Shown piece by piece: positions 1 to 64,000 of a DNA stretch of 64,000 bases. Position numbers and translations under genes: made by a program. Source of the stretch: Kitasatospora fiedleri (GTDB lineage: Bacteria > Actinomycetota > Actinomycetes > Streptomycetales > Streptomycetaceae). The first letter of the stretch is position 1; each line of letters begins with the position of its first letter. Location: positions 3,906,001 through 3,970,000 of the forward strand of contig NZ_OX419519.1 in NCBI RefSeq assembly GCF_948472415.1, read 5' to 3'. The notes below the pieces were generated by a model. That model had not been told where the DNA came from, ran no database searches, and saw nothing but the letters and a program-made list of their open reading frames with translations.

Positions 1-894
1 CTCGCGGAGCTCGCCGCCCGCATCCTGTGCGAGCAGCCCCCGCACCACAAGGAGCCGATCACCACCCCCGCCGAGCTGGCCGCGGCGATCGACCTGATGC
101 CGAAGATCCGGCAGCCCGAGCAGCCCGTCCCGCCCGTACTGCGCGCCCTGCCCGCCGCCCGGCCGCGCTACGCGAGCAGCGCGCCGACCCAGGCGCTCCC
201 CCGCACCGAGCCCGCCCCGGCGCCCGGGCCCGTCCCCGCCGCAGCCCCCGCCCCGCGCCGCCGCGGGCTGCGCCGCCTGCTCAAGTGGACCGCCTCGCTG
301 GTCGCGCTCTCCGCGGTGGCGGTCGGCTCCTGGCAGCTGGCCCAGTACGTCAACCACCAGGACACCGCCACCGGCGGCCGCAGCACCCCCGCGCCCGTCC
401 CGGCCGGCGTCTCCCCCGCCCCCGCCGGGGAGAAGCTCACCATCTCCGCGCTCGCCCCGTTCAACGCGTTCGGCGACACCAAGGACGAGCACAGCAGCGA
501 ACTGTCGAACGCCACCGACGGCAACCCGGCCACCGCCTGGACCACCCAGCGCTACAACGACCAGTTCGGCGGTGCCTACCGGCCCGGCACCGGCATCCTG
601 ATCGACCTCGGCTCGGCCCGCGAGGTCGACTCGGTGGACGTCCAGTTCATCGGCGACACCAAGGCGGAGCTGAAGGCCACGCCGGGCGGCACCAACAGCG
701 CCCCGAACGCCGACGACGCGGGCTTCCGCAGCTTCGGCGCCTCGATCGCCTCCGGCTCGGGCAGCAAGGTCGCCCTGAAGCCCGCCAAGCCGGTCACCAC
801 CCGGTACCTGCTGCTCTGGCTGACCAACGTCCCGACCAACGACGACGGTGGCGGCTTCCGCGGGAAGGTGGCCGAAGTCCAGGTCAACGGCTGA
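1..894 (+). CDS. Membrane protein with pseudokinase-type/discoidin-like C-terminus (5' truncated by window)
   Basis: Only the last 297 codons are present; the reading frame is open from base 1. A Pro/Ala-rich linker (about residues 35-85) leads to an Arg-rich stop-transfer stretch and one membrane helix (about residues 95-112). A roughly 160-residue extracytoplasmic domain follows, with the feel of a discoidin/galactose-binding fold (for example ELSNATDGNPATAWTTQRY). In actinomycetes the gene just upstream of sigM is usually a protein-kinase-family membrane protein next to murJ; the mycobacterial counterpart is fused to MurJ and binds FhaA. That assignment is inferred from position and the visible C-terminus, because the kinase-like part lies outside the window. 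The next gene starts 128 bases downstream. Confidence 0.7.
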   Translation, partial: LAELAARILCEQPPHHKEPITTPAELAAAIDLMPKIRQPEQPVPPVLRALPAARPRYASSAPTQALPRTEPAPAPGPVPAAAPAPRRRGLRRLLKWTASLVALSAVAVGSWQLAQYVNHQDTATGGRSTPAPVPAGVSPAPAGEKLTISALAPFNAFGDTKDEHSSELSNATDGNPATAWTTQRYNDQFGGAYRPGTGILIDLGSAREVDSVDVQFIGDTKAELKATPGGTNSAPNADDAGFRSFGASIASGSGSKVALKPAKPVTTRYLLLWLTNVPTNDDGGGFRGKVAEVQVNG

Positions 895-1022
895 CCGCTG
901 CCCCGGACCGCCGCCCCCGGATGCCGCCGGACACCGCGTACCCCTTGATCCGCTCCGGCGCATCCCCAACGATGTGACCCACGGCCGCCGGAGCGGACGG
1001 CCGAACCGCAAGGAGGGGGCGG

Positions 1023-1844
1023 ATGGCCGAGGAGCCCACCGACGCCGAACTGCTCGCCCGGCACACCGCGGGCGACCCGGACGCCTTCGGGCTGCTGGTG
1101 CACCGCCACCGGGACCGCCTGTGGGCCGTCGCGGTGCGCACCCTCGGCGACCGCGAGGAGGCCGCGGACGCGCTCCAGGACGCCCTGGTCTCCGCGTTCC
1201 GGGCCGCCGCCGGGTTCCAGGGCCGCTCGGCGGTCACCACCTGGCTGCACCGCATCGTGGTCAACGCCTGCCTGGACCGCGCCCGCCGCTGCGCGGTCCG
1301 CCGGGCCGAGTCGCTCGACCAGCGGCCGGACGGCACCGCGGAGCGCGCGCTGGGCGCCGCCGAGGGCGCGGAGAGCCACGCGGTGCGGGCCGAGACCCGC
1401 CGCGAGGTGGCGGACGCGCTGGCCGAACTGCCTGCCGAACAGCGGGCCGCCCTGGTGCTGGTCGACATGCAGGGCTACCCGGTGGCCGAGGCCGCCGAGG
1501 TGCTCGGCGTCCCGGTCGGCACCGTGAAGAGCCGCTGCGCCCGCGGCCGGGCCCGGCTGCTGCCGCTGCTGCGCCACCTCGGTCCGGGCACCGTTCCACG
1601 TGGAACCGAACCGGACGTCCGCCCCGCGGCCGTTCCACGGGGAGCGGCCGCCGCGTCCGCCGGTGTTCCACGTGGAACCGGCCCGGACCGGCGTCCTCCC
1701 GGTGTTCCACGTGGAACACCGGCGGGCCCGGACGGCGGCGGCACCGCCCCGCCCGGCCCCCGCGGCGGGAACCCGAACCCGCCCTCCCCCGTCCCATCCA
1801 CGGATTCCTCGCCCGCGCTGGAAGGAGATGCGACCCCGCGATGA
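1023..1844 (+). CDS. sigM: ECF-type RNA polymerase sigma factor, SigM-like, with parS-encoding tail
   Basis: The first 185 residues are a standard group IV sigma factor. Region 2 is near residues 20-85 (HRHRDRLWAVAVRTLGDREE, then ALQDALVSAF). Region 4 is near residues 125-180 (ADALAELPAEQRAALVLVD, GYPVAEAAEVLGVPVGTVKSR). It would direct RNA polymerase to a small regulon and be held off by the anti-sigma factor encoded next, whose ATG overlaps this stop codon (ATGA at 1841-1844). A GGAGG-type ribosome site precedes the ATG. The oddity is a tail of about 85 residues, rich in Pro, Gly and Arg, containing VPRGT three times and VPRGA once. These come from parS-like DNA palindromes read in frame. 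The family name rests on motifs and on its place upstream of trxBA. Confidence 0.88.
   Translation: MAEEPTDAELLARHTAGDPDAFGLLVHRHRDRLWAVAVRTLGDREEAADALQDALVSAFRAAAGFQGRSAVTTWLHRIVVNACLDRARRCAVRRAESLDQRPDGTAERALGAAEGAESHAVRAETRREVADALAELPAEQRAALVLVDMQGYPVAEAAEVLGVPVGTVKSRCARGRARLLPLLRHLGPGTVPRGTEPDVRPAAVPRGAAAASAGVPRGTGPDRRPPGVPRGTPAGPDGGGTAPPGPRGGNPNPPSPVPSTDSSPALEGDATPR
1593..1717. promoter_or_regulatory. parS: Cluster of three parS sites plus one degenerate copy inside sigM
   Basis: Perfect 14-bp palindromes GTTCCACGTGGAAC lie at 1593-1606, 1665-1678 and 1704-1717. A decayed copy, GTTCCACGGGGAGC, is at 1632-1645. The spacings are 39, 33 and 39 bp, all multiples of three, so each copy encodes Val-Pro-Arg-Gly in the sigma factor tail. 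The standard parS core is GTTTCACGTGAAAC. A T-to-C change at the fourth position of one half-site occurs in natural parS sites of other bacteria, so ParB binding is likely but not shown here. Confidence 0.75.
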
Positions 1845-2794
1845 CGCCGCACCCGCCTTCCGAGCACCCCGACCCGGACGCCCTCGCCGACCTCGCCGAG
1901 GACCTGCTGCCGCCCGAGCGGGCCGCCGCGCTGCACGCCCACCTGGCCCACTGCCCGTCCTGCGCCGAGGACTTCGCGGCCCTGTGCGGCCTCCCCGCGC
2001 TGCTGGCGGACGCCCCCGCCCCCGCCCTGCCGCCGGACGTCGCGGACCGGCTGACGGCCGCCCTGGCCGCCGAGTCCGCCGCCCGCACCGAGCGCCACCC
2101 GCAGCCGCCCGCACCGGCCGTCCCCAACGCCCCCGCCGTCCGCACCGCTTCCGCCCCGCCGCGCACCGCCGCCCCGGCCGGCTCCCCGTCCGGTGCCACC
2201 GGCCCCGGCCGCCCGGCCCGCCGCCGCCGTCGCGGCGCCCGGCTGCTGCTCGCGACCGCGGCCGTCGCGGTGGCGGCGCTCGCCGTCGGCCTGGGCGGCT
2301 CGCTGCTGGGCCAGGACACGGGCCGGCAGGACAGCGCCGCCAGCCGTTCCACCGCCGGCCGTTCCACCGCGGCCGACAGCCCGGCCCTCGCCGACGGCTC
2401 CCGGCCGACCAACACCGCCGGGACGGCCGGCACCACCGGCACCACCGCGCCCCAGCAGGTCGCCCCGGGCGGCAGCGGTGCGGAGGACGGTCCGGAGTTC
2501 ACCGCCGACCGGCTGCCCGCCCAGGTCCGGCAGCTGCTGGAGGGCAGGGCACCGCACCAGCTCGGCCAGGCCACCTCCGACGGACCGGCCGCGGCCCCGT
2601 CCTGCGCGCTGGAGGCCGCCGGGCACCCCGGCGAGCGGCCCGCAGCCACCGGCCCGGGCCGCTACCAGGGGCAGCCGGTGCTGGCCCTGGTGTTCCGCCC
2701 GCCCGGCGGCGGCGGGCCGCTGGACGTCTACCTGGCCACCCCGGACTGCCCCGGATCGACGATCCTGCTGCACAGCTCTGTCCCGGCCCCCTGA
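1841..2794 (+). CDS. Zinc-binding anti-sigma factor for the adjacent ECF sigma factor
   Basis: The ATG overlaps the sigM stop codon and is preceded by GAAGGAG, indicating translational coupling. The N-terminus carries the zinc anti-sigma (ZAS) motif LHAHLAHCPSC, an H-x3-C-x2-C arrangement near residues 32-43. Such domains wrap around and inhibit ECF sigma factors. A single membrane helix follows an RRRRR stretch (about residues 125-155). The C-terminal 150 residues, predicted to be outside the cell, are of low complexity and end with a small folded region containing two cysteines. The protein most likely holds the SigM-like factor at the membrane until a surface signal arrives. The signal is not evident from sequence. 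Confidence 0.85.
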   Translation: MTPHPPSEHPDPDALADLAEDLLPPERAAALHAHLAHCPSCAEDFAALCGLPALLADAPAPALPPDVADRLTAALAAESAARTERHPQPPAPAVPNAPAVRTASAPPRTAAPAGSPSGATGPGRPARRRRRGARLLLATAAVAVAALAVGLGGSLLGQDTGRQDSAASRSTAGRSTAADSPALADGSRPTNTAGTAGTTGTTAPQQVAPGGSGAEDGPEFTADRLPAQVRQLLEGRAPHQLGQATSDGPAAAPSCALEAAGHPGERPAATGPGRYQGQPVLALVFRPPGGGGPLDVYLATPDCPGSTILLHSSVPAP

Positions 2795-2854
2795 TTCCTC
2801 GCCCGGCCGGTCCCCGCGCGCCCGGAGCACGGGCGGTTGGTGCGGCCGGGCCTG

Positions 2855-2880
2855 GGAATGCGGGAGACTGGTGAGTCGTT
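2855..2880 (+). promoter_or_regulatory. SigR-type promoter of trxBA
   Basis: GGAAT at 2855-2859 and GTT at 2878-2880 are separated by exactly 18 bases. This matches the GGGAAT-N18-GTT consensus of the thiol-oxidative-stress sigma factor SigR in Streptomyces, whose best known target is trxBA. The trxB start lies about 68 bases downstream. The match is by eye; no start site is known here. Confidence 0.75.
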
Positions 2881-2947
2881 GTCCGGGGCGGCGGAGCAGA
2901 CCGCCCTCCCCCGCGCGAGCGGGACGCCAGGCAGACCAGGAGATGCA

Positions 2948-3916
2948 GTGAGCGACGTCCGAAACGTGATCATCATCGGTTCCGGCCCGTCCGGATACAC
3001 CGCTGCGCTGTACACCGCGCGTGCTTCCCTCCAGCCGCTGGTGTTCGAGGGCGCGGTCACCGCGGGCGGTGCGCTGATGAACACCACCGAGGTGGAGAAC
3101 TTCCCGGGCTACCGCGACGGCATCATGGGCCCCGAGCTGATGGACAACATGCGGGCCCAGGCCGAGCGCTTCGGCGCCGAGCTGGTGCCGGACGACGTCG
3201 TCGCGGTCGACCTGACGGGCGAGATCAAGACAGTCACCGACTCCGAGGGCACCGTGCACCGCGCCCGCGCCGTGATCGTCGCCACCGGCTCGCAGCACCG
3301 CAAGCTCGGCCTGCCGAACGAGGACAAGCTCTCCGGCCGCGGCGTCTCCTGGTGCGCGACCTGCGACGGCTTCTTCTTCCGCGACCAGGACATCGCGGTG
3401 GTCGGCGGCGGCGACACCGCCCTGGAGGAGGCGACCTTCCTGTCCCGCTTCGCCCGCAGCGTCACGGTCGTCCACCGGCGCAACTCGCTGCGCGCCTCCA
3501 AGGCGATGCAGGAGCGCGCCTTCGCCGACCCGAAGATCACCTTCGCCTGGGACAGCGCGGTCGAGGAGATCCACGGGGACCCGAAGCTCTCCGGCCTGAC
3601 CCTGCGCGACACCAACACCGGGGACTTGCGCGAGCTGGCCGTCACCGGCCTGTTCATCGCCATCGGCCACGACCCGCGCACCGAACTGTTCAAGGGCCAG
3701 CTGGACTTGGACGCCGAGGGCTACCTCACGGTGGACGCCCCCTCCACCCGCACCAACCTCCCCGGCGTCTTCGCCGCGGGCGACGTGGTGGACCACACCT
3801 ACCGCCAGGCCATCACCGCGGCCGGCACCGGCTGCTCCGCCGCGCTGGACGCCGAGCGCTACCTGGCCGCGCTGGCCGACGCGGACGAGGCCCCGGCCGC
3901 CGCCGTCGCGGTCTGA
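2948..3916 (+). CDS. trxB: Thioredoxin-disulfide reductase
   Basis: This 322-residue FAD and NADPH enzyme reduces thioredoxin in the cytoplasm. Visible features are the FAD-binding GSGPSG near residue 11, the redox-active CATC (Cys136 and Cys139), the NADPH-binding [10 protein letters not shown] and the C-terminal FAD motif [10 protein letters not shown]. Length is typical. I chose the GTG at 2948 because AGGAG lies just upstream and the protein then begins directly with the FAD-binding strand; the frame is open further upstream but unlike the family. It is followed after 95 bases by trxA, and both are probably transcribed from the SigR-type promoter upstream. Confidence 0.97.
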
Positions 3917-4011
3917 CGCCCAGCCAGGTCCGCCCGGGCGGGAGCAGAAACAGATCCGCCCCCGTCGTTGTTATCACTGACGCACCTCTCCTCCGACCCC
4001 AAGGAGTTCCC

Positions 4012-4338
4012 GTGGCCGGCGCCACCAAGGAAGTAACCGACGCCACCTTCGACGCCGAGGTCCTCAAGAGCGACAAGCCCGTCCTCGTCGACTTCTGGGC
4101 CACCTGGTGCGGCCCGTGCCGCCAGGTCGCCCCGGTTCTGGAGGACATCGCGGCCGAGCACGGCGACAAGCTGACCGTCGTCAAGCTCGACGTGGACGCC
4201 AACCAGGAGACCGCCGCGGCGTACAACGTGATCTCCATCCCGACGCTCAACGTGTACAAGGGCGGCGAGCTGGTGAAGACCATCACCGGCGCCCGTCCGA
4301 AGGCCGCGCTGCTGCGCGAGCTGGCCGAGTACCTGTAG
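4012..4338 (+). CDS. trxA: Thioredoxin
   Basis: This is a 108-residue classical thioredoxin with the active site WCGPC (Cys33 and Cys36) and the cis-proline region ISIPT. It reduces protein disulfides in the cytoplasm and is recharged by the TrxB encoded just upstream. The GTG start follows AAGGAG with good spacing. Upstream in-frame sequence has no family similarity, so I did not extend the gene. A hairpin terminator follows the stop codon. Confidence 0.97.
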   Translation: MAGATKEVTDATFDAEVLKSDKPVLVDFWATWCGPCRQVAPVLEDIAAEHGDKLTVVKLDVDANQETAAAYNVISIPTLNVYKGGELVKTITGARPKAALLRELAEYL

Positions 4339-4355
4339 GCCCGACCGTCACCGAG

Positions 4356-4386
4356 GCGGCCCGGACGGAGACCCCGTCCGGGCCGC
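4356..4386 (+). terminator. Hairpin terminator after trxA
   Basis: A perfect 13-bp stem (4356-4368 with 4374-4386, core GGCCCGGACGG) encloses a 5-base loop and begins 18 bases after the trxA stop. There is no T-run, as is normal for such GC-rich genomes. Confidence 0.7.
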
Positions 4387-4482
4387 TTCGCGTCTCCGGG
4401 GCCGTCCGGGGCTTCGTCAGGAAGCCCTGAGCGCCGGAGCCGTCGCCCGGGCGCGGGCGTCCCGGTGCGGAGAACGGCTCCC

Positions 4483-5100
4483 TCAGAGCGGCCGGAGCGC
4501 CGGTTCCGGCCGCCGCCCGCCGAGCAGCCGCTCCAGCGCGCCCTCCACGTCGCCCTTCCAGGAGAGCGTGGTGCGCGCCTCCAGGCGCAGCCGCGGGTAC
4601 CGGTGGTGCGGCCGGACGGTCTTGAAGCCCACCGCCAGCAGGTGGTCGGCGGGCAGTACGCAGCTCGGCACCTCCCGCCCCTGCGCGCCGAACGCCTCGA
4701 TCGCCCGGAAGCCGCGCCGGACCAGGTCCTTGGCCACCGACTGCACCAGCACCCGGCCCAGACCCTGCCCCTGGAAGTCCGGCAGCACCCGGGCGACCAT
4801 CAGCTGCACCGCGTCCGGCGAGATCGGGCTGGTCGGGAAGGACTGTCCGCGCGGCACGTAGGCGGGCGGGGCGTAGAGCACGAACCCGGCCGGGCGGTCG
4901 TCCACGTAGGCGACCCGACCGCAGGAGCCCCACTCCAGCAGCACCGCGGAGATCCAGCCCTCCTTCTCCAGCTCCCCCTTGCCGGCGTCCTGCGCGTCCC
5001 GCCCGCTGACCGGGTCGAGCTCCCAGAAAACACAGGAGCGGCAGGTGTTCGGCAGATCCGAGAGGTTGTCCAGCGTCAGCGGAACGACCCTCCGTCCCAC
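4483..5100 (-). CDS. GNAT-family N-acetyltransferase
   Basis: The 205-residue protein shows the GNAT acetyl-CoA site near its middle: VARVLPDFQGQGLGR, a variant of the Q/R-x-x-G-x-G/A loop. The substrate is unknown. An N-terminal segment with two cysteines (NTCRSCVFWELDP) is typical of the acetyltransferases found beside parB in Streptomyces. I start it at the GTG at 5100, because GGAGGAGG lies 7-14 bases upstream. The open frame could extend to 5190, but it would then translate the parS palindrome and lack a ribosome site. It is transcribed leftward, downstream of parAB. Confidence 0.85.
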   Translation of the reverse strand: MGRRVVPLTLDNLSDLPNTCRSCVFWELDPVSGRDAQDAGKGELEKEGWISAVLLEWGSCGRVAYVDDRPAGFVLYAPPAYVPRGQSFPTSPISPDAVQLMVARVLPDFQGQGLGRVLVQSVAKDLVRRGFRAIEAFGAQGREVPSCVLPADHLLAVGFKTVRPHHRYPRLRLEARTTLSWKGDVEGALERLLGGRRPEPALRPL

Positions 5101-5160
5101 GCCCGCACCTCCTCCTCCAGGCGGAAACCGTCCAGACCCCAGTCTGCTCCGCCCAACGGA

Positions 5161-5194
5161 ACGGGTGCACGTTTCACGTGAAACATGCACCCGT
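5161..5194. promoter_or_regulatory. parS: parS site embedded in a 34-bp palindrome
   Basis: The canonical core GTTTCACGTGAAAC is at 5171-5184. Its flanks are also inverted repeats (ACGGGTGCA at 5161-5169 and TGCACCCGT at 5186-5194), giving a 34-bp palindrome with one mismatched pair. It begins 24 bases past the parB stop and lies before the acetyltransferase start, so it may serve both as a ParB loading site and as a transcript hairpin for parAB. Confidence 0.88.
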
Positions 5195-5217
5195 GGTTCG
5201 CCGTCCGGGACCGCCGG

Positions 5218-6285
5218 TCAGGACAGCGACAGGCCCTGCTCGCCGGGGGCCAGGCTGTCCAGGATGCGGTTCAGGTCCTCGACCGAACCGAACTCCAGTA
5301 CCACCTTGCCCCGGCCGAACTTGCCGTCGCGCTGCGCGACCTCGACCTTGACCCGGGTCTCGAAGCGGTCCGAGAGCCGCCCGGCCAGCTCGTCGAAGGC
5401 CGGGGAGGGCAGCTGGGCCGCGCGCGACGGGGCCTTCTTCGGCTTCGGCTCGGTGCCCGCCAGCAGCTGGGCCACCTCCTCGGTGCTGCGCACCGACAGC
5501 TCCTCGGCCACCACCCGCTCGGCCAGCTTCTCCTGCCGCTCCGCGTCCGGCACCATCAGGATCGCCTTGGCGTGCCCCGCGGTGATCACCCCGGCCGCCA
5601 CCTTCAGCTGCACCGAGACCGGCAGCTTCATCAGCCGCAGCGTGTTGGAGACGTGCGAACGGGACTTGCCGACCCGGCTCGCCAACTGGTCGTGGGTGCA
5701 GGCGAAGTCGCGCAGCAGCTGGTCGTAGGCGGCGGCCTCCTCCAGCGAGTTCAGCTCGGCGCGGTGCAGGTTCTCCAGCAGCGCGTCCAGCAGCAGCTTG
5801 TCGTCCTCGGTGGCCCGGACGATCGCCGGGATGACGTCCAGCCCGGCGATCCGGGAGGCCCGCCAGCGGCGCTCACCCATGATCAGCTCGTAGCGCTCCG
5901 GACCGGTCTGACGGACCACCACGGGCTGGAGCAGGCCGACCTCCTTGATCGAGGCGACCAGTTCGGCGAGCTTCTCCTCGTCGAACACCTCGCGCGGCTG
6001 GCGCGGGTTGGGGCTGATCGACTCCAGCGGCAGCTCGGCGAACCGGGCGCCGTTCACCGGGGCCAGCGCCGCCTCCAGGACGCTGCGGCGCTGGTCACCG
6101 GCCAGCTCCCGCAGGCTCTCCGCGGCGGCCTTGGCCGCCACCGTGCCGCGGTCGGTCGGCACCACCGGTGCCGCTGCGACGGGCGCGGCCTCGGCCGGCT
6201 CGGCCGGAGCTCCCCCGGCGGCCGGCTGGGTCGCCGGGATCAGCGCCCCCAGACCCCTGCCCAGACCCCTGCGCGTGCCACTCAC
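5218..6285 (-). CDS. parB: Chromosome-partitioning protein ParB
   Basis: This 355-residue CTP-dependent DNA clamp binds parS, spreads, and is moved by ParA to organise and segregate origins, notably during sporulation septation. It has the usual N-terminal RRGLGRGLGALIP, box I (NPRQPRE, residues 93-99), the CTP-binding GERRWR (137-142), an HTH around HDQLASRVGKSRSHVSNTLR, and a C-terminal dimerisation domain. The GTG start overlaps the parA stop by four bases, so the two are translationally coupled. Seven good parS sites lie within this window. Confidence 0.97.
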   Translation of the reverse strand: MSGTRRGLGRGLGALIPATQPAAGGAPAEPAEAAPVAAAPVVPTDRGTVAAKAAAESLRELAGDQRRSVLEAALAPVNGARFAELPLESISPNPRQPREVFDEEKLAELVASIKEVGLLQPVVVRQTGPERYELIMGERRWRASRIAGLDVIPAIVRATEDDKLLLDALLENLHRAELNSLEEAAAYDQLLRDFACTHDQLASRVGKSRSHVSNTLRLMKLPVSVQLKVAAGVITAGHAKAILMVPDAERQEKLAERVVAEELSVRSTEEVAQLLAGTEPKPKKAPSRAAQLPSPAFDELAGRLSDRFETRVKVEVAQRDGKFGRGKVVLEFGSVEDLNRILDSLAPGEQGLSLS

Positions 6286-7274
6286 CGGTTGCCCTCCATC
6301 GAACTGTGCTGTGCCGTCGGCGCGGACGTCTCCCCGCCGCTCTGCGGCGGAACGACCGCCGCGTTCGCCCGGTGCCGACCGACCGTCGGCTTGGCGACCT
6401 CGGCCCGCAGCGCCAGCTCGCGGGCCGCCTCCAGGTAGGAGAGCGCGCCGGTGGAGCCGGGGTCGTAGGACAGGACGGTCTGCCCGTAGCTGGGGGCCTC
6501 GGAGATGCGCACCGACCGCGGGATCGCGGTGGCCAGCACCTCCTTCTCGAAGTGCGCCCGCACCTCCTCGGCGACCTGCGCGGCCAGCCTGGTCCGGGCG
6601 TCGTACATGGTGAGCAGGATGGTCGACACGTGCAGCGACGGGTTCAGGTGCGCCCGCACCAGCTCCACGTTGCGCAGCAGCTGGCCCAGGCCCTCCAGCG
6701 CGTAGTACTCGCACTGGATCGGGATCAGCACCTCCTGGCCGGCCACCATCGCGTTGACGGTGAGCAGGCCCAGCGAGGGCGGGCAGTCGATCAGGACGTA
6801 GTCGAGCGGCTGCTCGTACGCGGCGATGGCGCGCTGCAGCCTGCTCTCCCGGGCGACCAGCGAGACCAGCTCGATCTCGGCGCCCGCCAGGTCGATGGTG
6901 GCCGGGCAGCAGAACAGCCCCTCCACGTCGACCACCGGCTGCACCACGTCGGCCAGCGGCTTGCCCTCGACCAGCACGTCGTAGATCGACGGCACCTCGG
7001 CGTGGTGGTCGATGCCGAGCGCGGTCGAGGCGTTGCCCTGCGGGTCGAGGTCGATGACCAGCACCCGCAGCCCGTGCATGGCCAGCCCGGCAGCCAGGTT
7101 GACGGTGGTGGTGGTCTTGCCCACCCCGCCCTTCTGGTTGGCGACCACCATCACCCGGGTCGCGGCGGGCCGGGGCAGCGCCTCCCCGGTGTGCCCGGCA
7201 ACCGGGACGGCGGCGGACGCGGCCCGTGCGACGGGGGTGTCATCCACCTGATCGACGATCTCCGACTCCTGCAT
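6282..7274 (-). CDS. parA: Chromosome-partitioning ATPase ParA
   Basis: A deviant Walker ATPase of 330 residues from the chosen ATG. Walker A is KGGVGKTT near residue 48, Walker A-prime is DLDPQGNAS, and Walker B is VLIDCPPS. It forms the nucleoid-bound gradient that moves ParB-parS complexes. The start is uncertain: the ATG at 7274 lacks a clear ribosome site, while the frame stays open upstream and would translate the nearby parS as VSRET. I recall Streptomyces ParA proteins having variable N-terminal extensions, so the real protein may be longer, up to 7478. Confidence 0.93.
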   Translation of the reverse strand: MQESEIVDQVDDTPVARAASAAVPVAGHTGEALPRPAATRVMVVANQKGGVGKTTTTVNLAAGLAMHGLRVLVIDLDPQGNASTALGIDHHAEVPSIYDVLVEGKPLADVVQPVVDVEGLFCCPATIDLAGAEIELVSLVARESRLQRAIAAYEQPLDYVLIDCPPSLGLLTVNAMVAGQEVLIPIQCEYYALEGLGQLLRNVELVRAHLNPSLHVSTILLTMYDARTRLAAQVAEEVRAHFEKEVLATAIPRSVRISEAPSYGQTVLSYDPGSTGALSYLEAARELALRAEVAKPTVGRHRANAAVVPPQSGGETSAPTAQHSSMEGNR

Positions 7275-7284
7275 GGGGGTCAGT

Positions 7285-7298
7285 GTTTCACGTGAAAC
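7285..7298. promoter_or_regulatory. parS: parS site at the 5' end of parA
   Basis: A perfect canonical GTTTCACGTGAAAC, 10 bases upstream of the chosen parA ATG. ParB bound here would sit on the parAB leader, and possibly within an extended parA coding region. Confidence 0.93.
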
Positions 7299-7381
7299 CG
7301 GGGCCGCGACAGTCACCTCCGGATGACTGTCCCGGGTCCGGTTGCGGTCTTGATCCAGTACGCCGGAGAGCAGGAAGCGAC

Positions 7382-7395
7382 GTTTCACGTGAAAC
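7382..7395. promoter_or_regulatory. parS: parS site upstream of parA
   Basis: A second perfect GTTTCACGTGAAAC, 97 bp from the site at 7285 in the rsmG-parA interval (7275-7583). That interval otherwise holds a hairpin after rsmG and a short GC-rich repeat. Confidence 0.93.
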
Positions 7396-7455
7396 ACGAT
7401 GCCCGGAATGTCATGATCCGCCGGGCCGACACTCCGAGCCCGTCCGAACCGAAAC

Positions 7456-7485
7456 GGGGCGGGCGGCCTCTCGGCCACCCGCCCC
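7456..7485 (-). terminator. Hairpin after rsmG
   Basis: A 13-bp stem with one mismatch (7456-7468 with 7473-7485, GGGGCGGGCGGCC) and a 4-base loop lies about 100 bases downstream of the leftward rsmG stop. It may separate rsmG transcripts from parAB. Confidence 0.5.
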
Positions 7486-7583
7486 GAACACCAGTGCCAG
7501 CCCGGCCCGGCGGTCCCCGCCGCACCCGCTCCGGCCCGGTCCCGCCGGCACCCGCTCCGGCCCAGCGCCGTACCCGCTCCGGC

Positions 7584-8360
7584 TCAGCGCCGCCCGCGGC
7601 TCCCGCCGCGCCGCCCGGTGCTCTCGCCGCCCTTGCCGCCGCGTCCGGCCCGGGCCGCCCTGGCCCGCCGGGTGGCCGCCTTGACGCCGCCGGGGCTCTC
7701 CCCCGCCTCCACCCGAACCACCCGGGTCGGAGTCACCAGCACGCCCTCGCCGACCCCGATCACCGACCACTTCACCGCGCCGAGCCGGGCCAGCGCCGCC
7801 CGCGACTCCGCCAGCTCCTGCTCGGCGGTGTCGCCCTTCAGCGCCAGCATCTGGCCGTAGGGCCGCAGCAGCGGCATGCCCCAGCCGGCCAGTCGGTCCA
7901 GCGGCGCGACCGCGCGGGCGGTCACCACGTCCACCGCCAGCTTGCCGATCGTCTCCTCGGCCCGGCCTCGCAGCACCGTGACGTTCTCCAGACCGAGCTC
8001 GCGCACCACCTCCTCCAGGAAGGTGGTGCGCCGCAGCAGCGGTTCCAGCAGGGTCACCGACACGTCCGGCCGGGCCAGCGCCACCGGGATGCCCGGCAGC
8101 CCGGCGCCCGAGCCGACGTCGCACAGCGAGACCTCGGCGGGCAGCAGCTCGGCCAGCACCGCGCAGTTGAGCACGTGCCGGTCCCACAGCCGGGGCACCT
8201 CGCGCGGACCGATCAGCCCGCGCTGCACCCCTGCGGTCGCCAGCAGCTCGGTGTAGCGCACGGCCAGCGGCAGCCGATCGCCGAAGATCCGTCCCGCCGC
8301 CTCCGGTGCCTGACCCGGCCCCTCCAGCGGCGCCTCGGACTCCGTGCCGTCCCTGTCCAT
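7584..8360 (-). CDS. rsmG: 16S rRNA (guanine-N7)-methyltransferase RsmG (GidB)
   Basis: This 258-residue SAM-dependent enzyme methylates G527 (E. coli numbering) of 16S rRNA; its loss gives low-level streptomycin resistance in Streptomyces. The SAM motif is CDVGSGAGLPGIP, and the partner motif TARAVAPLDRL is also visible. The C-terminal 40 residues are a basic Arg/Gly-rich tail longer than in E. coli. I chose the ATG at 8360 because GGAGAGG precedes it; the frame could extend to 8405 without a good ribosome site. It lies between jag and parA, as in most bacteria. Confidence 0.95.
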   Translation of the reverse strand: MDRDGTESEAPLEGPGQAPEAAGRIFGDRLPLAVRYTELLATAGVQRGLIGPREVPRLWDRHVLNCAVLAELLPAEVSLCDVGSGAGLPGIPVALARPDVSVTLLEPLLRRTTFLEEVVRELGLENVTVLRGRAEETIGKLAVDVVTARAVAPLDRLAGWGMPLLRPYGQMLALKGDTAEQELAESRAALARLGAVKWSVIGVGEGVLVTPTRVVRVEAGESPGGVKAATRRARAARAGRGGKGGESTGRRGGSRGRR

Positions 8361-8406
8361 CTCTGCCTCTCCGCTCACCGTCGAATCCACCCGCCCTACC
8401 AGCACT

Positions 8407-8420
8407 GTTCCACGTGAAAC
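8407..8420. promoter_or_regulatory. parS: parS site between jag and rsmG
   Basis: GTTCCACGTGAAAC is a natural asymmetric variant of parS (one half-site has C instead of T). It lies 47 bases upstream of the chosen rsmG start. Confidence 0.85.
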
Positions 8421-8442
8421 ACCACTCCGCCGCAGAGCCGAC

Positions 8443-8471
8443 GACCCCGCCCGCGCGAGGCGGGCGGGGTC
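8443..8471 (-). terminator. Hairpin terminator after jag
   Basis: A perfect 12-bp stem (GACCCCGCCCGC at 8443-8454 with 8460-8471) and 5-base loop lie about 30 bases downstream of the leftward jag stop. Confidence 0.65.
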
Positions 8472-8499
8472 GGACGCCGGAACGGCAACACCACCGGCG

Positions 8500-9021
8500 T
8501 CAGGCCGGCAGCACGACCACGCAGCGCTGGGGCTCCTCGCCCTCCGACTCGCTGCGCAGCCCCGCGGCGGCCACCGCGTCGTGCACCACCTTGCGCTCGA
8601 ACGGGGTCATCGGCCGTAGCTTGACCTGCTCGCCGGTGCCCTTGACCCGCTCGGCGGCCTCCGCGCCCAGCTCCGCGAGCTCGGCCCGCTTGCGCGCCCG
8701 GAAGCCCGCGACGTCCAGCATCAGGCGGCTGCGCTCACCGGTCTCCCGGTGCACGGCCAGCCGGGTCAGCTCCTGGAGCGCCTCCAGCACCTCGCCGTCC
8801 TGGCCCACCAGCCGCTGCAGCGTCCGGTCGTCGCCCTCGCTGACGATGGAGACCAGCGCCCGGTCCCCCTCGACATCCATGTCGATGTCGCCGTCCAGGT
8901 CCGCGATGTCCAGCAGACCCTCCAGGTAGTCGGCGGCGATGTCACCCTCGTGCTCCAGACGCGAGAGGACGCTCTCACCGGCCGGGGCGGTGTCGACGGC
9001 GGAGGTGGTGCCATCCGTCAC
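8500..9021 (-). CDS. jag: Jag/KhpB family RNA-binding protein
   Basis: A 173-residue cytoplasmic protein with an acidic N-terminus, a central KH-like domain (LVGQDGEVLEALQELTRLAV, about residues 85-105) and a C-terminal R3H domain (LRPMTPFERKVVHDAVA). Family members bind RNA and are encoded downstream of yidC, as here. The Jag-N domain seen in Firmicutes is absent, which is usual in actinobacteria. It starts 57 bases after the yidC stop and is probably cotranscribed with it. Confidence 0.92.
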   Translation of the reverse strand: MTDGTTSAVDTAPAGESVLSRLEHEGDIAADYLEGLLDIADLDGDIDMDVEGDRALVSIVSEGDDRTLQRLVGQDGEVLEALQELTRLAVHRETGERSRLMLDVAGFRARKRAELAELGAEAAERVKGTGEQVKLRPMTPFERKVVHDAVAAAGLRSESEGEEPQRCVVVLPA

Positions 9022-9078
9022 AGGTGGACTCCTTCGGAAACGAGGCCCCCGGGTGGGGCCGGGAACGAGGGTGGGTGA

Positions 9079-10269
9079 CTACTTCTTCTTCGGCCGCTGG
9101 CCGCCCTGGCCACCGCGCCGCGGCTGCTGGCGCTGGCCCTGGCCCGGCTGGGCCCCCGGCTTCGACCCGCCCGCCTTCGTACCGGACTTCCCGGCCGACG
9201 CGGCCCCGGCCGGGGTGGCTCGCGGCTCGTCCGCCGCCGTGTCCTGCCCGTCCTGCCCGTCCTGCGCGTCCGGGTGCTCCCCGGTGTGCGCCTGGTGGGT
9301 CGTCGCGGACGCCTGCCGCTGCGCCTTGCTCTGCTTGCGCGGCTGCTGCCGGCGCACCTGCACGCTCTCCTCGACCGCCGCCTGGGCGTCGGCCGCCGCG
9401 CCGCCCTTGGAACCGCCCTTGAGCATCGCCGCCAGGCCGGCCTTCTGGATCGAGCCGTCCGGGTTGATCCGGCCCTGCTTCTTCAGTCGGGCCTGGCGCT
9501 CGTCCCACGCCTTGCTGCCCGGCGTCGGGTTGTTGCGGATCACGACCAGCTGCTGGCCCATCGACCAGATGTTGGTGGTCAGCCAGTAGACCAGCACACC
9601 GACCGGGAAGTTGATGCCCATCACGGCGAACATCACCGGGAAGACGTACATCAGCATCTTCTGCTGCTGCATGAACGGCGTCTTGACCGACAGGTCGACG
9701 TTCTTGGTCATCAGCTGGCGCTGGGTGACGAACTGGGACAGCGACATCAGCACGATCATGACCGCGCAGACGATCTGGATCTGGATGCTGTCCGCGCCGA
9801 CGAACTTGGCCGACAGCGGGGCGCCGAAGATGCGCGCCTTCTGGGCGCTCTCCAGCAGCGGCGTGTCGATGACGCCGATCGTCTTGTCGATGGCGATCGA
9901 GTGGAGCACGCCGTAGAGGGCGGTGAAGAACGGCGCCTGCACGAGGATCGGAAGGCACGAGGAGAACGGGTTGGTGCCCGCCTCCTTGTACAGCTTCATC
10001 ATCTCTTCGGACTGGCGCTGCTTGTCGTTCTTGTAGCGCTCCTGGATGGCCTTCATCTTCGGCTGGATCGCCTGCATGGCCCGGGTCGCCTTGATCTGCT
10101 TCACGAAGAGCGGGATCAGGCAGATCCGGATGACGACCACCATCATCACGATGGACAGGCCCCACGCCAGGCCGCCGTCCGGATCGAAGACGTGGCTGAA
10201 CAGCGAGTGGAACTGGACGATGATCCAGGACACCGCTGTGTAGAGGGGACTCAGAAAGCCGAGGATCAC
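9079..10269 (-). CDS. yidC: Membrane protein insertase YidC
   Basis: A 396-residue inner-membrane insertase without the large periplasmic domain of E. coli YidC. Five hydrophobic segments are visible, and the conserved region around [20 protein letters not shown] marks the core. The hydrophilic C-terminal tail (about residues 300-396) is rich in Gln, Gly and Lys and ends in GQRPKKK, like ribosome-contacting tails of other YidC proteins. It helps insert and fold membrane proteins alone or with SecYEG. The GTG start follows AAGGAG and lies 3 bases after the yidD stop. Confidence 0.96.
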
Positions 10270-10272
10270 CGG

Positions 10273-10587
10273 TCAGACTCCTTGGACATCGGGCTTCGCC
10301 ACCGGCTCCGGCTCGGCGGTCCCGCTCGTGGGGTTCAGCAGATTGCGCAGCCGGCGGTGCCACACCGGGTGCTTTCGCGGCGGAACATGGTCGACCCCAC
10401 CGGGAGACCAAGGATTGCAGCGCAGGATGCGCCAGACGGTCAGCCAACCGCCCTTGATCGCGCCGTGGACGCGAACCGCCTCGTACCCGTAGCGCGAGCA
10501 CGAGGGGTAATAACGGCACACCGGACCGAGCAGCGGACTGATGGTCCACTGGTAGAGCCTGATCAGGCCCATCAGCAGGTACTTCAT
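10273..10587 (-). CDS. yidD: Membrane protein insertion efficiency factor YidD
   Basis: A 104-residue small membrane-associated protein with the family signature: [20 protein letters not shown], then [14 protein letters not shown]. It assists YidC-dependent insertion. Its ATG overlaps the rnpA stop codon, and it ends 3 bases before yidC, so rnpA-yidD-yidC form a tightly coupled unit. The last 25 residues are a variable acidic tail. Confidence 0.96.
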
Positions 10588-11012
10588 CGCCCTGTTCCCG
10601 TCGGGGCACTGCCGGTCGGTTCGGACCTGAGCAGGCGGCGGAGCGCCGCGTCCAGGTCGTGTTCGAGATCCTGGTAGGGAGCCGTCGCCGCAGCCGGCAG
10701 CGCCCTTACCACTATCAGGCTACCTGCGGGGAACCGGGACAGGCGCTCTCGGACCAAGTGACGCAGGCGACGCTTGACCGCGTTGCGGACCACGGCCGGC
10801 CCCACGGCCTTGCTCACGACGAAACCCGCACGCGCCGAAGGGGACCCTTCGGCGACGTGCGGGTGGAAGTCGCTGTTCCGGTCGGCCCCCGTGTCGGGCG
10901 CCGCCTCTCTGTGGAGGTGGACGACCAGCAGGGGCCGACCGGCGCGACGACCGCGTTTCACCGCGGTCGTGAAGTCCTGGCGCCGCCGCAGCCGATTCTC
11001 GGTGGGCAGCAC
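10584..11012 (-). CDS. rnpA: Ribonuclease P protein component
   Basis: This 142-residue protein is the basic subunit of RNase P, which with the rnpB RNA matures the 5' ends of tRNAs. The signature is [19 protein letters not shown], preceded by the N-terminal [14 protein letters not shown] hydrophilic insertion near residues 38-60 is longer than in E. coli. GTG at 11012 is the start; the gene lies 19 bases downstream of rpmH and overlaps yidD. Confidence 0.96.
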
Positions 11013-11031
11013 TGCAGACCCTCTGCGCGGA

Positions 11032-11169
11032 TCAGGCGGACAGGGCGCTGCGGCCCTTGGCGCGACGCGACGCCAGGATGGCGCGGCCGGCGCGGGTACG
11101 CATGCGCAGCCGGAAGCCGTGGGTCTTGGCGCGACGACGGTTGTTCGGCTGGAAGGTGCGCTTGCTCAC
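11032..11169 (-). CDS. rpmH: 50S ribosomal protein L34
   Basis: A 45-residue, strongly basic ribosomal protein with the classic L34 sequence ([18 protein letters not shown] ... [13 protein letters not shown]). The GTG start at 11169 follows AGGAG. It is the first gene of the leftward rpmH-rnpA-yidD-yidC operon and is divergent from dnaA. The 429-base interval 11170-11598 carries both promoters. Confidence 0.97.
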
Positions 11170-11428
11170 TCGGGGGCTCCTGGGGTGAATCGTAGGATGA
11201 CGGGGAGTCGCTTGGCCGTCACCGTGCGTCCGCGCGGTCTCCCCTTGCACTGGGAAATCCGGACCCCGACACCCAGATCTGCTGGGCTGGGACCACCACG
11301 GCGCCCGTGCTGCGCGCGTCATGGAAGCGGGCGGACCCGCGGACATGCGGCAGCGGCCATCGACAACTCGACCTGGTTACGGTACGCGGGAGCGGGTCCG
11401 AGGGTCAAACCAGGTGGCCGCCACGCCG

Positions 11429-11482
11429 TTACCCACAGCCTGTGGACAGAAACTTGAATCAGCTCTGCGCGCTGACTACCGT
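11429..11482 (+). promoter_or_regulatory. dnaA promoter with two DnaA boxes
   Basis: TTGAAT (11454-11459) and TACCGT (11477-11482) are 17 bases apart and make a plausible housekeeping promoter, 117 bases before the dnaA start. Immediately upstream are two opposed DnaA-box-like 9-mers: TTACCCACA at 11429-11437 and TGTGGACAG at 11441-11449. This layout suggests DnaA autorepression, as known for Streptomyces dnaA. The rest of 11170-11428 shows no gene. Confidence 0.65.
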
Positions 11483-11598
11483 TGCAGGACTTGTCTCTTT
11501 TGTTCTCCGCCCGTGGCCGCCCCGGTGAGGCGGCACCCGGGCCCCCCGTCCTGACCTGCCTGGCTCCCCCTGCTCGGGGAACGAGAAAGCGTGTACCA

Positions 11599-13470
11599 GT
11601 GGCTGATGTCAACAGCGATCTCGTCCTGATGTGGTCGAGGGTCGTCGAGCGACTGGTCAGCGACAGCGATGTCGTGGAGAAGGACAAGAACTGGGTGCGG
11701 CGCACCCAGCCGATGTGGATGATGCACGACACCGCCCTGCTCGCGGCGCCCAACGAGTTCGCCAAGCAGGTGCTGGAGGGCCGGCTGCTGCCGCAGCTGA
11801 CCGAGGCCATCTCGCAGGAGTTCGGCCGCCAGGTGCGGATCGCGGTGATGGTGGACGCCACCGCCGCCCCGGCCGGCGAGCCCGACCCGGAGTCGGACCT
11901 CGACCACGAGCCCGTCCCGGAGTGGCCGCACCCGCGCCCCGAGCCGTCGTACCCGGCGCACGCCGAGCAGCCCTACCCGGTCCGGGCCGAGCAGCCCTAC
12001 CCGGGCGGCGGCCCCGGCTACCAGCAGCCCGGGCCGCCGCCCGGGAGCTGGCCGGGCCGGGGCGGGGACGACTACCAGCGCTCGGCGTACCCGTCCCCCG
12101 GATACCCGGCGGCCGAGCCCTACCGGACGCCCGCGCAGGCCCCGTACCGCGACCACCAGCCCGGCGCGGAGGCCGGCGGCTGGGGGGAGCCGGCCCCGAT
12201 GCCCGAGCGGCGGCCCGACCCGGCCCCGCGGCGCTCGCACCGGCCGGGCCCGGACTCGGCGCAGGGCGACCTGTTCGGCGGGGCGCTCGGCTCCCCGGAC
12301 GAGGACCGGCCGCGCCAGGGCGGCTCCCGGCGCGGCGCCCGCCCCGCCGCGCAGCAGCACGCCCAGGTCGAGCGGACCCCCGGCGTCCCGGCCCCGCCCG
12401 GCGCTCCCCCGGCCGGCGGCCCGCGCAAGGAGGAGCCGAACGCCCGGCTGAACCCCAAGTACCTGTTCGACACCTTCGTGATCGGCGCCTCCAACCGCTT
12501 CGCGCACGCCGCGGCGGTGGCGGTCGCCGAGGCGCCCGCCAAGGCGTACAACCCGCTCTTCGTCTACGGCGAGTCCGGGCTCGGCAAGACCCACCTGCTG
12601 CACGCCATCGGGCACTACTCGCGCAGCCTGTTCCCGGGCACCCGGGTGCGGTACGTGAGCTCGGAGGAGTTCACCAACGAGTTCATCAACTCGATCCGGG
12701 ACGGCAAGGCGGACGCGTTCCGCAAGCGCTACCGGGACATCGACATCCTGCTGGTCGACGACATCCAGTTCCTGGCCAGCAAGGAGTCGACGCAGGAGGA
12801 GTTCTTCCACACCTTCAACACCCTGCACAACGCCAACAAGCAGATCGTCCTCTCGTCGGACCGGCCGCCCAAGCAGCTGATCACCCTGGAGGACCGGCTC
12901 CGCAACCGCTTCGAGTGGGGGCTGATCACCGACGTCACCCCGCCGGAGCTGGAGACCCGGATCGCGATCCTGCGCAAGAAGGCGATCCAGGAGCAGCTGA
13001 ACGCCCCGGCCGACGTGCTGGAGTTCATCGCCTCCCGGATCACCCGGAACATCCGGGAGCTGGAGGGCGCGCTGATCCGGGTCACCGCCTTCGCCAACCT
13101 GAACCGGGCCCCGGTGGACCTGGAGCTGGCCGGCATCGTCCTGAAGGACCTGATCCCGGGCGGGGACGAGGACGCCGGGCCGGAGATCACCGCGCAGGTG
13201 ATCATGCAGCAGACCGCCGCGTACTTCGGGCTGGGCGTGGAGGACCTGTGCGGCTCCTCCCGCAGCCGGGTGCTGGTGACCGCCCGGCAGATCGCGATGT
13301 ACCTGTGCCGGGAGCTGACCGACCTGTCGCTGCCGAAGATCGGCGCCCAGTTCGGCGGCCGGGACCACACCACGGTGATGCACGCGGACCGCAAGATCCG
13401 CTCGCTGATGGCCGAGCGCCGGTCCATCTACAACCAGGTCACCGAGTTGACCAACCGCATCAAGAGCTAG
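11599..13470 (+). CDS. dnaA: Chromosomal replication initiator protein DnaA
   Basis: A 623-residue AAA+ initiator that binds DnaA boxes in oriC and melts the origin. Domain I covers residues 1-90. Domain II is an unusually long Pro/Gly/Tyr-rich acidic linker (about 90-280), characteristic of Streptomycetaceae. Domain III has Walker A (GESGLGKTH, about 324-332) and Walker B (LLVDDIQFL). Domain IV carries the DnaA signature [15 protein letters not shown]. The GTG at 11599 is chosen because domain I begins directly there ([19 protein letters not shown]); the ribosome site is weak. It is the first gene of the rightward replication block. Confidence 0.97.
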
Positions 13471-13560
13471 CTAACAAAACCGGGATGCCGCGGGAACCGA
13501 CCGGACCGAGGTCGGCTCGAAGGCTCAAAAGCCTTGAGCATAGCGGTAGTTGACGCATCC

Positions 13561-13595
13561 AAGGGGAGTCGGGCCAAGGCGGCCCGGCTCCCCTT
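13561..13595 (+). terminator. Hairpin terminator after dnaA
   Basis: A 15-bp stem with one mismatch (AAGGGGAGTCGGGCC at 13561-13575 with 13581-13595) and a 5-base loop lies 90 bases after the dnaA stop, isolating dnaA transcription from oriC. A further long hairpin (13634-13646 with 13666-13678, 13-bp perfect stem, 19-base loop) lies just downstream. Confidence 0.7.
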
Positions 13596-13926
13596 TCGGC
13601 TGCCCGGAGGGTTGGCCGGACGACCGGAGCGTTACCCGGACGAGTGGTGCGCGTGCGGCGGGGAGCACTCGTCCGGGTGGCCGAGCCGCCCTTCGGCGGA
13701 CTGCGGCGGGGGCCCTGTAGTAGGGGCGGGCCGCGGGCGGCCGATCGAACGCGGCGGTGCCCGCCCGGCCGGCCGAATCCGTTCGGTCGGGGCCGGCCCT
13801 GGGCCGAACGGGGGTGTGGAAGGGCTTCCGGCGGGGCAGAAACACCCGGAACGGCCCCTTGCGCGGGCCCCTCGCACCGGCGAACGTTTGCGCGCTGAAT
13901 CGAACGGTTCGGGTGCGCACCCCCGG

Positions 13927-14499
13927 TTGTCCACAGGAACGGGTGGGTTTTCCCCGTCCACAGGGTGCACAGCGGCCGGTTATCCCGAGGTTCCTCCACA
14001 GCCCCGACCGGGCTACGCTCTTCCGCGCAGGTCAACCCCCTGGGGACTTGTGCACAACAGTTATCCACAGCCTGTGGAGAACTGAGGGGCCGTCAGCCGG
14101 TCCACGGAGTTATCCACCGGCTGTCCACAGGAATGGGCGAGTTATCCCCAGGTTTTCCACAGCTGTGTCCACAGTTCGGCAACATCAACTCACCCGTCAC
14201 CCCTGCGTGTGAAAGGCGTCACGTGATGTTGATCCGGGCCGGTGGATAACTCCCCCGTTTTCTGTGGAAACAGCTGTGGATAACCTGTGGATACTCAGCG
14301 TGCCCTGTGGATTACTCTCCGCTGTCCACAGGAGGGCCTGGTTGTCCACAGCCGCCATCCACAGGGCCTGTGGACAAAATCTGGCCGCTGACCTGCGAAA
14401 ACGGGGTTATCCACGGTATCCACAGGCCCTACTACTACTGCTACACATAGAGAGCTCGGAACTTGATCAACAGTGGGGGTGGCCCGAATCTGTGGACAA
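13927..14499. other. oriC: Chromosomal replication origin oriC with about 20 DnaA boxes
   Basis: The dnaA-dnaN interval (13471-14705) has no gene. It holds many 9-mers close to TTGTCCACA on both strands. Rightward examples: 13927, 13954, 14061, 14110, 14121, 14153, 14165, 14322, 14342, 14355, 14407, 14416. Leftward examples: 14073, 14241, 14263, 14275, 14286, 14306, 14369, 14491 (first base of each). The strict TTGTCCACA or its complement is at 13927, 14342, 14369 and 14491. The number and layout match Streptomyces-type origins (about 19 boxes in S. coelicolor). The least GC-rich stretch is near 14427-14470. Confidence 0.96.
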
Positions 14500-14705
14500 C
14501 CGGGCCCCGACATTTGTTCGGCCCGCTTGTGCCCATCTGCCCCGGCTGTCAGCCGAGTACGTCAGACTGTCCTTCGGCAACCGGGAGCAGGACGGGGCGG
14601 AGCTGATCCGCCCGACCGGTCGCCGAACGGGATCAGACGATCGACAGCACGGGCCGGCGGTACCGGCCGGCCGTGCGGCGAGATGCAGCCAGGAGGCGGT
14701 TACCG

Positions 14706-15836
14706 GTGAAGTTCCGGGTGGAGCGTGATGTCCTCGCGGAGGCGGTGGCCTGGGCTGCCCGCAGCCTCCCCGCGCGGCCGCCGGTGCCGGTGCTGGCCGG
14801 CCTGCTGCTGACCGCGCAGGAGGGCACCCTGGCGCTCTCCGGTTTCGACTACGAGGTCTCCGCCCGGGTCGAGCTGGAGGCGGACGTCGAGGAGGCCGGC
14901 ACCGTCCTGGTCTCCGGCCGCCTGCTGAACGACATCTCGCGCAACCTGCCGAACCGCCCGGTGGAGATCTCCACCGACGGCGCCCGGGTCAGCGTGGTCT
15001 GCGGCAGCTCGCGCTTCACGCTGCCGACCCTGCCGGTCGACGAGTACCCGGCGCTGCCGCAGATGCCGACCGCCACCGGCACCGTCCCGGGCGACGTGTT
15101 CGCCTCGGCGGTCAGCCAGGCCGCGGTCGCCGCCGGCCGCGACGACACCCTGCCGGTGCTCACCGGCGTCCGGGTCGAGATCAACGGCAGCGGGATCACC
15201 CTGGCCGCCACCGACCGGTACCGCTTCGCCGTCCGCGAGCTGCTCTGGAAGCCCGAGCAGGACGACATCAACGCGGTCGCGCTCGTCCCCGCCAAGACCC
15301 TGCAGGACATCGCCAAGTCGCTGGGCAGCGGCGACCAGGTCACCATCGCGCTGTCCGCCGGCGGTGCGGGCGAGGGCCTGATCGGCTTCGAGGGCGCCGG
15401 CCGGCGCACCACCACCCGCCTGCTGGAGGGCGAGTTCCCCAAGTTCCGGTCGATCTTCCCGACCGAGTTCTCGGCGGTCGCCGCGGTGCAGACCCAGCCC
15501 TTCCTGGAGGCGCTCAAGCGCGTCTCGCTGGTGGCCGAGCGCAACACCCCGGTCCGGCTGAACTTCGAGCAGGGCGTGCTCACCCTGGAGGCCGGCTCGG
15601 GCGACGACGCGCAGGCCACCGAGCGGATCGACGCCGACCTGGAGGGCGACGACATCTCGATCGCCTTCAACCCCGGCTACCTGGAGGAGGGGCTCAAGGC
15701 GATCGACGCCGGCTACGCGCAGCTGAGCTTCACCACCCCGACCAAGCCGGCCCTGCTCACCGGCAAGGCCGCGGTCGACGCGGAGCCGGACGAGGCCTAC
15801 CAGTACCTGATCATGCCGGTCCGCCTCTCCGGCTGA
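14706..15836 (+). CDS. dnaN: DNA polymerase III beta subunit (sliding clamp)
   Basis: A 376-residue clamp that encircles DNA and tethers the replicative polymerase. The three-domain repeat is intact, with recognisable segments such as LPVLTGVRVEING in the middle domain and the C-terminal YQYLIMPVRLSG. The GTG start at 14706 follows AGGAGG with ideal spacing, which rules out the slightly longer open frame beginning at 14673. The gene lies immediately right of oriC. Confidence 0.97.
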   Translation: MKFRVERDVLAEAVAWAARSLPARPPVPVLAGLLLTAQEGTLALSGFDYEVSARVELEADVEEAGTVLVSGRLLNDISRNLPNRPVEISTDGARVSVVCGSSRFTLPTLPVDEYPALPQMPTATGTVPGDVFASAVSQAAVAAGRDDTLPVLTGVRVEINGSGITLAATDRYRFAVRELLWKPEQDDINAVALVPAKTLQDIAKSLGSGDQVTIALSAGGAGEGLIGFEGAGRRTTTRLLEGEFPKFRSIFPTEFSAVAAVQTQPFLEALKRVSLVAERNTPVRLNFEQGVLTLEAGSGDDAQATERIDADLEGDDISIAFNPGYLEEGLKAIDAGYAQLSFTTPTKPALLTGKAAVDAEPDEAYQYLIMPVRLSG

Positions 15837-15852
15837 CCGGCCACCCGTCCAC

Positions 15853-15887
15853 CAGGGGCGCGAGGGGCGACCGCCCCCGCGCCCCTG
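15853..15887 (+). terminator. Hairpin after dnaN
   Basis: An inverted repeat of about 14 bp with one mismatch (CAGGGGCGCGAGGGG at 15853-15867 against 15874-15887) lies 17 bases after the dnaN stop, suggesting that gnd has its own promoter. Confidence 0.55.
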
Positions 15888-15980
15888 TGGCTGCCCGGCG
15901 CTCCCTCCCCGTCGGCGTAGGCTCAGTGGGTGCGGCAACGGCGCCGCCATCAGGCACGACACCACAGTGAAGGACTTGTC

Positions 15981-16856
15981 ATGGAGCTCGGCCTCATCGG
16001 TCTCGGCAAGATGGGCGGCAACATGCGCGAGCGCATCCGCCGCGCCGGCCACACCGTCACCGGCTACGACCGCAACCCGGACCTCGCCGACGTCGACAGC
16101 ATCGAGCAGCTGGTCGCCAAGCTGGAGGCGCCCCGCGTGGTGTGGGTGATGGTCCCGGCCGGCGGCCCGACCCAGGAGACCGTCGAGCGCCTGGCCGACC
16201 TGCTCTCCCCCGGCGACGTGGTGGTCGACGGCGGCAACTCGCGCTGGACCGACGACGTCAAGCACGCCGAGCTGCTGGCCGAGAAGGGCATCGGCTTCGT
16301 CGACTGCGGCGTCTCCGGCGGCGTCTGGGGCCTGGAGAACGGCTATGCGCTGATGTACGGCGGCGAGGCCGCCGACGTGGCCAAGGTGCAGCCGGTCTTC
16401 GACGCGCTCAAGCCCGAGGGCGACTTCGGCTCGGTGCACGCCGGCAAGGTCGGCGCCGGCCACTTCGCCAAGATGGTCCACAACGGCATCGAGTACGCGA
16501 TGATGCAGGCCTTCGCCGAGGGCTGGGAGCTGCTGGAGGCGGCCCCCGAGGTCACCGACGTGCGCGAGGTGTTCCGCAGCTGGCAGGAGGGCACCGTCAT
16601 CCGCTCCTGGCTGCTCGACCTGGCGGTCCGGGCGCTGGACGACGACGAGCACCTGGCCAAGCTCAAGGGCTGGGCCGCCGACTCCGGCGAGGGCCGCTGG
16701 ACGGTCGAGGCCGCGATCGACCACGCGGTGCCGCTGCCCGCGATCACCGCCTCGCTGTTCGCCCGGTTCGCCTCCCGGCAGGACGACTCCCCGCAGATGA
16801 AGATGATCGCCGCGCTGCGCAACCAGTTCGGCGGCCACGCGGTCGAGTCCAAGTAA
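15981..16856 (+). CDS. gnd: 6-phosphogluconate dehydrogenase, decarboxylating (short form)
   Basis: A 291-residue enzyme oxidising 6-phosphogluconate to ribulose-5-phosphate and CO2 in the pentose phosphate pathway. Seen are the N-terminal nucleotide fold ([12 protein letters not shown]), the substrate motif [19 protein letters not shown] and the catalytic [14 protein letters not shown]. It is much shorter than the 470-residue E. coli enzyme; short forms are often NAD-preferring, but the cofactor is not settled here. Its place between dnaN and recF is a conserved streptomycete feature. The start is ATG with AAGGA upstream. Confidence 0.95.
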
Positions 16857-16892
16857 GCACCCCCGGACAGAAGGCGAGCGCAGTCCACCGTC

Positions 16893-18028
16893 ATGCACGT
16901 CGCGCACCTGTCGCTCGCCGACTTCCGTTCCTACGCCCGGGTCGAGGTCCCGCTCGACCCGGGCGTCACCGCGTTCGTCGGCCCCAACGGGCAGGGCAAG
17001 ACCAACCTGGTCGAGGCGGTCGGCTACGTCGCCACCCTGGGCAGCCACCGGGTGGCCACCGACGCCCCGCTGATCCGGCTCGGCGCCGAGCGGGCGGTGA
17101 TCCGGGCGAACGTGGTCTCCCAGGGCGGCCGTTCCACCCTGGTCGAGCTGGAGCTCACCGCCGGCAAGGCCAACCGGGCCCGGCTGAACCGCTCCGACAG
17201 CGTCCGCCCGCGCGACGTGCTGGGCGTGCTGCGCACCGTGCTGTTCGCCCCGAGGACCTCGCCCTGGTGAAGGGCGACCCGGCCGAGCGCCGGCGCTTCC
17301 TGGACGAGCTGCTGACCGCCCGGGCCCCCCGGCTGGCCGGGGTGCGCTCCGACTACGAGCGGGTGCTCAAGCAGCGCAACGCCCTGCTGCGGACCGCCGC
17401 GGCGGCCCGCCGGGCCGGCGGCGGCAAGGCCGCCGACCTGGCCACCCTGGAGGTCTGGGACGGCCACCTGGCCCGGTCCGGCGCCGAGCTGACCGCCTTC
17501 CGCATCCAGCTGGTGGCCGCCCTGCAGCCGCTGGTCGCCGAGGCGTACCGCCAGCTCGCCCCCGGCGCCGGCGACACCGTGCTGGAGTACCGCTCCTCCT
17601 TCGAGGGCGAGCTGCCCACCAGCCGCGAACAGGCCGAGCAGCAGCTGCTGGAGGCCCTGCGCGGGACGCGCCGGCAGGAGATCGAGCGCGGCCTGACCCT
17701 GGTCGGCCCGCACCGCGACGAGCTGCTGCTGCGGCTGGGCCCGCTGCCCGCCAAGGGCTACGCCAGCCACGGCGAGTCCTGGTCCTACGCGCTGGCGCTG
17801 CGGCTGGCCTCGTACGAGCTGCTGCGGGCCGAGGGCGGCGAGCCGGTGCTGGTGCTGGACGACGTGTTCGCCGAGCTGGACGCCCGCCGCCGGGACCGGC
17901 TGGCCGAGCTGGTGGCCGGCGGCGAGCAGGTGCTGGTCACCGCCGCGGTGGCCGAGGACGTGCCGAAGGCGCTGCACGGGGCCCGGTACGGCGTCTCGGG
18001 CGGCACAGTGGACCGGCTGACCCCGTGA
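16893..18028 (+). pseudogene. recF: recF, DNA replication and repair protein, interrupted by a one-base frameshift
   Basis: RecF is an SMC-like ATPase that helps load RecA at single-strand gaps. The 5' part (from ATG 16893) has Walker A ([13 protein letters not shown]) and reads normally to LRTVLFAP. It then shifts frame at the C run 17248-17251 and hits a stop at 17268-17270. The remainder continues perfectly in another frame ([20 protein letters not shown] ... signature region, then Walker [20 protein letters not shown]) to the stop at 18028. One missing C would restore a 378-residue RecF of normal size. Either a sequencing slip or a real mutation is possible. All other conserved parts are intact, favouring an error or a very recent event. 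Confidence 0.93.
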
Positions 18029-18095
18029 GCCCCGGGAACCACGTACCCTGGGCGGCTCGTCGGAGGAGTCGTCCACAGCCTGGGGAGGGAGCGTG

Positions 18096-18608
18096 ATGGC
18101 GGAGGGGTCGGAGCTTTCGGGGGTGGACCTGGCCCGGGTGGCGCTGCGCGCGGCCAAGGAGCAGGCCCGGCAGCGCGGGGAGCAGGTGCGCGAGCGGCGG
18201 GAGGCCAAGCGGACCGGGCTGCGCAGCGGTGCCCGCGCGGACGGCCGGGACCCGGTGCCGCTGGGGGCCGCGCTGAACCGGCTGATCACCGAGCGGGGCT
18301 GGGAGGCGCCCGCCGCGGTGGGCGGGGTGATGGGCCGCTGGTCGCAGATCGTCGGGCCGGACATCGCCGCGCACTGTGAGCCCAAGTCGTACGCGGAGGC
18401 CGAGGCGGTGCTCACCGTGCAGTGCGACTCCACCGCCTGGGCGACTCAACTCCGGCTGCTGGCGCGGCAGTTGGTGGCCCGGCTGAATCACGAGCTGGGG
18501 CACGGCACGGTCCGGGTGATCAAGGTGCTGGGGCCGGACGCCCCGGTGCGCGGTTACGGGCGGTTGCGCGCGCCCGGCAGCAAGGGCCCGGGTGACACCT
18601 GGGGCTGA
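18096..18608 (+). CDS. DUF721 (DciA-like) family protein
   Basis: A 170-residue protein. The N-terminus is charged and predicted helical (LARVALRAAKEQARQRGEQV, then Arg-rich). The C-terminal half is the DUF721 domain, with the typical WSQIVGPDIAAHCEP and LTVQCDSTAWATQLRLLA. DUF721 proteins between recF and gyrB in actinobacteria are related to DciA, a loader of the replicative helicase; that function is family knowledge and unproven here. I chose ATG 18096 over GTG 18093 because GGGAGGGAG then has better spacing. A DnaA-box-like TCGTCCACA lies at 18069-18077, in the leader. Confidence 0.9.
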   Translation: MAEGSELSGVDLARVALRAAKEQARQRGEQVRERREAKRTGLRSGARADGRDPVPLGAALNRLITERGWEAPAAVGGVMGRWSQIVGPDIAAHCEPKSYAEAEAVLTVQCDSTAWATQLRLLARQLVARLNHELGHGTVRVIKVLGPDAPVRGYGRLRAPGSKGPGDTWG

Positions 18609-18773
18609 CCCCGGTGCGGCGGACCGGGATCTTCCGGAATCGCTGGCGGCCCGTCCAGGCGCTCTGAGCCCCCCTGGCGAGTATCGGGACACGTCCCGAG
18701 GGGATTCAGGGCGGCACATCTGCCCTCAGAGGCTGCCAAACGCCCCTCTCTGTCGGTCGTACCGGTAGACTGA

Positions 18774-20873
<2,100 letters not shown>

Positions 20874-20910
20874 CGTCCGCCCAGGATCGTTGAAAGGAAA
20901 CTGACCACCA

Positions 20911-23511
<2,601 letters not shown>

Positions 23512-23524
23512 CGCACGGACGCGC

Positions 23525-23567
23525 ACCGTGGTGCCCGCCCCGCCGGTGGCGGGGCGGGCACCACGGT
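23525..23567 (+). terminator. Hairpin terminator after gyrA
   Basis: A perfect 20-bp stem (23525-23544 with 23548-23567, beginning ACCGTGGTGCCCGCC) and a 3-base loop lie 13 bases past the gyrA stop. Confidence 0.8.
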
Positions 23568-23658
23568 CTGACCGCGGGCCACCGGGGTACGCGGAGCACG
23601 AGCACAACACGGACCAGGGCGGTGCGATCGCCCTGGCGGACGGTTCGGGAGGACCACG

Positions 23659-24306
23659 GTGAGCGGAGCCACGGGTGCTGGAGGTGCCACGGGCGGCCTG
23701 GCGGGCGGGCCGGGCGGAACCGCCCAGCAGTCCTACGGGGGCCAGACCCCGCCTCCCCCGCCGAGCGCGCCGCCCGCGGGCGGCTTCTCCCAGCCCACCA
23801 CCTACGCCAAGGGCCAGCCCACCCCGCCGCGCGGCACCCGCGTCCCGGGCGCTCCCGGCACTCCCGGCGCCCCCGGGCAGAGCGGCGGCCAGCCCCGCCG
23901 CCCCGGCCCGTCCGGCGGCGGCACCGGCCGGACCCGCAAGGCCCGGCTGCGGGTCACCAAGGCCGACCCGTGGTCGGTGATGAAGGTCAGCTTCCTGCTC
24001 TCGCTGGCCCTCGGCGTGATCATCATCGTGGCCGCCGCGGTGCTCTGGATGACCCTGGACGGCCTCGGCGTCTTCTCCTCGCTGAGCAGCACCCTGAAGG
24101 ACGTCACCGGCAGCGGCGGCGACAGCTCCGGCGCCTTCGACCTGATGGACTACATCGGGTTCGGCAAGGTCATGCTCTTCACCGTGCTGATCGCGCTGGT
24201 CGACATCGTCCTGATGACCGCGCTGGCCACCCTCGCCGCGTTCATCTACAACTCGGCGGCGGGCTTCACCGGCGGCATCGAACTGACCCTCGCCGAAGAA
24301 GACTGA
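23659..24306 (+). CDS. DUF3566 domain-containing membrane protein
   Basis: A 215-residue protein with a Gly/Pro/Gln-rich cytoplasmic N-terminus (residues 1-95), then a DUF3566 domain starting KARLRVTKADPWSVMKVSFL. Two transmembrane helices are visible, near residues 110-135 and 170-200. It is the usual neighbour of gyrA in actinobacteria (mycobacterial Rv0007). The function is unknown; mycobacterial relatives have been linked to the growth and division machinery only by context. The GTG start follows GGGAGGACCACG. Confidence 0.9.
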   Translation: MSGATGAGGATGGLAGGPGGTAQQSYGGQTPPPPPSAPPAGGFSQPTTYAKGQPTPPRGTRVPGAPGTPGAPGQSGGQPRRPGPSGGGTGRTRKARLRVTKADPWSVMKVSFLLSLALGVIIIVAAAVLWMTLDGLGVFSSLSSTLKDVTGSGGDSSGAFDLMDYIGFGKVMLFTVLIALVDIVLMTALATLAAFIYNSAAGFTGGIELTLAEED

Positions 24307-24333
24307 TTCCGCGTCAGCCAGGCGGAATTCCCG

Positions 24334-24366
24334 GGGCCCCGGAGGCTGTTGAAGCCTCCGGGGCCC
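24334..24366 (+). terminator. Hairpin terminator after the DUF3566 gene
   Basis: A perfect 14-bp stem (GGGCCCCGGAGGCT at 24334-24347 with 24353-24366) and 5-base loop, followed by a short TTCGTCG stretch. Confidence 0.8.
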
Positions 24367-24531
24367 TTCGTCGTCCCCGGTGCAATCGGGTGACCGCCCG
24401 GCGTGCCGGGGCCGCGTTCCGGCCCGCAGTGCAGAGACAGGTGGAAGAACGGGAACGGTCAGCGGGCCGCCCGGCCGCCTCCGGCGGTCACCGGGCGTCC
24501 CGGACGGGAACGACTGGTCGGAGGGGCCGTC

Positions 24532-25914
24532 ATGGCGCAGCACGCACAGCAACTGGTCGACGCGGTGGAGGGACTGATCGGCCGTCCGATCCCGCTGCGG
24601 GTCCGCGCCTGGGACGGCTCCGAGGCCGGCCCGTCCGGAGCCCCCACCATCGTCCTGCGCAACCGCCGCGCCCTGCGCCGGCTGCTCTGGTCCCCGGGCG
24701 AGCTCGGCCTGGCCCGCGCCTACGTCTCCGGGGACCTCGAAGTCGCCCCCGACACCGACCTGTACGAGGTGCTGGCCGCCGTCTCCTCCTTCGCCGAGGA
24801 CCGGGACGCCCCCCGCCCGCAGGTCGGCCCCCGCCAGTACCTCGGCGCCCCCGGCCGCCGGCTGCTCGGCACGGCCCTGCGGCAGGGTCTCCTCGGCCCG
24901 AACCCGGCGCCCCCCGCCGAGGAGGTCGGGCGCCGCCGCGGCCGGCTGCACAGCCGCCACCGGGACCGCGCCGCGATCAGCCACCACTACGACGTCGGCA
25001 ACGACTTCTACCGGCTCGTCCTCGGCCCCACCATGGTCTACTCCTGCGCCTACTGGGAGCCCGCCGCCAAGAGCCTGGAGGACGCCCAGACCGCCAAGCT
25101 CGACCTGATCTGCCGCAAGCTCGGCCTGCGCCCCGGCACGCGCCTGCTGGACGTCGGCTGCGGCTGGGGCTCGCTGGTCCTGCACGCCGCCCGCCACTAC
25201 GGCGTCGAGGCGGTCGGGGTCTCCATCTCCACCGAGCAGGTCGCGCTGGCCCGGCAGCGGGTCGCGGAGGCCGGTCTCGCCGACCGGATCGAGATCCGGC
25301 TCCAGGACTACCGGGAGATCCCCGACGGCCCCTTCGACGCCATCTCCAGCGTCGGCATGGCCGAGCACGTCGGCTCCGCCCAGTACCTGGTCTACGCCCG
25401 CCACCTGTACGGCCTGCTCGCCCCCGGCGGCCGCCTGCTCAACCACCAGATCGCCCGCCGCCCGCTGCCGCCCGGCGAGGCGTACCGGCTCTCCCCCTTC
25501 ATCGACCGCTACGTCTTCCCCGACGGCGAGCTCTCCCCCGTCGGCACCACGGTCTCCCGGCTGGAGCAGGCCGGCTTCGAGGTCCGCGACGTCGAGGCCC
25601 TGCGCGAGCACTACGGCCGCACCCTGCGCGAGTGGGTCGCCAACCTGGAGGCGCGCTGGCCCGAGGCCGTCGCCCTGGCCGGCCGCGGCCGGGCCCGGGT
25701 CTGGCGCCTCTACATGGCCGCCTCCGCCGTCTCCTTCGAGCAGAACCACATCGGCGTCAACCAGGTCCTCGCCGTCCGCCCCACCCCCGTCGGCGGCTCC
25801 GGCCTCCCCCCGACCCGCCCCGAGTGGCTCGCCGAGTCCGCCGAGCCCGCTGAGCAGCACCGTCCGGAGGAGGCCCGGGATACGGATTTGGGAGATCGGC
25901 CGTCGGTCCGCTAA
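24532..25914 (+). CDS. Cyclopropane-fatty-acyl-phospholipid synthase family methyltransferase
   Basis: A 460-residue class I SAM-dependent methyltransferase of the CFA-synthase family. The N-terminal lipid-binding-like region has RALRRLLWSPGELGLARAYV. The catalytic part begins HYDVGNDFYRLVLGPTMVYS, with the SAM loop LLDVGCGWGSL near residue 207 and the active-site region SVGMAEHVG. It probably methylates unsaturated acyl chains of membrane lipids; the exact product (cyclopropane, branched or mycolate-like) is not determined. The ATG follows GGAGGGG. It ends 16 bases before tRNA-Ile and has its own upstream region after the gyrase terminators. Confidence 0.88.
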   Translation: MAQHAQQLVDAVEGLIGRPIPLRVRAWDGSEAGPSGAPTIVLRNRRALRRLLWSPGELGLARAYVSGDLEVAPDTDLYEVLAAVSSFAEDRDAPRPQVGPRQYLGAPGRRLLGTALRQGLLGPNPAPPAEEVGRRRGRLHSRHRDRAAISHHYDVGNDFYRLVLGPTMVYSCAYWEPAAKSLEDAQTAKLDLICRKLGLRPGTRLLDVGCGWGSLVLHAARHYGVEAVGVSISTEQVALARQRVAEAGLADRIEIRLQDYREIPDGPFDAISSVGMAEHVGSAQYLVYARHLYGLLAPGGRLLNHQIARRPLPPGEAYRLSPFIDRYVFPDGELSPVGTTVSRLEQAGFEVRDVEALREHYGRTLREWVANLEARWPEAVALAGRGRARVWRLYMAASAVSFEQNHIGVNQVLAVRPTPVGGSGLPPTRPEWLAESAEPAEQHRPEEARDTDLGDRPSVR

Positions 25915-25930
25915 TCTTTCAGTGCGGCAA

Positions 25931-26004
25931 GGGCCTATAGCTCAGACGGTTAGAGCGCTTCCCTGATAAGGAAGAGGCCACAGGTTCAAGTCCTGTTAGG
26001 CCCA
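25931..26004 (+). tRNA. tRNA-Ile (anticodon GAT)
   Basis: A 74-base cloverleaf: the acceptor GGGCCTA pairs with TAGGCCC, discriminator A is at 26004, the D-arm has AGCTCAGACGGTTAGAGC, the anticodon loop is CTGATAA, and the T-loop is GGTTCAAGTCC. CCA is not encoded. The gene stands alone, not within an rRNA operon. Confidence 0.97.
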
Positions 26005-26010
26005 CCGGCG

Positions 26011-26045
26011 CGAAGGCCCCGATCACCTGGTGATCGGGGCCTTCG
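26011..26045 (+). terminator. Hairpin terminator after tRNA-Ile
   Basis: A near-perfect inverted repeat (CGAAGGCCCCGATCACC at 26011-26027 with 26029-26045), starting 7 bases after the tRNA. The rest of 26046-26288 shows no gene. Confidence 0.8.
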
Positions 26046-26288
26046 ACGTGTTCCGCCCCGTAACCTCCCGCCCGCCCGCTCGTTATGCCCGGTGCGCAGA
26101 GGCAACACAGGGTGAGCTGACTCGAAACTGATGTGAAGTCGGGGATGGCCGGGCGACAGAACCGGCCATTGGGTGACGTGGGACGTAACGCGACCTCTGC
26201 TCCGGCCGGCGGATGATCCGGCCCCGCCCGCCCCGGGCGATCGGGCGGTTCCCACGTCATGTCTTCTTCCACCCTGTGAGGCACTCCC

Positions 26289-27323
26289 ATGTCCATGGAA
26301 GCCGCGCTGCTCGAATCCAGGACGCTCCGAAGCGGCCTGTGCGAGCGCACCGAAGTCCTCGACGAGGTCAAGGCCCTCGTCCTGCTGCCCGACGGGCTGT
26401 ACGTCACCACGCGGATGGTGGCGGACTACTTCGAGGTCGGCGAGAACATCATCCGAGCGGTGGTCCGACGCCACCGGCAGGAGCTGGAGAGCAACGGGTA
26501 CACCGTCCTCAAGCCTGTGGATAACTTCGAGGACCAGAGTTACAAGAAGTACTTCTGGCAGGTCAGCGGCCCGCAGGAGGCCGACCGGCAGTCCGGTGAG
26601 GCCGGGCGACCGGCGTACCCGGCCGAGGACCCCGAGGACCAGAGTTTCATGATGAAACTCTGGCAGGTCAGCGGTGCCGAAGGAGGTGAAGGGAGCCCCC
26701 GCGCGGAGGCCCCCCGCTGGTCCCCGCCTGTGGACAGCCCCTACGGCCGTCCCCAGGGCGGCGGCAACGGCGTCGCCCTCTACTCGCGGCGGGCCGTTCT
26801 GAACGTCGCGATGCTGCTGCGCGACAGCGAGGTGGCCCGGCGGGTGCGCGGGCGGCTGTTGGACGCGGTGGAGGCGGCGGCGCGGCCGGTGGTGGTGCCG
26901 CCGGTGGTGCACGCGTTCCGGGCGCGGCCGTGGCGGCGGTGGAGCGAGCTGCGGTGGGACGAGTACGAGGCGGGGCGGCGGGACCCGGCGGTGGAGGACT
27001 GGCGGCGGCGGATCGACGGGATGGAGCCGTTCGAGTCGCACCGGCCGGGGGAGTTCGAGCCGGTGGTGCCGGGGTACGCCGAGGAGCCGGAGTTCGCCTT
27101 CACGGCGGAGGACCTGCCGGCCGTAGTCTCGGGGCTGGTGGTCTCGGCCGGGTCGATCGAGCGGCGGCTCGACGCGCAGGGGCTGCTGACCACCGCGCTC
27201 GGTGAGCGGACCTCCCGGCAGGAGGCCCGCCTGGACGGGCTGGACACCCGGCTGGACGTCCTGTCCGCGGACGTGCGGGCGGTCCGGCGCGAGCTGGCCC
27301 GGCTGCGGCGGCGCAAGCGGTAG
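26289..27323 (+). CDS. Putative DNA-binding protein, phage-antirepressor-like, with an internal repeat
   Basis: I do not firmly recognise this 344-residue protein. Residues 35-72 look like a winged or helix-turn-helix DNA reader (LYVTTRMVADYFEVGENIIR). Residues 165-195 (LYSRRAVLNVAMLLRDSEVA) resemble the segment that follows such HTHs in phage antirepressor or Bro/ORF6N-like proteins. Between them a 14-residue unit occurs twice, EDQSYKKYFWQVSG (81-94) and EDQSFMMKLWQVSG (116-129), with identical ends and a different centre. The C-terminal 55 residues form a predicted coiled coil ending RRRKR. It is a lone gene between tRNA-Ile and tRNA-Ala and carries two DnaA-box-like 9-mers (26516-26524, 26729-26737). 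Regulatory function is inference. Confidence 0.6.
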   Translation: MSMEAALLESRTLRSGLCERTEVLDEVKALVLLPDGLYVTTRMVADYFEVGENIIRAVVRRHRQELESNGYTVLKPVDNFEDQSYKKYFWQVSGPQEADRQSGEAGRPAYPAEDPEDQSFMMKLWQVSGAEGGEGSPRAEAPRWSPPVDSPYGRPQGGGNGVALYSRRAVLNVAMLLRDSEVARRVRGRLLDAVEAAARPVVVPPVVHAFRARPWRRWSELRWDEYEAGRRDPAVEDWRRRIDGMEPFESHRPGEFEPVVPGYAEEPEFAFTAEDLPAVVSGLVVSAGSIERRLDAQGLLTTALGERTSRQEARLDGLDTRLDVLSADVRAVRRELARLRRRKR

Positions 27324-27413
27324 CCGGTACGCGGTGGCCGGTAGCCGGTCGCAGGAGTACGGGGGCGCGTCGTCGGGCGGGAACGGCGGCGCGCCCGGGC
27401 GCGTTCTCGGGGC

Positions 27414-27803
27414 ATGGGGTTCTTCTGGGCGATGAGCCTGCCGGGCCTGGTCTGCGCGCTGGTGGCGCTGGCCTGCGTGGACCAGCTCGCGCTGCGGGCG
27501 CGCCGGAGCCGCTGGGTGCCCTGGCGCGGGACGGGGCGGGAGGGCCAGGTCTCGGCGACCGGGTTCGAGCAGCTGCACGCCCAGTTCGCGGCCGGTAAGC
27601 AGGCCGAGCTGGAGCAGCGGAGGACCACGCTGATGCTCCGGGACGAGGAGGGCGATGCCGCTCCGCCGCGTTCGACGGTGGACCTGGACGGCGGGGTCGC
27701 GGTGATCCGGGCCGAGCGTTCGCAGTCGGACGATCGTACTGATGTCGGTGGGTCAAAGCCGGTGGCGGATCGGTCGGTTGGCGGTGGCGGGGGCCGCTCT
27801 TGA
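27414..27803 (+). CDS. Small membrane-anchored protein (DUF6191-like)
   Basis: A 129-residue protein with one N-terminal hydrophobic helix (SLPGLVCALVALACVDQLAL, about residues 8-27), then a basic, charged cytoplasmic region (RARRSRWVPWRG, then ATGFEQLHAQFAAGKQAELEQ). The C-terminus is of low complexity. It resembles small streptomycete proteins annotated DUF6191; the function is unknown. No strong ribosome site precedes the ATG, so a start a few codons later (MSLPGL) is possible. Confidence 0.6.
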   Translation: MGFFWAMSLPGLVCALVALACVDQLALRARRSRWVPWRGTGREGQVSATGFEQLHAQFAAGKQAELEQRRTTLMLRDEEGDAAPPRSTVDLDGGVAVIRAERSQSDDRTDVGGSKPVADRSVGGGGGRS

Positions 27804-27903
27804 AGGGGTTACCGGTGTGTATCATCGGCCCCAGGGCGGTCTGCACCCTGGCCGCTGGTTCGTGCTCCTACATCCAAGTAAGCAAGAAGGACGAGGTCCC
27901 GCG

Positions 27904-28032
27904 GTGAAGAAGCTTCTCCTGGTCGCCCTGGTCGCCCTCGGCGGCTTCTTTGTCTACCGTCAGGTCCAGGCGGACCGTGCCGAGCAGGACCTGTGGACCG
28001 AGGCGACCGACCCGGTCCCCGCCGACCGCTGA
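27904..28032 (+). CDS. DLW-39 family small membrane protein
   Basis: A 42-residue peptide: a single hydrophobic helix (KKLLLVALVALGGFFVYRQV) followed by the conserved QADRAEQDLWTEAT, which contains the DLW triplet that names this actinobacterial family. The GTG start is preceded by AAGGACGAGG. The family has no known function. It lies about 110 bases before tRNA-Ala, its usual neighbourhood in streptomycetes. Confidence 0.85.
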   Translation: MKKLLLVALVALGGFFVYRQVQADRAEQDLWTEATDPVPADR

Positions 28033-28142
28033 GCGCCGACTGACGAAGTCTTTCTCGGACCGGCCCGCGGAGCACGGGCCGCGGCCGGTCCGAAACCCGC
28101 GTGGGCGGCTGCCCGGGAGCGGGTAGGCTGTCCCCGTTGCTC

Positions 28143-28215
28143 GGGGCCTTAGCTCAGTTGGTAGAGCGCTGTCTTTGCATGGCAGATGTCAGGGGTTCGA
28201 CTCCCCTAGGCTCCA
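28143..28215 (+). tRNA. tRNA-Ala (anticodon TGC)
   Basis: A 73-base cloverleaf. GGGGCCT pairs with AGGCTCC (one G-T pair), the discriminator is A at 28215, the anticodon loop is TTTGCAT, and the T-arm is AGGGGTTCGACTCCCCT. CCA is not encoded. Confidence 0.97.
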
Positions 28216-28223
28216 CAGTCGAC

Positions 28224-28262
28224 GAACGGCCCCCGACCTGGTGAACAGGTCGGGGGCCGTTC
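28224..28262. terminator. Terminator hairpin between tRNA-Ala and the convergent DUF5324 gene
   Basis: A perfect 17-bp stem (GAACGGCCCCCGACCTG at 28224-28240 with 28246-28262) and 5-base loop. It can end the rightward tRNA transcript and the leftward gene that stops at 28290. Confidence 0.85.
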
Positions 28263-28289
28263 GCGTGCCCGGGGACTTCCGGGGCGGGG

Positions 28290-29213
28290 TCAGTGCGGCT
28301 TGCGCGGGTCGTGCGGCTTGGGGTGGTCGTCGTCGGCGTGCTCGTCCTCCGACCGGGAGGCGACCTCCGGGTCGGCCGGTGCGCCGGGCTCGTCGAGCGG
28401 GACGGAGCCGTTGAGCACCGCGCCGCCGACCGTGCCGCCCACCGGGCCGCCGGCCGCGCTGCCGGGAGCGGTGGGCGCCGTGGAGTCCGCGGCGGCCGTG
28501 GTGCCGGTGGCGGCCGTGCCGGAGGGGACGGGGGAGAGGGTGGGCGCGGCAGCCGGAGCCGGGGGCTCGGTCAGCCACTCGGGGTTGTTCTGCTTGCGGT
28601 ACCACTGCCAGGCCAGCACGCCGGTGCCGATGGCCAGGGTGCCGGCCACCGCGAGGGCGGTGGCCCAGCCGTTGCGGTGCTGCTTCTTGGCGTTCTTGGC
28701 GGCCAGCTTGCTGATCTCGGCGGAGCTGACGTGGCCGTGCAGGGCGGTGACCGCGGCGGCGCCGCGGGTCTGCGCCTCCAGGGCGATCGGAGTGATGTTC
28801 TCCTTGGCGGCCTGGAAGGTCTCGGTGACCTTGGGCACCACGGTGGCCCGGGCCTGTCCGGCGGCCTGGCCGGCCGACAGCTTGGCGGTCAGGGCGGCCT
28901 CCTGGGCCCGGTGTGCGGCCCGGAGCGCGGCCTTCTGGGTCTCCGGGGGGAGGCTGGCGAAGGCGTGCTCCAGGTGCGGTGCGACGTACTTGGCGTACTG
29001 CACCCGGGCGGTGTGCGCGGCCTGGCCGGCTCCGACCTTGGCCTGGGCTCCGGCGGCGGCGGCCTTGGGGCCGAACGCCTCCAGCTTGGGGCCGAGCAGC
29101 TGCTTGGCCTCCTCCGCGTAGTGCAGCGCAGCCTCCTTGGCAGAAACGGCGTAGGGCGCCACGGCGTCCTTCGCCCGTCCGGCGGTCTCGCGCGCGGTGT
29201 CCGTACGGCTCAC
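28290..29213 (-). CDS. DUF5324 family membrane-anchored protein
   Basis: A 307-residue protein, Ala-rich and helical over residues 1-180 (AKDAVAPYAVSAKEAALHYA, YAKYVAPHLEHAFASLPPET), reminiscent of LEA/apolipophorin-like amphipathic helices. One membrane helix follows (WATALAVAGTLAIGTGVLAW, about residues 193-212), then a Pro/Ala/Thr-rich and acidic His-containing tail. The family is restricted to streptomycete-like actinobacteria and has no known function. GTG at 29213 is the start because GAAGGAGAAG precedes it; the open frame continues upstream without a ribosome site. It is divergent from the cyclophilin gene. Confidence 0.8.
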   Translation of the reverse strand: MSRTDTARETAGRAKDAVAPYAVSAKEAALHYAEEAKQLLGPKLEAFGPKAAAAGAQAKVGAGQAAHTARVQYAKYVAPHLEHAFASLPPETQKAALRAAHRAQEAALTAKLSAGQAAGQARATVVPKVTETFQAAKENITPIALEAQTRGAAAVTALHGHVSSAEISKLAAKNAKKQHRNGWATALAVAGTLAIGTGVLAWQWYRKQNNPEWLTEPPAPAAAPTLSPVPSGTAATGTTAAADSTAPTAPGSAAGGPVGGTVGGAVLNGSVPLDEPGAPADPEVASRSEDEHADDDHPKPHDPRKPH

Positions 29214-29376
29214 GGGCTTCTCCTTCTCGGCGGGTGTCCGGCGTCCGGTACGCACCTTTCCACCTGCTAGGAGATCATGCATCGGGCTTGCCGACCGGGC
29301 ACCTCCGGCTGAGCCGTCCGCGAGCCGCGTGGGATGATTCATCAGATAGTCAGGCAAGAGAGAAGAAGGTACTGCT

Positions 29377-29904
29377 GTGGCCGAGGAACTCACCGCCACC
29401 CTGAAGACCAACCGCGGTGACATCGTGGTCAAGCTCTTCCCGAACCACGCGCCGAAGACCGTCGCCAACTTCGTGGAGCTGGCCGAGGGCACCCGCGAGT
29501 GGAAGAACCCGGAGACCGGTGAGCTGGCCGCCGCGCCGCTGTACGACGGCACGGTCTTCCACCGGGTCATCGAGGGCTTCATGATCCAGGGCGGCGACCC
29601 GCTGGGCAACGGCACCGGCGGCCCGGGCTACAAGTTCGGCGACGAGTTCCACCCCGACCTCTCGTTCGACCGCCCGTACCTGCTGGCGATGGCCAACGCC
29701 GGCCCGGGCACCAACGGCTCGCAGTTCTTCATCACGGTCGCCCCGACCAGCTGGCTGAACCGCAAGCACAGCATCTTCGGCGAGGTCGTGGACGAGGCCA
29801 GCCGGAAGGTCGTGGACGAGATCGCCACCACCGCCACCACCAAGCCGTACGACCGCCCGGTCGAGGACGTGGTGATCGAGCAGGTCGTCGTCTCGCGCGG
29901 CTGA
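29377..29904 (+). CDS. Peptidyl-prolyl cis-trans isomerase, cyclophilin type
   Basis: A 175-residue cytoplasmic cyclophilin that accelerates proline isomerisation during folding. The catalytic core is visible: FHRVIEGFMIQGGDPLGNG (catalytic Arg in FHR), then LAMANAGPGTNGSQFFIT and HSIFGEVV. A small loop (REWKNPETGELA) is actinobacterial. There is no signal peptide. GTG start with AGAAGG upstream. Confidence 0.95.
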   Translation: MAEELTATLKTNRGDIVVKLFPNHAPKTVANFVELAEGTREWKNPETGELAAAPLYDGTVFHRVIEGFMIQGGDPLGNGTGGPGYKFGDEFHPDLSFDRPYLLAMANAGPGTNGSQFFITVAPTSWLNRKHSIFGEVVDEASRKVVDEIATTATTKPYDRPVEDVVIEQVVVSRG

Positions 29905-30037
29905 TCCGCACCCGGCCGCCCCGCGGGGCGGCCCCCGCGCGCCCGTGCGCGCAGTAGCCTGGGCGGTCCCGGCGGTGCCCCGTTCCGTACGGCGGGGGGC
30001 GGCGCCGGGACCGTTTCGTTGAGGAGGGACAGCGGCG

Positions 30038-30937
30038 ATGCATCCGGAGGAGCCCGTGCGGCCGACGTCGGCGGACGGCCGGGGGAGCGGGTTGCCCCGG
30101 TGCCACCGGCACCCCGAGCGGGAGACGGGGGTGAGCTGCACCAGGTGCGGGCAGCCGGTCTGCCCGGAGTGCATGGTGCCCGCCTCGGTGGGCTTCCAGT
30201 GCCCGGACTGCGTGCGGGGCGAGGCCGGGCAGCAGGCCCGGCAGCAGCCCCGGACCACGGCCGGCGCGCTGCTGACGCTCGGCGACGGGGCGCTGGTCAC
30301 CAAGGTGCTGATCGGCGTCAACCTGCTGGTGTTCCTGCTCACCGAGTACGTCGACCGGGTCTGGCAGTTCCGGCTGGGGATGGGCAGCGGGGCGGACGCG
30401 TTCGGGACGCGGATCGGCGTGGCCGAGGGCCCGGGCCAGTGGTACCGGCTGGTCAGCGGGATGTTCGTGCACGCCGGGGTGATGCACATCCTGATGAACA
30501 TGTTCTCGCTCTGGGTGCTCGGCCCCCAGCTGGAGCGGGTGCTGGGCCGGTGGCGCTTCCTCGCCCTCTACCTGCTGTCGGGGGTGGCGGGCAACGCGTT
30601 CGGCTACCTGCTGGACGGGGCGGACATGTTCTCGGTCGGCGCCTCCGGGGCGATCTTCGGCCTGCTGGGCGCGACCGCGGTGCTGTTCCGGGCGAACCGG
30701 GTGCCGATGCAGCCGGTGATCGCGCTGCTGGTGGTCAACCTGGTGCTCACCTTCACGCTGAACAACATTGACTGGCGGGCCCACCTCGGCGGCCTGGTGG
30801 CCGGGGTCGCCATCGGGGCCGGGATGATGTCCGCCCCGCGGGAGCGCCGGAGCCTGGTGCAGGGGCTGGCGCTGGCCGGGGCGGTGGCGGCGATCCTGCT
30901 GATGCTGCTGGTCGGGACGGCGCGCCTGCCGGGGTGA
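30038..30937 (+). CDS. Rhomboid family intramembrane serine protease
   Basis: A 299-residue polytopic protein. Residues 20-58 form a zinc-ribbon/B-box-like domain (CHRHPERETGVSCTRCGQPV ... CPDC). The rhomboid core shows MFVHAGVMHILMNMFSLWVL, the catalytic Ser203 in GASGAIFG and the catalytic His249 in RAHLGGLVAG. It would cleave membrane-embedded substrates; these are unknown. The ATG follows GAGGAGGGA. Its position just before crgA is conserved in actinobacteria. Confidence 0.93.
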   Translation: MHPEEPVRPTSADGRGSGLPRCHRHPERETGVSCTRCGQPVCPECMVPASVGFQCPDCVRGEAGQQARQQPRTTAGALLTLGDGALVTKVLIGVNLLVFLLTEYVDRVWQFRLGMGSGADAFGTRIGVAEGPGQWYRLVSGMFVHAGVMHILMNMFSLWVLGPQLERVLGRWRFLALYLLSGVAGNAFGYLLDGADMFSVGASGAIFGLLGATAVLFRANRVPMQPVIALLVVNLVLTFTLNNIDWRAHLGGLVAGVAIGAGMMSAPRERRSLVQGLALAGAVAAILLMLLVGTARLPG

Positions 30938-31021
30938 GGTTGTGCACAGTCGGCGGGTGCCGGGGCGCGCCCGTCGATTGGATTTCCCGGCTCTACGCGC
31001 GTTATCCTGCTGCGTTGCGAG

Positions 31022-31073
31022 TTATCCACAGGCTGGGCGGAGTTTTCCCCAGTGTGGACAACCCTGTGGATAA
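31022..31073. other. Compact cluster of four DnaA-box-like 9-mers away from oriC
   Basis: Within 52 bases: TTATCCACA (31022-31030), TTTTCCCCA (31043-31051, weak), TGTGGACAA (31053-31061, exact complement of TTGTCCACA) and TGTGGATAA (31065-31073). They lie in the 263-base gap between the rhomboid gene and crgA, about 16.5 kb from oriC. S. coelicolor has DnaA-box clusters near oriC, one of which (D78) binds DnaA tightly and restrains initiation. Equivalence to any of these is inference. Confidence 0.7.
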
Positions 31074-31127
31074 ACGTTCGGACGCTCCCGTCGGGGTCCG
31101 GCCCGCCCCGGCCGCGGACAGCCCGGA

Positions 31128-31157
31128 CACCGCCCCGGCGCGCTGTCCGGGGCGGTG
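31128..31157 (-). terminator. Hairpin terminator after crgA
   Basis: A perfect 11-bp stem (CACCGCCCCGG at 31128-31138 with 31147-31157) and 8-base loop, 44 bases downstream of the leftward crgA stop. Confidence 0.65.
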
Positions 31158-31200
31158 CGGGTGGATCAGGCCGGGTTCCGCCGGGCGGGCGGAGCCGGCG

Positions 31201-31455
31201 TCACTTCCACTGGGTGGAGACGCCGAAGCCCGCCGCGATGAAGCCGAAGCCGGCCAGGATGTTCCAGTTGCCCCAGCTGCTGATCGGCCAGTTGCCGCTG
31301 GTCACGTAGTACGTGACGATCCAGACCAGGCCGACCAGGAAGAACACCAGCATCAGTGGTGCCACCCAGCTCCGGCCGGAACTGATCTTCACGGCCGTCG
31401 CGGTGCTCGGGGGCGGCGTGTAGTCGGCCTTCTTGCGGAGTCGAGACTTCGGCAC
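31201..31455 (-). CDS. crgA: Cell division protein CrgA
   Basis: An 84-residue membrane protein with a basic N-terminus ([15 protein letters not shown]) and two transmembrane helices ([20 protein letters not shown], and [17 protein letters not shown]). This exactly fits the CrgA family. In Streptomyces CrgA coordinates septation with growth and restrains FtsZ-ring formation; in mycobacteria it binds FtsZ and PBPs. The GTG start follows AGGAG. It is divergent from the DUF881 gene and next to the DnaA-box cluster. Confidence 0.96.
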
Positions 31456-31609
31456 GAGGGGCTCTCCTGTCGATGCGCTGTGACCGCGCGGGTGGGTCAG
31501 CGTGGGCGGGCGGCAAATGGCGGGCCGGTCCGTACGGTTGATCCTCCGCACATGCCACCGGCGTCCGTTAGCGTAGTGGCTCGCCGGGTCGTAAGGAGAT
31601 AAGGGTACG

Positions 31610-32380
31610 GTGCCTGATTCCACGATTTCTTCGCCCTCCCCGGCTTCGGGGCCCCGTCGTGGGCGAATTGTCGGATGTGCCCTGACCTGCACCGTCTTCG
31701 CGCTCGCCGGGCTGCTGTTCTACGTCAGCGCGCAGACCGCGCACGGCACCGACCTGCGCACCGACAACTCGCTGCTGAAGCTCAGCGACGTCATACAGCA
31801 GCGCTCCACCCAGAACCAGCAGCTGGCGGAGCAGGTCTCCGCCGACCGGGACCGGGCCGACCGGCTGGCCCGGGAGCAGGGGCAGAGCCCGGACGACGCG
31901 GCCCGGCTGGCCGAACTGCAGCGGGCCGCCGGGCTGGACCCGCTGCGCGGGCCCGGGCTGACCGTCACCCTGGACGACGCCCCGCCGAACGCCACCGCCC
32001 GCATCCCCGGCGTCCCCGAGCCCGGCGTCAACGACCTGGTGATCCACCAGCAGGACATCCAGGCCGTGGTGAACGCCCTGTGGCGGGGCGGCGCGGAGGG
32101 CATCCAGGTGATGGACCAGCGGCTGATCTCCACCAGCGCGGTGCGCTGCGTCGGCAACACCCTGCTGCTCCAGGGCCGGGTCTACTCGCCGCCGTACGTG
32201 ATCCGCGCGGTGGGCCGGACGGAGGCGCTGCGCGCCGCGGTGGACGCCGACCCGACCATCCGCAACTACCTGGGCTACGTGACCGCCTACGGGCTGGGCT
32301 GGAAGGTCCAGGAGAGCGGCGAGCTGACCCTGCCCGGGTACACCGGCTCCGTCGACCTGCGCTCCGCGGAGGCCCCCTAG
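31610..32380 (+). CDS. DUF881 domain-containing membrane-anchored protein
   Basis: A 256-residue protein with one N-terminal transmembrane helix ([19 protein letters not shown]), a coiled-coil segment ([19 protein letters not shown] ... LAELQRAAG) and a DUF881 domain outside the membrane ([47 protein letters not shown]). DUF881 proteins are encoded beside crgA and division genes in actinobacteria and are suspected envelope/division factors. The GTG follows AAGGAG. Its stop codon lies inside an 8-bp tandem repeat. Confidence 0.93.
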
Positions 32381-32408
32381 CGCCCTAGCGCCCTAGCGCC
32401 CTAGCGCC
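32377..32408. repeat. Four perfect tandem copies of an 8-bp unit
   Basis: CTAGCGCC is repeated four times without change. The first copy contains the TAG stop of the DUF881 gene. The remaining interval to 32605 is GC-rich, made of degenerate GGACC/CCGGA words, and has no gene. Confidence 0.95.
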
Positions 32409-32605
32409 CGCCCGCCCGCGCGTCCGGTCCCGGCCGGGACCCGCCGGGACCGGCGCGGACCCGGCCAGGACCTGACCGGAACCCGTTCAGGATTCGTCCG
32501 GAATCCGCCCCGGACCCGCCGCGACCGCCCTGTTGCGCGGATACCCTCCTGGGCCGGGCGGACGGGCGTCTACGCTTGTGCCGACCCGAAACACCGAGGA
32601 GCACC

Positions 32606-32776
32606 ATGTACGGCTGGATCTGGCGGCATCTTCCGGGCCCCGCGCCGGTCCGTGCGCTGATCGCCCTGCTGCTCGTCCTCGGGGTGGTCTACGTCCTGTT
32701 CCAGTACGTCTTCCCGTGGGCCGAGCCGCTGCTCCCCTTCGGGAACGTGACGGTGGACCAGGGCGCCGGCGGCTGA
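32606..32776 (+). CDS. Small single-pass membrane protein
   Basis: A 56-residue protein starting MYGWIWRHLPGP, with one hydrophobic helix (RALIALLLVLGVVYVLFQYV) and a short polar tail. The ATG at 32606 has GAGGAG at ideal spacing, while the longer open frame from 32576 does not. Similar tiny proteins sit between the DUF881 and amidotransferase genes in other streptomycetes. The function is unknown; its neighbourhood points to the envelope or cell division. Confidence 0.85.
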   Translation: MYGWIWRHLPGPAPVRALIALLLVLGVVYVLFQYVFPWAEPLLPFGNVTVDQGAGG

Positions 32777-32834
32777 GACCGGCACCGTTCCGACTCCGTC
32801 CGTCCCCCGACGCACCCGTACCCCAGGAGTAGCG

Positions 32835-33497
32835 ATGACCCCCGCCGGCCGAGCGCCCCGGATTCTCGTGGTCGACAACTACGACAGCTTCGTGTTCAAC
32901 ATCGTCCAGTACCTGTACCAGCTGGGCGCGGTCTGCGAGGTGGTCCGCAACGACGGGCTGACCGTGGCCGACGCCCGGCCGCGGGCGGGCGAGGAGGGCT
33001 ACGACGGGGTGCTGCTCTCCCCCGGGCCCGGCACGCCCGAGGAGGCCGGGGTGTGCGTGGAGATGGTGCACCACTGCGCCCGGGTCGGGCTGCCGCTGTT
33101 CGGGGTCTGCCTGGGCCTGCAGTCGATCGCGGTGGCGCACGGCGCGGTGGTCGGGCGGGCGCCCGAGCTGCTGCACGGCAAGACCTCGCCGGTGCTGCAC
33201 GAGGACGGCGGCGTGTTCGCGGGCCTGCCCTCGCCGCTGACCGCCACCCGCTACCACTCGCTGGCGGTCGACCCGGAGACCGTGCCCGCCGAGCTGGTGG
33301 TCACCTCGCGCACCGACAGCGGCGTGATCATGGGCCTGCGGCACCGCGAACTCCCGATCGAGGGCGTCCAGTTCCACCCGGAGTCGGTGCTCACCGAGGG
33401 CGGCCACCGGATGCTCGCCAACTGGCTCGCCGCGTGCGGCTTCCCGGAGGCGGTGGGCCGCTCGGCCGGGCTCGCCCCGGTCATCGGACGGAGCTGA
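32835..33497 (+). CDS. Aminodeoxychorismate/anthranilate synthase glutamine amidotransferase component
   Basis: A 220-residue class I glutamine amidotransferase (PabA/TrpG type) that supplies ammonia to chorismate for folate or tryptophan precursors. The catalytic triad is visible: Cys92 in GVCLGLQS, and His181 and Glu183 in VQFHPES. The N-terminal VVDNYDSFVFN is diagnostic. The partner synthase subunit is not in the window. As in mycobacteria it lies between the crgA region and pknB, so PabA is as likely as TrpG. Ribosome site AGGAG. Confidence 0.93.
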   Translation: MTPAGRAPRILVVDNYDSFVFNIVQYLYQLGAVCEVVRNDGLTVADARPRAGEEGYDGVLLSPGPGTPEEAGVCVEMVHHCARVGLPLFGVCLGLQSIAVAHGAVVGRAPELLHGKTSPVLHEDGGVFAGLPSPLTATRYHSLAVDPETVPAELVVTSRTDSGVIMGLRHRELPIEGVQFHPESVLTEGGHRMLANWLAACGFPEAVGRSAGLAPVIGRS

Positions 33498-33502
33498 CGC
33501 CG

Positions 33503-34462
33503 GTGACCGCCGTGCGCCCGGAGGGGGGCGTCCCCGAGGAACTGGGGGAGCCGGGGGACTGGAGCGTCTACGAGACCCCGGCCGAGCAGACCCTGAAACT
33601 GCGGCTGCCGCCCGCCCCGGCGGCCGAGCCGGTGCCCCCGCCGACCGGCGACCGGGCGGCCCGCCGCCGGGCCGCGGCCGGCTCGTCCGGCCTGCGCGCC
33701 CCGGGCACCGGGCGCCGCCGGGCCACCGGGCGGCCCGCCGGGCCGCGGCCGCCGCGCCCGAAGGAGCGCAAGCGGGTGGTGCTGGCCCGGCTGGTGGGGG
33801 AGCTGTTCATCACCCTCGGCGCGGTGATGCTGCTGTTCGTCTCGTACCAGCTGTGGTGGACCAACGTGCTGGCCGACCGGGACGCCGGGGCCGCCAGCAG
33901 CAAGCTGGAGCAGCAGTGGGCCCAGCAGCCGGCCGCCCCGACCGACGGGGGCGCCGCCCCCGCCCCGCAGCCCACCGCCTTCCAGCCCGGGCAGGGCTTC
34001 GCCATCATCCACGTGCCGAAGCTGGGCCTGGACTACCCGATCGCCGAGGGCACCGACAAGCAGAAGGTGCTCGACCACGGCCTGGTGGGCCACTACGCGG
34101 GCACCGCGATGCCGTCCGACCAGCAGGGCAACTTCGCGGTCGCCGCGCACCGCACCACGCACGGCCAGCCGTTCCGGAAGATCGGCCAGCTGGTGCCGGG
34201 CGACAAGATCGTGGTGGAGACCGCGACCGCCTACTACACGTACGAGGTGGCCGGCGGCATCCCGGAGACCCCGCCGACCAATGTGACGGTGCTCCAGGCG
34301 GTCCCGAAGGGCTCGCCGTTCACCGGGCCGGGCCGCTACCTCACCATGACGACATGCACGCCGGAGTTCAGTGCCCGGGGAAGGCTGATCGTCTTTGGCA
34401 AGATGGTCGAGGAACGGCCGAGGAGCCAGGGCCAGCCGGAGGCGCTGACCGGGCGACACTGA
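33503..34462 (+). CDS. srtE1: Class E sortase (SrtE1-like)
   Basis: A 319-residue membrane transpeptidase. A Pro/Arg-rich cytoplasmic N-terminus (1-95) is followed by a transmembrane helix (LVGELFITLGAVMLLFVSYQ), the class E motif LWWTNVLAD, and a sortase beta-barrel with His216 (AVAAHRTT), Cys285 (TMTTCTPEF) and Arg294 (RLIV). Class E sortases attach LAxTG proteins to peptidoglycan; in S. coelicolor SrtE1 and SrtE2 anchor long chaplins needed for aerial hyphae. The GTG starts 5 bases after the amidotransferase stop. Symbol by synteny and family. Confidence 0.9.
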   Translation: MTAVRPEGGVPEELGEPGDWSVYETPAEQTLKLRLPPAPAAEPVPPPTGDRAARRRAAAGSSGLRAPGTGRRRATGRPAGPRPPRPKERKRVVLARLVGELFITLGAVMLLFVSYQLWWTNVLADRDAGAASSKLEQQWAQQPAAPTDGGAAPAPQPTAFQPGQGFAIIHVPKLGLDYPIAEGTDKQKVLDHGLVGHYAGTAMPSDQQGNFAVAAHRTTHGQPFRKIGQLVPGDKIVVETATAYYTYEVAGGIPETPPTNVTVLQAVPKGSPFTGPGRYLTMTTCTPEFSARGRLIVFGKMVEERPRSQGQPEALTGRH

Positions 34463-34480
34463 GCAGCGAGGCACGGCACC

Positions 34481-35215
34481 ATGGGCACAGCCATGCGGGG
34501 CGGTCGTAGGCGGCGCGGACGGGCGGCGGTGGCCCTGGGGCTGCTGGGGGAGCTGCTGATCACCCTGGGGCTGGTGCTGGCGCTGTTCGTCGGGTACTCG
34601 CTGTGGTGGACCGACGTGCTGGCCGACCGGACCGCCGGGCACGCGGGGGACCGGCTGCGGCAGACCTGGGGCGTCCCGGCCGCGCCCCCGGCGGACGGCG
34701 CGGCCGCCGCGCCGGTGCCGCAGTACGCGGCGGGGGACGGGGTGGGCTTCCTGCACGTGCCGGCCCTCGGCCGGGGCGACCAGACGCTGATCCGGATGGG
34801 CACCACCGCGGAGGTGCTCAACGAGGGCGTGGCCGGGGTGTACGAGGAGCCGTACCGCTCGGCGATGCCGTGGGACGCCGAGGGCAACTTCGCGCTGGCG
34901 GCGCACCGGGACGGGCACGGCGCCAAGTTCCACGACCTGGACAAGGTCGCGGTCGGCGACCCGGTGGTGGTGGAGACCCGGGACGCCTGGTACGTCTACC
35001 GGGTCGCCGGGACGCTGCCGCAGACCTCCAAGTACGACGTGGGCGTGGTGGCGCCCGTCCCCGAGGGCTCGCCGTTCACCGGGCCGGGCCGCTACCTGAC
35101 GCTGACCACCTGCACGCCGGTGTACACCTCCCGCTACCGGATGGCGGTCTGGGCCCAACTGGTCCGGGTCGACCCGGTGGACGCGCGGCGCACCCCGCCG
35201 CCCGAGCTGCGCTGA
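34481..35215 (+). CDS. srtE2: Class E sortase (SrtE2-like)
   Basis: A 244-residue second sortase, 18 bases after the first and clearly a paralogue: transmembrane helix ALGLLGELLITLGLVLALFV, then LWWTDVLADR. The catalytic residues are His142 (ALAAHRDG), Cys211 (LTTCTPVY) and Arg220 (RYRMAVW). It lacks the long cytoplasmic N-terminus of its neighbour. The pair probably acts on overlapping surface-protein substrates. No strong ribosome site precedes the ATG, so coupling to srtE1 translation is likely. A convergent terminator separates it from pknB. Confidence 0.9.
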   Translation: MGTAMRGGRRRRGRAAVALGLLGELLITLGLVLALFVGYSLWWTDVLADRTAGHAGDRLRQTWGVPAAPPADGAAAAPVPQYAAGDGVGFLHVPALGRGDQTLIRMGTTAEVLNEGVAGVYEEPYRSAMPWDAEGNFALAAHRDGHGAKFHDLDKVAVGDPVVVETRDAWYVYRVAGTLPQTSKYDVGVVAPVPEGSPFTGPGRYLTLTTCTPVYTSRYRMAVWAQLVRVDPVDARRTPPPELR

Positions 35216-35236
35216 CCGCCGCCGGGTGCCGGAACG

Positions 35237-35281
35237 GCCGAGGGGCCGCGCCGTTCACTGCGAACGGTGCGGCCCCTCGGC
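35237..35281. terminator. Bidirectional terminator between srtE2 and pknB
   Basis: A 20-bp stem with one G-T pair (35237-35256 with 35262-35281, starting GCCGAGGGGCCGCGCCG) and 5-base loop, lying between the convergent stops at 35215 and 35301. Confidence 0.85.
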
Positions 35282-35300
35282 GTGGTCCCGGGCGCCGGTG

Positions 35301-37337
35301 CTACGGCTTCGGGTCGTTGGACTTGTCCGGCGCCTGCGTGAACAGGGTGACCTTGTCACCGGGGTTGAGCGGGGTGCCCGCCGGGACGTTGGTGTTGACC
35401 ACGGTGCCGTTGGGGTCCTGCGAGCCGACCAGGGCGTAGCTCAGGCCGAGCTTGGTGAGTTGGTTGATGGCGTCGCTGACCTTGACGTTCTGCAGCGGCG
35501 GCATCGTCACCTTGTCGGCCTGCTTGCCCACCACCAAGGCCACCTGGCCGCCCTGCTTGAGCTGGCCGTTCTTCGGGTTCTGGTCGAGGACCTGGCCCAC
35601 CTGGGTGCTGTCGGTGACGGGCTTGGTGGTGATCGTGAAGTTGAGCTTGGCCTCGGTGAGGGCCTGGGTGGCCTCGTCCTGGGCCTTGCCGACCACGTTC
35701 GGCACGTTGACCTTCTGCTGGCCGGAGGAGACCGTCAGGGTGACCGTGGCGCCCGGGGCGGCCTTGCCGGTGACGTCCTGCGAGACGACCTTGTCCTGGT
35801 CGATCTTGTCGTCGTTGGCGTAGGTGGTCTTGACGTCGAAGCCCTTGTCCTTGAGCGCCTTGGTCGCGGCGTCCTTGGCCTGGCCGGTGACGTCCGGCAC
35901 GTCGACCTGGGCCGCGGCGGCGGCCAGGTGCACGGTGATCGTGCCGGAGGCGGACATCTGGCCGGCCGCGGCGGGCTCCTGGGTGCAGACCTGGTCCTTC
36001 TGGACCTTGGTGTCGGCGCAGGTGGCGGCCGGGTCGCCGGCGACCACCTTGAGGGTGGCGTTCTGCGCCTTCGCCGCGTTCTCCGCGTCGGCCAGGCTCA
36101 GCCCGGCCAGGTTCGGGACGGTGGTCTTCCCGGCGGCCTTGTCGCCGGTCTTCACCATGGACTGCACCACGAAGAACGCGCCGACCAGGACCAGCACCGC
36201 CGCGACGGCCAGCACGATCCAGGAGGTGTTGCTCTTCTTCGGCTGCTCCTCGCGCCGCCGGCTGCCGCGACCCTCGTAGCCGCCGTCGTCCCCGCCGCCG
36301 TAGCCGCCGTCCTGGTAGCCGCCGTACGGGGCGGGCTGCTGGTTGCCGACCGGCGGCAGCACGGTGGTCGGGCCGCCCTGCTGGGGCAGCACGTTGGTCT
36401 GGCCGTACGGGTCGTACTGCCCGCCGCCCTGGTCGTAGCCGTAGCCGTAGCCGGCCGCACCCATGCCGTAGGCCGCCTGCTGGGCGGCGTTCACCGGCAG
36501 GCCGTCGAGGAAGCGCTCGATGTCGTCGCGCATCTCGTCGGCGGACTGGTAGCGGTAGTCGCGCTCCTTGGCCAGCGCCTTGAGCACGATCGCGTCGATC
36601 TCGGGGCGGACCTCGGGGTCGTAGGAGGACGGCGGGGCGGGCTCCTCGCGGACGTGCTGGTAGGCCACCGCGACCGGCGAGTCGCCGACGAACGGCGGCC
36701 GGACGGTGAGCAGCTCGTACAGCAGGCAGCCGGTGGAGTACAGGTCGGAGCGGGCGTCGACGGTCTCGCCCTTGGCCTGCTCGGGGGAGAGGTACTGGGC
36801 GGTGCCGATGACCGCGGAGGTCTGGGTCATCGTCATGCCGGCGTCGCCCATCGCGCGGGCGATGCCGAAGTCCATCACCTTGACGTTGCCCTGCCGGGTC
36901 AGCATCACGTTGGCGGGCTTGATGTCGCGGTGCACGATGCCGGCCCGGTGCGAGTACTCCAGGGCCTGCAGGATGCCGATGGTCATCTCCAGCGCCCGCT
37001 CGGGCAGCAGCCGCCGCCCGGTGTGCAGCAGTTCGCGCAGGGTGGAGCCCTCGACGTACTCCATCACGATGTACGGGATGGAGATCCCGTCGATGTAGTC
37101 CTCGCCGGTGTCGTAGACCGCGACGATGGCCGGGTGGTTGAGCGAGGCCGCGGACTGCGCCTCGCGGCGGAACCTGGCCTGGAAGGAGGGGTCGCGGGCC
37201 ATGTCGGTGCGGAGGGTCTTCACGGCCACGGTGCGGCCGAGCCGGGTGTCGTGCCCGAGGTACACCTCGGCCATGCCACCGCGCCCGAGGACGCCGCCGA
37301 GTTCGTACCTGCCGCCTAGGCGACGAGGCTCTTCCAT
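35301..37337 (-). CDS. pknB: Ser/Thr protein kinase PknB with PASTA domains
   Basis: A 678-residue membrane kinase. The intracellular kinase domain (residues 11-275) has the glycine loop GRGGMAEVY, Lys40, catalytic Asp138 (HRDIKPAN) and Asp156 (DFG). A Gly/Tyr/Gln-rich juxtamembrane region precedes one transmembrane helix (IVLAVAAVLVLVGAFFVV). Four PASTA repeats follow outside, which in this family sense muropeptides or lipid II. It regulates growth and division through FHA proteins and is reversed by PstP. I chose the ATG at 37337; the GTG seven codons upstream lacks a ribosome site. Confidence 0.96.
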   Translation of the reverse strand: MEEPRRLGGRYELGGVLGRGGMAEVYLGHDTRLGRTVAVKTLRTDMARDPSFQARFRREAQSAASLNHPAIVAVYDTGEDYIDGISIPYIVMEYVEGSTLRELLHTGRRLLPERALEMTIGILQALEYSHRAGIVHRDIKPANVMLTRQGNVKVMDFGIARAMGDAGMTMTQTSAVIGTAQYLSPEQAKGETVDARSDLYSTGCLLYELLTVRPPFVGDSPVAVAYQHVREEPAPPSSYDPEVRPEIDAIVLKALAKERDYRYQSADEMRDDIERFLDGLPVNAAQQAAYGMGAAGYGYGYDQGGGQYDPYGQTNVLPQQGGPTTVLPPVGNQQPAPYGGYQDGGYGGGDDGGYEGRGSRRREEQPKKSNTSWIVLAVAAVLVLVGAFFVVQSMVKTGDKAAGKTTVPNLAGLSLADAENAAKAQNATLKVVAGDPAATCADTKVQKDQVCTQEPAAAGQMSASGTITVHLAAAAAQVDVPDVTGQAKDAATKALKDKGFDVKTTYANDDKIDQDKVVSQDVTGKAAPGATVTLTVSSGQQKVNVPNVVGKAQDEATQALTEAKLNFTITTKPVTDSTQVGQVLDQNPKNGQLKQGGQVALVVGKQADKVTMPPLQNVKVSDAINQLTKLGLSYALVGSQDPNGTVVNTNVPAGTPLNPGDKVTLFTQAPDKSNDPKP

Positions 37338-37655
37338 ATCTCCGACCCTCTCCCCCACCGGCAGGTGAGGATGTGACGTAGGTGTCCCCGCACGCTCTCT
37401 TCGGACGCGGCGGCCGCCGCCGCGGTTGCACGGCTCCGGCCACGGTCTCCGGCTGCGGGTACACCCGCTGCTGGCGGATACGCTACCGGGCCGACCTGGG
37501 CGGGCCCGCGCGGACCGTCAGCTGAGACCGGACCGATATCGACCAGGACCGTCCCATTGTGACAATTCCGGCCGCCGATCGAGGACCGGCGGCCGGAATG
37601 TGACGCATGCGACCGGGCCGCTCCGCAGCCCGCTTCCCGGGCCCGGTCGCCGGGC
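37338..37655. other. Intergenic region pbpA-pknB with a hairpin
   Basis: These 318 bases break the otherwise tight fhaA-to-pknB cluster. An 11-bp perfect inverted repeat (TTCCGGCCGCC at 37566-37576 with 37588-37598) lies near the pbpA stop and may be a terminator or attenuator. I see no open frame with coding character and no convincing promoter hexamers, but the gap suggests that pknB has its own transcription start. Confidence 0.5.
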
Positions 37656-39113
37656 CTACTTGCCGAGGGCCGCCTGCATCATCGACTTGGCGATCGGCGC
37701 GGCCAGCGAGCCGCCGGAGATCTCCGAGCTCTGCGCCGCGCCGTCCTCGACCACCACCGCGACCGCGACCTGCTTGCCGGCGGAGTCCTTCGCGTAGGAG
37801 ACGAACCAGGCGAACGGCTTGCCCGCGTTGTCCTGGCCGTGCTGCGCGGTGCCGGTCTTGCCGCCGACCGTCACGCCCGGGATGGCCGCCTTCTTGCCGG
37901 TGCCCTCCTTCACCACGCCCTCCATCAGCTGCTGGAGCTTCTGCGCGGTGTCCGGCGAGACGGCCTGGCTCAGCTGGTGCTCGGAGTGGGTGGAGATGGC
38001 GTGGCCCGCCGAGCCCTCCTGGGCGACCAGGTAGGGCTGCATCAGCGAGCCGTTGTTGGCGACCGCCGCGGCCACCATGGCCATCTGCAGCGGGGTGGCC
38101 CGGGTGTCGTGCTGGCCGATGGCGTCCATCGCGGTGCCGTCGGGGGAGGAGCCGCTGGGGTAGTAGCTGGCGGCGGCCCGGACCGGGACGTCCAGCTTGT
38201 CGTTGTTGAAGCCGAACTTCTCGGCCTGCGCGCGCAGCGCGTCCTTGCCGAGCTCGGCGCCGATCTTGCCGAACACCGTGTTGCACGAGATGGCCATCGC
38301 CGAGGCGAGGGTGGCGTTCGTGCAGGGCTCGTCGGGGCTGTCGTTGACCAGCGGGGTGCTGGTGCCCGGCAGGATGTACGTCTCCGGGGTGTCGGTGGTG
38401 TCCGTGGGGTTCTTGAACTTGCCGGTCTCGAACGCGGTCGCCGCGGTGACCAGCTTGAACGTCGAGCCGGGCGGGTAGGTCTGGCGCAGCGCCCGGTTCA
38501 GCATCGGCTGGTTCGGGTCGTTCTGCAGCGCCGTCCAGGCCGCGGAGTCGCTGTCGCCGCCGCCCGCGAAGGTGCCCGGGTCGTAGGACGGGGTGGAGAC
38601 CAGCGCCAGGATCGCCCCGGTGCGCGGGTCGATCGCCACCGCGGCGCCCTTGCGGTTGCCCAGGCCCTCGAAGCCGGCCTTCTGCACCTTCGGGTCGATG
38701 GTGGTGACCACGTCGCCGCCCTGCTTGGGCTTGCCGGTCAGCATGTCCAGGGTGTTGCGGAAGAACAGCCGGGAGTCGGTGCCGGAGAGCACCGGGTCCT
38801 CCAGCTTCTCCAGCTGGCTGGAGTCGAAGATCTGCGAGGAGTAGCCGGTGACCGGCGCGTACATCGGCCCGTCCACCCAGGAGCGCTTGTACTTGTAGCG
38901 CAGGCCGTTGACGAAGTCGGACTTGGTGACGGGCTGGCCGGCGACGATGATGTTGCCGCGCGGGTAGGCGTACCGGTCGTACTTCACCCGGTCGTTGTGC
39001 GGGTTGCCCGCCCAGGCCGAGGCCTGCACGCCCTGCACCCAGTTGACCCGGACCATCAGCGCCAGCACCAGGACCAGGCAGAAGATCGACACCCGGCGGA
39101 TCGGCTTGTTCAC
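37656..39113 (-). CDS. pbpA: Penicillin-binding protein 2 type transpeptidase PbpA
   Basis: A 485-residue class B PBP with an N-terminal membrane anchor (VSIFCLVLVLALMVRVNWV). The transpeptidase motifs are SxxK in PGSTFKLVTA, SxN in AISCNTVFG and KTG in GGKTGTAQHG. It cross-links peptidoglycan together with the SEDS glycosyltransferase RodA encoded directly upstream. The two genes overlap by four bases (GTGA), and GGGGAG supports the GTG start. In mycobacteria the orthologue is needed for division and polar growth and is a PknB substrate. Confidence 0.96.
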   Translation of the reverse strand: MNKPIRRVSIFCLVLVLALMVRVNWVQGVQASAWAGNPHNDRVKYDRYAYPRGNIIVAGQPVTKSDFVNGLRYKYKRSWVDGPMYAPVTGYSSQIFDSSQLEKLEDPVLSGTDSRLFFRNTLDMLTGKPKQGGDVVTTIDPKVQKAGFEGLGNRKGAAVAIDPRTGAILALVSTPSYDPGTFAGGGDSDSAAWTALQNDPNQPMLNRALRQTYPPGSTFKLVTAATAFETGKFKNPTDTTDTPETYILPGTSTPLVNDSPDEPCTNATLASAMAISCNTVFGKIGAELGKDALRAQAEKFGFNNDKLDVPVRAAASYYPSGSSPDGTAMDAIGQHDTRATPLQMAMVAAAVANNGSLMQPYLVAQEGSAGHAISTHSEHQLSQAVSPDTAQKLQQLMEGVVKEGTGKKAAIPGVTVGGKTGTAQHGQDNAGKPFAWFVSYAKDSAGKQVAVAVVVEDGAAQSSEISGGSLAAPIAKSMMQAALGK

Positions 39114-40615
39114 GAGGACGCTCCCCTGCTCTGGTCCGGCGCGCCGTACCCGGGCGGCCCGTACCGGTCGGGACCGGCCGGCTCCGGGATCGCCGGGGCC
39201 GGCTCGGCGGTCGGTTCGGCGGCCGGGCGGCGGGCGGTGTCGCTGATCTTCATCAGGATGGCGATCAGCGCCCAGTTGGCCACCACCGAGGAACCGCCCT
39301 GGGCCAGGAACGGCATGGTCATGCCGGTCAGCGGGATCAGGCCGGTGACGCCGCCCGCGACCACGAACACCTGGAGCGCGAACGCCGAGCTCAGGCCGAC
39401 CGCGAGCAGCTTGCCGAACGGGTCGCGGGCGGCCAGCGCGGTGCGCAGGCCGCGCTGCACGACCAGGCCGTACACCAGGAAGATCGCCATCAGGCCGGTC
39501 AGGCCCAGTTCCTCGCCGAACGAGCCGAGGATGAAGTCGCTCTTCGCCGCGAACTGGATCAGCCAGCTGCGGCCCTGCCCCAGGCCGGTGCCGATGGTGC
39601 CGCCGGAGCCCAGCGACATCAGGGTCTGGCCGATCTGCTCCGAGGACTGCTTGGGCGGGTGCGGCCCGAACGCCGCCATCGGGTCCAGCCAGGCGTTGAT
39701 CCGGGTCTTCACGTGCGGCTCGCTGGTGGCCACCACCGCGGCGCCGCCGAAGGACATCAGCAGACCGAAGACGATCCAGCTGGTCCGCTCGGTGGCCACG
39801 TACAGCATCACCACGAACAGGCCGAAGAACAGGAAGGACGAGCCGAGGTCGGTCTCGAACACCAGGATCAGGATCGACAGCAGCCAGACCACCACGATCG
39901 GCCCGAGGTCGCGGCCGCGCGGCAGGTACAGGCCCATGAACTTGCGGCTGGCCAGCGCCAGGGCGTCCTTCTTCACCATCAGGAAGCCGGCGAAGAAGAC
40001 GGTCAGGATGATCTTGGCGAACTCGCCGGGCTGGATCGAGAAGGACCCGAAGCGAATCCAGATCTTCGCGCCGAAGTTCGCGTCCTGGGACGGGAAGAAG
40101 GCTGGCGCGGCCAGCAGCACCAGCGCCACCACCATCGAGATGTAGGTGTAGCGCTGCAGGATCCGGTGGTCCTTGAGCAGCCACATCACGCCAATGAACA
40201 GCGCGATGCCCAGGCCCGACCACATCAGCTGGTTGGTGGTCGCCGGGTAGTTGTTGCGCAGCAGGTCGCCGGCCTTGTCGAGCCGCCAGATCATCACCAG
40301 GCCGAGCCCGTTGAGCAGCGTCGCCAGCGGCAGCAGCAGCGGGTCGGCGTACGGGGCGAAGCGGCGCACCGCCAGGTGCGCGAGGCCGGCCAGCACGCCC
40401 AGGCCCAGGCCGTAGGCCAGGATGTTGGCGGGCAGCGTGCCGTCCATCGCCAGGCCCACGTTGGCGTACCCGAAGACCGGGACGGCCACCGCGAAGGCCA
40501 GCATCAGCAGCTCGGTGTTGCGCCGGTTCGGCACGGTGTCCGGGGTGCCGCGGCCGGTGGCGCGGCGGCGCCCGGTGGCGGGCGTGCGGCCGCCGCTCAC
40601 GTCGAAGGTGCTCAT
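39110..40615 (-). CDS. rodA: SEDS peptidoglycan glycosyltransferase, RodA/FtsW family
   Basis: A 501-residue polytopic protein with at least ten hydrophobic segments and SEDS signatures: FGAKIWIRFGSFSIQPGEFA, VFETDLGSSFLFFG and the C-terminal GLIPLTGMTMPFLAQGGSS. It polymerises lipid II into glycan strands with its partner PBP (pbpA, overlapping downstream). The name RodA rather than FtsW rests on its place in the pstP-rodA-pbpA-pknB cluster. The cytoplasmic C-terminus is Pro/Gly-rich. The ribosome site before the ATG at 40615 is weak. Confidence 0.95.
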   Translation of the reverse strand: MSTFDVSGGRTPATGRRRATGRGTPDTVPNRRNTELLMLAFAVAVPVFGYANVGLAMDGTLPANILAYGLGLGVLAGLAHLAVRRFAPYADPLLLPLATLLNGLGLVMIWRLDKAGDLLRNNYPATTNQLMWSGLGIALFIGVMWLLKDHRILQRYTYISMVVALVLLAAPAFFPSQDANFGAKIWIRFGSFSIQPGEFAKIILTVFFAGFLMVKKDALALASRKFMGLYLPRGRDLGPIVVVWLLSILILVFETDLGSSFLFFGLFVVMLYVATERTSWIVFGLLMSFGGAAVVATSEPHVKTRINAWLDPMAAFGPHPPKQSSEQIGQTLMSLGSGGTIGTGLGQGRSWLIQFAAKSDFILGSFGEELGLTGLMAIFLVYGLVVQRGLRTALAARDPFGKLLAVGLSSAFALQVFVVAGGVTGLIPLTGMTMPFLAQGGSSVVANWALIAILMKISDTARRPAAEPTAEPAPAIPEPAGPDRYGPPGYGAPDQSRGASS

Positions 40616-40649
40616 GCCTGTGTGAAACCCCCCGGGTTCGCCCGCGGCC

Positions 40650-42161
40650 CTACCGGGCCGGGCAGGACGCGGCGAGCTGCTGCTCCTGTTCGGTCAGCGG
40701 CGGCGCGGACGGCTCGGTGCCCTCCCCGGTGGCCGGGGCGGTCGTGGACTCGGCGACCTTCTTGCAGACGGCGGCCTGCGCGCGCAGCGCGTCGACCTGC
40801 TTCCGGGCGTCGGCCAGGCCGTCGGCCTGGATCTTCTTGGCCACCTGGTCCTGCTGGTAGGCGGGCAGGTACTTGAGTTCGACGTCGGTGAACGGCTGGT
40901 AGACCGAGCTGAGCTCGATGCCGGCCAGGTTCTGGTCGAGGCCGCGGTAGACCGCGACGTGGCCGTCCTGGACGCCGACGTAGTACTGGTCCTGGCTCCA
41001 CTGCCAGGCGAAGAACCCGCCGGCGCCGAGCACCGCGAGCACCAGCACGCCGATCAGGGTCAGCTTCAGGCCGCGCTTCTTCTTCCGGTGCTCGGCCGGG
41101 GCGTCCTGGTCGAACTCCTCGCCGGCCGCGCCGTAGCCGCCCTCGCCGGCCGCGAAGCCGGCCCGGGTGAAGTCGTCCGCCGGGGCGCCGTAGCCCTCGG
41201 GGGGGCCGAAGTCGCCCGCGGGGGCGCCGTAGCCGGGCTGCTGCTGCTCGTAGCCGCCCTGGTAGCCCTGGGCCGGGCCGAAGGCGCCCTGCGGGGCCGG
41301 GCCGCGACCGAGGCCGGCGGCGCGGCCGGCCGGGGTGTCCAGCAGCTGCGGGTCGTTGTAGTGGTGCGGCTGGTTCTCGGCGACCGCGCCGACCACCACC
41401 GGGGCCTCGACGGCCTGGCCGCTGAGCTGGTCGGTGGCGCCGACGTCGATCACGTCGGCGACGATGCAGGTGATGTTGTCCGGGCCGCCGCCGCGCAGCG
41501 CCAGCTGGATCAGCTCCTGGACGGTCTGCTCGGGCGCGTAGTAGCTGCCGAGCGTCTCCTCCAGGGTCTGGTGGCTGACCGGGCCGGACAGGCCGTCGGA
41601 GCAGATCAGGTACCGGTCGCCGGCCCGGACCTCGCGGATCGACAGGTCGGGCTCGACCTGGCCGCGGCCGTCCAGGGCGCGCATCAGCAGCGAGCGCTGC
41701 GGGTGGGTCTCGGCCTCCTCGGCGGTGATCCGGCCCTCGTCGACCAGCCGCTGCACCCAGGTGTGGTCCTGGGTGATCTGGTCGAGCCGGCCGTCGCGCA
41801 GCAGGTAGGCCCGGGAGTCGCCGATGTGCACCTGGCCCATCCGCTGGCCGTCCCAGAGCAGCGCGGTGAGGGTGCAGCCCATGCCCTCCAGCTGCGGGTC
41901 CTGCTCGACCATCTGCCGCAGCCGCTCGTTGGCGGTCTGCACCGCCTCGTTGAGCAGGCTCAGCAGGTCGGCGCCGGGGTGCGGCTCGTCGAGCCGGACG
42001 ATCGAGCCGAGGACCTCGGAGGAGGCGACCTCGCCGGCCGCCGCCCCGCCCATGCCGTCGGCCACCGCGAGCAGCCGGGGCCCGGCGTAGCCGGAGTCCT
42101 CGTTCCCTTCACGGATCAGGCCCTTGTGCGAGCCGGCGGCGAAGCGCAGCACGAGACTCAT
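40650..42161 (-). CDS. pstP: PP2C-family Ser/Thr protein phosphatase PstP
   Basis: A 503-residue membrane phosphatase. The PP2C catalytic domain (1-240) has the metal-binding residues Asp22 (REGNEDSG) and Asp35 (LAVADGMGGA), plus GDSRAYL, ICSDGLSG and GPDNITCIV. A Gly/Gln/Tyr-rich linker, one transmembrane helix (LTLIGVLVLAVLGAGGFFAW) and an extracytoplasmic domain follow. It dephosphorylates PknB and its targets, closing the regulatory loop of this cluster. AAGGAGGG precedes the ATG. Confidence 0.95.
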   Translation of the reverse strand: MSLVLRFAAGSHKGLIREGNEDSGYAGPRLLAVADGMGGAAAGEVASSEVLGSIVRLDEPHPGADLLSLLNEAVQTANERLRQMVEQDPQLEGMGCTLTALLWDGQRMGQVHIGDSRAYLLRDGRLDQITQDHTWVQRLVDEGRITAEEAETHPQRSLLMRALDGRGQVEPDLSIREVRAGDRYLICSDGLSGPVSHQTLEETLGSYYAPEQTVQELIQLALRGGGPDNITCIVADVIDVGATDQLSGQAVEAPVVVGAVAENQPHHYNDPQLLDTPAGRAAGLGRGPAPQGAFGPAQGYQGGYEQQQPGYGAPAGDFGPPEGYGAPADDFTRAGFAAGEGGYGAAGEEFDQDAPAEHRKKKRGLKLTLIGVLVLAVLGAGGFFAWQWSQDQYYVGVQDGHVAVYRGLDQNLAGIELSSVYQPFTDVELKYLPAYQQDQVAKKIQADGLADARKQVDALRAQAAVCKKVAESTTAPATGEGTEPSAPPLTEQEQQLAASCPAR

Positions 42162-42206
42162 GCTGTCCGGGCCCTCCTTCGGGTGGAGCTGGTCCTCATG
42201 CGCTGA

Positions 42207-42731
42207 CTACTTCCGCAGCTCGATGACGGTCCTGCCGATTCGGATCGGCACGCCGATCTGGAGCGGCGTCGGCGTGGTGAGCCGCTGCCGGTCGAGATAG
42301 GTGCCGTTGGTGGAGCCTAGATCCTCCACCGTCCACTGCCCAGCCTGATCGGGGTAGATCCTGGCATGGCGGGAGGAGGCGTAGTCGTCGTCCAGGACGA
42401 TGGTGGAGTCGTGCGCCCGGCCCAGCGTGACGGTCTGGCCCTGCAGGGCGACGGTCGTCCCGGCCAGCGACCCCTGGGTCACCACCAGGTGGGTGGGCTG
42501 GCCGCGGCGCTGCCGGGCCTGCGCCTGCTGGGCGGCCGGGGCGGGCTGCCCCTGCGGCCCGCGGCCCGTCGCGGCCTGGGCCGGCGCGGGGGCGGGGGAG
42601 CGCTGGGCGGTGCGCGCGGCGCCCTTGGTGGTGAACAGGTCGCTGCGGATCACCTGCACCGCGACGATGACGAACAGCCAGAGGACGGCGAGGAAGCCCA
42701 GCCGCATGACCGTCAGGGTCAGATCAGACAT
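42207..42731 (-). CDS. fhaB: FHA domain protein FhaB (FipA-like)
   Basis: A 174-residue protein with an N-terminal membrane helix (LGFLAVLWLFVIVAVQVI), a Gln/Ala/Pro-rich linker and a C-terminal FHA domain (TLGRAHDSTIVLDDDYASSR, HARIYP, DLGSTNGTY). FHA domains bind phosphothreonine; mycobacterial FhaB/FipA connects PknB phosphorylation to FtsZ and division. It lies 12 bases downstream of fhaA and 45 bases before pstP, clearly in one transcription unit. Confidence 0.93.
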   Translation of the reverse strand: MSDLTLTVMRLGFLAVLWLFVIVAVQVIRSDLFTTKGAARTAQRSPAPAPAQAATGRGPQGQPAPAAQQAQARQRRGQPTHLVVTQGSLAGTTVALQGQTVTLGRAHDSTIVLDDDYASSRHARIYPDQAGQWTVEDLGSTNGTYLDRQRLTTPTPLQIGVPIRIGRTVIELRK

Positions 42732-42743
42732 ACCGGCCCGCTT

Positions 42744-43622
42744 CTACCCTTCGACCTGTCGGTAGACGATGGTGGTCGACCCCAGGACGATCCGGGAGCC
42801 GTCGCGGAGCGTAGCGCGCTGGGTGTGCTGCCCGTCCACCACGATGCCGTTGGTGGAACCCAGGTCCAGGACCATCGCGGGCGTACCGGGGCGGATCTCC
42901 GCGTGCTTGCGGGACACCCCGGGGTCGTCGATCCGGATGTCCGCCTCGGTGGAGCGCCCGAGCACCACCGCGTTCTGGCTGATCTGGTGCCGGGCGCCGT
43001 TCACCTCGATCCAGCGCCGGGTGCCGGCGCCGCCGTGGCCCGCGCCGGGGAAGGGCCGGACGTTCCCGGCCGACGGGGCGGCGGACGCCGCGGGCGGCAT
43101 CGCGGGGGGCGCGGGGGGCGGCGGCGGGGCGCCGTAGGGCGCGGCGGACGCGCCCTGGTGCCAGGGCGCGCCGGGCGCGGGCGGCGTCGGCGGGCGGCCG
43201 TACCCGGGCTGGGCGGCGGACGGCGGGGCCGGGGCCCGCTGGGGCTCCTCGGCGGCCAGCGTGCGGCTGCGCACCCGGTACAGGCCGGTGTCCAGGTCGT
43301 CGGCCTTCTCTAGGGCGACCTGGAGCGGCCCCATGAAGCTGTACCGCTGGGCCTCCGCGTACTCGCGGACCATCCCGGCCAGCTCGGTGCCGAGCTGGGT
43401 GGCGTAGGGGCTGAGCCGCTCGTGGTCATGCGGGCTGAGCTCGACGATGAAGTCGTTCGGGACGACCGTGCGGTCCCGGTTCCAGATGGTGGCGTTGTTG
43501 TCGCACTCGCGCTGCAGGGCACCGGCGATCTCCACCGGCTGGACCTCGGACTTGAACACCTTCGCGAAGGTGCCGTTCACGAGACCTTCGAGTCGCTGCT
43601 CGAACTTCTTCAGGACTCCCAC
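42744..43622 (-). CDS. fhaA: FHA domain protein FhaA with N-terminal DUF3662 domain
   Basis: A 292-residue protein. Residues 1-125 are the DUF3662 domain (GVLKKFEQRLEGLVNGTFAK, VQPVEIAGALQRECD, PNDFIVELSPHDHERL). A Pro/Ala-rich linker and a C-terminal FHA domain (VVLGRSTEADIRIDDPGVSR, DLGSTNGIVVDG) follow. In mycobacteria FhaA binds the phosphorylated pseudokinase MviN/MurJ; the likely partner here is the truncated gene at the left edge of this window. The GTG at 43622 follows a GAGAGGGGG ribosome site; the open frame upstream is non-conserved. It is the first gene of the leftward cluster. Confidence 0.93.
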   Translation of the reverse strand: MGVLKKFEQRLEGLVNGTFAKVFKSEVQPVEIAGALQRECDNNATIWNRDRTVVPNDFIVELSPHDHERLSPYATQLGTELAGMVREYAEAQRYSFMGPLQVALEKADDLDTGLYRVRSRTLAAEEPQRAPAPPSAAQPGYGRPPTPPAPGAPWHQGASAAPYGAPPPPPAPPAMPPAASAAPSAGNVRPFPGAGHGGAGTRRWIEVNGARHQISQNAVVLGRSTEADIRIDDPGVSRKHAEIRPGTPAMVLDLGSTNGIVVDGQHTQRATLRDGSRIVLGSTTIVYRQVEG

Positions 43623-43974
43623 GGGGCACCCCCTCTCAGGGCGTCGGACGGGCCGGTTCGTCGGCTGGAAAGCGGTACTTCCGTACTGATCGTATCCACG
43701 CCCGGCCCTTCCGTACGGTTCCCCGGCTAGGTCGCGCCCGGAGGGGTACCCGCCGGACGGCCCGCTCACGCGTTCGTCCGGCCTCCGGTTGCGGGCCGGG
43801 CGGGCCCGTGCGGGGGGCCGGGCGGAATGGATTCGCAGGTGCGGCGTGGGGCGTGCTAATGTTTTCCATGTCGGAAGGGGCGCCCGAGAGGGAGCCGAAC
43901 GGAAGACCCCGAGAGATGCGGTAAGCTTCTCGACAGGTCGGAAGAAGCGGTAAGCAACTGAAGACAACACCCAT
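43623..43974. other. Intergenic promoter region between fhaA and tRNA-Leu
   Basis: These 352 bases separate divergent units and must hold the fhaA-pknB cluster promoter and the tRNA-Leu promoter. On the minus strand a TACGAT hexamer (43689-43694), about 70 bases before fhaA, is a possible -10 element without a clear -35. The interval 43850-43970 is less GC-rich, fitting a tRNA promoter. I see no gene. Confidence 0.4.
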
Positions 43975-44058
43975 GCGCGGGTGGCGGAATAGGCAGACGC
44001 GCTGGATTCAGGTTCCAGTGCCCGAAAGGGCGTGGGGGTTCAACTCCCCCCTCGCGCA
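43975..44058 (+). tRNA. tRNA-Leu (anticodon CAG)
   Basis: An 84-base class II tRNA with a long variable arm. The acceptor GCGCGGG pairs with CTCGCGC (one G-T), with A as discriminator. The D-loop is GCGGAATAGGCAGACGC, the anticodon loop TTCAGGT, the variable arm TGCCCGAAAGGGCG, and the T-arm GGGGGTTCAACTCCCCC. CCA is not encoded. Confidence 0.97.
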
Positions 44059-44063
44059 CAGTG

Positions 44064-44095
44064 AAGCCCCGCAGGTCCACGGACCTGCGGGGCTT
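44064..44095 (+). terminator. Hairpin terminator after tRNA-Leu
   Basis: A perfect 15-bp stem (AAGCCCCGCAGGTCC at 44064-44078 with 44081-44095) followed by TTCTCGTTCT; one of the few terminators here with T-rich trailing sequence. Confidence 0.85.
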
Positions 44096-44194
44096 TCTCG
44101 TTCTCCGGTGGTGACGGCCCGGAACGGTTCTCGCGGCTCCTCACGGCTCCCGCGGTTCTCACGGCTCCCGCGTTTTCCGTGGCTCCCGCGGTTC

Positions 44195-45436
44195 TCAGGG
44201 AGCGGGCAGCACGGCGTGCAGGGCGTAGCCGCCGTCGGGGGTGGCGGCGGCGGTGAAGGTGCCGCCGAGCAGGGCGGCGCGTTCGCGCAGGCCGATCAGG
44301 CCGTGGCCGCCGCCGGGCAGCGGGGCGTCCTGGCCGGGGCCGGTCGGGCGCAGCGGCGGGGGGCCGTTGCGGACCTCGACGTGCAGCCGGCCGCCGCGGG
44401 CGGTGACCCGGGCGGTGACCGGGGCGCCGGGAGCGTGCTTGCTGATGTTGGTGAGGCCCTCCTGGACGGTGCGGTAGGCGGCCCGTTCGACGGCCTCGGG
44501 CCAGTTCCGGCGGCCCGGGTCGAGGCGGCTGGTGACGGCCAGGCCGCTGCCCTCGATCAGCCGGGGCAGGTCGGCCAGGGTGGGCTGCGGGGCGAGCGGG
44601 GTGCCGGGGCCGCCGGCGGCGCGCAGCACGCCGACCATCTGGCGGAGTTCGTCGAGGGTGCGGACCGAGAGTTCGCGGATGGTGCGGGCGCCGTCCCGGG
44701 CGGCCGGGTCGGTGCTGGAGACCTGGAGCGCCCCGGCCTGGATCGAGATCAGGCTGACCTGGTGGGAGACCACGTCGTGCATCTCGCGGGCCAGCCGGGC
44801 GCGTTCGGCGGTCAGCACCTGTTCGGCGAGCAGCCGGCTCTCGCGCTGCCGGCCGGCGGTGAGCTCGGTGACCCGCTCGGCGAGTTCGCCGCGGGTGCGG
44901 GCGAGCATGCCGAGGGCGGCCGGTCCGGCGCCGAGCATCACCGACTGGATGCCGTACAGCGCGTTGTCCCGGCTGAGTTCGAACAGGCCGGGGTCGAAGG
45001 GCCAGTGGAAGAACTCGACCAGGGCGAAGGCGGTGGCGCAGGCGACCGGGACGCCGGGCCGGGGGCGGGCGGCGGCGACCGCGTAGACGGCGGTCAGCGG
45101 GGCCAGCCAGATCTCGTTGAAGAACGCGCCGGGCAGGGTGAGCAGGGCCACCGTGAGCGGGAGGCGGCGGCGGGCCAGCAGGGCGGCCACCGACAGCGCG
45201 GAGAGGGCCAGCTGCCAGGGCGCGGAACCCTTGGCGACCAGCGCGGAGTCCATCGCGGCGAGCAGCACCGGGGCCAGCAGGGTGGTGCGCGGGGAGCGCA
45301 GCCAGGCGCGGGCGCGGGCGCGGGCGCGGGCTCGGACCGGGCGGCGCGGCCCGGCGGGCCCCGGGGGCGTCGGGGGCGCTGCGGTCCCGGGGGGTTCCGG
45401 GCGGTGTCCGGGGGCCGCGGCGGCCGCGGGGCTCAC
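44195..45436 (-). CDS. Two-component sensor histidine kinase, NarL/DesK type
   Basis: A 413-residue membrane kinase with a Pro/Arg-rich N-terminus, about four to five hydrophobic segments (residues 50-165), then a HisKA_3 dimerisation domain with the phospho-acceptor His in LAREMHDVVSHQVSLI. The ATPase part has an N-box-like AYRTVQEGLTNISKHA and the G-box GGGHGLIGLRERAALLGG. Its GTG overlaps the response-regulator stop by four bases. The stimulus is unknown. Many such pairs are scattered in streptomycete genomes, so position says little. Confidence 0.93.
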   Translation of the reverse strand: MSPAAAAAPGHRPEPPGTAAPPTPPGPAGPRRPVRARARARARAWLRSPRTTLLAPVLLAAMDSALVAKGSAPWQLALSALSVAALLARRRLPLTVALLTLPGAFFNEIWLAPLTAVYAVAAARPRPGVPVACATAFALVEFFHWPFDPGLFELSRDNALYGIQSVMLGAGPAALGMLARTRGELAERVTELTAGRQRESRLLAEQVLTAERARLAREMHDVVSHQVSLISIQAGALQVSSTDPAARDGARTIRELSVRTLDELRQMVGVLRAAGGPGTPLAPQPTLADLPRLIEGSGLAVTSRLDPGRRNWPEAVERAAYRTVQEGLTNISKHAPGAPVTARVTARGGRLHVEVRNGPPPLRPTGPGQDAPLPGGGHGLIGLRERAALLGGTFTAAATPDGGYALHAVLPAP

Positions 45437-46101
45437 TCCCCGTCCCTCCGCTCGCGGACCAGCCCGGCGCGGTGGGCGATGACGGCGGCCTGGACCCGGT
45501 TGGCGGCGCCGAGCTTGGCCAGGATGGCGCTGATGTGGTCCTTGACGGTGCCGGTGCCCAGGAACAGCCGGTCGGCTATCTCGGCGTTGGACAGGCCCTC
45601 GCCGAGCAGCGCCAGGACGTCGAGCTCGCGCCCGGTGAGCCGGCCGGTGAGGTCGGCGGCGGCGGTGTCGGGGCCGCCGCCCTCGACGTAGCCGCTGATC
45701 ACGGTGCGGGCGACGGTCGGGGAGAGCACGCTGCCGCCGGCCGCGAGCACCCGGACGGCGTGCACCAGCTGCTCGGGGGCGGTGTCCTTGAGCAGGAACC
45801 CGGCCGCCCCGGCCCGCAGCGCGGTGCCGATGTGCTCGTCGGTGTCGAAGGTGGTGAGCATGGCGACGGCGGGCGGGTCGGGCAGCGCGCGCAGCCGGCG
45901 CAGCACGCTGATGCCGTCCAGGTCGGGCATCCGGACGTCGAGCAGGACGACCCGGGGGGCGAGTTCGCGGGCCAGCTGCTCGGCCTGGCCGCCGGAGCAG
46001 GCGCCGACCACCTCCAGGTCGGGTGCGGTGCCGACGATCAGGCCGAGCCCGGAGCGGACCAGCACCTCGTCGTCCACGATTAGGACCCGGGTCGGCGGCA
46101 T
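45433..46101 (-). CDS. Two-component response regulator, NarL/FixJ family
   Basis: A 222-residue transcription factor. The receiver domain has acidic residues Asp10 and Asp11, phospho-acceptor Asp55 (VVLLDVRMPD) and the conserved Lys in FLLKDTAPEQL. The C-terminal LuxR-type HTH reads LTGRELDVLALLGEGLSNAE, then IADRLFLGTGTVKDHIS. It is the cognate partner of the kinase encoded downstream in the same operon. The ATG at 46101 is supported by GGGAG and by the immediate start of the receiver fold; the frame remains open upstream without similarity. Confidence 0.95.
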   Translation of the reverse strand: MPPTRVLIVDDEVLVRSGLGLIVGTAPDLEVVGACSGGQAEQLARELAPRVVLLDVRMPDLDGISVLRRLRALPDPPAVAMLTTFDTDEHIGTALRAGAAGFLLKDTAPEQLVHAVRVLAAGGSVLSPTVARTVISGYVEGGGPDTAAADLTGRLTGRELDVLALLGEGLSNAEIADRLFLGTGTVKDHISAILAKLGAANRVQAAVIAHRAGLVRERRDGE

Positions 46102-46289
46102 GTCTCTCCCTGTCTCTCCCCGGTGGGGGGCGGTTGGGGGCCGGGGCGGTCCGGCACCCCCGCCGATCGGCGGGGGTGGGAATCCGCTACCGGATTCACG
46201 CAATTCTCATCCGGGCTGGGCAACCATGGAAATCGGGGTCGAGTGCGCCGAACCGCGAGCGGATGCGCCCCTGTGATCGATCGTCTGGA

Positions 46290-48071
46290 ATGGTTGCTGT
46301 GTCCACTGTGAAGACGGCTTCCCCGGCCGTGTCCCCCTCCCGGGGCGAAGGCCCCGGCCCGCTGGCACGGTGGCGGCTCAGGGCCGCCGCGTCGACGGTC
46401 TGGTACCTGCGGCTGGTGGCCCTGCTGAACCTGGCGGCGGTGCTCTCGGTGCCGTTCCGGGACCAGGTGCAGCGTCACAACGAGGGGGAGTTCTTCACCC
46501 CCTACCTGATGACCGCCGGCCTGACCTCGATGCTCCTGGCGCTGTTCCTGGCGGTGGCGATGCGCCGCCGCAAGCGGGCGGCGTGGATCTTCAACACCGG
46601 CCTGGCCGGGTTGACGTTCCTCGGCTACCTGGCCTGGATGGCCTGGGGCGACCGGTACCGGGACCACCCGTGGAACTACTTCTCGATCGTGCTGACCGGC
46701 CTGTTCCTGGTCGCGCTGCTGTTCTCCCGCCGGGAGTTCACCTCCAAGGGCGACCGCTCGAACCCGAAGACCGCGGCCGCCGCGGCGGTCGGCGGGCTGC
46801 TGCTGGGCGGGCTGATCGGCTCGCTGCTGGTGCAGCTGACCAACGAGGTCGCCGGCGCGGGCTTCGGGACGCGGTTCAGCTACGCGGTGCACCGGATGAT
46901 CACGCTGACCCCGTCGGAGCGGGTCCTCGACGTGGTCTCGGTGCCGACCTGGGTGAACGCGGCGATCAACGCGATGAGCGCGGTGCTGTTCCTGTTCGTG
47001 CTGTACGTGGCGTTCCGCTCGCCGCGCGGCGAGGAGCTGCAGAGCGACGAGGACCAGAGCCGGCTGCGCGAGCTGCTGGACCGGCAGGGCGAGCGGGACT
47101 CGCTGGGCTACTTCGCGCTGCGCCGGGACAAGGCGGTGGTGTTCTCGCCGTCCGGGAAGGCGGCGATCGCCTACCGGGTGGTCGGCGGCGTCACGCTGGC
47201 GTCCGGCGACCCGATCGGCGACCCGGAGGCCTGGCCGGGGGCGATCGACGCCTGGCTGGCCGAGGCCCGCGAGCACGCCTGGGTGCCGGCCGTGATGGGC
47301 GCCTCCGAGGAGGCCGGGGTGATCTACGCCCGGCACGGGCTGGACGCGCTGGAGCTGGGCGACGAGGCGATCGTCGAGCTGGACGAGTTCTCGCTGGACG
47401 GCCGGGCGATGCGGGTGGTCCGGCAGGCGTACAACCGGGTCAAGCGGGCCGGCTACACGGTGCGCATCCGCCGGCACGGGGACATCCCGGAGTGCGAGAT
47501 GGCCGAGCTGGTGGCCAAGGCCGACCACTGGCGGGACGGCGCGACCGAGCGCGGCTTCTCGATGGCGCTGGGGCGGCTCGGCGACGCGGGCGACGGGCGC
47601 TGCGTGATGCTGGAGTGCTTCGACGGGGACGGCGAGCTGCGGGCGCTGCTGAGCTTCGTGCCGTGGGGCGCGCACGGCCTGTCGCTGGACCTGATGCGGC
47701 GCGACCGGGACAGCGAGAACGGCCTGATGGAGTTCATGGTGATCGAACTCCTGCAGCGCGCCGGAGAGGTCGAGCTGGAACGGGTGTCGTTGAACTTCGC
47801 GATGTTCCGGTCGGTGTTCGAGCGCGGTTCGAAGCTGGGCGCGGGCCCGGTCCTGCGGCTGTGGCGCTCGGTGCTGGGCTTCTTCTCGCGCTGGTGGCAG
47901 ATCGAGTCGCTGTACCGGGCGAACGCGAAGTACCGGCCGATCTGGGAACCGCGGTACCTGCTCTTCGAGAAGAGCGGCGAGATTCCCCGGATCGGCATCG
48001 CCTCGGCCCGCGCGGAGGGGTTCATCACGGCCCCCACGATGCCGGCGCTGTTCCGCCGCCGGCACGGGTGA
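46290..48071 (+). CDS. Phosphatidylglycerol lysyltransferase domain (DUF2156) membrane protein
   Basis: A 593-residue protein. The N-terminal half has six or so transmembrane segments (VWYLRLVALLNLAAVLSVPF, LTSMLLALFLAVAM, FNTGLAGLTFLGYLAWMAW, FSIVLTGLFLVALLF). The C-terminal half is a GNAT-fold DUF2156 domain (YFALRRDKAVVFSPSGKAAI, LDLMRRDRDSENGLMEFMVI, ESLYRANAKYRPIWEPRYLL). The related MprF and LysX enzymes transfer lysine from Lys-tRNA to phosphatidylglycerol, giving resistance to cationic peptides. The lysyl-tRNA synthetase part of LysX is absent. The start could also be GTG 46299. Confidence 0.88.
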   Translation: MVAVSTVKTASPAVSPSRGEGPGPLARWRLRAAASTVWYLRLVALLNLAAVLSVPFRDQVQRHNEGEFFTPYLMTAGLTSMLLALFLAVAMRRRKRAAWIFNTGLAGLTFLGYLAWMAWGDRYRDHPWNYFSIVLTGLFLVALLFSRREFTSKGDRSNPKTAAAAAVGGLLLGGLIGSLLVQLTNEVAGAGFGTRFSYAVHRMITLTPSERVLDVVSVPTWVNAAINAMSAVLFLFVLYVAFRSPRGEELQSDEDQSRLRELLDRQGERDSLGYFALRRDKAVVFSPSGKAAIAYRVVGGVTLASGDPIGDPEAWPGAIDAWLAEAREHAWVPAVMGASEEAGVIYARHGLDALELGDEAIVELDEFSLDGRAMRVVRQAYNRVKRAGYTVRIRRHGDIPECEMAELVAKADHWRDGATERGFSMALGRLGDAGDGRCVMLECFDGDGELRALLSFVPWGAHGLSLDLMRRDRDSENGLMEFMVIELLQRAGEVELERVSLNFAMFRSVFERGSKLGAGPVLRLWRSVLGFFSRWWQIESLYRANAKYRPIWEPRYLLFEKSGEIPRIGIASARAEGFITAPTMPALFRRRHG

Positions 48072-48279
48072 GGAACGCTTCCCGGCCGGGAACGGCCCGG
48101 GAGGGGGAGGTCCCTCCGCCGGGGGGCGGAGCGGGCCCGGGGTCAGCCTCCGGGAGGAGGCCGGGAATGGTCTCCGGGGCTGATGCCGCGGTTCGGCCCG
48201 GTGCGTAGGGTCGGAGTCGGGGAGCAGAAGAGAAATCGACGGCGGAAGTCGGCACGGAATCGGACGGGAGAGCCGGGAC

Positions 48280-49047
48280 GTGGAGCAGATCACCCGCGCG
48301 GGGGGCGTGCGGTCGGGGCTTTGGGCGGTGTTCCGCCGGGCCGCGGTCGCGGAGTGGGGGGAGCTTTTCGCTTCCGTGAAGGAGCGGGTGGCGCGGCGGA
48401 GGTTCGCCGCGGTGCCGCTGGCGACCGCGGCGACCGCGCTGGTGCTGCTGTTCTCGGTGGTCCAGCACCTGCCGGGCGGGGACCGGCTGGTCTCCGACAT
48501 CGGGGTGGTGAAGGCGGCGCTGCCGCTGGACGTGTCGCTGCTGCGCACCCCGCTGTCGCTGTACGTGCCGGCCCTGGACCTGCCGGTGTGGGGGGCGCTG
48601 GCCCAGGTGTTCCTGGTGTTCGGGGCGGCCGAGATCGTGCTGGGGCGGCGGCTGACCCTGGTGGTGGCGTACGCCTGCACCCTGGCGGGCACGCTGTTCG
48701 CCCGGGTCGGGGTGGCGCTGGGCCCGCACCACGCGCTGGGCTTCCCGCGCTGGGTGGCGTACGTGCGGGACACCGGGCCCTCGGCGGCGGTGGTGGCGTT
48801 GGCCGTGGTGGTGGCGCTGCGCTGCCGGGCCTGGTGGACGGGCGGGGCGGTGGCGCTGTCGATGGTGGTGGAGGCGCTGCTGCTGCCGAACCTGGCCGGG
48901 CTGGAGCACCTGGTGGCGATCAGCACCGCGGTGCTGATCGCGGTCTGGGTCGAGGTGTTCGGCGACTACTGGCCGCGGGTGCTGACCGGGGTCGGCGCGG
49001 CGGCGGCGGTGGCCGCGCAGGGCCGGGCCAGGGCGGTGGCGTCCTGA
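48280..49047 (+). CDS. Polytopic membrane protein, possibly rhomboid-like
   Basis: A 255-residue protein with about six hydrophobic helices (VPLATAATALVLLFSVVQHL, VWGALAQVFLVFGAAEIVLG, TLVVAYACTLAGTLFARVGV and others). The topology resembles the rhomboid fold, and similar proteins are sometimes labelled rhomboid-like, but I do not see the GxSG motif of an active protease. The GTG follows GGGAG. It lies 208 bases after the lysyltransferase-like gene on the same strand. A supporting role in lipid modification is conceivable but unproven. Confidence 0.65.
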   Translation: MEQITRAGGVRSGLWAVFRRAAVAEWGELFASVKERVARRRFAAVPLATAATALVLLFSVVQHLPGGDRLVSDIGVVKAALPLDVSLLRTPLSLYVPALDLPVWGALAQVFLVFGAAEIVLGRRLTLVVAYACTLAGTLFARVGVALGPHHALGFPRWVAYVRDTGPSAAVVALAVVVALRCRAWWTGGAVALSMVVEALLLPNLAGLEHLVAISTAVLIAVWVEVFGDYWPRVLTGVGAAAAVAAQGRARAVAS

Positions 49048-49066
49048 CCCGGCGGGCGGGCGGCGG

Positions 49067-51790
49067 TCAGCCGCGCGGCAGCGGCATCTCGAAGTAGACG
49101 ACCTTGCCGACCGCCTTGCGGGCGGTGCCCCACTTCTCGGACAGCTTGCTGACCAGGTTCAGGCCGCGGCCGTGCTCGGAGAACGCGTCGGCGGGCTCCA
49201 GCGAGGGCAGGTTGTGGTTGTCGTCGCTGACCTCGACCAGCAGTTTGTCGACCCGGATCAGCTGCAGCTGCACTTCGGCCCGGGCCACCCGGACCGCGTT
49301 GGTGACCAGTTCGGACACCAGCAGTTCGACCGTCTCGGAGAGCGCGGTCAGCTGCCAGGCGGCGAGCTGGTCGCGCACCAGGCTGCGGGCCCGGCCGACC
49401 TCCAGCTCGGTGACGCCGAGCTGCCAGGTGGCGACCTCGGTCGGCGGGACGCCGTCGAAGCGGGCCACCAGCAGCGCGATGTCGTCCTGCCGGTCGTCGG
49501 AGTGCAGGGTGTTCAGCACGGTGTCGCAGGCCTCGTCGGGGGTCTGCTTGGGGTCGATCAGGTTGCCGCAGAGCGCCGCCAGGCCCGCCCCTATGTCGCC
49601 GCCGCGCACCTCGACCAGGCCGTCGGTGCACAGCACCAGCATCGAGCCGTCCGAGACGTCGATCTGCTTGGTCTGGAACGGCACCCCGCCGACGCCGATC
49701 GGCGCGCCGGAGGGCAGTTCCAGCAGTTCGCCGCGGCCGTCGGGGTGCACCAGCACCGGCGGGACGTGGCCGGCCGAGGCGAGTTCGCAGGTGCGGTTGA
49801 TCGGGTCGTAGACGGCGTACAGGCAGGTCGCCAGGTGGTCGTCGCCGAGCTTGTGGGCCAGGTTGTCGAGGTGGCGCAGCAGCTGGGCGGGCGGCAGGTC
49901 GAGGGCGGCCAGGGTCTGCATGGCGGTGCGGAAGCGGCCCATCGCGGCGGCCGAGTGCAGGCCGTGGCCCATCACGTCGCCGACCACCAGGGCGACCCGG
50001 CTGCCGGGCAGCTGGATGGCGTCGAACCAGTCGCCGCCGACCTCGGCCTTGCGGTCGCCGGGCATGTAGCGGTGGGCGATCTGGACGCCGGGAATCCGCG
50101 GCGGGCGGGTCGGGATCATCGAGCGCTGGAGCGTGGTGGCGACCTTGGACTCGGCGCGGTGCAGCCGGGCGTTGTCCAGGGAGAGCGCGGCGCGGGCGGC
50201 GACCTCCTTGAAGGTGTCGGCGTCGGAGCGGGTGAACGGGGTCCGGTCGGAGAGCCGCAGCAGCTTGAGGATGCCCAGCACGGTGCCGCGGGCGGACAGC
50301 GGCAGCACCAGCATCGAGCGGCCGACCACGGCCGGCTCCAGCTCGGGGCCGCCGAGCGAGGCCGCGTAGTCGACCGCGACGTCCGGCGAGATCAGCGGGA
50401 CCAGCACCGGCTGGTTCTCCTGCAGGGCCAGGCCGGGCGGGGTGGAGCGCGGCATGGCCAGCAGCGCGCCCTCGTCCAGGACGTGGCCCCAGCACGGCGA
50501 GGCGGCGTTGAAGGTGCGGGCGACCCGGCGCAGCATGGTGGCGTCGTCGGGCGCCCCGACGGGCAGCTCGGAGTCGGAGATCAGGCCGTCGAGCAGGTCG
50601 ACGCAGGCGAAGTCGGCGACCCGGGGGACCAGCACCTCGCACAGTTCGCGGGCGGTGGTGTCCAGGTCCAGGGTGGTGCCGACCTGGCTGCCGATCGAGG
50701 CGAGCAGCGCCAGGTCGCCGTCGTCGGGCAGCCCGCGGACCACCTCCACGCCGGTGCCGGAGCCGGCCGTCCGGCTCGGCGGGACGACGGCGGGCGCGGC
50801 GGGCGCGGGCGCGGGCGCGGTGGTCGGGTCGGTGACGGTGGTCGGGTCGGTGACGGCGGTCGGGTCGGTGACGGCGGTCGGGTCGGGGGCGGCTGCGGGT
50901 TCGATGACGGGGCCTCCCGGGTCCGGGCGGTGGGCGGCGGCTTCGCGTGGTCCGGGGACGGTGCGGCCGGGCCGCGGCGCGTCCCGATGGGCGGTCGCGG
51001 GCCCGGCGGCCGGGGGGCGCGACCCGGCGGCGCCCGGGGCGCCCGGGTGCGGCGGCTCCGCGGCGCGGCGGGCGGCGCGCTGCTGCGCGGTGGGGTAGCG
51101 GCGGCCGATCCCGGCGGCGGCCCGGGCGGTGCCGGCGCCCTCCGGGGCGGACGGCAGCGGGACCACGGGCAGCACGGCCGCGCCGTCCACCCGCAGCGCG
51201 GGCGGCCCGGCCTGGGCGAGGGCGTCCAGCAGCCGGCGGCGGCGCTCGGCGGAGCCCGGCGGGAGCAGCGCGGCGAGCGCCTCGGCGCGGCCCGGGCCGG
51301 GCAGGGCGAAGGCGGCGGCGACCTGCTGCGGGCGGGCCGCGGCGGGCGCGGCGGCGTACGGGACCAGGCGCTCGCCGAGGGCGATCCGGGGGCCGGCGGC
51401 GCGCAGCGGGCGGGCGTCGACGGCCAGCACCAGCAGCGAGCGGCCGACCGGCTCGACCAGCGGGTAGGCCCACCACAGGACGTCGCGCAGCCGCTCCTCG
51501 CGGTCGTGCACGGTCATCGGCCCGGCCCACGGGCCGTCCAGGACGAGGTCGTCCAGGGTGTCGAGGGCGTCGCAGCGCTGGGCCGGGCCGGAGCCCTCGG
51601 GGCGGGGTTCGACCGCGGGCAGCAGGCCGTGCGCGGTGCGGCCGAGGGCGACCTCGGCGCGGTGGCCGAACAGTTCCTCCGCGGTGCGGTTCCACAGCGC
51701 GATCCGGCCGTCCGGGTCGACCAGCACGGCGGCGACCCGGAGCAGGGCGACCACTCCGGCCGGGGGTGTGGGATCGGGCTGGTCCACCAT
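49067..51790 (-). CDS. SpoIIE-type PP2C phosphatase with PAS, GAF and HATPase domains
   Basis: A 907-residue multidomain regulator. A PAS-like sensor (VALLRVAAVLVDPDGRIALW, residues 12-60) is followed by a low-complexity Pro/Ala/Thr linker (about 230-340), a GAF domain (LLASIGSQVGTTLDLDTTAR), a SpoIIE/PP2C domain (AEVGGDWFDAI, LVVGDVMGHGL, LVLCTDGLVEVR, RQDDIALLVAR) and a C-terminal RsbW-like ATPase (ELLVSELVTNAVRVA, HGRGLNLVSKLSEKWG). Such proteins control anti-sigma/anti-anti-sigma switches, of which Streptomyces has dozens. The ATG at 51790 begins the PAS region. Confidence 0.9.
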   Translation of the reverse strand: MVDQPDPTPPAGVVALLRVAAVLVDPDGRIALWNRTAEELFGHRAEVALGRTAHGLLPAVEPRPEGSGPAQRCDALDTLDDLVLDGPWAGPMTVHDREERLRDVLWWAYPLVEPVGRSLLVLAVDARPLRAAGPRIALGERLVPYAAAPAAARPQQVAAAFALPGPGRAEALAALLPPGSAERRRRLLDALAQAGPPALRVDGAAVLPVVPLPSAPEGAGTARAAAGIGRRYPTAQQRAARRAAEPPHPGAPGAAGSRPPAAGPATAHRDAPRPGRTVPGPREAAAHRPDPGGPVIEPAAAPDPTAVTDPTAVTDPTTVTDPTTAPAPAPAAPAVVPPSRTAGSGTGVEVVRGLPDDGDLALLASIGSQVGTTLDLDTTARELCEVLVPRVADFACVDLLDGLISDSELPVGAPDDATMLRRVARTFNAASPCWGHVLDEGALLAMPRSTPPGLALQENQPVLVPLISPDVAVDYAASLGGPELEPAVVGRSMLVLPLSARGTVLGILKLLRLSDRTPFTRSDADTFKEVAARAALSLDNARLHRAESKVATTLQRSMIPTRPPRIPGVQIAHRYMPGDRKAEVGGDWFDAIQLPGSRVALVVGDVMGHGLHSAAAMGRFRTAMQTLAALDLPPAQLLRHLDNLAHKLGDDHLATCLYAVYDPINRTCELASAGHVPPVLVHPDGRGELLELPSGAPIGVGGVPFQTKQIDVSDGSMLVLCTDGLVEVRGGDIGAGLAALCGNLIDPKQTPDEACDTVLNTLHSDDRQDDIALLVARFDGVPPTEVATWQLGVTELEVGRARSLVRDQLAAWQLTALSETVELLVSELVTNAVRVARAEVQLQLIRVDKLLVEVSDDNHNLPSLEPADAFSEHGRGLNLVSKLSEKWGTARKAVGKVVYFEMPLPRG

Positions 51791-52006
51791 GGGTATCGGT
51801 CTGCCCCTTTGTTGTGCTAGCTGCTCCTCCTGGCCGGTGCGCGCGTCCTCGCACGCGCCCTCCAATGAAGCACGGAGATGCCGGGGGCAGGTAGCCAATC
51901 GGGCAGATTCGTCAGTATCAGTTGCGTGTCGTCCGCCGCGCGCCCCCGGGAGTGCTACCGGTGTCACCCGGTCGGCGGTGTGCCGGGCCCCGGTAGGGTG
52001 GCCAGG

Positions 52007-53128
52007 GTGAGCGTACCGAGCGTCGAGGTGTGGGCGGACCCGGAGCGGCAGGACCTGGAGGAGCGGGTCGCGGCGGCCGAGTTGGCCTGGCTGACCCTGG
52101 ACGTCGACGTGGCCACCCTGCGGGTGGAGATCGACAACTTCGCGCTGGCCCACCACCAGCTGCTGGGTCCGCTCTACGCCGAGCTGGACGAGCTGGACGC
52201 GCTGATCGCCGAGTCGGTGGCGGTGCTCAGCGGCGACCCGGAGGACCTGCGGCGGGCCCGGGAGGCCCGGGAGCGGGTCGAGCCGCCGGAGGAGCGCGGC
52301 CCGCGCGAGGGCGAGCCGGAGGCCCGCCGGGTGCGGCCCGGCAAGGAGGCCCAGCGCACCTACCGCGAGCTGGTCCGCCGGGCCCACCCCGACCTGACCA
52401 CCGACCCGGCCGAGCAGGAGCGCCGCTCGGGGTTCATCGCCCGGGTCAACGAGGCGTACGCGCTGGCCGACGCCGAGGGGCTGGAGCGGCTGGCCGAGGA
52501 GTGGTCCACCTCCCCGGACTCGGCGCCCGCCGCGGACTCGCCCGACCGGCTGGCCTGGCTGCGCCAGCGCCTGGAGTGGCTGACCGGCCGGATCACCGCG
52601 CTGGCGGTGGAGCGGGTCCGGCTGGAGCGCACCCCGATGGGCGAGCTGCTGCTGCTGCGGCCCGAGGAGCCGGAGCGGCTGCTGGAGGAGCTCGCCGAGC
52701 AGCTGCTGGCCACCGCCGCGGACCGGCAGGCGAGACTGGCCGCGCTCCTGCCCGACAATGGGCACCACCAACCGTCCCACGCACCCCAGGAGACCGCCCC
52801 GATGTTCGCTCAGCTGCCCACCGCCGACGCCGCCTCGGTGCCCGCCGACGCCGTCCTGCTCGACGTCCGCGAGCAGGACGAGTGGGACGCCGGGCACGTG
52901 GAGGGCGCGCTGCACGTCCCGATCGGCCAGGTGGTGGCCCGCCTCGACGAGCTGCCCGAGGGCCGGCTGTACGTGATGTGCCGGGTCGGCGGCCGCTCCG
53001 CCCAGGTGGTGCAGTACCTGGTGGCGGGCGGCCGGGACGCGGTCAACGTGGACGGCGGGATGTTCGCCTGGGAGGCCGCCGGGCGCCCGATGGTGAGCGG
53101 GACCGGCCGGGAGCCGTTCGTCCTGTAG
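52007..53128 (+). CDS. J-domain-like protein fused in frame to a rhodanese domain
   Basis: A 373-residue open frame. Residues 1-255 comprise a coiled-coil region (DLEERVAAAELAWLTLDVDV ... LYAELDELDALIAES), a J-domain-like segment with the HPD motif (YRELVRRAHPDLTTDP, about 123-138) and further helices. Residues 266-373 are a complete rhodanese domain (VLLDVREQDEWDAGHVEGAL, catalytic Cys in YVMCRVGGRS). No stop separates them, yet AGGAG and an ATG (52802) precede the rhodanese. The cell could therefore make a fusion, a separate rhodanese, or both. The weak GTG start at 52007 is a best guess. Confidence 0.75.
   Translation: MSVPSVEVWADPERQDLEERVAAAELAWLTLDVDVATLRVEIDNFALAHHQLLGPLYAELDELDALIAESVAVLSGDPEDLRRAREARERVEPPEERGPREGEPEARRVRPGKEAQRTYRELVRRAHPDLTTDPAEQERRSGFIARVNEAYALADAEGLERLAEEWSTSPDSAPAADSPDRLAWLRQRLEWLTGRITALAVERVRLERTPMGELLLLRPEEPERLLEELAEQLLATAADRQARLAALLPDNGHHQPSHAPQETAPMFAQLPTADAASVPADAVLLDVREQDEWDAGHVEGALHVPIGQVVARLDELPEGRLYVMCRVGGRSAQVVQYLVAGGRDAVNVDGGMFAWEAAGRPMVSGTGREPFVL
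52802..53128 (+). CDS. Rhodanese-like domain protein (internal start of the fused frame)
   Basis: From ATG 52802, preceded by AGGAG at good spacing, the last 108 codons encode a stand-alone sulfurtransferase-type rhodanese with the active-site loop CRVGGR. The substrate is unknown; such single-domain proteins carry persulfide sulfur or act as redox switches. It is listed separately because independent translation is plausible and may be how other genomes annotate it. Confidence 0.6.
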   Translation: MFAQLPTADAASVPADAVLLDVREQDEWDAGHVEGALHVPIGQVVARLDELPEGRLYVMCRVGGRSAQVVQYLVAGGRDAVNVDGGMFAWEAAGRPMVSGTGREPFVL

Positions 53129-53198
53129 CCCCCGTGGTCCGCCGCGGGGCGGTGCAAGGGCTCCGACCCCTGTTCGAACGCGTGGGCGGTGCGGCAGG

Positions 53199-53834
53199 AT
53201 GTCGGCCGTGCGCGTCTGGTCCAAGCCCGCCCGGGTGGTGCTGGTGGTCGCCGGGGTGGGGCTGGGAGCCTGCGTCCTGGCGTTCCTCGGCGCGCTCTTC
53301 CTGGCCGTGGCGCCCGCCAACTCGGTGTCGAAGGAGTACCGCTCCGAGCTGGACGCGGTGGTCTACCCGGAGTTCGAGCAGAACTGGAAGCTGTTCGCGC
53401 CGGACCCGCTGCAGCGCAACGTCGCGGTGGACGCCCGGGTGCGGACCATCGGCCCGGACGGGCAGGTGGCCACCGGCGAGTGGCACGGGCTGAGCGCCGA
53501 GGACTGGGCGGCGATCCGGCACGACCCGGCGCCCAGCCACCTGGACCAGAACCTGCTGCGCCGGGCCTGGGACTTCTACGAGTCCACCCACGGCGAGGGC
53601 GACGCGCCCGCCGCGGCCGGCAGCCGCGGCGAGCTCGCCGAGCAGTACCTGAAGCGGATCGCCCTGCAGCGGACCGGGCCCGGCGGCGACCGGGTGATCC
53701 AGGTCCAGCTGCGGGCCACCGTCACCGCGGTCGCCCCGCCGCCCTGGAGCGGCGAGCAGGTCGACACCGCCCCGCACGCCCGCGAGCTGCCCTGGTGGCC
53801 GGTGCAGGCCGAGGACCGGCAGGGCCTGTGGTGA
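53199..53834 (+). CDS. DUF5819 family membrane-anchored protein
   Basis: A 211-residue protein with one N-terminal transmembrane helix (VVLVVAGVGLGACVLAFLGA, about residues 13-35) and a globular extracytoplasmic region containing FEQNWKLFAPDPLQRNV, the hallmark of DUF5819. Its stop overlaps the start of the HTTM gene (GTGA), so the two are translationally coupled and likely form a complex. Pairs of DUF5819 and HTTM proteins recur in actinobacteria; the role is unknown. Confidence 0.85.
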   Translation: MSAVRVWSKPARVVLVVAGVGLGACVLAFLGALFLAVAPANSVSKEYRSELDAVVYPEFEQNWKLFAPDPLQRNVAVDARVRTIGPDGQVATGEWHGLSAEDWAAIRHDPAPSHLDQNLLRRAWDFYESTHGEGDAPAAAGSRGELAEQYLKRIALQRTGPGGDRVIQVQLRATVTAVAPPPWSGEQVDTAPHARELPWWPVQAEDRQGLW

Positions 53835-54907
53835 CCGGCGCGCCCGCCGCGGTCCGGGCCGCGCTGCCGCGCCTGCTGACCACCCTCGCCCCGTACCAGG
53901 CCGCCGTGGTGCGGATCGGCACCGCCGGCACCTGGGGCGGGTACCTGCTGCGCGAGTGGCCGCACCGGCGGGTGCTGTACGGGGACCTCTCGCCCTGGTC
54001 GGCGGAGCTGAACGGCCGGCTGCTGGCCGACACCCACGCGTTCACGGCGCTGTCCTGGAGCGACGGCCGCTGGTGGTTCGAGGCGGTGTACCTGCTGGCG
54101 CTGCTCTCGGCCGGGGCGACGGCGCTGGGCTGGCGCACCCGGGCCTCCTCGGTGCTGTTCGCGCTGACCGTGCTGTCGCTGCAGAACCGCAACGTGTTCC
54201 TCGGCGACGGCGGCGACAACCTGGTCCACCTGATGGCGATCTACCTGGTCCTCACCCGCTGCGGGACGGTCTGGTCGCTGGACGCCCGCCGCCGGGCCCG
54301 CAAGCCCGGCCGGGACCCGGCCGGGTGGAGCGAGCCGCGGGCGCTGGCCGACGCGCTGGCCGCGATGCTGCACAACGGCGCGATGCTGGTGATCGCCGTC
54401 CAGGTGGTGCTGGTGTACGCCACGGCCGGCTGGTACAAGGTCCAGGGCTCGCGCTGGCAGGACGGCACCGCGGTCTTCTACCCGCTGAAACTGGAGTACT
54501 TCGCCCCCTGGCCGGAGCTGTCCGGGCTGCTCGGCGGCAGCCTGCTGGTCACCTTCGCGCTGACCTACGGCACCGTGGTCATGCAGGTCGGCTTCCCGTT
54601 CTCGCTGGCCGCGCGGCGGCTGAAGAACGTGCTGCTGGCGGTGATGGTGGTCGAGCACCTGGCGATCGCGGTACTGCTGGGGCTGCCGTTCTTCTCGCTG
54701 GCGATGATCTCCGCGGACGCGGTGTTCCTGCCCACCGCGTTCCTGCTGGCGGTCCAGGGACGGCTGGCCGGCCGGCGACGGGCACGGGAGGCGGCGGCGG
54801 AGCGGGAGCCGACGGACGGGCCGACGGACGGGCCGGCCGACGAGCCGACGGACGGTCCGGCCGGCGGCGGGTCGGCGGCGGAGCGGGCCGGGGAGCCGAC
54901 CGCCTGA
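53831..54907 (+). CDS. HTTM domain membrane protein (vitamin K-dependent carboxylase-like)
   Basis: A 358-residue polytopic protein with six or more transmembrane helices and the HTTM-like segments SLQNRNVFLGDGGDNLVHLM and VLVYATAGWYKVQGSRWQDG. HTTM domains are named after the membrane part of gamma-glutamyl carboxylase; bacterial members mostly lack the catalytic half, as here. The C-terminus is a charged tail with a repeated TDGP motif. It is coupled to the upstream DUF5819 gene by a four-base overlap. Confidence 0.88.
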   Translation: MTGAPAAVRAALPRLLTTLAPYQAAVVRIGTAGTWGGYLLREWPHRRVLYGDLSPWSAELNGRLLADTHAFTALSWSDGRWWFEAVYLLALLSAGATALGWRTRASSVLFALTVLSLQNRNVFLGDGGDNLVHLMAIYLVLTRCGTVWSLDARRRARKPGRDPAGWSEPRALADALAAMLHNGAMLVIAVQVVLVYATAGWYKVQGSRWQDGTAVFYPLKLEYFAPWPELSGLLGGSLLVTFALTYGTVVMQVGFPFSLAARRLKNVLLAVMVVEHLAIAVLLGLPFFSLAMISADAVFLPTAFLLAVQGRLAGRRRAREAAAEREPTDGPTDGPADEPTDGPAGGGSAAERAGEPTA

Positions 54908-54942
54908 CGGGCCGAGTGCCGAAAAGTCGATAAGCTCGCGGT

Positions 54943-57087
54943 ATGTCCTGGTTCACGGCCCTGCGCGACACCGCGCGGGCCGGGCTGACCGTGGACCGCT
55001 CGCTGACCAACCCCAGGCGCGCGCTGCGCGGGGCGGTGGCCGCCGCGCTGGTGGTCTTCCCGGCGCTGTTCCTGTACGGGCCCGCGCAGGCGACCTCGGC
55101 GGCGATGGGCGCGTTCATCGCCGGCACCGCGACCTTCCAGCGCTCGTTCCGGCCGCGCGCCTCGCTGGCGCTGGCGGCGGCCGCCGGGCTGGGCCTGTCG
55201 ACCTTCCTGGGCTACGTCGCGGTGGGCATTCCCGGCGCGTTCCCGGTGGTGCTCGCGCTGTGGGCGTTCGGCGCCGGGCTGGCCTGGGCGATCGGGCCGA
55301 CCGCGGGCGTGGTCGCCGCCAACACGCTGGCCGTGATGATGGTGGTGGTGCAGCTGCCGGTCTCGGTGCCCACCGCGGTCGAGCACGGGCTGCTCTGCTC
55401 GGTCGGCGGCGCCGTCCAGGCCCTGGTGGTGACGGTCTGGCCGATCGACAGCTGGCGGGCCCAGCGCGACGCGCTCGCCGACATCTACGCCGGGCTCGGC
55501 GACTACGCCCGCCGGCTGCGCCACGACCCGGTGGCGCAGGTCGACCCGGAGCCGTTCATCGTCGGGCGGCAGGCCGCCCGGCTGACCGCCCGGCAGGCCA
55601 GGCGCCGCCCGCCCGAGCTGCGCGGCCTGCGCACCATCGCCGAGCGAATCCGCCCCGCGCTGGCCGCGCTCGCCGACCCCCGGGTCGGGGCCGCCGAGGA
55701 GGGCGCCGAGCGGGACCGGGCCCGCGAGGTGCTGGCCGCCGCCGCCGACGTGCTGGACGCGCTGGCCCGGGCGATCCGCAGCGGCGACCCGGTCCGGCTG
55801 CCCAGGGACACCCCCGGCCTGGCGCTGGCCCGCCCCGGCAGCGGCGAGGACCTGCTGCGCGGCGCCGCCCGCCGCTCGGCCCGCCGGCTGTCCGGCCTGC
55901 TGGGCCGGGCCGCCGACCGGCTGGACCGGCAGGACCGCACCACCGTGCAGTCCCGCACCGCGCCCACCACCACCGGCCTGCGCCGCCCGCCGCTGGTCAA
56001 GGTCGCGCCCGCCGCGCTGGCCACCGTCGGGCGGCAGCTGCACCGGCACTCGGCGATCTTCCACCACGCGGCGCGGATGGCCGTGGTGGTCACCTCCGCC
56101 TACCTGGCGTCCCGGCTGCTGCGGATCGAGCACGGCTACTGGGCGCCGATGACCTCCGCGATGGTGATGCGCCCGGACTTCGCGCAGACCTTCAGCCGCG
56201 GCGTGGCCCGGGTGGCCGGGACGGCCGCCGGGGTGCTGCTCTCCACCGCGGTGGTGCAGCTGTTCGACCCCGGGGACTGGGTGCTGGCGGTGCTGGCGGT
56301 GTGCTGCATGGGCCTGGCCTACCTGACCATGCGCACCGGGTACGCGGTGATGACGGTGGCGATCTCCTCGTACGTGGTGTTCCTGCTCGGCCTCCAGCCC
56401 GGCGACCCGGTGAAACTGGCCGTGGACCGGGTGTCGATGACGCTGCTGGGCGGTTTCGTCGCGCTCGCCGCGTACGCGCTGTTCCCGACCTGGCAGACCG
56501 CCCGGCTGCCGGAGCGCCTCGCCGAGTGGCTGGCCTCGGCGGGGCGGTACGCGGCGGCGGTGTTCGGCGCGTACGGGGACCCGGCGGGCGGGCGGGCCGA
56601 GCGGGAGGTGCGGCCGGCGCTGCTGGACGTGCGGGAGGCCCGCAGCGAGATGCTGGCGGCGCTGGACCGGGCCGAGGTGGAGCCGGTGCGGCACTCCGAG
56701 CAGGTGCCGGAGCTGAGCCGCAAGCAGTTCGACAAGGCCCGCTCCGCGGTCGGCATGCTGGACCGCTCCACCGTCCTGCTGGAGGCCCACCTGCCCGGCG
56801 AGGACGCCCCGCCGGTGCCCGGGGCCGGCGCGTTCGGCGAAGAGCTGCGGGACGCCACCGCGCTGGCCGCCGCCTCGGTGCTGCTCGGCCAGGACGTCGA
56901 CTTCACTCTGCTGCGCGAGGCCCACCGGACCTGGGACCACCAGCTCGCCGCGCTGCCCCGGGACGACCGGATCGACGTCGTCCGGGCCGGGGCCCGGCTG
57001 GTCATGCAGGCCCTGACCGAGCTGGAGCGCGCGGTGCGGACGCGGCCGCAGCCGGCCCGCCCGGAGCCCGTACCGTTGGGGGCGTGA
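54943..57087 (+). CDS. FUSC family membrane protein (aromatic acid exporter-like)
   Basis: A 714-residue protein with two hydrophobic modules (residues 28-160 and 375-510), each of several helices, as in FUSC/YccS/AaeB proteins. Examples are ALVVFPALFLYGPAQATSAA and YWAPMTSAMVMRPDFAQTFS. The modules are joined by a cytoplasmic helical region. The family includes efflux components for aromatic carboxylic acids, but substrates are mostly unknown. The stop overlaps the start of the methyltransferase gene by four bases. Confidence 0.9.
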   Translation: MSWFTALRDTARAGLTVDRSLTNPRRALRGAVAAALVVFPALFLYGPAQATSAAMGAFIAGTATFQRSFRPRASLALAAAAGLGLSTFLGYVAVGIPGAFPVVLALWAFGAGLAWAIGPTAGVVAANTLAVMMVVVQLPVSVPTAVEHGLLCSVGGAVQALVVTVWPIDSWRAQRDALADIYAGLGDYARRLRHDPVAQVDPEPFIVGRQAARLTARQARRRPPELRGLRTIAERIRPALAALADPRVGAAEEGAERDRAREVLAAAADVLDALARAIRSGDPVRLPRDTPGLALARPGSGEDLLRGAARRSARRLSGLLGRAADRLDRQDRTTVQSRTAPTTTGLRRPPLVKVAPAALATVGRQLHRHSAIFHHAARMAVVVTSAYLASRLLRIEHGYWAPMTSAMVMRPDFAQTFSRGVARVAGTAAGVLLSTAVVQLFDPGDWVLAVLAVCCMGLAYLTMRTGYAVMTVAISSYVVFLLGLQPGDPVKLAVDRVSMTLLGGFVALAAYALFPTWQTARLPERLAEWLASAGRYAAAVFGAYGDPAGGRAEREVRPALLDVREARSEMLAALDRAEVEPVRHSEQVPELSRKQFDKARSAVGMLDRSTVLLEAHLPGEDAPPVPGAGAFGEELRDATALAAASVLLGQDVDFTLLREAHRTWDHQLAALPRDDRIDVVRAGARLVMQALTELERAVRTRPQPARPEPVPLGA

Positions 57088-57740
57088 GCGACACCTCGGT
57101 GCCCCAGTCGGGCGCGCAGTACGACGACCTTGGCGACGACCGGGAGATCGGCGTCGGCCCGCACCCCGAGCCGTGGCCCGACGACCCCCGGCTGGACCCG
57201 GAGCTGCTGGCCGCCGGGGACCGCCGCAACGTGGTGGACGGCTACCGCTACTGGCGGCACGAGGCGATCGTCGCGGACCTGGACACCCGGCGGCACGGCT
57301 TCCACGTCGCGGTCGAGAACTGGCAGCACGACTTCAACATCGGCTCGGTGGTGCGCACCGCGAACGCCTTCCTGGCCGGTGAGGTGCACATCGTGGGGCG
57401 GCGGCGCTGGAACCGGCGCGGCGCCATGGTCACCGACCGCTACCAGCACGTGCGCCACCACGGCTCGGTGGCCTCGCTGGCCGGGTACGCCGCCGAGCGC
57501 GGGCTGCCGGTGATCGGCATCGACAACCTGCCGGGCGCGGTGCCGCTGGAGACCTTCCGGCTGCCCGAGCGCTGCGTGCTGCTGTTCGGGCAGGAGGGGC
57601 CGGGGCTGACGCCCGAGGCGTGGGAGCACGCGGCGGCGGTCTGCTCGATCGCCCAGTTCGGCTCCACCCGCTCGATCAACGCGGGGGCCGCCGCCGCGAT
57701 CGCCATGCACGCGTGGGTGCGGGAGCACGCCGCGCCCTGA
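57084..57740 (+). CDS. SpoU/TrmH family RNA methyltransferase
   Basis: A 218-residue SPOUT-class enzyme that 2'-O-methylates tRNA or rRNA using SAM. Motif 1 is visible (VAVENWQHDFNIGSVVRTAN), then the trefoil-knot motifs 2 and 3 (CVLLFGQEGPGLTPEA and CSIAQFGSTRSINAGAAAAI). Asn and Arg of motif 1 are present, so it should be active; the target nucleotide is unknown. The GTG overlaps the upstream FUSC stop. Confidence 0.92.
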   Translation: MSDTSVPQSGAQYDDLGDDREIGVGPHPEPWPDDPRLDPELLAAGDRRNVVDGYRYWRHEAIVADLDTRRHGFHVAVENWQHDFNIGSVVRTANAFLAGEVHIVGRRRWNRRGAMVTDRYQHVRHHGSVASLAGYAAERGLPVIGIDNLPGAVPLETFRLPERCVLLFGQEGPGLTPEAWEHAAAVCSIAQFGSTRSINAGAAAAIAMHAWVREHAAP

Positions 57741-57758
57741 GCGCGCTCCCGCCGGGGG

Positions 57759-59108
57759 TCAGGCGAACAGCAGCTTCCAGGTGTGCGGGCCCGGGTAGCC
57801 GTCGGCCTCGGCGCCCGTCCAGCCCTGGGCGCGCTGGAAGGCGGCCACGTTGAGGCGGTCGGCCTCGCCCCAGTCCCGGCTCGGGCCCTCCCGGTAGGCG
57901 GCACCGTAGCCCTTGCGGACCAGTTGCCGGCCGAGCAGCAGCACGTCGTCGTTGACCTGCCCAGGGCCGAACCGGCCGGCACCCGGGAAGGGCGGAGCGG
58001 GCGGGGCGGGCGGGGTGGTCGGAGCGGTCGGTGGCGGCGGGGCGGGGGTGCCGGGGGCGGGCACGGGCGCACCGGGAGCCGGGGTGCCGGGGGCGGGCGC
58101 GGGGGCGGTGGCGGCCGGGGCGGCCGGGGGGATGTCCTTGCCCTTGTGGTGCACCAGCAGGTCCCAGGTGTCCTTGCCGGGGTAGCCGTCGGCCTCGGCG
58201 CCGCGCCAGCCCTGGGCCAGCTGGAACGCCTCGGTGGCCTGCCGGTCGGCCTCGCCCCAGTCGGGGCTGGGGCCCTCGTGGTAGAACCGCCCGCCGCCGC
58301 GCTCGACCAGCATGGTGCCCAGCCGCGTCACGTACGGGTTGACCTTCCCCGGCCCGAACGTGTCCGCCCCCGGGAAGGCGTCGGCGTCCGGCGCGGGCAT
58401 CGGCTGGCTCAACCCCTTGTAGCGGTACGGGAGGTAGCCGCTCGCGTTGCTCCAGTACGCGTACGGGGTGCTGCGCTCGGTGGTGCCCGGGCGGGTCTGC
58501 TCCAGGGCGGTGTACCTGGTGCGGGCGGCGTCCAGCCAGCCGCCGAACAGCACGGCGTGCGAGCCGCCCTGCGGGTCCTTGGGGTTGTTGTAGATCAGCG
58601 CGTCGCCGGGCTGGAGGTCGTCCTTGGTGATCCGGTCGGCGAAGTCCGGCAGGGTCCAGGTGGTCTGGCTGCTGCCCAGGCCCCAGGCCATCGACACGAA
58701 GCCGGAGCAGTCCTGGCGGTAGCCGTCGGACCAGTACGTGCTCATGCTGTACGGCACTTTCCGGGCCACCCAGGCCCGGGCCCGTTGCAGGATCTCGGCC
58801 CGGGTGGTGGCGGGCTGGGCGGATATCGAGCGTCTGGGCTGGACTTCGGCGCCGTACGGGCCGGCCACCCCGCCCTGGGGCGAGTCGGGTATCGACGGGC
58901 TGCTGTCGGTGCGCGGCGCGGCGGTGACGCCGGCCGTCCCGGCGCCCAGGACGCCGCCGACGGCGGCCAGCAGGAAGGCCGCGCGGCGCGCCCCGCGGGC
59001 GGAGCACCGGCCCGGTCGGGCGGCGAGCGAACGGGCCAGGCGGCGGTCGGCGCAGCCCGGACAGCCGCAGGAGGCGTCCGGCTCGACATCGCTGAACTCC
59101 ATCAGCAC
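57759..59108 (-). CDS. Peptidoglycan-binding NlpC/P60-like hydrolase
   Basis: A 449-residue exported-looking protein. After a basic, cysteine-containing start and a hydrophobic segment (AAFLLAAVGGVLGAGTAGVT), residues 95-200 form an NlpC/P60-like CHAP fold: catalytic Cys in RQDCSGFVSMAWGL and candidate His in GGSHAVLFGGW. Two about 70-residue repeats follow, each with FGPG.VN and WGEADR...F..AQGW.GAEADGYPG, matching peptidoglycan-binding modules. They are separated by a Pro/Ala linker. It probably trims or binds cell wall. The start may be GTG 59108 or ATG 59102. Confidence 0.82.
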   Translation of the reverse strand: MLMEFSDVEPDASCGCPGCADRRLARSLAARPGRCSARGARRAAFLLAAVGGVLGAGTAGVTAAPRTDSSPSIPDSPQGGVAGPYGAEVQPRRSISAQPATTRAEILQRARAWVARKVPYSMSTYWSDGYRQDCSGFVSMAWGLGSSQTTWTLPDFADRITKDDLQPGDALIYNNPKDPQGGSHAVLFGGWLDAARTRYTALEQTRPGTTERSTPYAYWSNASGYLPYRYKGLSQPMPAPDADAFPGADTFGPGKVNPYVTRLGTMLVERGGGRFYHEGPSPDWGEADRQATEAFQLAQGWRGAEADGYPGKDTWDLLVHHKGKDIPPAAPAATAPAPAPGTPAPGAPVPAPGTPAPPPPTAPTTPPAPPAPPFPGAGRFGPGQVNDDVLLLGRQLVRKGYGAAYREGPSRDWGEADRLNVAAFQRAQGWTGAEADGYPGPHTWKLLFA

Positions 59109-59250
59109 GGGGTCCTGCCTTTCCTCGGTGAGTGGGACTCACGTTCCCCGCGGGGAGCGGTGCGGACCACCCGATGGGCGGTCCGGCAGGGCGGTTCGGG
59201 TGAACGGCCGCACCGCGGGGTCGGGCGTGGCGGGGCCGGTCACGACCGGT

Positions 59251-59380
59251 GGGAGGAAAGGGGTGAAACGGAGGAAAGCGGATGAAACCGAGGTAAATGT
59301 GACGAAGTGGAACGAAAGGGAGCAAACGGGAAGGAAAGGGAAGGATGGGGAAGGAAGCGGAGGGAAGGGGAGGGCGGGAC
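59251..59380 (+). other. Purine-rich strand-asymmetric tract
   Basis: This tract covers most of the 305-base gap between the NlpC/P60-like gene and the HTH gene. By count, 112 of 130 plus-strand bases are purines, with many GGAA and GAAA words. The composition is strikingly unlike the flanking GC-rich sequence. It may be a transcript 3' region, a promoter-proximal element or a triplex-forming tract. I see no gene in it. Confidence 0.8.
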
Positions 59381-59413
59381 GGAGCCGCGCGGGAGCCCGA
59401 CCGGGCGCCGCGA

Positions 59414-60520
59414 CTACTCCCACTGCCAGCGGATGCCCACCTGGCCGGGCTGCTGGTCGGCGGTGAGGACGTGGGCGCTGGCCGAGGCGCCGATCCACAG
59501 CGGCTCGCGGTGGCGGTCGACCTCGGCGCCGGGGGCGCGGTCGAAGCGCTCGCACTGGACGGGGACGGTGGCGGGGTCGAAGTGCACCTGGAGGACGTAC
59601 TCCCGCACCGGCGCGGCGAAGAAGCGTCCGTAGTCGATGGTGGGGCCGGAGTCGGGGATCTGCACCTCGTACTCCAGGACGGTGGAGTCGCCGAGGCCCA
59701 GCGGCCGGTCGAGCAGCAGTTCGGCGACCAGCAGCCCGCTGAGCGGGCGGCGGCGGACCCGGCCGAGGCGGGCGTGCCGGACGGAGGTGATCTCGGGGCA
59801 GGTCTGGACGCCCTCGTCGGCCTTGTGGACCACCACGTGCCGGGTGACGCCGTCCACGGTGGCGCGGACCACCTGGCGCATCCGCAGCAGGTGGCCGCGG
59901 CGGGAGGCGTCGACGTAGTAGGCGTCGTGGATGGACTGGCGCTCCAGCTGGCCGGCCGGCGGGGCGTCGAGTTCGGCGAAGACCTCGGCGAGTTCGGCCT
60001 GGCCGGGCCAGACCTGCTCGACCCGCAGGCCGTCGGGCGCCGGGCCCTGGGTGACCCAGCGGCCGCGCGGGCGGGGCGGGCCGAGCAGCGAGGTGAGCGC
60101 GGCGTGCCGCAGGCCGAGCAGTTCCTCGAGCAGGTGGACGGCGCGCAGCGAGGTGGCGCGCTCGGGCTGGCTGCGTCCGCGCCGCCAGTAACTGAGTGTG
60201 GTGACACTGACCCTGACGCCCTGTTTGGCCAGGGCGGCCCGGATTCGGTCGAGGCTGAGCCCGCTGGTCTCGATGGCGGCGTTGAGCACGTCGGCGAAGC
60301 CGCTCTGCAGGACCGGCGGGACGGGTATGCCGGTCGGCGGGGCGCCGAGGCCGGTCGGCGTGCTGCCGAGGCCGGCCGACGGGACGGACACGCCCACCGG
60401 CGGGGTGCCGACGCCGACCGGCGACTGCTCGCCGCCGCCGCCCGACGGCGGCCGGCCGCTGTGCTCGCGCTGGCCGACCAGCCGGAGCCGACCGGAGTGC
60501 TGAGGTTGTTGTGAGCCCAT
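59414..60520 (-). CDS. Helix-turn-helix domain protein of unknown function
   Basis: A 368-residue protein. A Pro/Gly-rich N-terminus (residues 1-70) with repeated GTPPVG/STPTG-like words is followed by an XRE-like HTH (LDRIRAALAKQGVRVSVTTL, SYWRRGRSQPERATSLRAV, about residues 90-135). A roughly 200-residue C-terminal domain with beta character follows (LEYEVQIPDSGPTIDYGRFF). It probably binds DNA as a regulator; I do not recognise the C-terminal family. GGAAGGG precedes the ATG at 60520. Confidence 0.75.
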   Translation of the reverse strand: MGSQQPQHSGRLRLVGQREHSGRPPSGGGGEQSPVGVGTPPVGVSVPSAGLGSTPTGLGAPPTGIPVPPVLQSGFADVLNAAIETSGLSLDRIRAALAKQGVRVSVTTLSYWRRGRSQPERATSLRAVHLLEELLGLRHAALTSLLGPPRPRGRWVTQGPAPDGLRVEQVWPGQAELAEVFAELDAPPAGQLERQSIHDAYYVDASRRGHLLRMRQVVRATVDGVTRHVVVHKADEGVQTCPEITSVRHARLGRVRRRPLSGLLVAELLLDRPLGLGDSTVLEYEVQIPDSGPTIDYGRFFAAPVREYVLQVHFDPATVPVQCERFDRAPGAEVDRHREPLWIGASASAHVLTADQQPGQVGIRWQWE

Positions 60521-60716
60521 GCGACACCCTTCCCACCCGGCGGGTTCGGCGGGTCCGCCCCCCGGCCCCACGGTGCGTCGGCGGGGCGTCGGTGGTGCGC
60601 CGCCGAGCGTGTGGGAACCCTATTGAGGGTTGAGAGGCTACGTCATCAATCAGGACATATGACAGTGGTCACGACAAGTATTTCGCGGGCGGAGCGAATC
60701 GGAAACACTCCTGACA

Positions 60717-60759
60717 CACCGGTGCCGGGAGACCCTGGGCGGGTCTCCCGGCACCGGTG
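60717..60759 (-). terminator. Hairpin terminator after the sedolisin gene
   Basis: A perfect 18-bp stem (CACCGGTGCCGGGAGACC at 60717-60734 with 60742-60759) and 7-base loop, 12 bases past the leftward stop. Confidence 0.85.
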
Positions 60760-60770
60760 CCGACAGGGGG

Positions 60771-62936
60771 TCAGGACACGTTGAGCGCGGTGTCGTCGAG
60801 CACGAAGGAGGTCTGCAGCGAGGAGTCCTCCACGCCGTTGAACTTCACCGTGACGGTCTGTCCGGCGTACGAGGACAGGTCGATCGTCTTCTGCGCGTAG
60901 CCGGTGTTCTTGTCGAGGTTGGAGTACGTGGCGACGGTGGTGCCGTTCACCGAGACGGTCAGCTTGTCGTACGCGGTGCTGCCGGTCTCGGCGGTGTCGA
61001 CGTGCAGCCAGAAGCTCAGCTTGGCGGTGCAGCCGGACGGGACGGCCACCGACTGGGAGAGGCTGTCGGTGTGGCTGGAGCCGTAGCCGTCCAGCCACGC
61101 CTTCCAGGAGCCGCCGTGGGCGGCCTGCGAGCTGGAGTTGTTGACGACGCCGGAGCTGGCGGTCCAGGGGGAGGCGCTACCGGTCTCGAAGCCGGGGTTG
61201 CCGAGCAGCTGGGCGGCGGTGCAGGAGCCGGTGGGCGGCGGGGTGGTGCCGCCGGAGCCGAGCAGGGCGGCGGCCAGGCCGTCGGCGATCGGGGTGCCCC
61301 AGCCGGTGACCTGGTCGTAGCCGGCCTTGGTGGAGAAGTCCTGGTTCTTGCCGCTGGTGACGTCGTGGAAGGCGCTGCCGTACGACGAGGAGTTGGTGAT
61401 CGCGTAGATCTTCGGGTTGGCCTCGCCGAGCACCGGCTTGGTGGCGGCCTTGGCCTTCTGGTTGTACAGCGCGGCGAAGCCGGACCACAGCGGGGCCGCC
61501 GCCGAGGTGCCGCCGTAGACCTGCCAGCCGGGGCTGCTGGTGCCCTGGGTGTAGATCGCGAAGCCGCTGTTCGGGTCGGCGTTGGAGGAGACGTCCGGGA
61601 CGGTGCGCTGGGTGCCGGTGACGTTGGTGCCGGTCTGCCAGCTCGGCTTGGCGAACTGGGTGGAGACGCCGCCGCCGGCCGTGGACCAGGCGCTCTCCGA
61701 GCTGTAGGTGGTGCCGGAGACCTTGAGGTTGGTGCCGCCGACGCCGGTGTTGTACGGGCTGGAGGCGGGGAAGTCCACCGCCTTCACCGAGGAGCCGGAG
61801 TCGGAGCGGGTGCAGTCCCGGGAGCCGTCGTCGCCGGAGGCCGAGAAGATCGAGATGCCCTGGGCGGCGGCCTGCTTGAAGGAGTTGTTCACCGCGGTCA
61901 TCGAGGAGGCGGTGGTGTCCGGCTCGCAGGAGCCCCAGGAGATGGAGATGACCGAGACCCGGTTGTCCGAGACGATCTTGGCGGCCATGTCGATCTCGCC
62001 CTGGTCGCTGTTGGGCGCCTCGTACACCAGCTGGGTGGCCTTCGGGGCGACGCCGCGGACGATCTCGGAGTCCAGCTCCACCTCGCCCTGGCCGTCGCCG
62101 GGCTTGGAGTCGTAGTTCGCGCCGTCCACCGAGACGGTGCTGACCGTCGGGCCGGACAGGCCGAACTGGCTGTCGTAGGTGGCCAGGTTGGAGGACTTGT
62201 AGCCGTCGAACTCCCAGAGCGCGACGGTGGAGCCGGTGCCGTCGGCGCCCAGCTGGTTCAGCCGGTAGGCGCCGTCGTAGCCGGAGGGGCCGAAGCCGGA
62301 GGGGGTGGCCTGCGGGGTGGCGGCGCCCGGCTTGGCGATCCGGGTGGTGCGCACGGTGTGGTCGTTGAGGCCGCTGACGCCCTCGACCACGCCGGCCAGC
62401 GCGGCCGGCACCGAGGCGGCGGCGTCGTTGGCGAAGAAGGTCCGGCCGCTCTGCTGCGGGTCGGTGTACGTCGACTCGTGGGTGCCGAACGCGGCGGCGA
62501 CCTGCGCGCTGGTGCCGGTGGCGTTCACCACCTGGCGGTTGTCGCTGACCGAGTCGACCTTCAGGCCCTGGGCGGTGAGGAACGCCCGGACCTGCTCGAC
62601 GTCGGACGCGGTCGGGCCGAAGCGCTCGGTGAATTGCGCGGGCGTCAGGTAGTGGCCGTATTCGGCGGTGCCCGGGGTGGCGACCGCGGCCAGGAAACGG
62701 TCCAGTTCGGCGGTGTTGCGCAGTTTCAGCGAGACCGCCACGGATATCCGGCGGTCGGCGGGGACGTCACCCTGCTTGTGGGAGCGGGCGACCGCGGGGG
62801 TCACGGTCTGCGGCAGCGCCACCCGGGCGCTGGCGTTCGGCGTCGGGGCGGCCTGGGCGGTGGCGCTGCCCAGGGAGACGGCGGTGAGGGGAAGGACCGC
62901 GAGGGCGGCGGCAAGGGCGAGCGAGCGGGGTCGCAC
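60771..62936 (-). CDS. Secreted sedolisin (S53 family) serine-carboxyl protease
   Basis: A 721-residue exported protease. The signal peptide (residues 1-29) ends at AQA; a pro-kumamolisin activation domain covers about 45-200. The S53 catalytic domain shows the Glu/Asp pair in [12 protein letters not shown], oxyanion Asp in FSASGDDGS and nucleophile Ser in [13 protein letters not shown]-terminal carbohydrate-binding-like beta domain follows a TTPPPTG linker ([19 protein letters not shown]). Sedolisins work at acidic pH. The GTG start follows GGAGGAG. The upstream gap is unusually AT-rich for this genome (near 63030-63060), consistent with a regulated promoter. Confidence 0.95.
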
Positions 62937-63124
62937 GGGCTCCTCCGGAATATCTGGCGGCGTTCCGGGTTTCGAAAACGCTCGCCAGAATCTCTCAGAG
63001 AACTCCCGGGAAAAGGCCCATGGCCGGGCAATTGCTTATTAAAAAACAGTCAACTGTGAAAGGGTGGGGGAATTCAGTTTATGAACCGAATTCCCTTTCC
63101 GTGGGGGGTGGGCACAACTGAATG

Positions 63125-64000
63125 TCAGGGGCGGCCCAGCCACTGGCCCAGCGCCGCCCGCAGCTCGCCCCGGGTCGGGTCGGCGCAGGCCCAGGCCGCG
63201 TACCCGTCCGGACGGACCAGCAGCACGGTGTCGCGCAGCTTGCCGTGCGGGTCGGCGGGGGCCGCGGTGACCACCCGCTCCGCCCAGGAGTCGGCCACCG
63301 ACAGCTCGTCGTTGCTGATCAGCACCGCCTTGCCGGAGCGCAGCGCCTCGTGCAGCCGGGCCGGGCCGCCGGGCGCGTCCACCGCCAGCCGCAGGTCCGG
63401 GACGCGGCGGCCGACCAGCGGGTGGGCGCCCCTCTCGGCCGGGTAGGCGTACCCGATGCCGGAGACCTGCTTGGCGCCCGACTCGGCCAGCGGGCCCAGG
63501 TGTCCGGCCGCCGCGCCGAGCGCCGAGCGCAGCGCCCGGGCCGGGGCGTGCGCGCCCTGGGCGAGCCGGACCAGGGCGCCGGAGGAGCGCAGCGCCGCCC
63601 GGCCGACCGGGTGGCGCTCGGTCTGGTAGGTGTCCAGCAGGGCGTCGGGGGCCCAGCCGCGGACGGCGGCGGCCAGCTTCCAGCTCAGGTTGGCGGCGTC
63701 CTGCAGGCCGGTGTTCATGCCCTGGCCACCGGCCGGGGAGTGGCAGTGCGCGGCGTCCCCCGCCAGGAAGACCCGGCCGGAGCGGTAACTGGGCACCTGC
63801 CGCTCGTCGCTGTGGAAGCGGGAGGTCCAGCGGGTCTCCCGCACCCCGAAGTCACGGCCCATCACCTCGCGGAGCAGGTCGGAGAGTTCGGCCGGTTCCA
63901 CCGGGTCGGAGTCCGGCGCCTGGTGCTCGCGGCTCCAGCCGATCACCCGGTACCAGCCGTCGCCGAACGGGGCCAGGAAGGCGAACCCGGCCTCGCCCGC
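63125..64000 (-). CDS. FAD-dependent aromatic monooxygenase (5' part beyond window)
   Basis: The reading frame is open to the right edge, so 292 C-terminal codons are seen, beginning AGEAGFAFLAPFGDGWYRVI. The PHBH-type FAD motif is clear: VFLAGDAAHCHSPAGGQGMN, then TGLQDAANLSWKLAA. The C-terminal thioredoxin-like domain (LVRPDGYAAWACADPTRGEL) is typical of phenol or polyketide hydroxylases and rifampicin-type monooxygenases. The substrate is unknown. An apparent start at 63946 is internal, not real, since homology continues upstream. Confidence 0.92.
   Translation of the reverse strand, partial: AGEAGFAFLAPFGDGWYRVIGWSREHQAPDSDPVEPAELSDLLREVMGRDFGVRETRWTSRFHSDERQVPSYRSGRVFLAGDAAHCHSPAGGQGMNTGLQDAANLSWKLAAAVRGWAPDALLDTYQTERHPVGRAALRSSGALVRLAQGAHAPARALRSALGAAAGHLGPLAESGAKQVSGIGYAYPAERGAHPLVGRRVPDLRLAVDAPGGPARLHEALRSGKAVLISNDELSVADSWAERVVTAAPADPHGKLRDTVLLVRPDGYAAWACADPTRGELRAALGQWLGRP

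Follow-up and report, generated by a model that had tools for sequence, protein, structure and literature searches.

The 64,000-nucleotide stretch of DNA analysed here (the window; positions 3,906,001-3,970,000 of an 8.07-Mb genome) encodes a SigM-type ECF sigma factor whose 3' end carries an array of 14-bp palindromes; judged by genomic distribution, reading frame, conservation and codon choice, these palindromes are parS-type sites. We consider it very likely that the array consists of ParB-loading sites of the chromosomal ParABS system, kept by DNA-level selection within an expendable coding stretch. Most sampled Streptomycetaceae would thus have retained centromere sites in translated, unconserved protein segments, in either partner gene depending on lineage and always in one frame, a clean natural example of selection on DNA shaping the tail of a protein.

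An in-frame array in the tail of sigM

The sigM product matches the NCBIfam SigM equivalog NF007225 at 266.4 bits (cut-off 190), and Pfam recognises its regions 2 and 4, leaving the final 83 residues without a match. As stated in the preliminary description, the segment beyond region 4 holds three perfect palindromes and one decayed copy, whose starts lie 39, 33 and 39 bp apart and which are all read in frame 0 as VPRG (Table 1). At up to three mismatches, the window contains 11 matches to the palindrome, against 2.58 expected and a maximum of 7 in 100 shuffles. The array sequence GTTCCACGTGGAAC differs from the canonical parS GTTTCACGTGAAAC at two symmetric positions (T4C and A11G) and keeps the palindrome.

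Table 1. Features of the window at and around the sigM operon.
Feature	Position	Strand	Remarks
sigM, ECF sigma factor, 273 aa	1023..1844	+	Conserved regions 2-4, aa ~1-186; tail, aa 187-273, unconserved
parS copy 1, GTTCCACGTGGAAC, exact	1593..1606	.	Frame 0, VPRGT
Decayed parS copy 2, GTTCCACGGGGAGC, 2 mismatches	1632..1645	.	Frame 0, VPRG
parS copy 3, GTTCCACGTGGAAC, exact	1665..1678	.	Frame 0, VPRG
parS copy 4, GTTCCACGTGGAAC, exact	1704..1717	.	Frame 0, VPRG
GGAAC-N17-CGTC, probable SigM-type ECF promoter inside sigM	1768..1793	+	Upstream of the anti-sigma gene
Anti-sigma factor gene	1841..2794	+	ATG 1841 chosen by inspection, overlaps the sigM stop; counterpart holds parS in Streptomyces
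Canonical parS, GTTTCACGTGAAAC	5171..5184	.	5' end of a GNAT ORF (VSRET), or just upstream if its start is later
parB, 355 aa	5218..6285	-	Named by inspection
Canonical parS	7285..7298	.	In the parA ORF, 5' part (assigned by inspection; uncertain start codon)
Canonical parS	7382..7395	.	Upstream of, or within the 5' part of, the parA ORF
Mixed-type parS, GTTCCACGTGAAAC	8407..8420	.	Just upstream of ORF 7584-8405, taken for rsmG

The tail had been described as unconserved beyond region 4, which holds for the spacers between the palindromes but not for the last ~75 bp of the gene; these are constrained, and comprise a conserved GGAAC-N17-CGTC element (see below) and the approach to the start of the anti-sigma gene. 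The product of the latter gives zf-HC2 and anti-sigma profile matches that are weak and under their cut-offs. In AlphaFold models, residues 187-273 of the sigma factor have no secondary structure (block pLDDT 37-53), and the segment of an anti-sigma protein whose gene holds five parS sites (L078; residues 87-227) is modelled at low confidence without helix or strand; the underlying alignments are shallow, with 43 and 33 sequences, respectively. As region 4 of the sigma factor likewise reaches modest confidence (blocks 46-78), low pLDDT in the tail is in itself no proof of disorder. The sigM tail is probably disordered, a view with which the models agree without proving it.

The palindromes belong to the chromosomal parS set

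Exact matches to the degenerate palindrome GTTYCACGTGRAAC occur 12 times in the genome, all of them inside the 153 kb that hold oriC and parAB, as is characteristic of chromosomal parS sites, and the reversed-pattern control gave none. Seven of these sites are of the CC/GG type (GTTCCACGTGGAAC), two are mixed and three are of the TT/AA type (GTTTCACGTGAAAC). The array lies ~12 kb from the DnaA boxes marking oriC (four of the window's five exact boxes fall at 13.9-14.5 kb). Such cores are not exclusive to ParB, since CACGTG also serves other factors, and the palindrome could in principle be the operator of another CACGTG-binding protein. This reading is highly improbable, given that every one of the 12 exact copies in the genome lies in the cluster around oriC and parAB and that relatives have the canonical parS variant in the same region of the gene. 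The claim of a parS array within coding DNA thus stands as regards the type of site, borne out by genome-wide clustering, and its location outside the conserved sigma domains; what does not stand is that the embedding is peculiar to one gene. Two further sites of this genome were observed: a GTTCCACGTGGAAC copy (G000:C1:3982094; L174, 2001-2014) lies in frame, read as VPRGT, in the apparent linker of an ORF that by inspection encodes an E2-type acyltransferase, and another parS lies just past the stop of an ORF taken for pyrE.

All 61 Kitasatospora genomes searched contain parS-type sites, at 8-16 each. The TT/AA form is present in 70 of 70 genomes of the genus and the CC/GG form in 18 of 70; each of the 12 genomes closest to the window has 6-9 CC/GG copies. 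The CC/GG form of the array therefore reflects a shift that affects the whole genome in this clade and is not special to sigM. Outside the nearest clade, CC/GG sites number five in G020, three in G028 and four in G001. The reversed control gave eight matches in G007 and seven in G047, against at most two in the others of the 61, which suggests an unrelated repeated palindrome in those two genomes.

The ParB proteins of the genus differ at position 207, within a GKSR motif, which is K in the 12 genomes nearest the window and R in the 45 other alignable genus loci (three loci, L115, L117 and L118, gave no ParB match). In Caulobacter ParB, G170, K171, S172 and R173 are reported to contact parS (PMC7383237), and the 207 region of the window's ParB matches these residues by motif, not by structure. 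K207 coincides with the shift to CC/GG parS, but co-evolution of the two is not claimed, as K207 is confined to one clade and R207 too is found together with CC/GG sites, namely in G020 and G028 (L126 and L132).

Conservation within the Streptomycetaceae

The named close relatives at the locus are Kitasatospora phosalacinea strains, whose sigma cores are 96-97% identical to that of the window. Of 70 genus genomes, 69 yielded an orthologue of sigM, the exception (G036) being a 1,260-contig assembly with a weak match only. Comparing the 3' end of sigM over Streptomyces and Kitasatospora, as the preliminary description had proposed, shows that all 69 genus orthologues have exact parS sites in the sigM tail, whereas 71 of the 76 loci from the rest of the family have them in the anti-sigma gene that overlaps sigM. 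The Kitasatospora tails hold one to four sites each (41 with one, 17 with two, five with three and six with four), and all 114 are in frame 0, 1-60 codons beyond the aligned core. Of the 76 other loci (Streptomyces, Actinacidiphila, Wenjunlia and Streptacidiphilus; best matches to the window protein rather than a random draw, with L001, L002, L003 and L005 excluded as duplicates of genus genomes), these 71 hold one to five sites each, 92 of 92 being in frame 0 of the anti-sigma gene at codons 87-209. The anti-sigma genes richest in parS are those of L068 and L078, with five sites each, and L065, with four.

Among the same 76 loci, Streptacidiphilus carbonis has one site in sigM, and four loci have no exact site, one of which (L044) ends at a contig end; L073 has a one-mismatch site only, and neither Wenjunlia (L052) nor Streptacidiphilus fuscans (L060) has a site at up to two mismatches over the 1.8 kb scanned. 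None of the genus loci or the 76 family loci has exact sites in sigM and the anti-sigma gene at once. In a separate search, which may overlap the 76, seven of seven genomes of a second family genus had an exact site after sigM. On a sigM tree with bootstrap support incompletely settled, the sigM-tail group needs two changes and the three labels jointly four. These loci share ancestry and are thus not independent tests.

Beyond the family, parS was found at none of 61 sigM loci from other families of the class, of which 22 were scanned at up to one mismatch over 1.25-1.44 kb past the sigM stop and 39 for exact sites over 367-1009 bp past the stop (at least 500 bp in 37). These 61 come from the 88 non-family genomes with a sigM match, 26 being outside the sample and one being cut by a contig end.

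Selection on DNA rather than on the peptide

The same peptide recurs in sigM tails and anti-sigma linkers, so that VPRG/VSRE could be a functional motif of the sigma tail with the palindromic DNA as its by-product. Other codons are, however, almost never used for it. The preliminary description had named relatives with the same protein repeats and no palindromes as the observation that would count against it, and the outcome favours parS: exact parS encodes 114 of the 120 V[PS]R[GE] peptides found in the sigM tails of the genus, parS with one or two mismatches encodes five and unrelated DNA one. Moreover, the codons concerned are rare: under the codon usage of the window (GC3 of 0.96 over 23 ORFs), VPRG would be written as GTT CCA CGT GGA with a probability of ~1.2e-7 per motif. 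Around oriC, the same DNA is also present within other genes and between genes. That the repeats exist for the sake of the protein is rejected, because synonymous versions are nearly absent, and we regard its probability as minimal. The conservation expected of chromosomal parS, as DNA, is instead seen at 69 of 69 genus loci.

In this reading the protein is passive. All 66 spacings (45 of 45 in the genus and 21 of 21 in the rest of the family) are multiples of three, as a shared frame requires, so that the reading frame is conserved as well. Helical phasing of the array was rejected, as genus spacings range from 27 to 114 bp and have divisibility by three alone in common. Copies of the array would accordingly be gained and lost in multiples of three bases, and the sequence GTT YCA CGT GRA AC, read as V[SP]R[EG], would simply be tolerated by the tail. 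This tolerance would be explained by a segment that is unconserved, probably disordered and already holding regulatory DNA. Since most sampled relatives keep their sites within the same gene pair, the unconserved tail seems to be a place for storing DNA signals rather than a working part of the protein.

How many of the copies are under selection is a separate matter. Copy number varies from one to five, a single site is present at 41 of the 69 genus loci and at 58 of the 71 loci with anti-sigma sites, and decayed copies are found in the window, in L082 (another genome of the same species, in which the counterpart of copy 2 is changed in the opposite half) and in L085. With so many single-site loci in the genus and one of four copies decayed in the window, extra copies are not strictly needed. 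In addition, a 33-bp tandem unit is still recognisable in L078 by Tandem Repeats Finder. The array could thus be partly neutral, with one useful parS in the operon and extra copies drifting as tandem duplicates. Against this, in the 12 nearest genomes (sigma cores 91-98% identical) the spacers have diverged widely in length and sequence while most palindromes are exact, which suggests selection on most copies, and Tandem Repeats Finder no longer detects the unit in the window. We therefore give partial neutrality a low probability.

A conserved promoter-like element beside the array

ECF promoters have the consensus -35 GGAAC and -10 CGTC. Both boxes are present towards the 3' end of sigM, ahead of the anti-sigma gene, at 206 of 206 loci across the class (the window sigM, L081-L149, L004, L006-L080, L182-L203 and L224-L263 minus L226), and their spacer is always 17 although 15-18 were allowed. 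Specifically, GGAAC-N17-CGTC was found at 69 of 69 genus, 76 of 76 family and 22 of 22 non-family loci, and then at 37 of 39 more non-family loci, the two initial misses having the element just beyond the searched zone with the same spacing. Shuffled-segment controls gave 11 of 3450 and 6 of 1950, and on average random synonymous recoding would leave the two boxes intact in 5-12% of cases. At five outgroup loci the element lies in another reading frame and at one it straddles the sigM stop, which indicates that the DNA itself is conserved. A slightly longer version, GGAACC-N16-CGTCC, has 18 matches genome-wide (six for the reversed control), so that the motif is not unique to sigM.

We take GGAAC-N17-CGTC to resemble the SigM promoter consensus of M. 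tuberculosis. Judged by sequence and placement, the element probably serves the anti-sigma gene as an internal, SigM-dependent promoter. Literature listings yielded no description of a promoter inside sigM, C. glutamicum work aside, and in PMC9205884 the terms SigM, SCO3892, SCO3891 and GGAAC are absent as whole words. The array copies, which themselves contain GGAAC, were considered as -35 boxes in their own right and rejected, since by eye no exact window copy has CGTC 16-18 bases downstream.

Proposed ParB loading and possible effects on the operon

ParBs of several species bind sequences with GTTCCAC and GTTTCAC (PMC7022226), and in S. venezuelae ParB spreads 2.5-3 kb from parS sites (PMC12511625). 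In the proposed mechanism, ParB-CTP would load at the palindromes of the array and slide into flanking DNA, and the array-loaded ParB, spread over a few kilobases, would merge with the ParB domain of the other origin-proximal sites. The array would thus serve chromosome segregation.

The array might also regulate its operon, with ParB, whether loaded on the array or spreading from it, repressing sigM, its anti-sigma partner or the intervening promoter, and so linking the state of segregation to a stress and differentiation sigma factor. In this regard, the last parS of each genus locus lies close upstream of the GGAAC box (8-143 bp, median 35), with 114 of 114 sites being 5' of it. Pseudomonas ParB is reported to repress genes beside two intergenic parS, its overproduction silencing most genes near parS1-4 (PMC7022226), and SigT, the orthologue in S. 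coelicolor, is reported to govern differentiation (PMC7593790). However, at the other family loci 92 of 93 sites are 3' of the box, the first being 308-698 bp away; the two lineages thus have parS on different sides of the likely anti-sigma promoter, and this difference implies that there is no fixed regulatory geometry. Likewise, the transcript effects under review are small in several species: genes beside parS are described as unaffected in B. subtilis and S. pneumoniae, three genes are listed as changed within the ParB region in V. cholerae (PMC7022226), and the S. lividans orthologue sigT is reported to be transcribed highly and uniformly throughout growth (PMC6295645). On balance, such regulation appears unlikely. 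Silencing of the sigM/anti-sigma operon by ParB spreading, as raised in the preliminary description, would be possible but is unsupported.

A broader form of this idea, to which we assign a slightly smaller chance, would make the C-terminal extension of SigM a translated cis-regulatory platform, combining a class-wide promoter for its own anti-sigma gene with centromere sites added in the Streptomycetaceae, where ParB occupancy tunes SigM/anti-sigma output. If this were true, the state of chromosome segregation would feed into a developmental sigma factor. Any effect of ParB loading within the operon on transcription is directly testable, because synonymous recoding removes the sites and leaves the protein unaltered. 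ParB loading in the service of segregation remains the preferred reading.

Comparison with known systems

The S. coelicolor SigT-RstA pair presumably has the gene order SCO3892-SCO3891. It is the apparent orthologue of the sigma/anti-sigma pair in the window (names from PMC5537264), and differs in that the sampled Streptomyces loci, S. coelicolor not being among them, hold parS in the anti-sigma gene and not in the sigma tail. Among the open-access papers listed, none describes parS in sigM/sigT or its anti-sigma gene in its title or the start of its abstract; an earlier mention is possible in Jakimowicz 2002, the primary paper on parS of S. coelicolor.

The chromosomal parS clusters of Streptomyces resemble the present case in the 14-bp palindrome and in the many ParB-bound sites around oriC, with 16-17 parS sites bound by ParB in S. 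venezuelae (PMC4852455, PMC12511625). In contrast to those clusters, 28 of 69 genus loci have two to four exact sites in a short coding stretch of a sigma factor, and the CC/GG form is in the majority in this genome (7 of 12 exact sites). Centromere sites in coding DNA near oriC are also known from gidB of Thermus (PMC4409726) and from mycobacterial parA (PMC2346475). No arrays are described in the accessible parts of those two reports, whereas here the sites are in frame, often form arrays, change partner gene by lineage and occupy unconserved segments. Thus, parS within genes is already known, and what is new is that most sampled members of the family have it in a fixed frame within a single operon, together with the array form at some loci and the lineage-dependent choice of partner gene.
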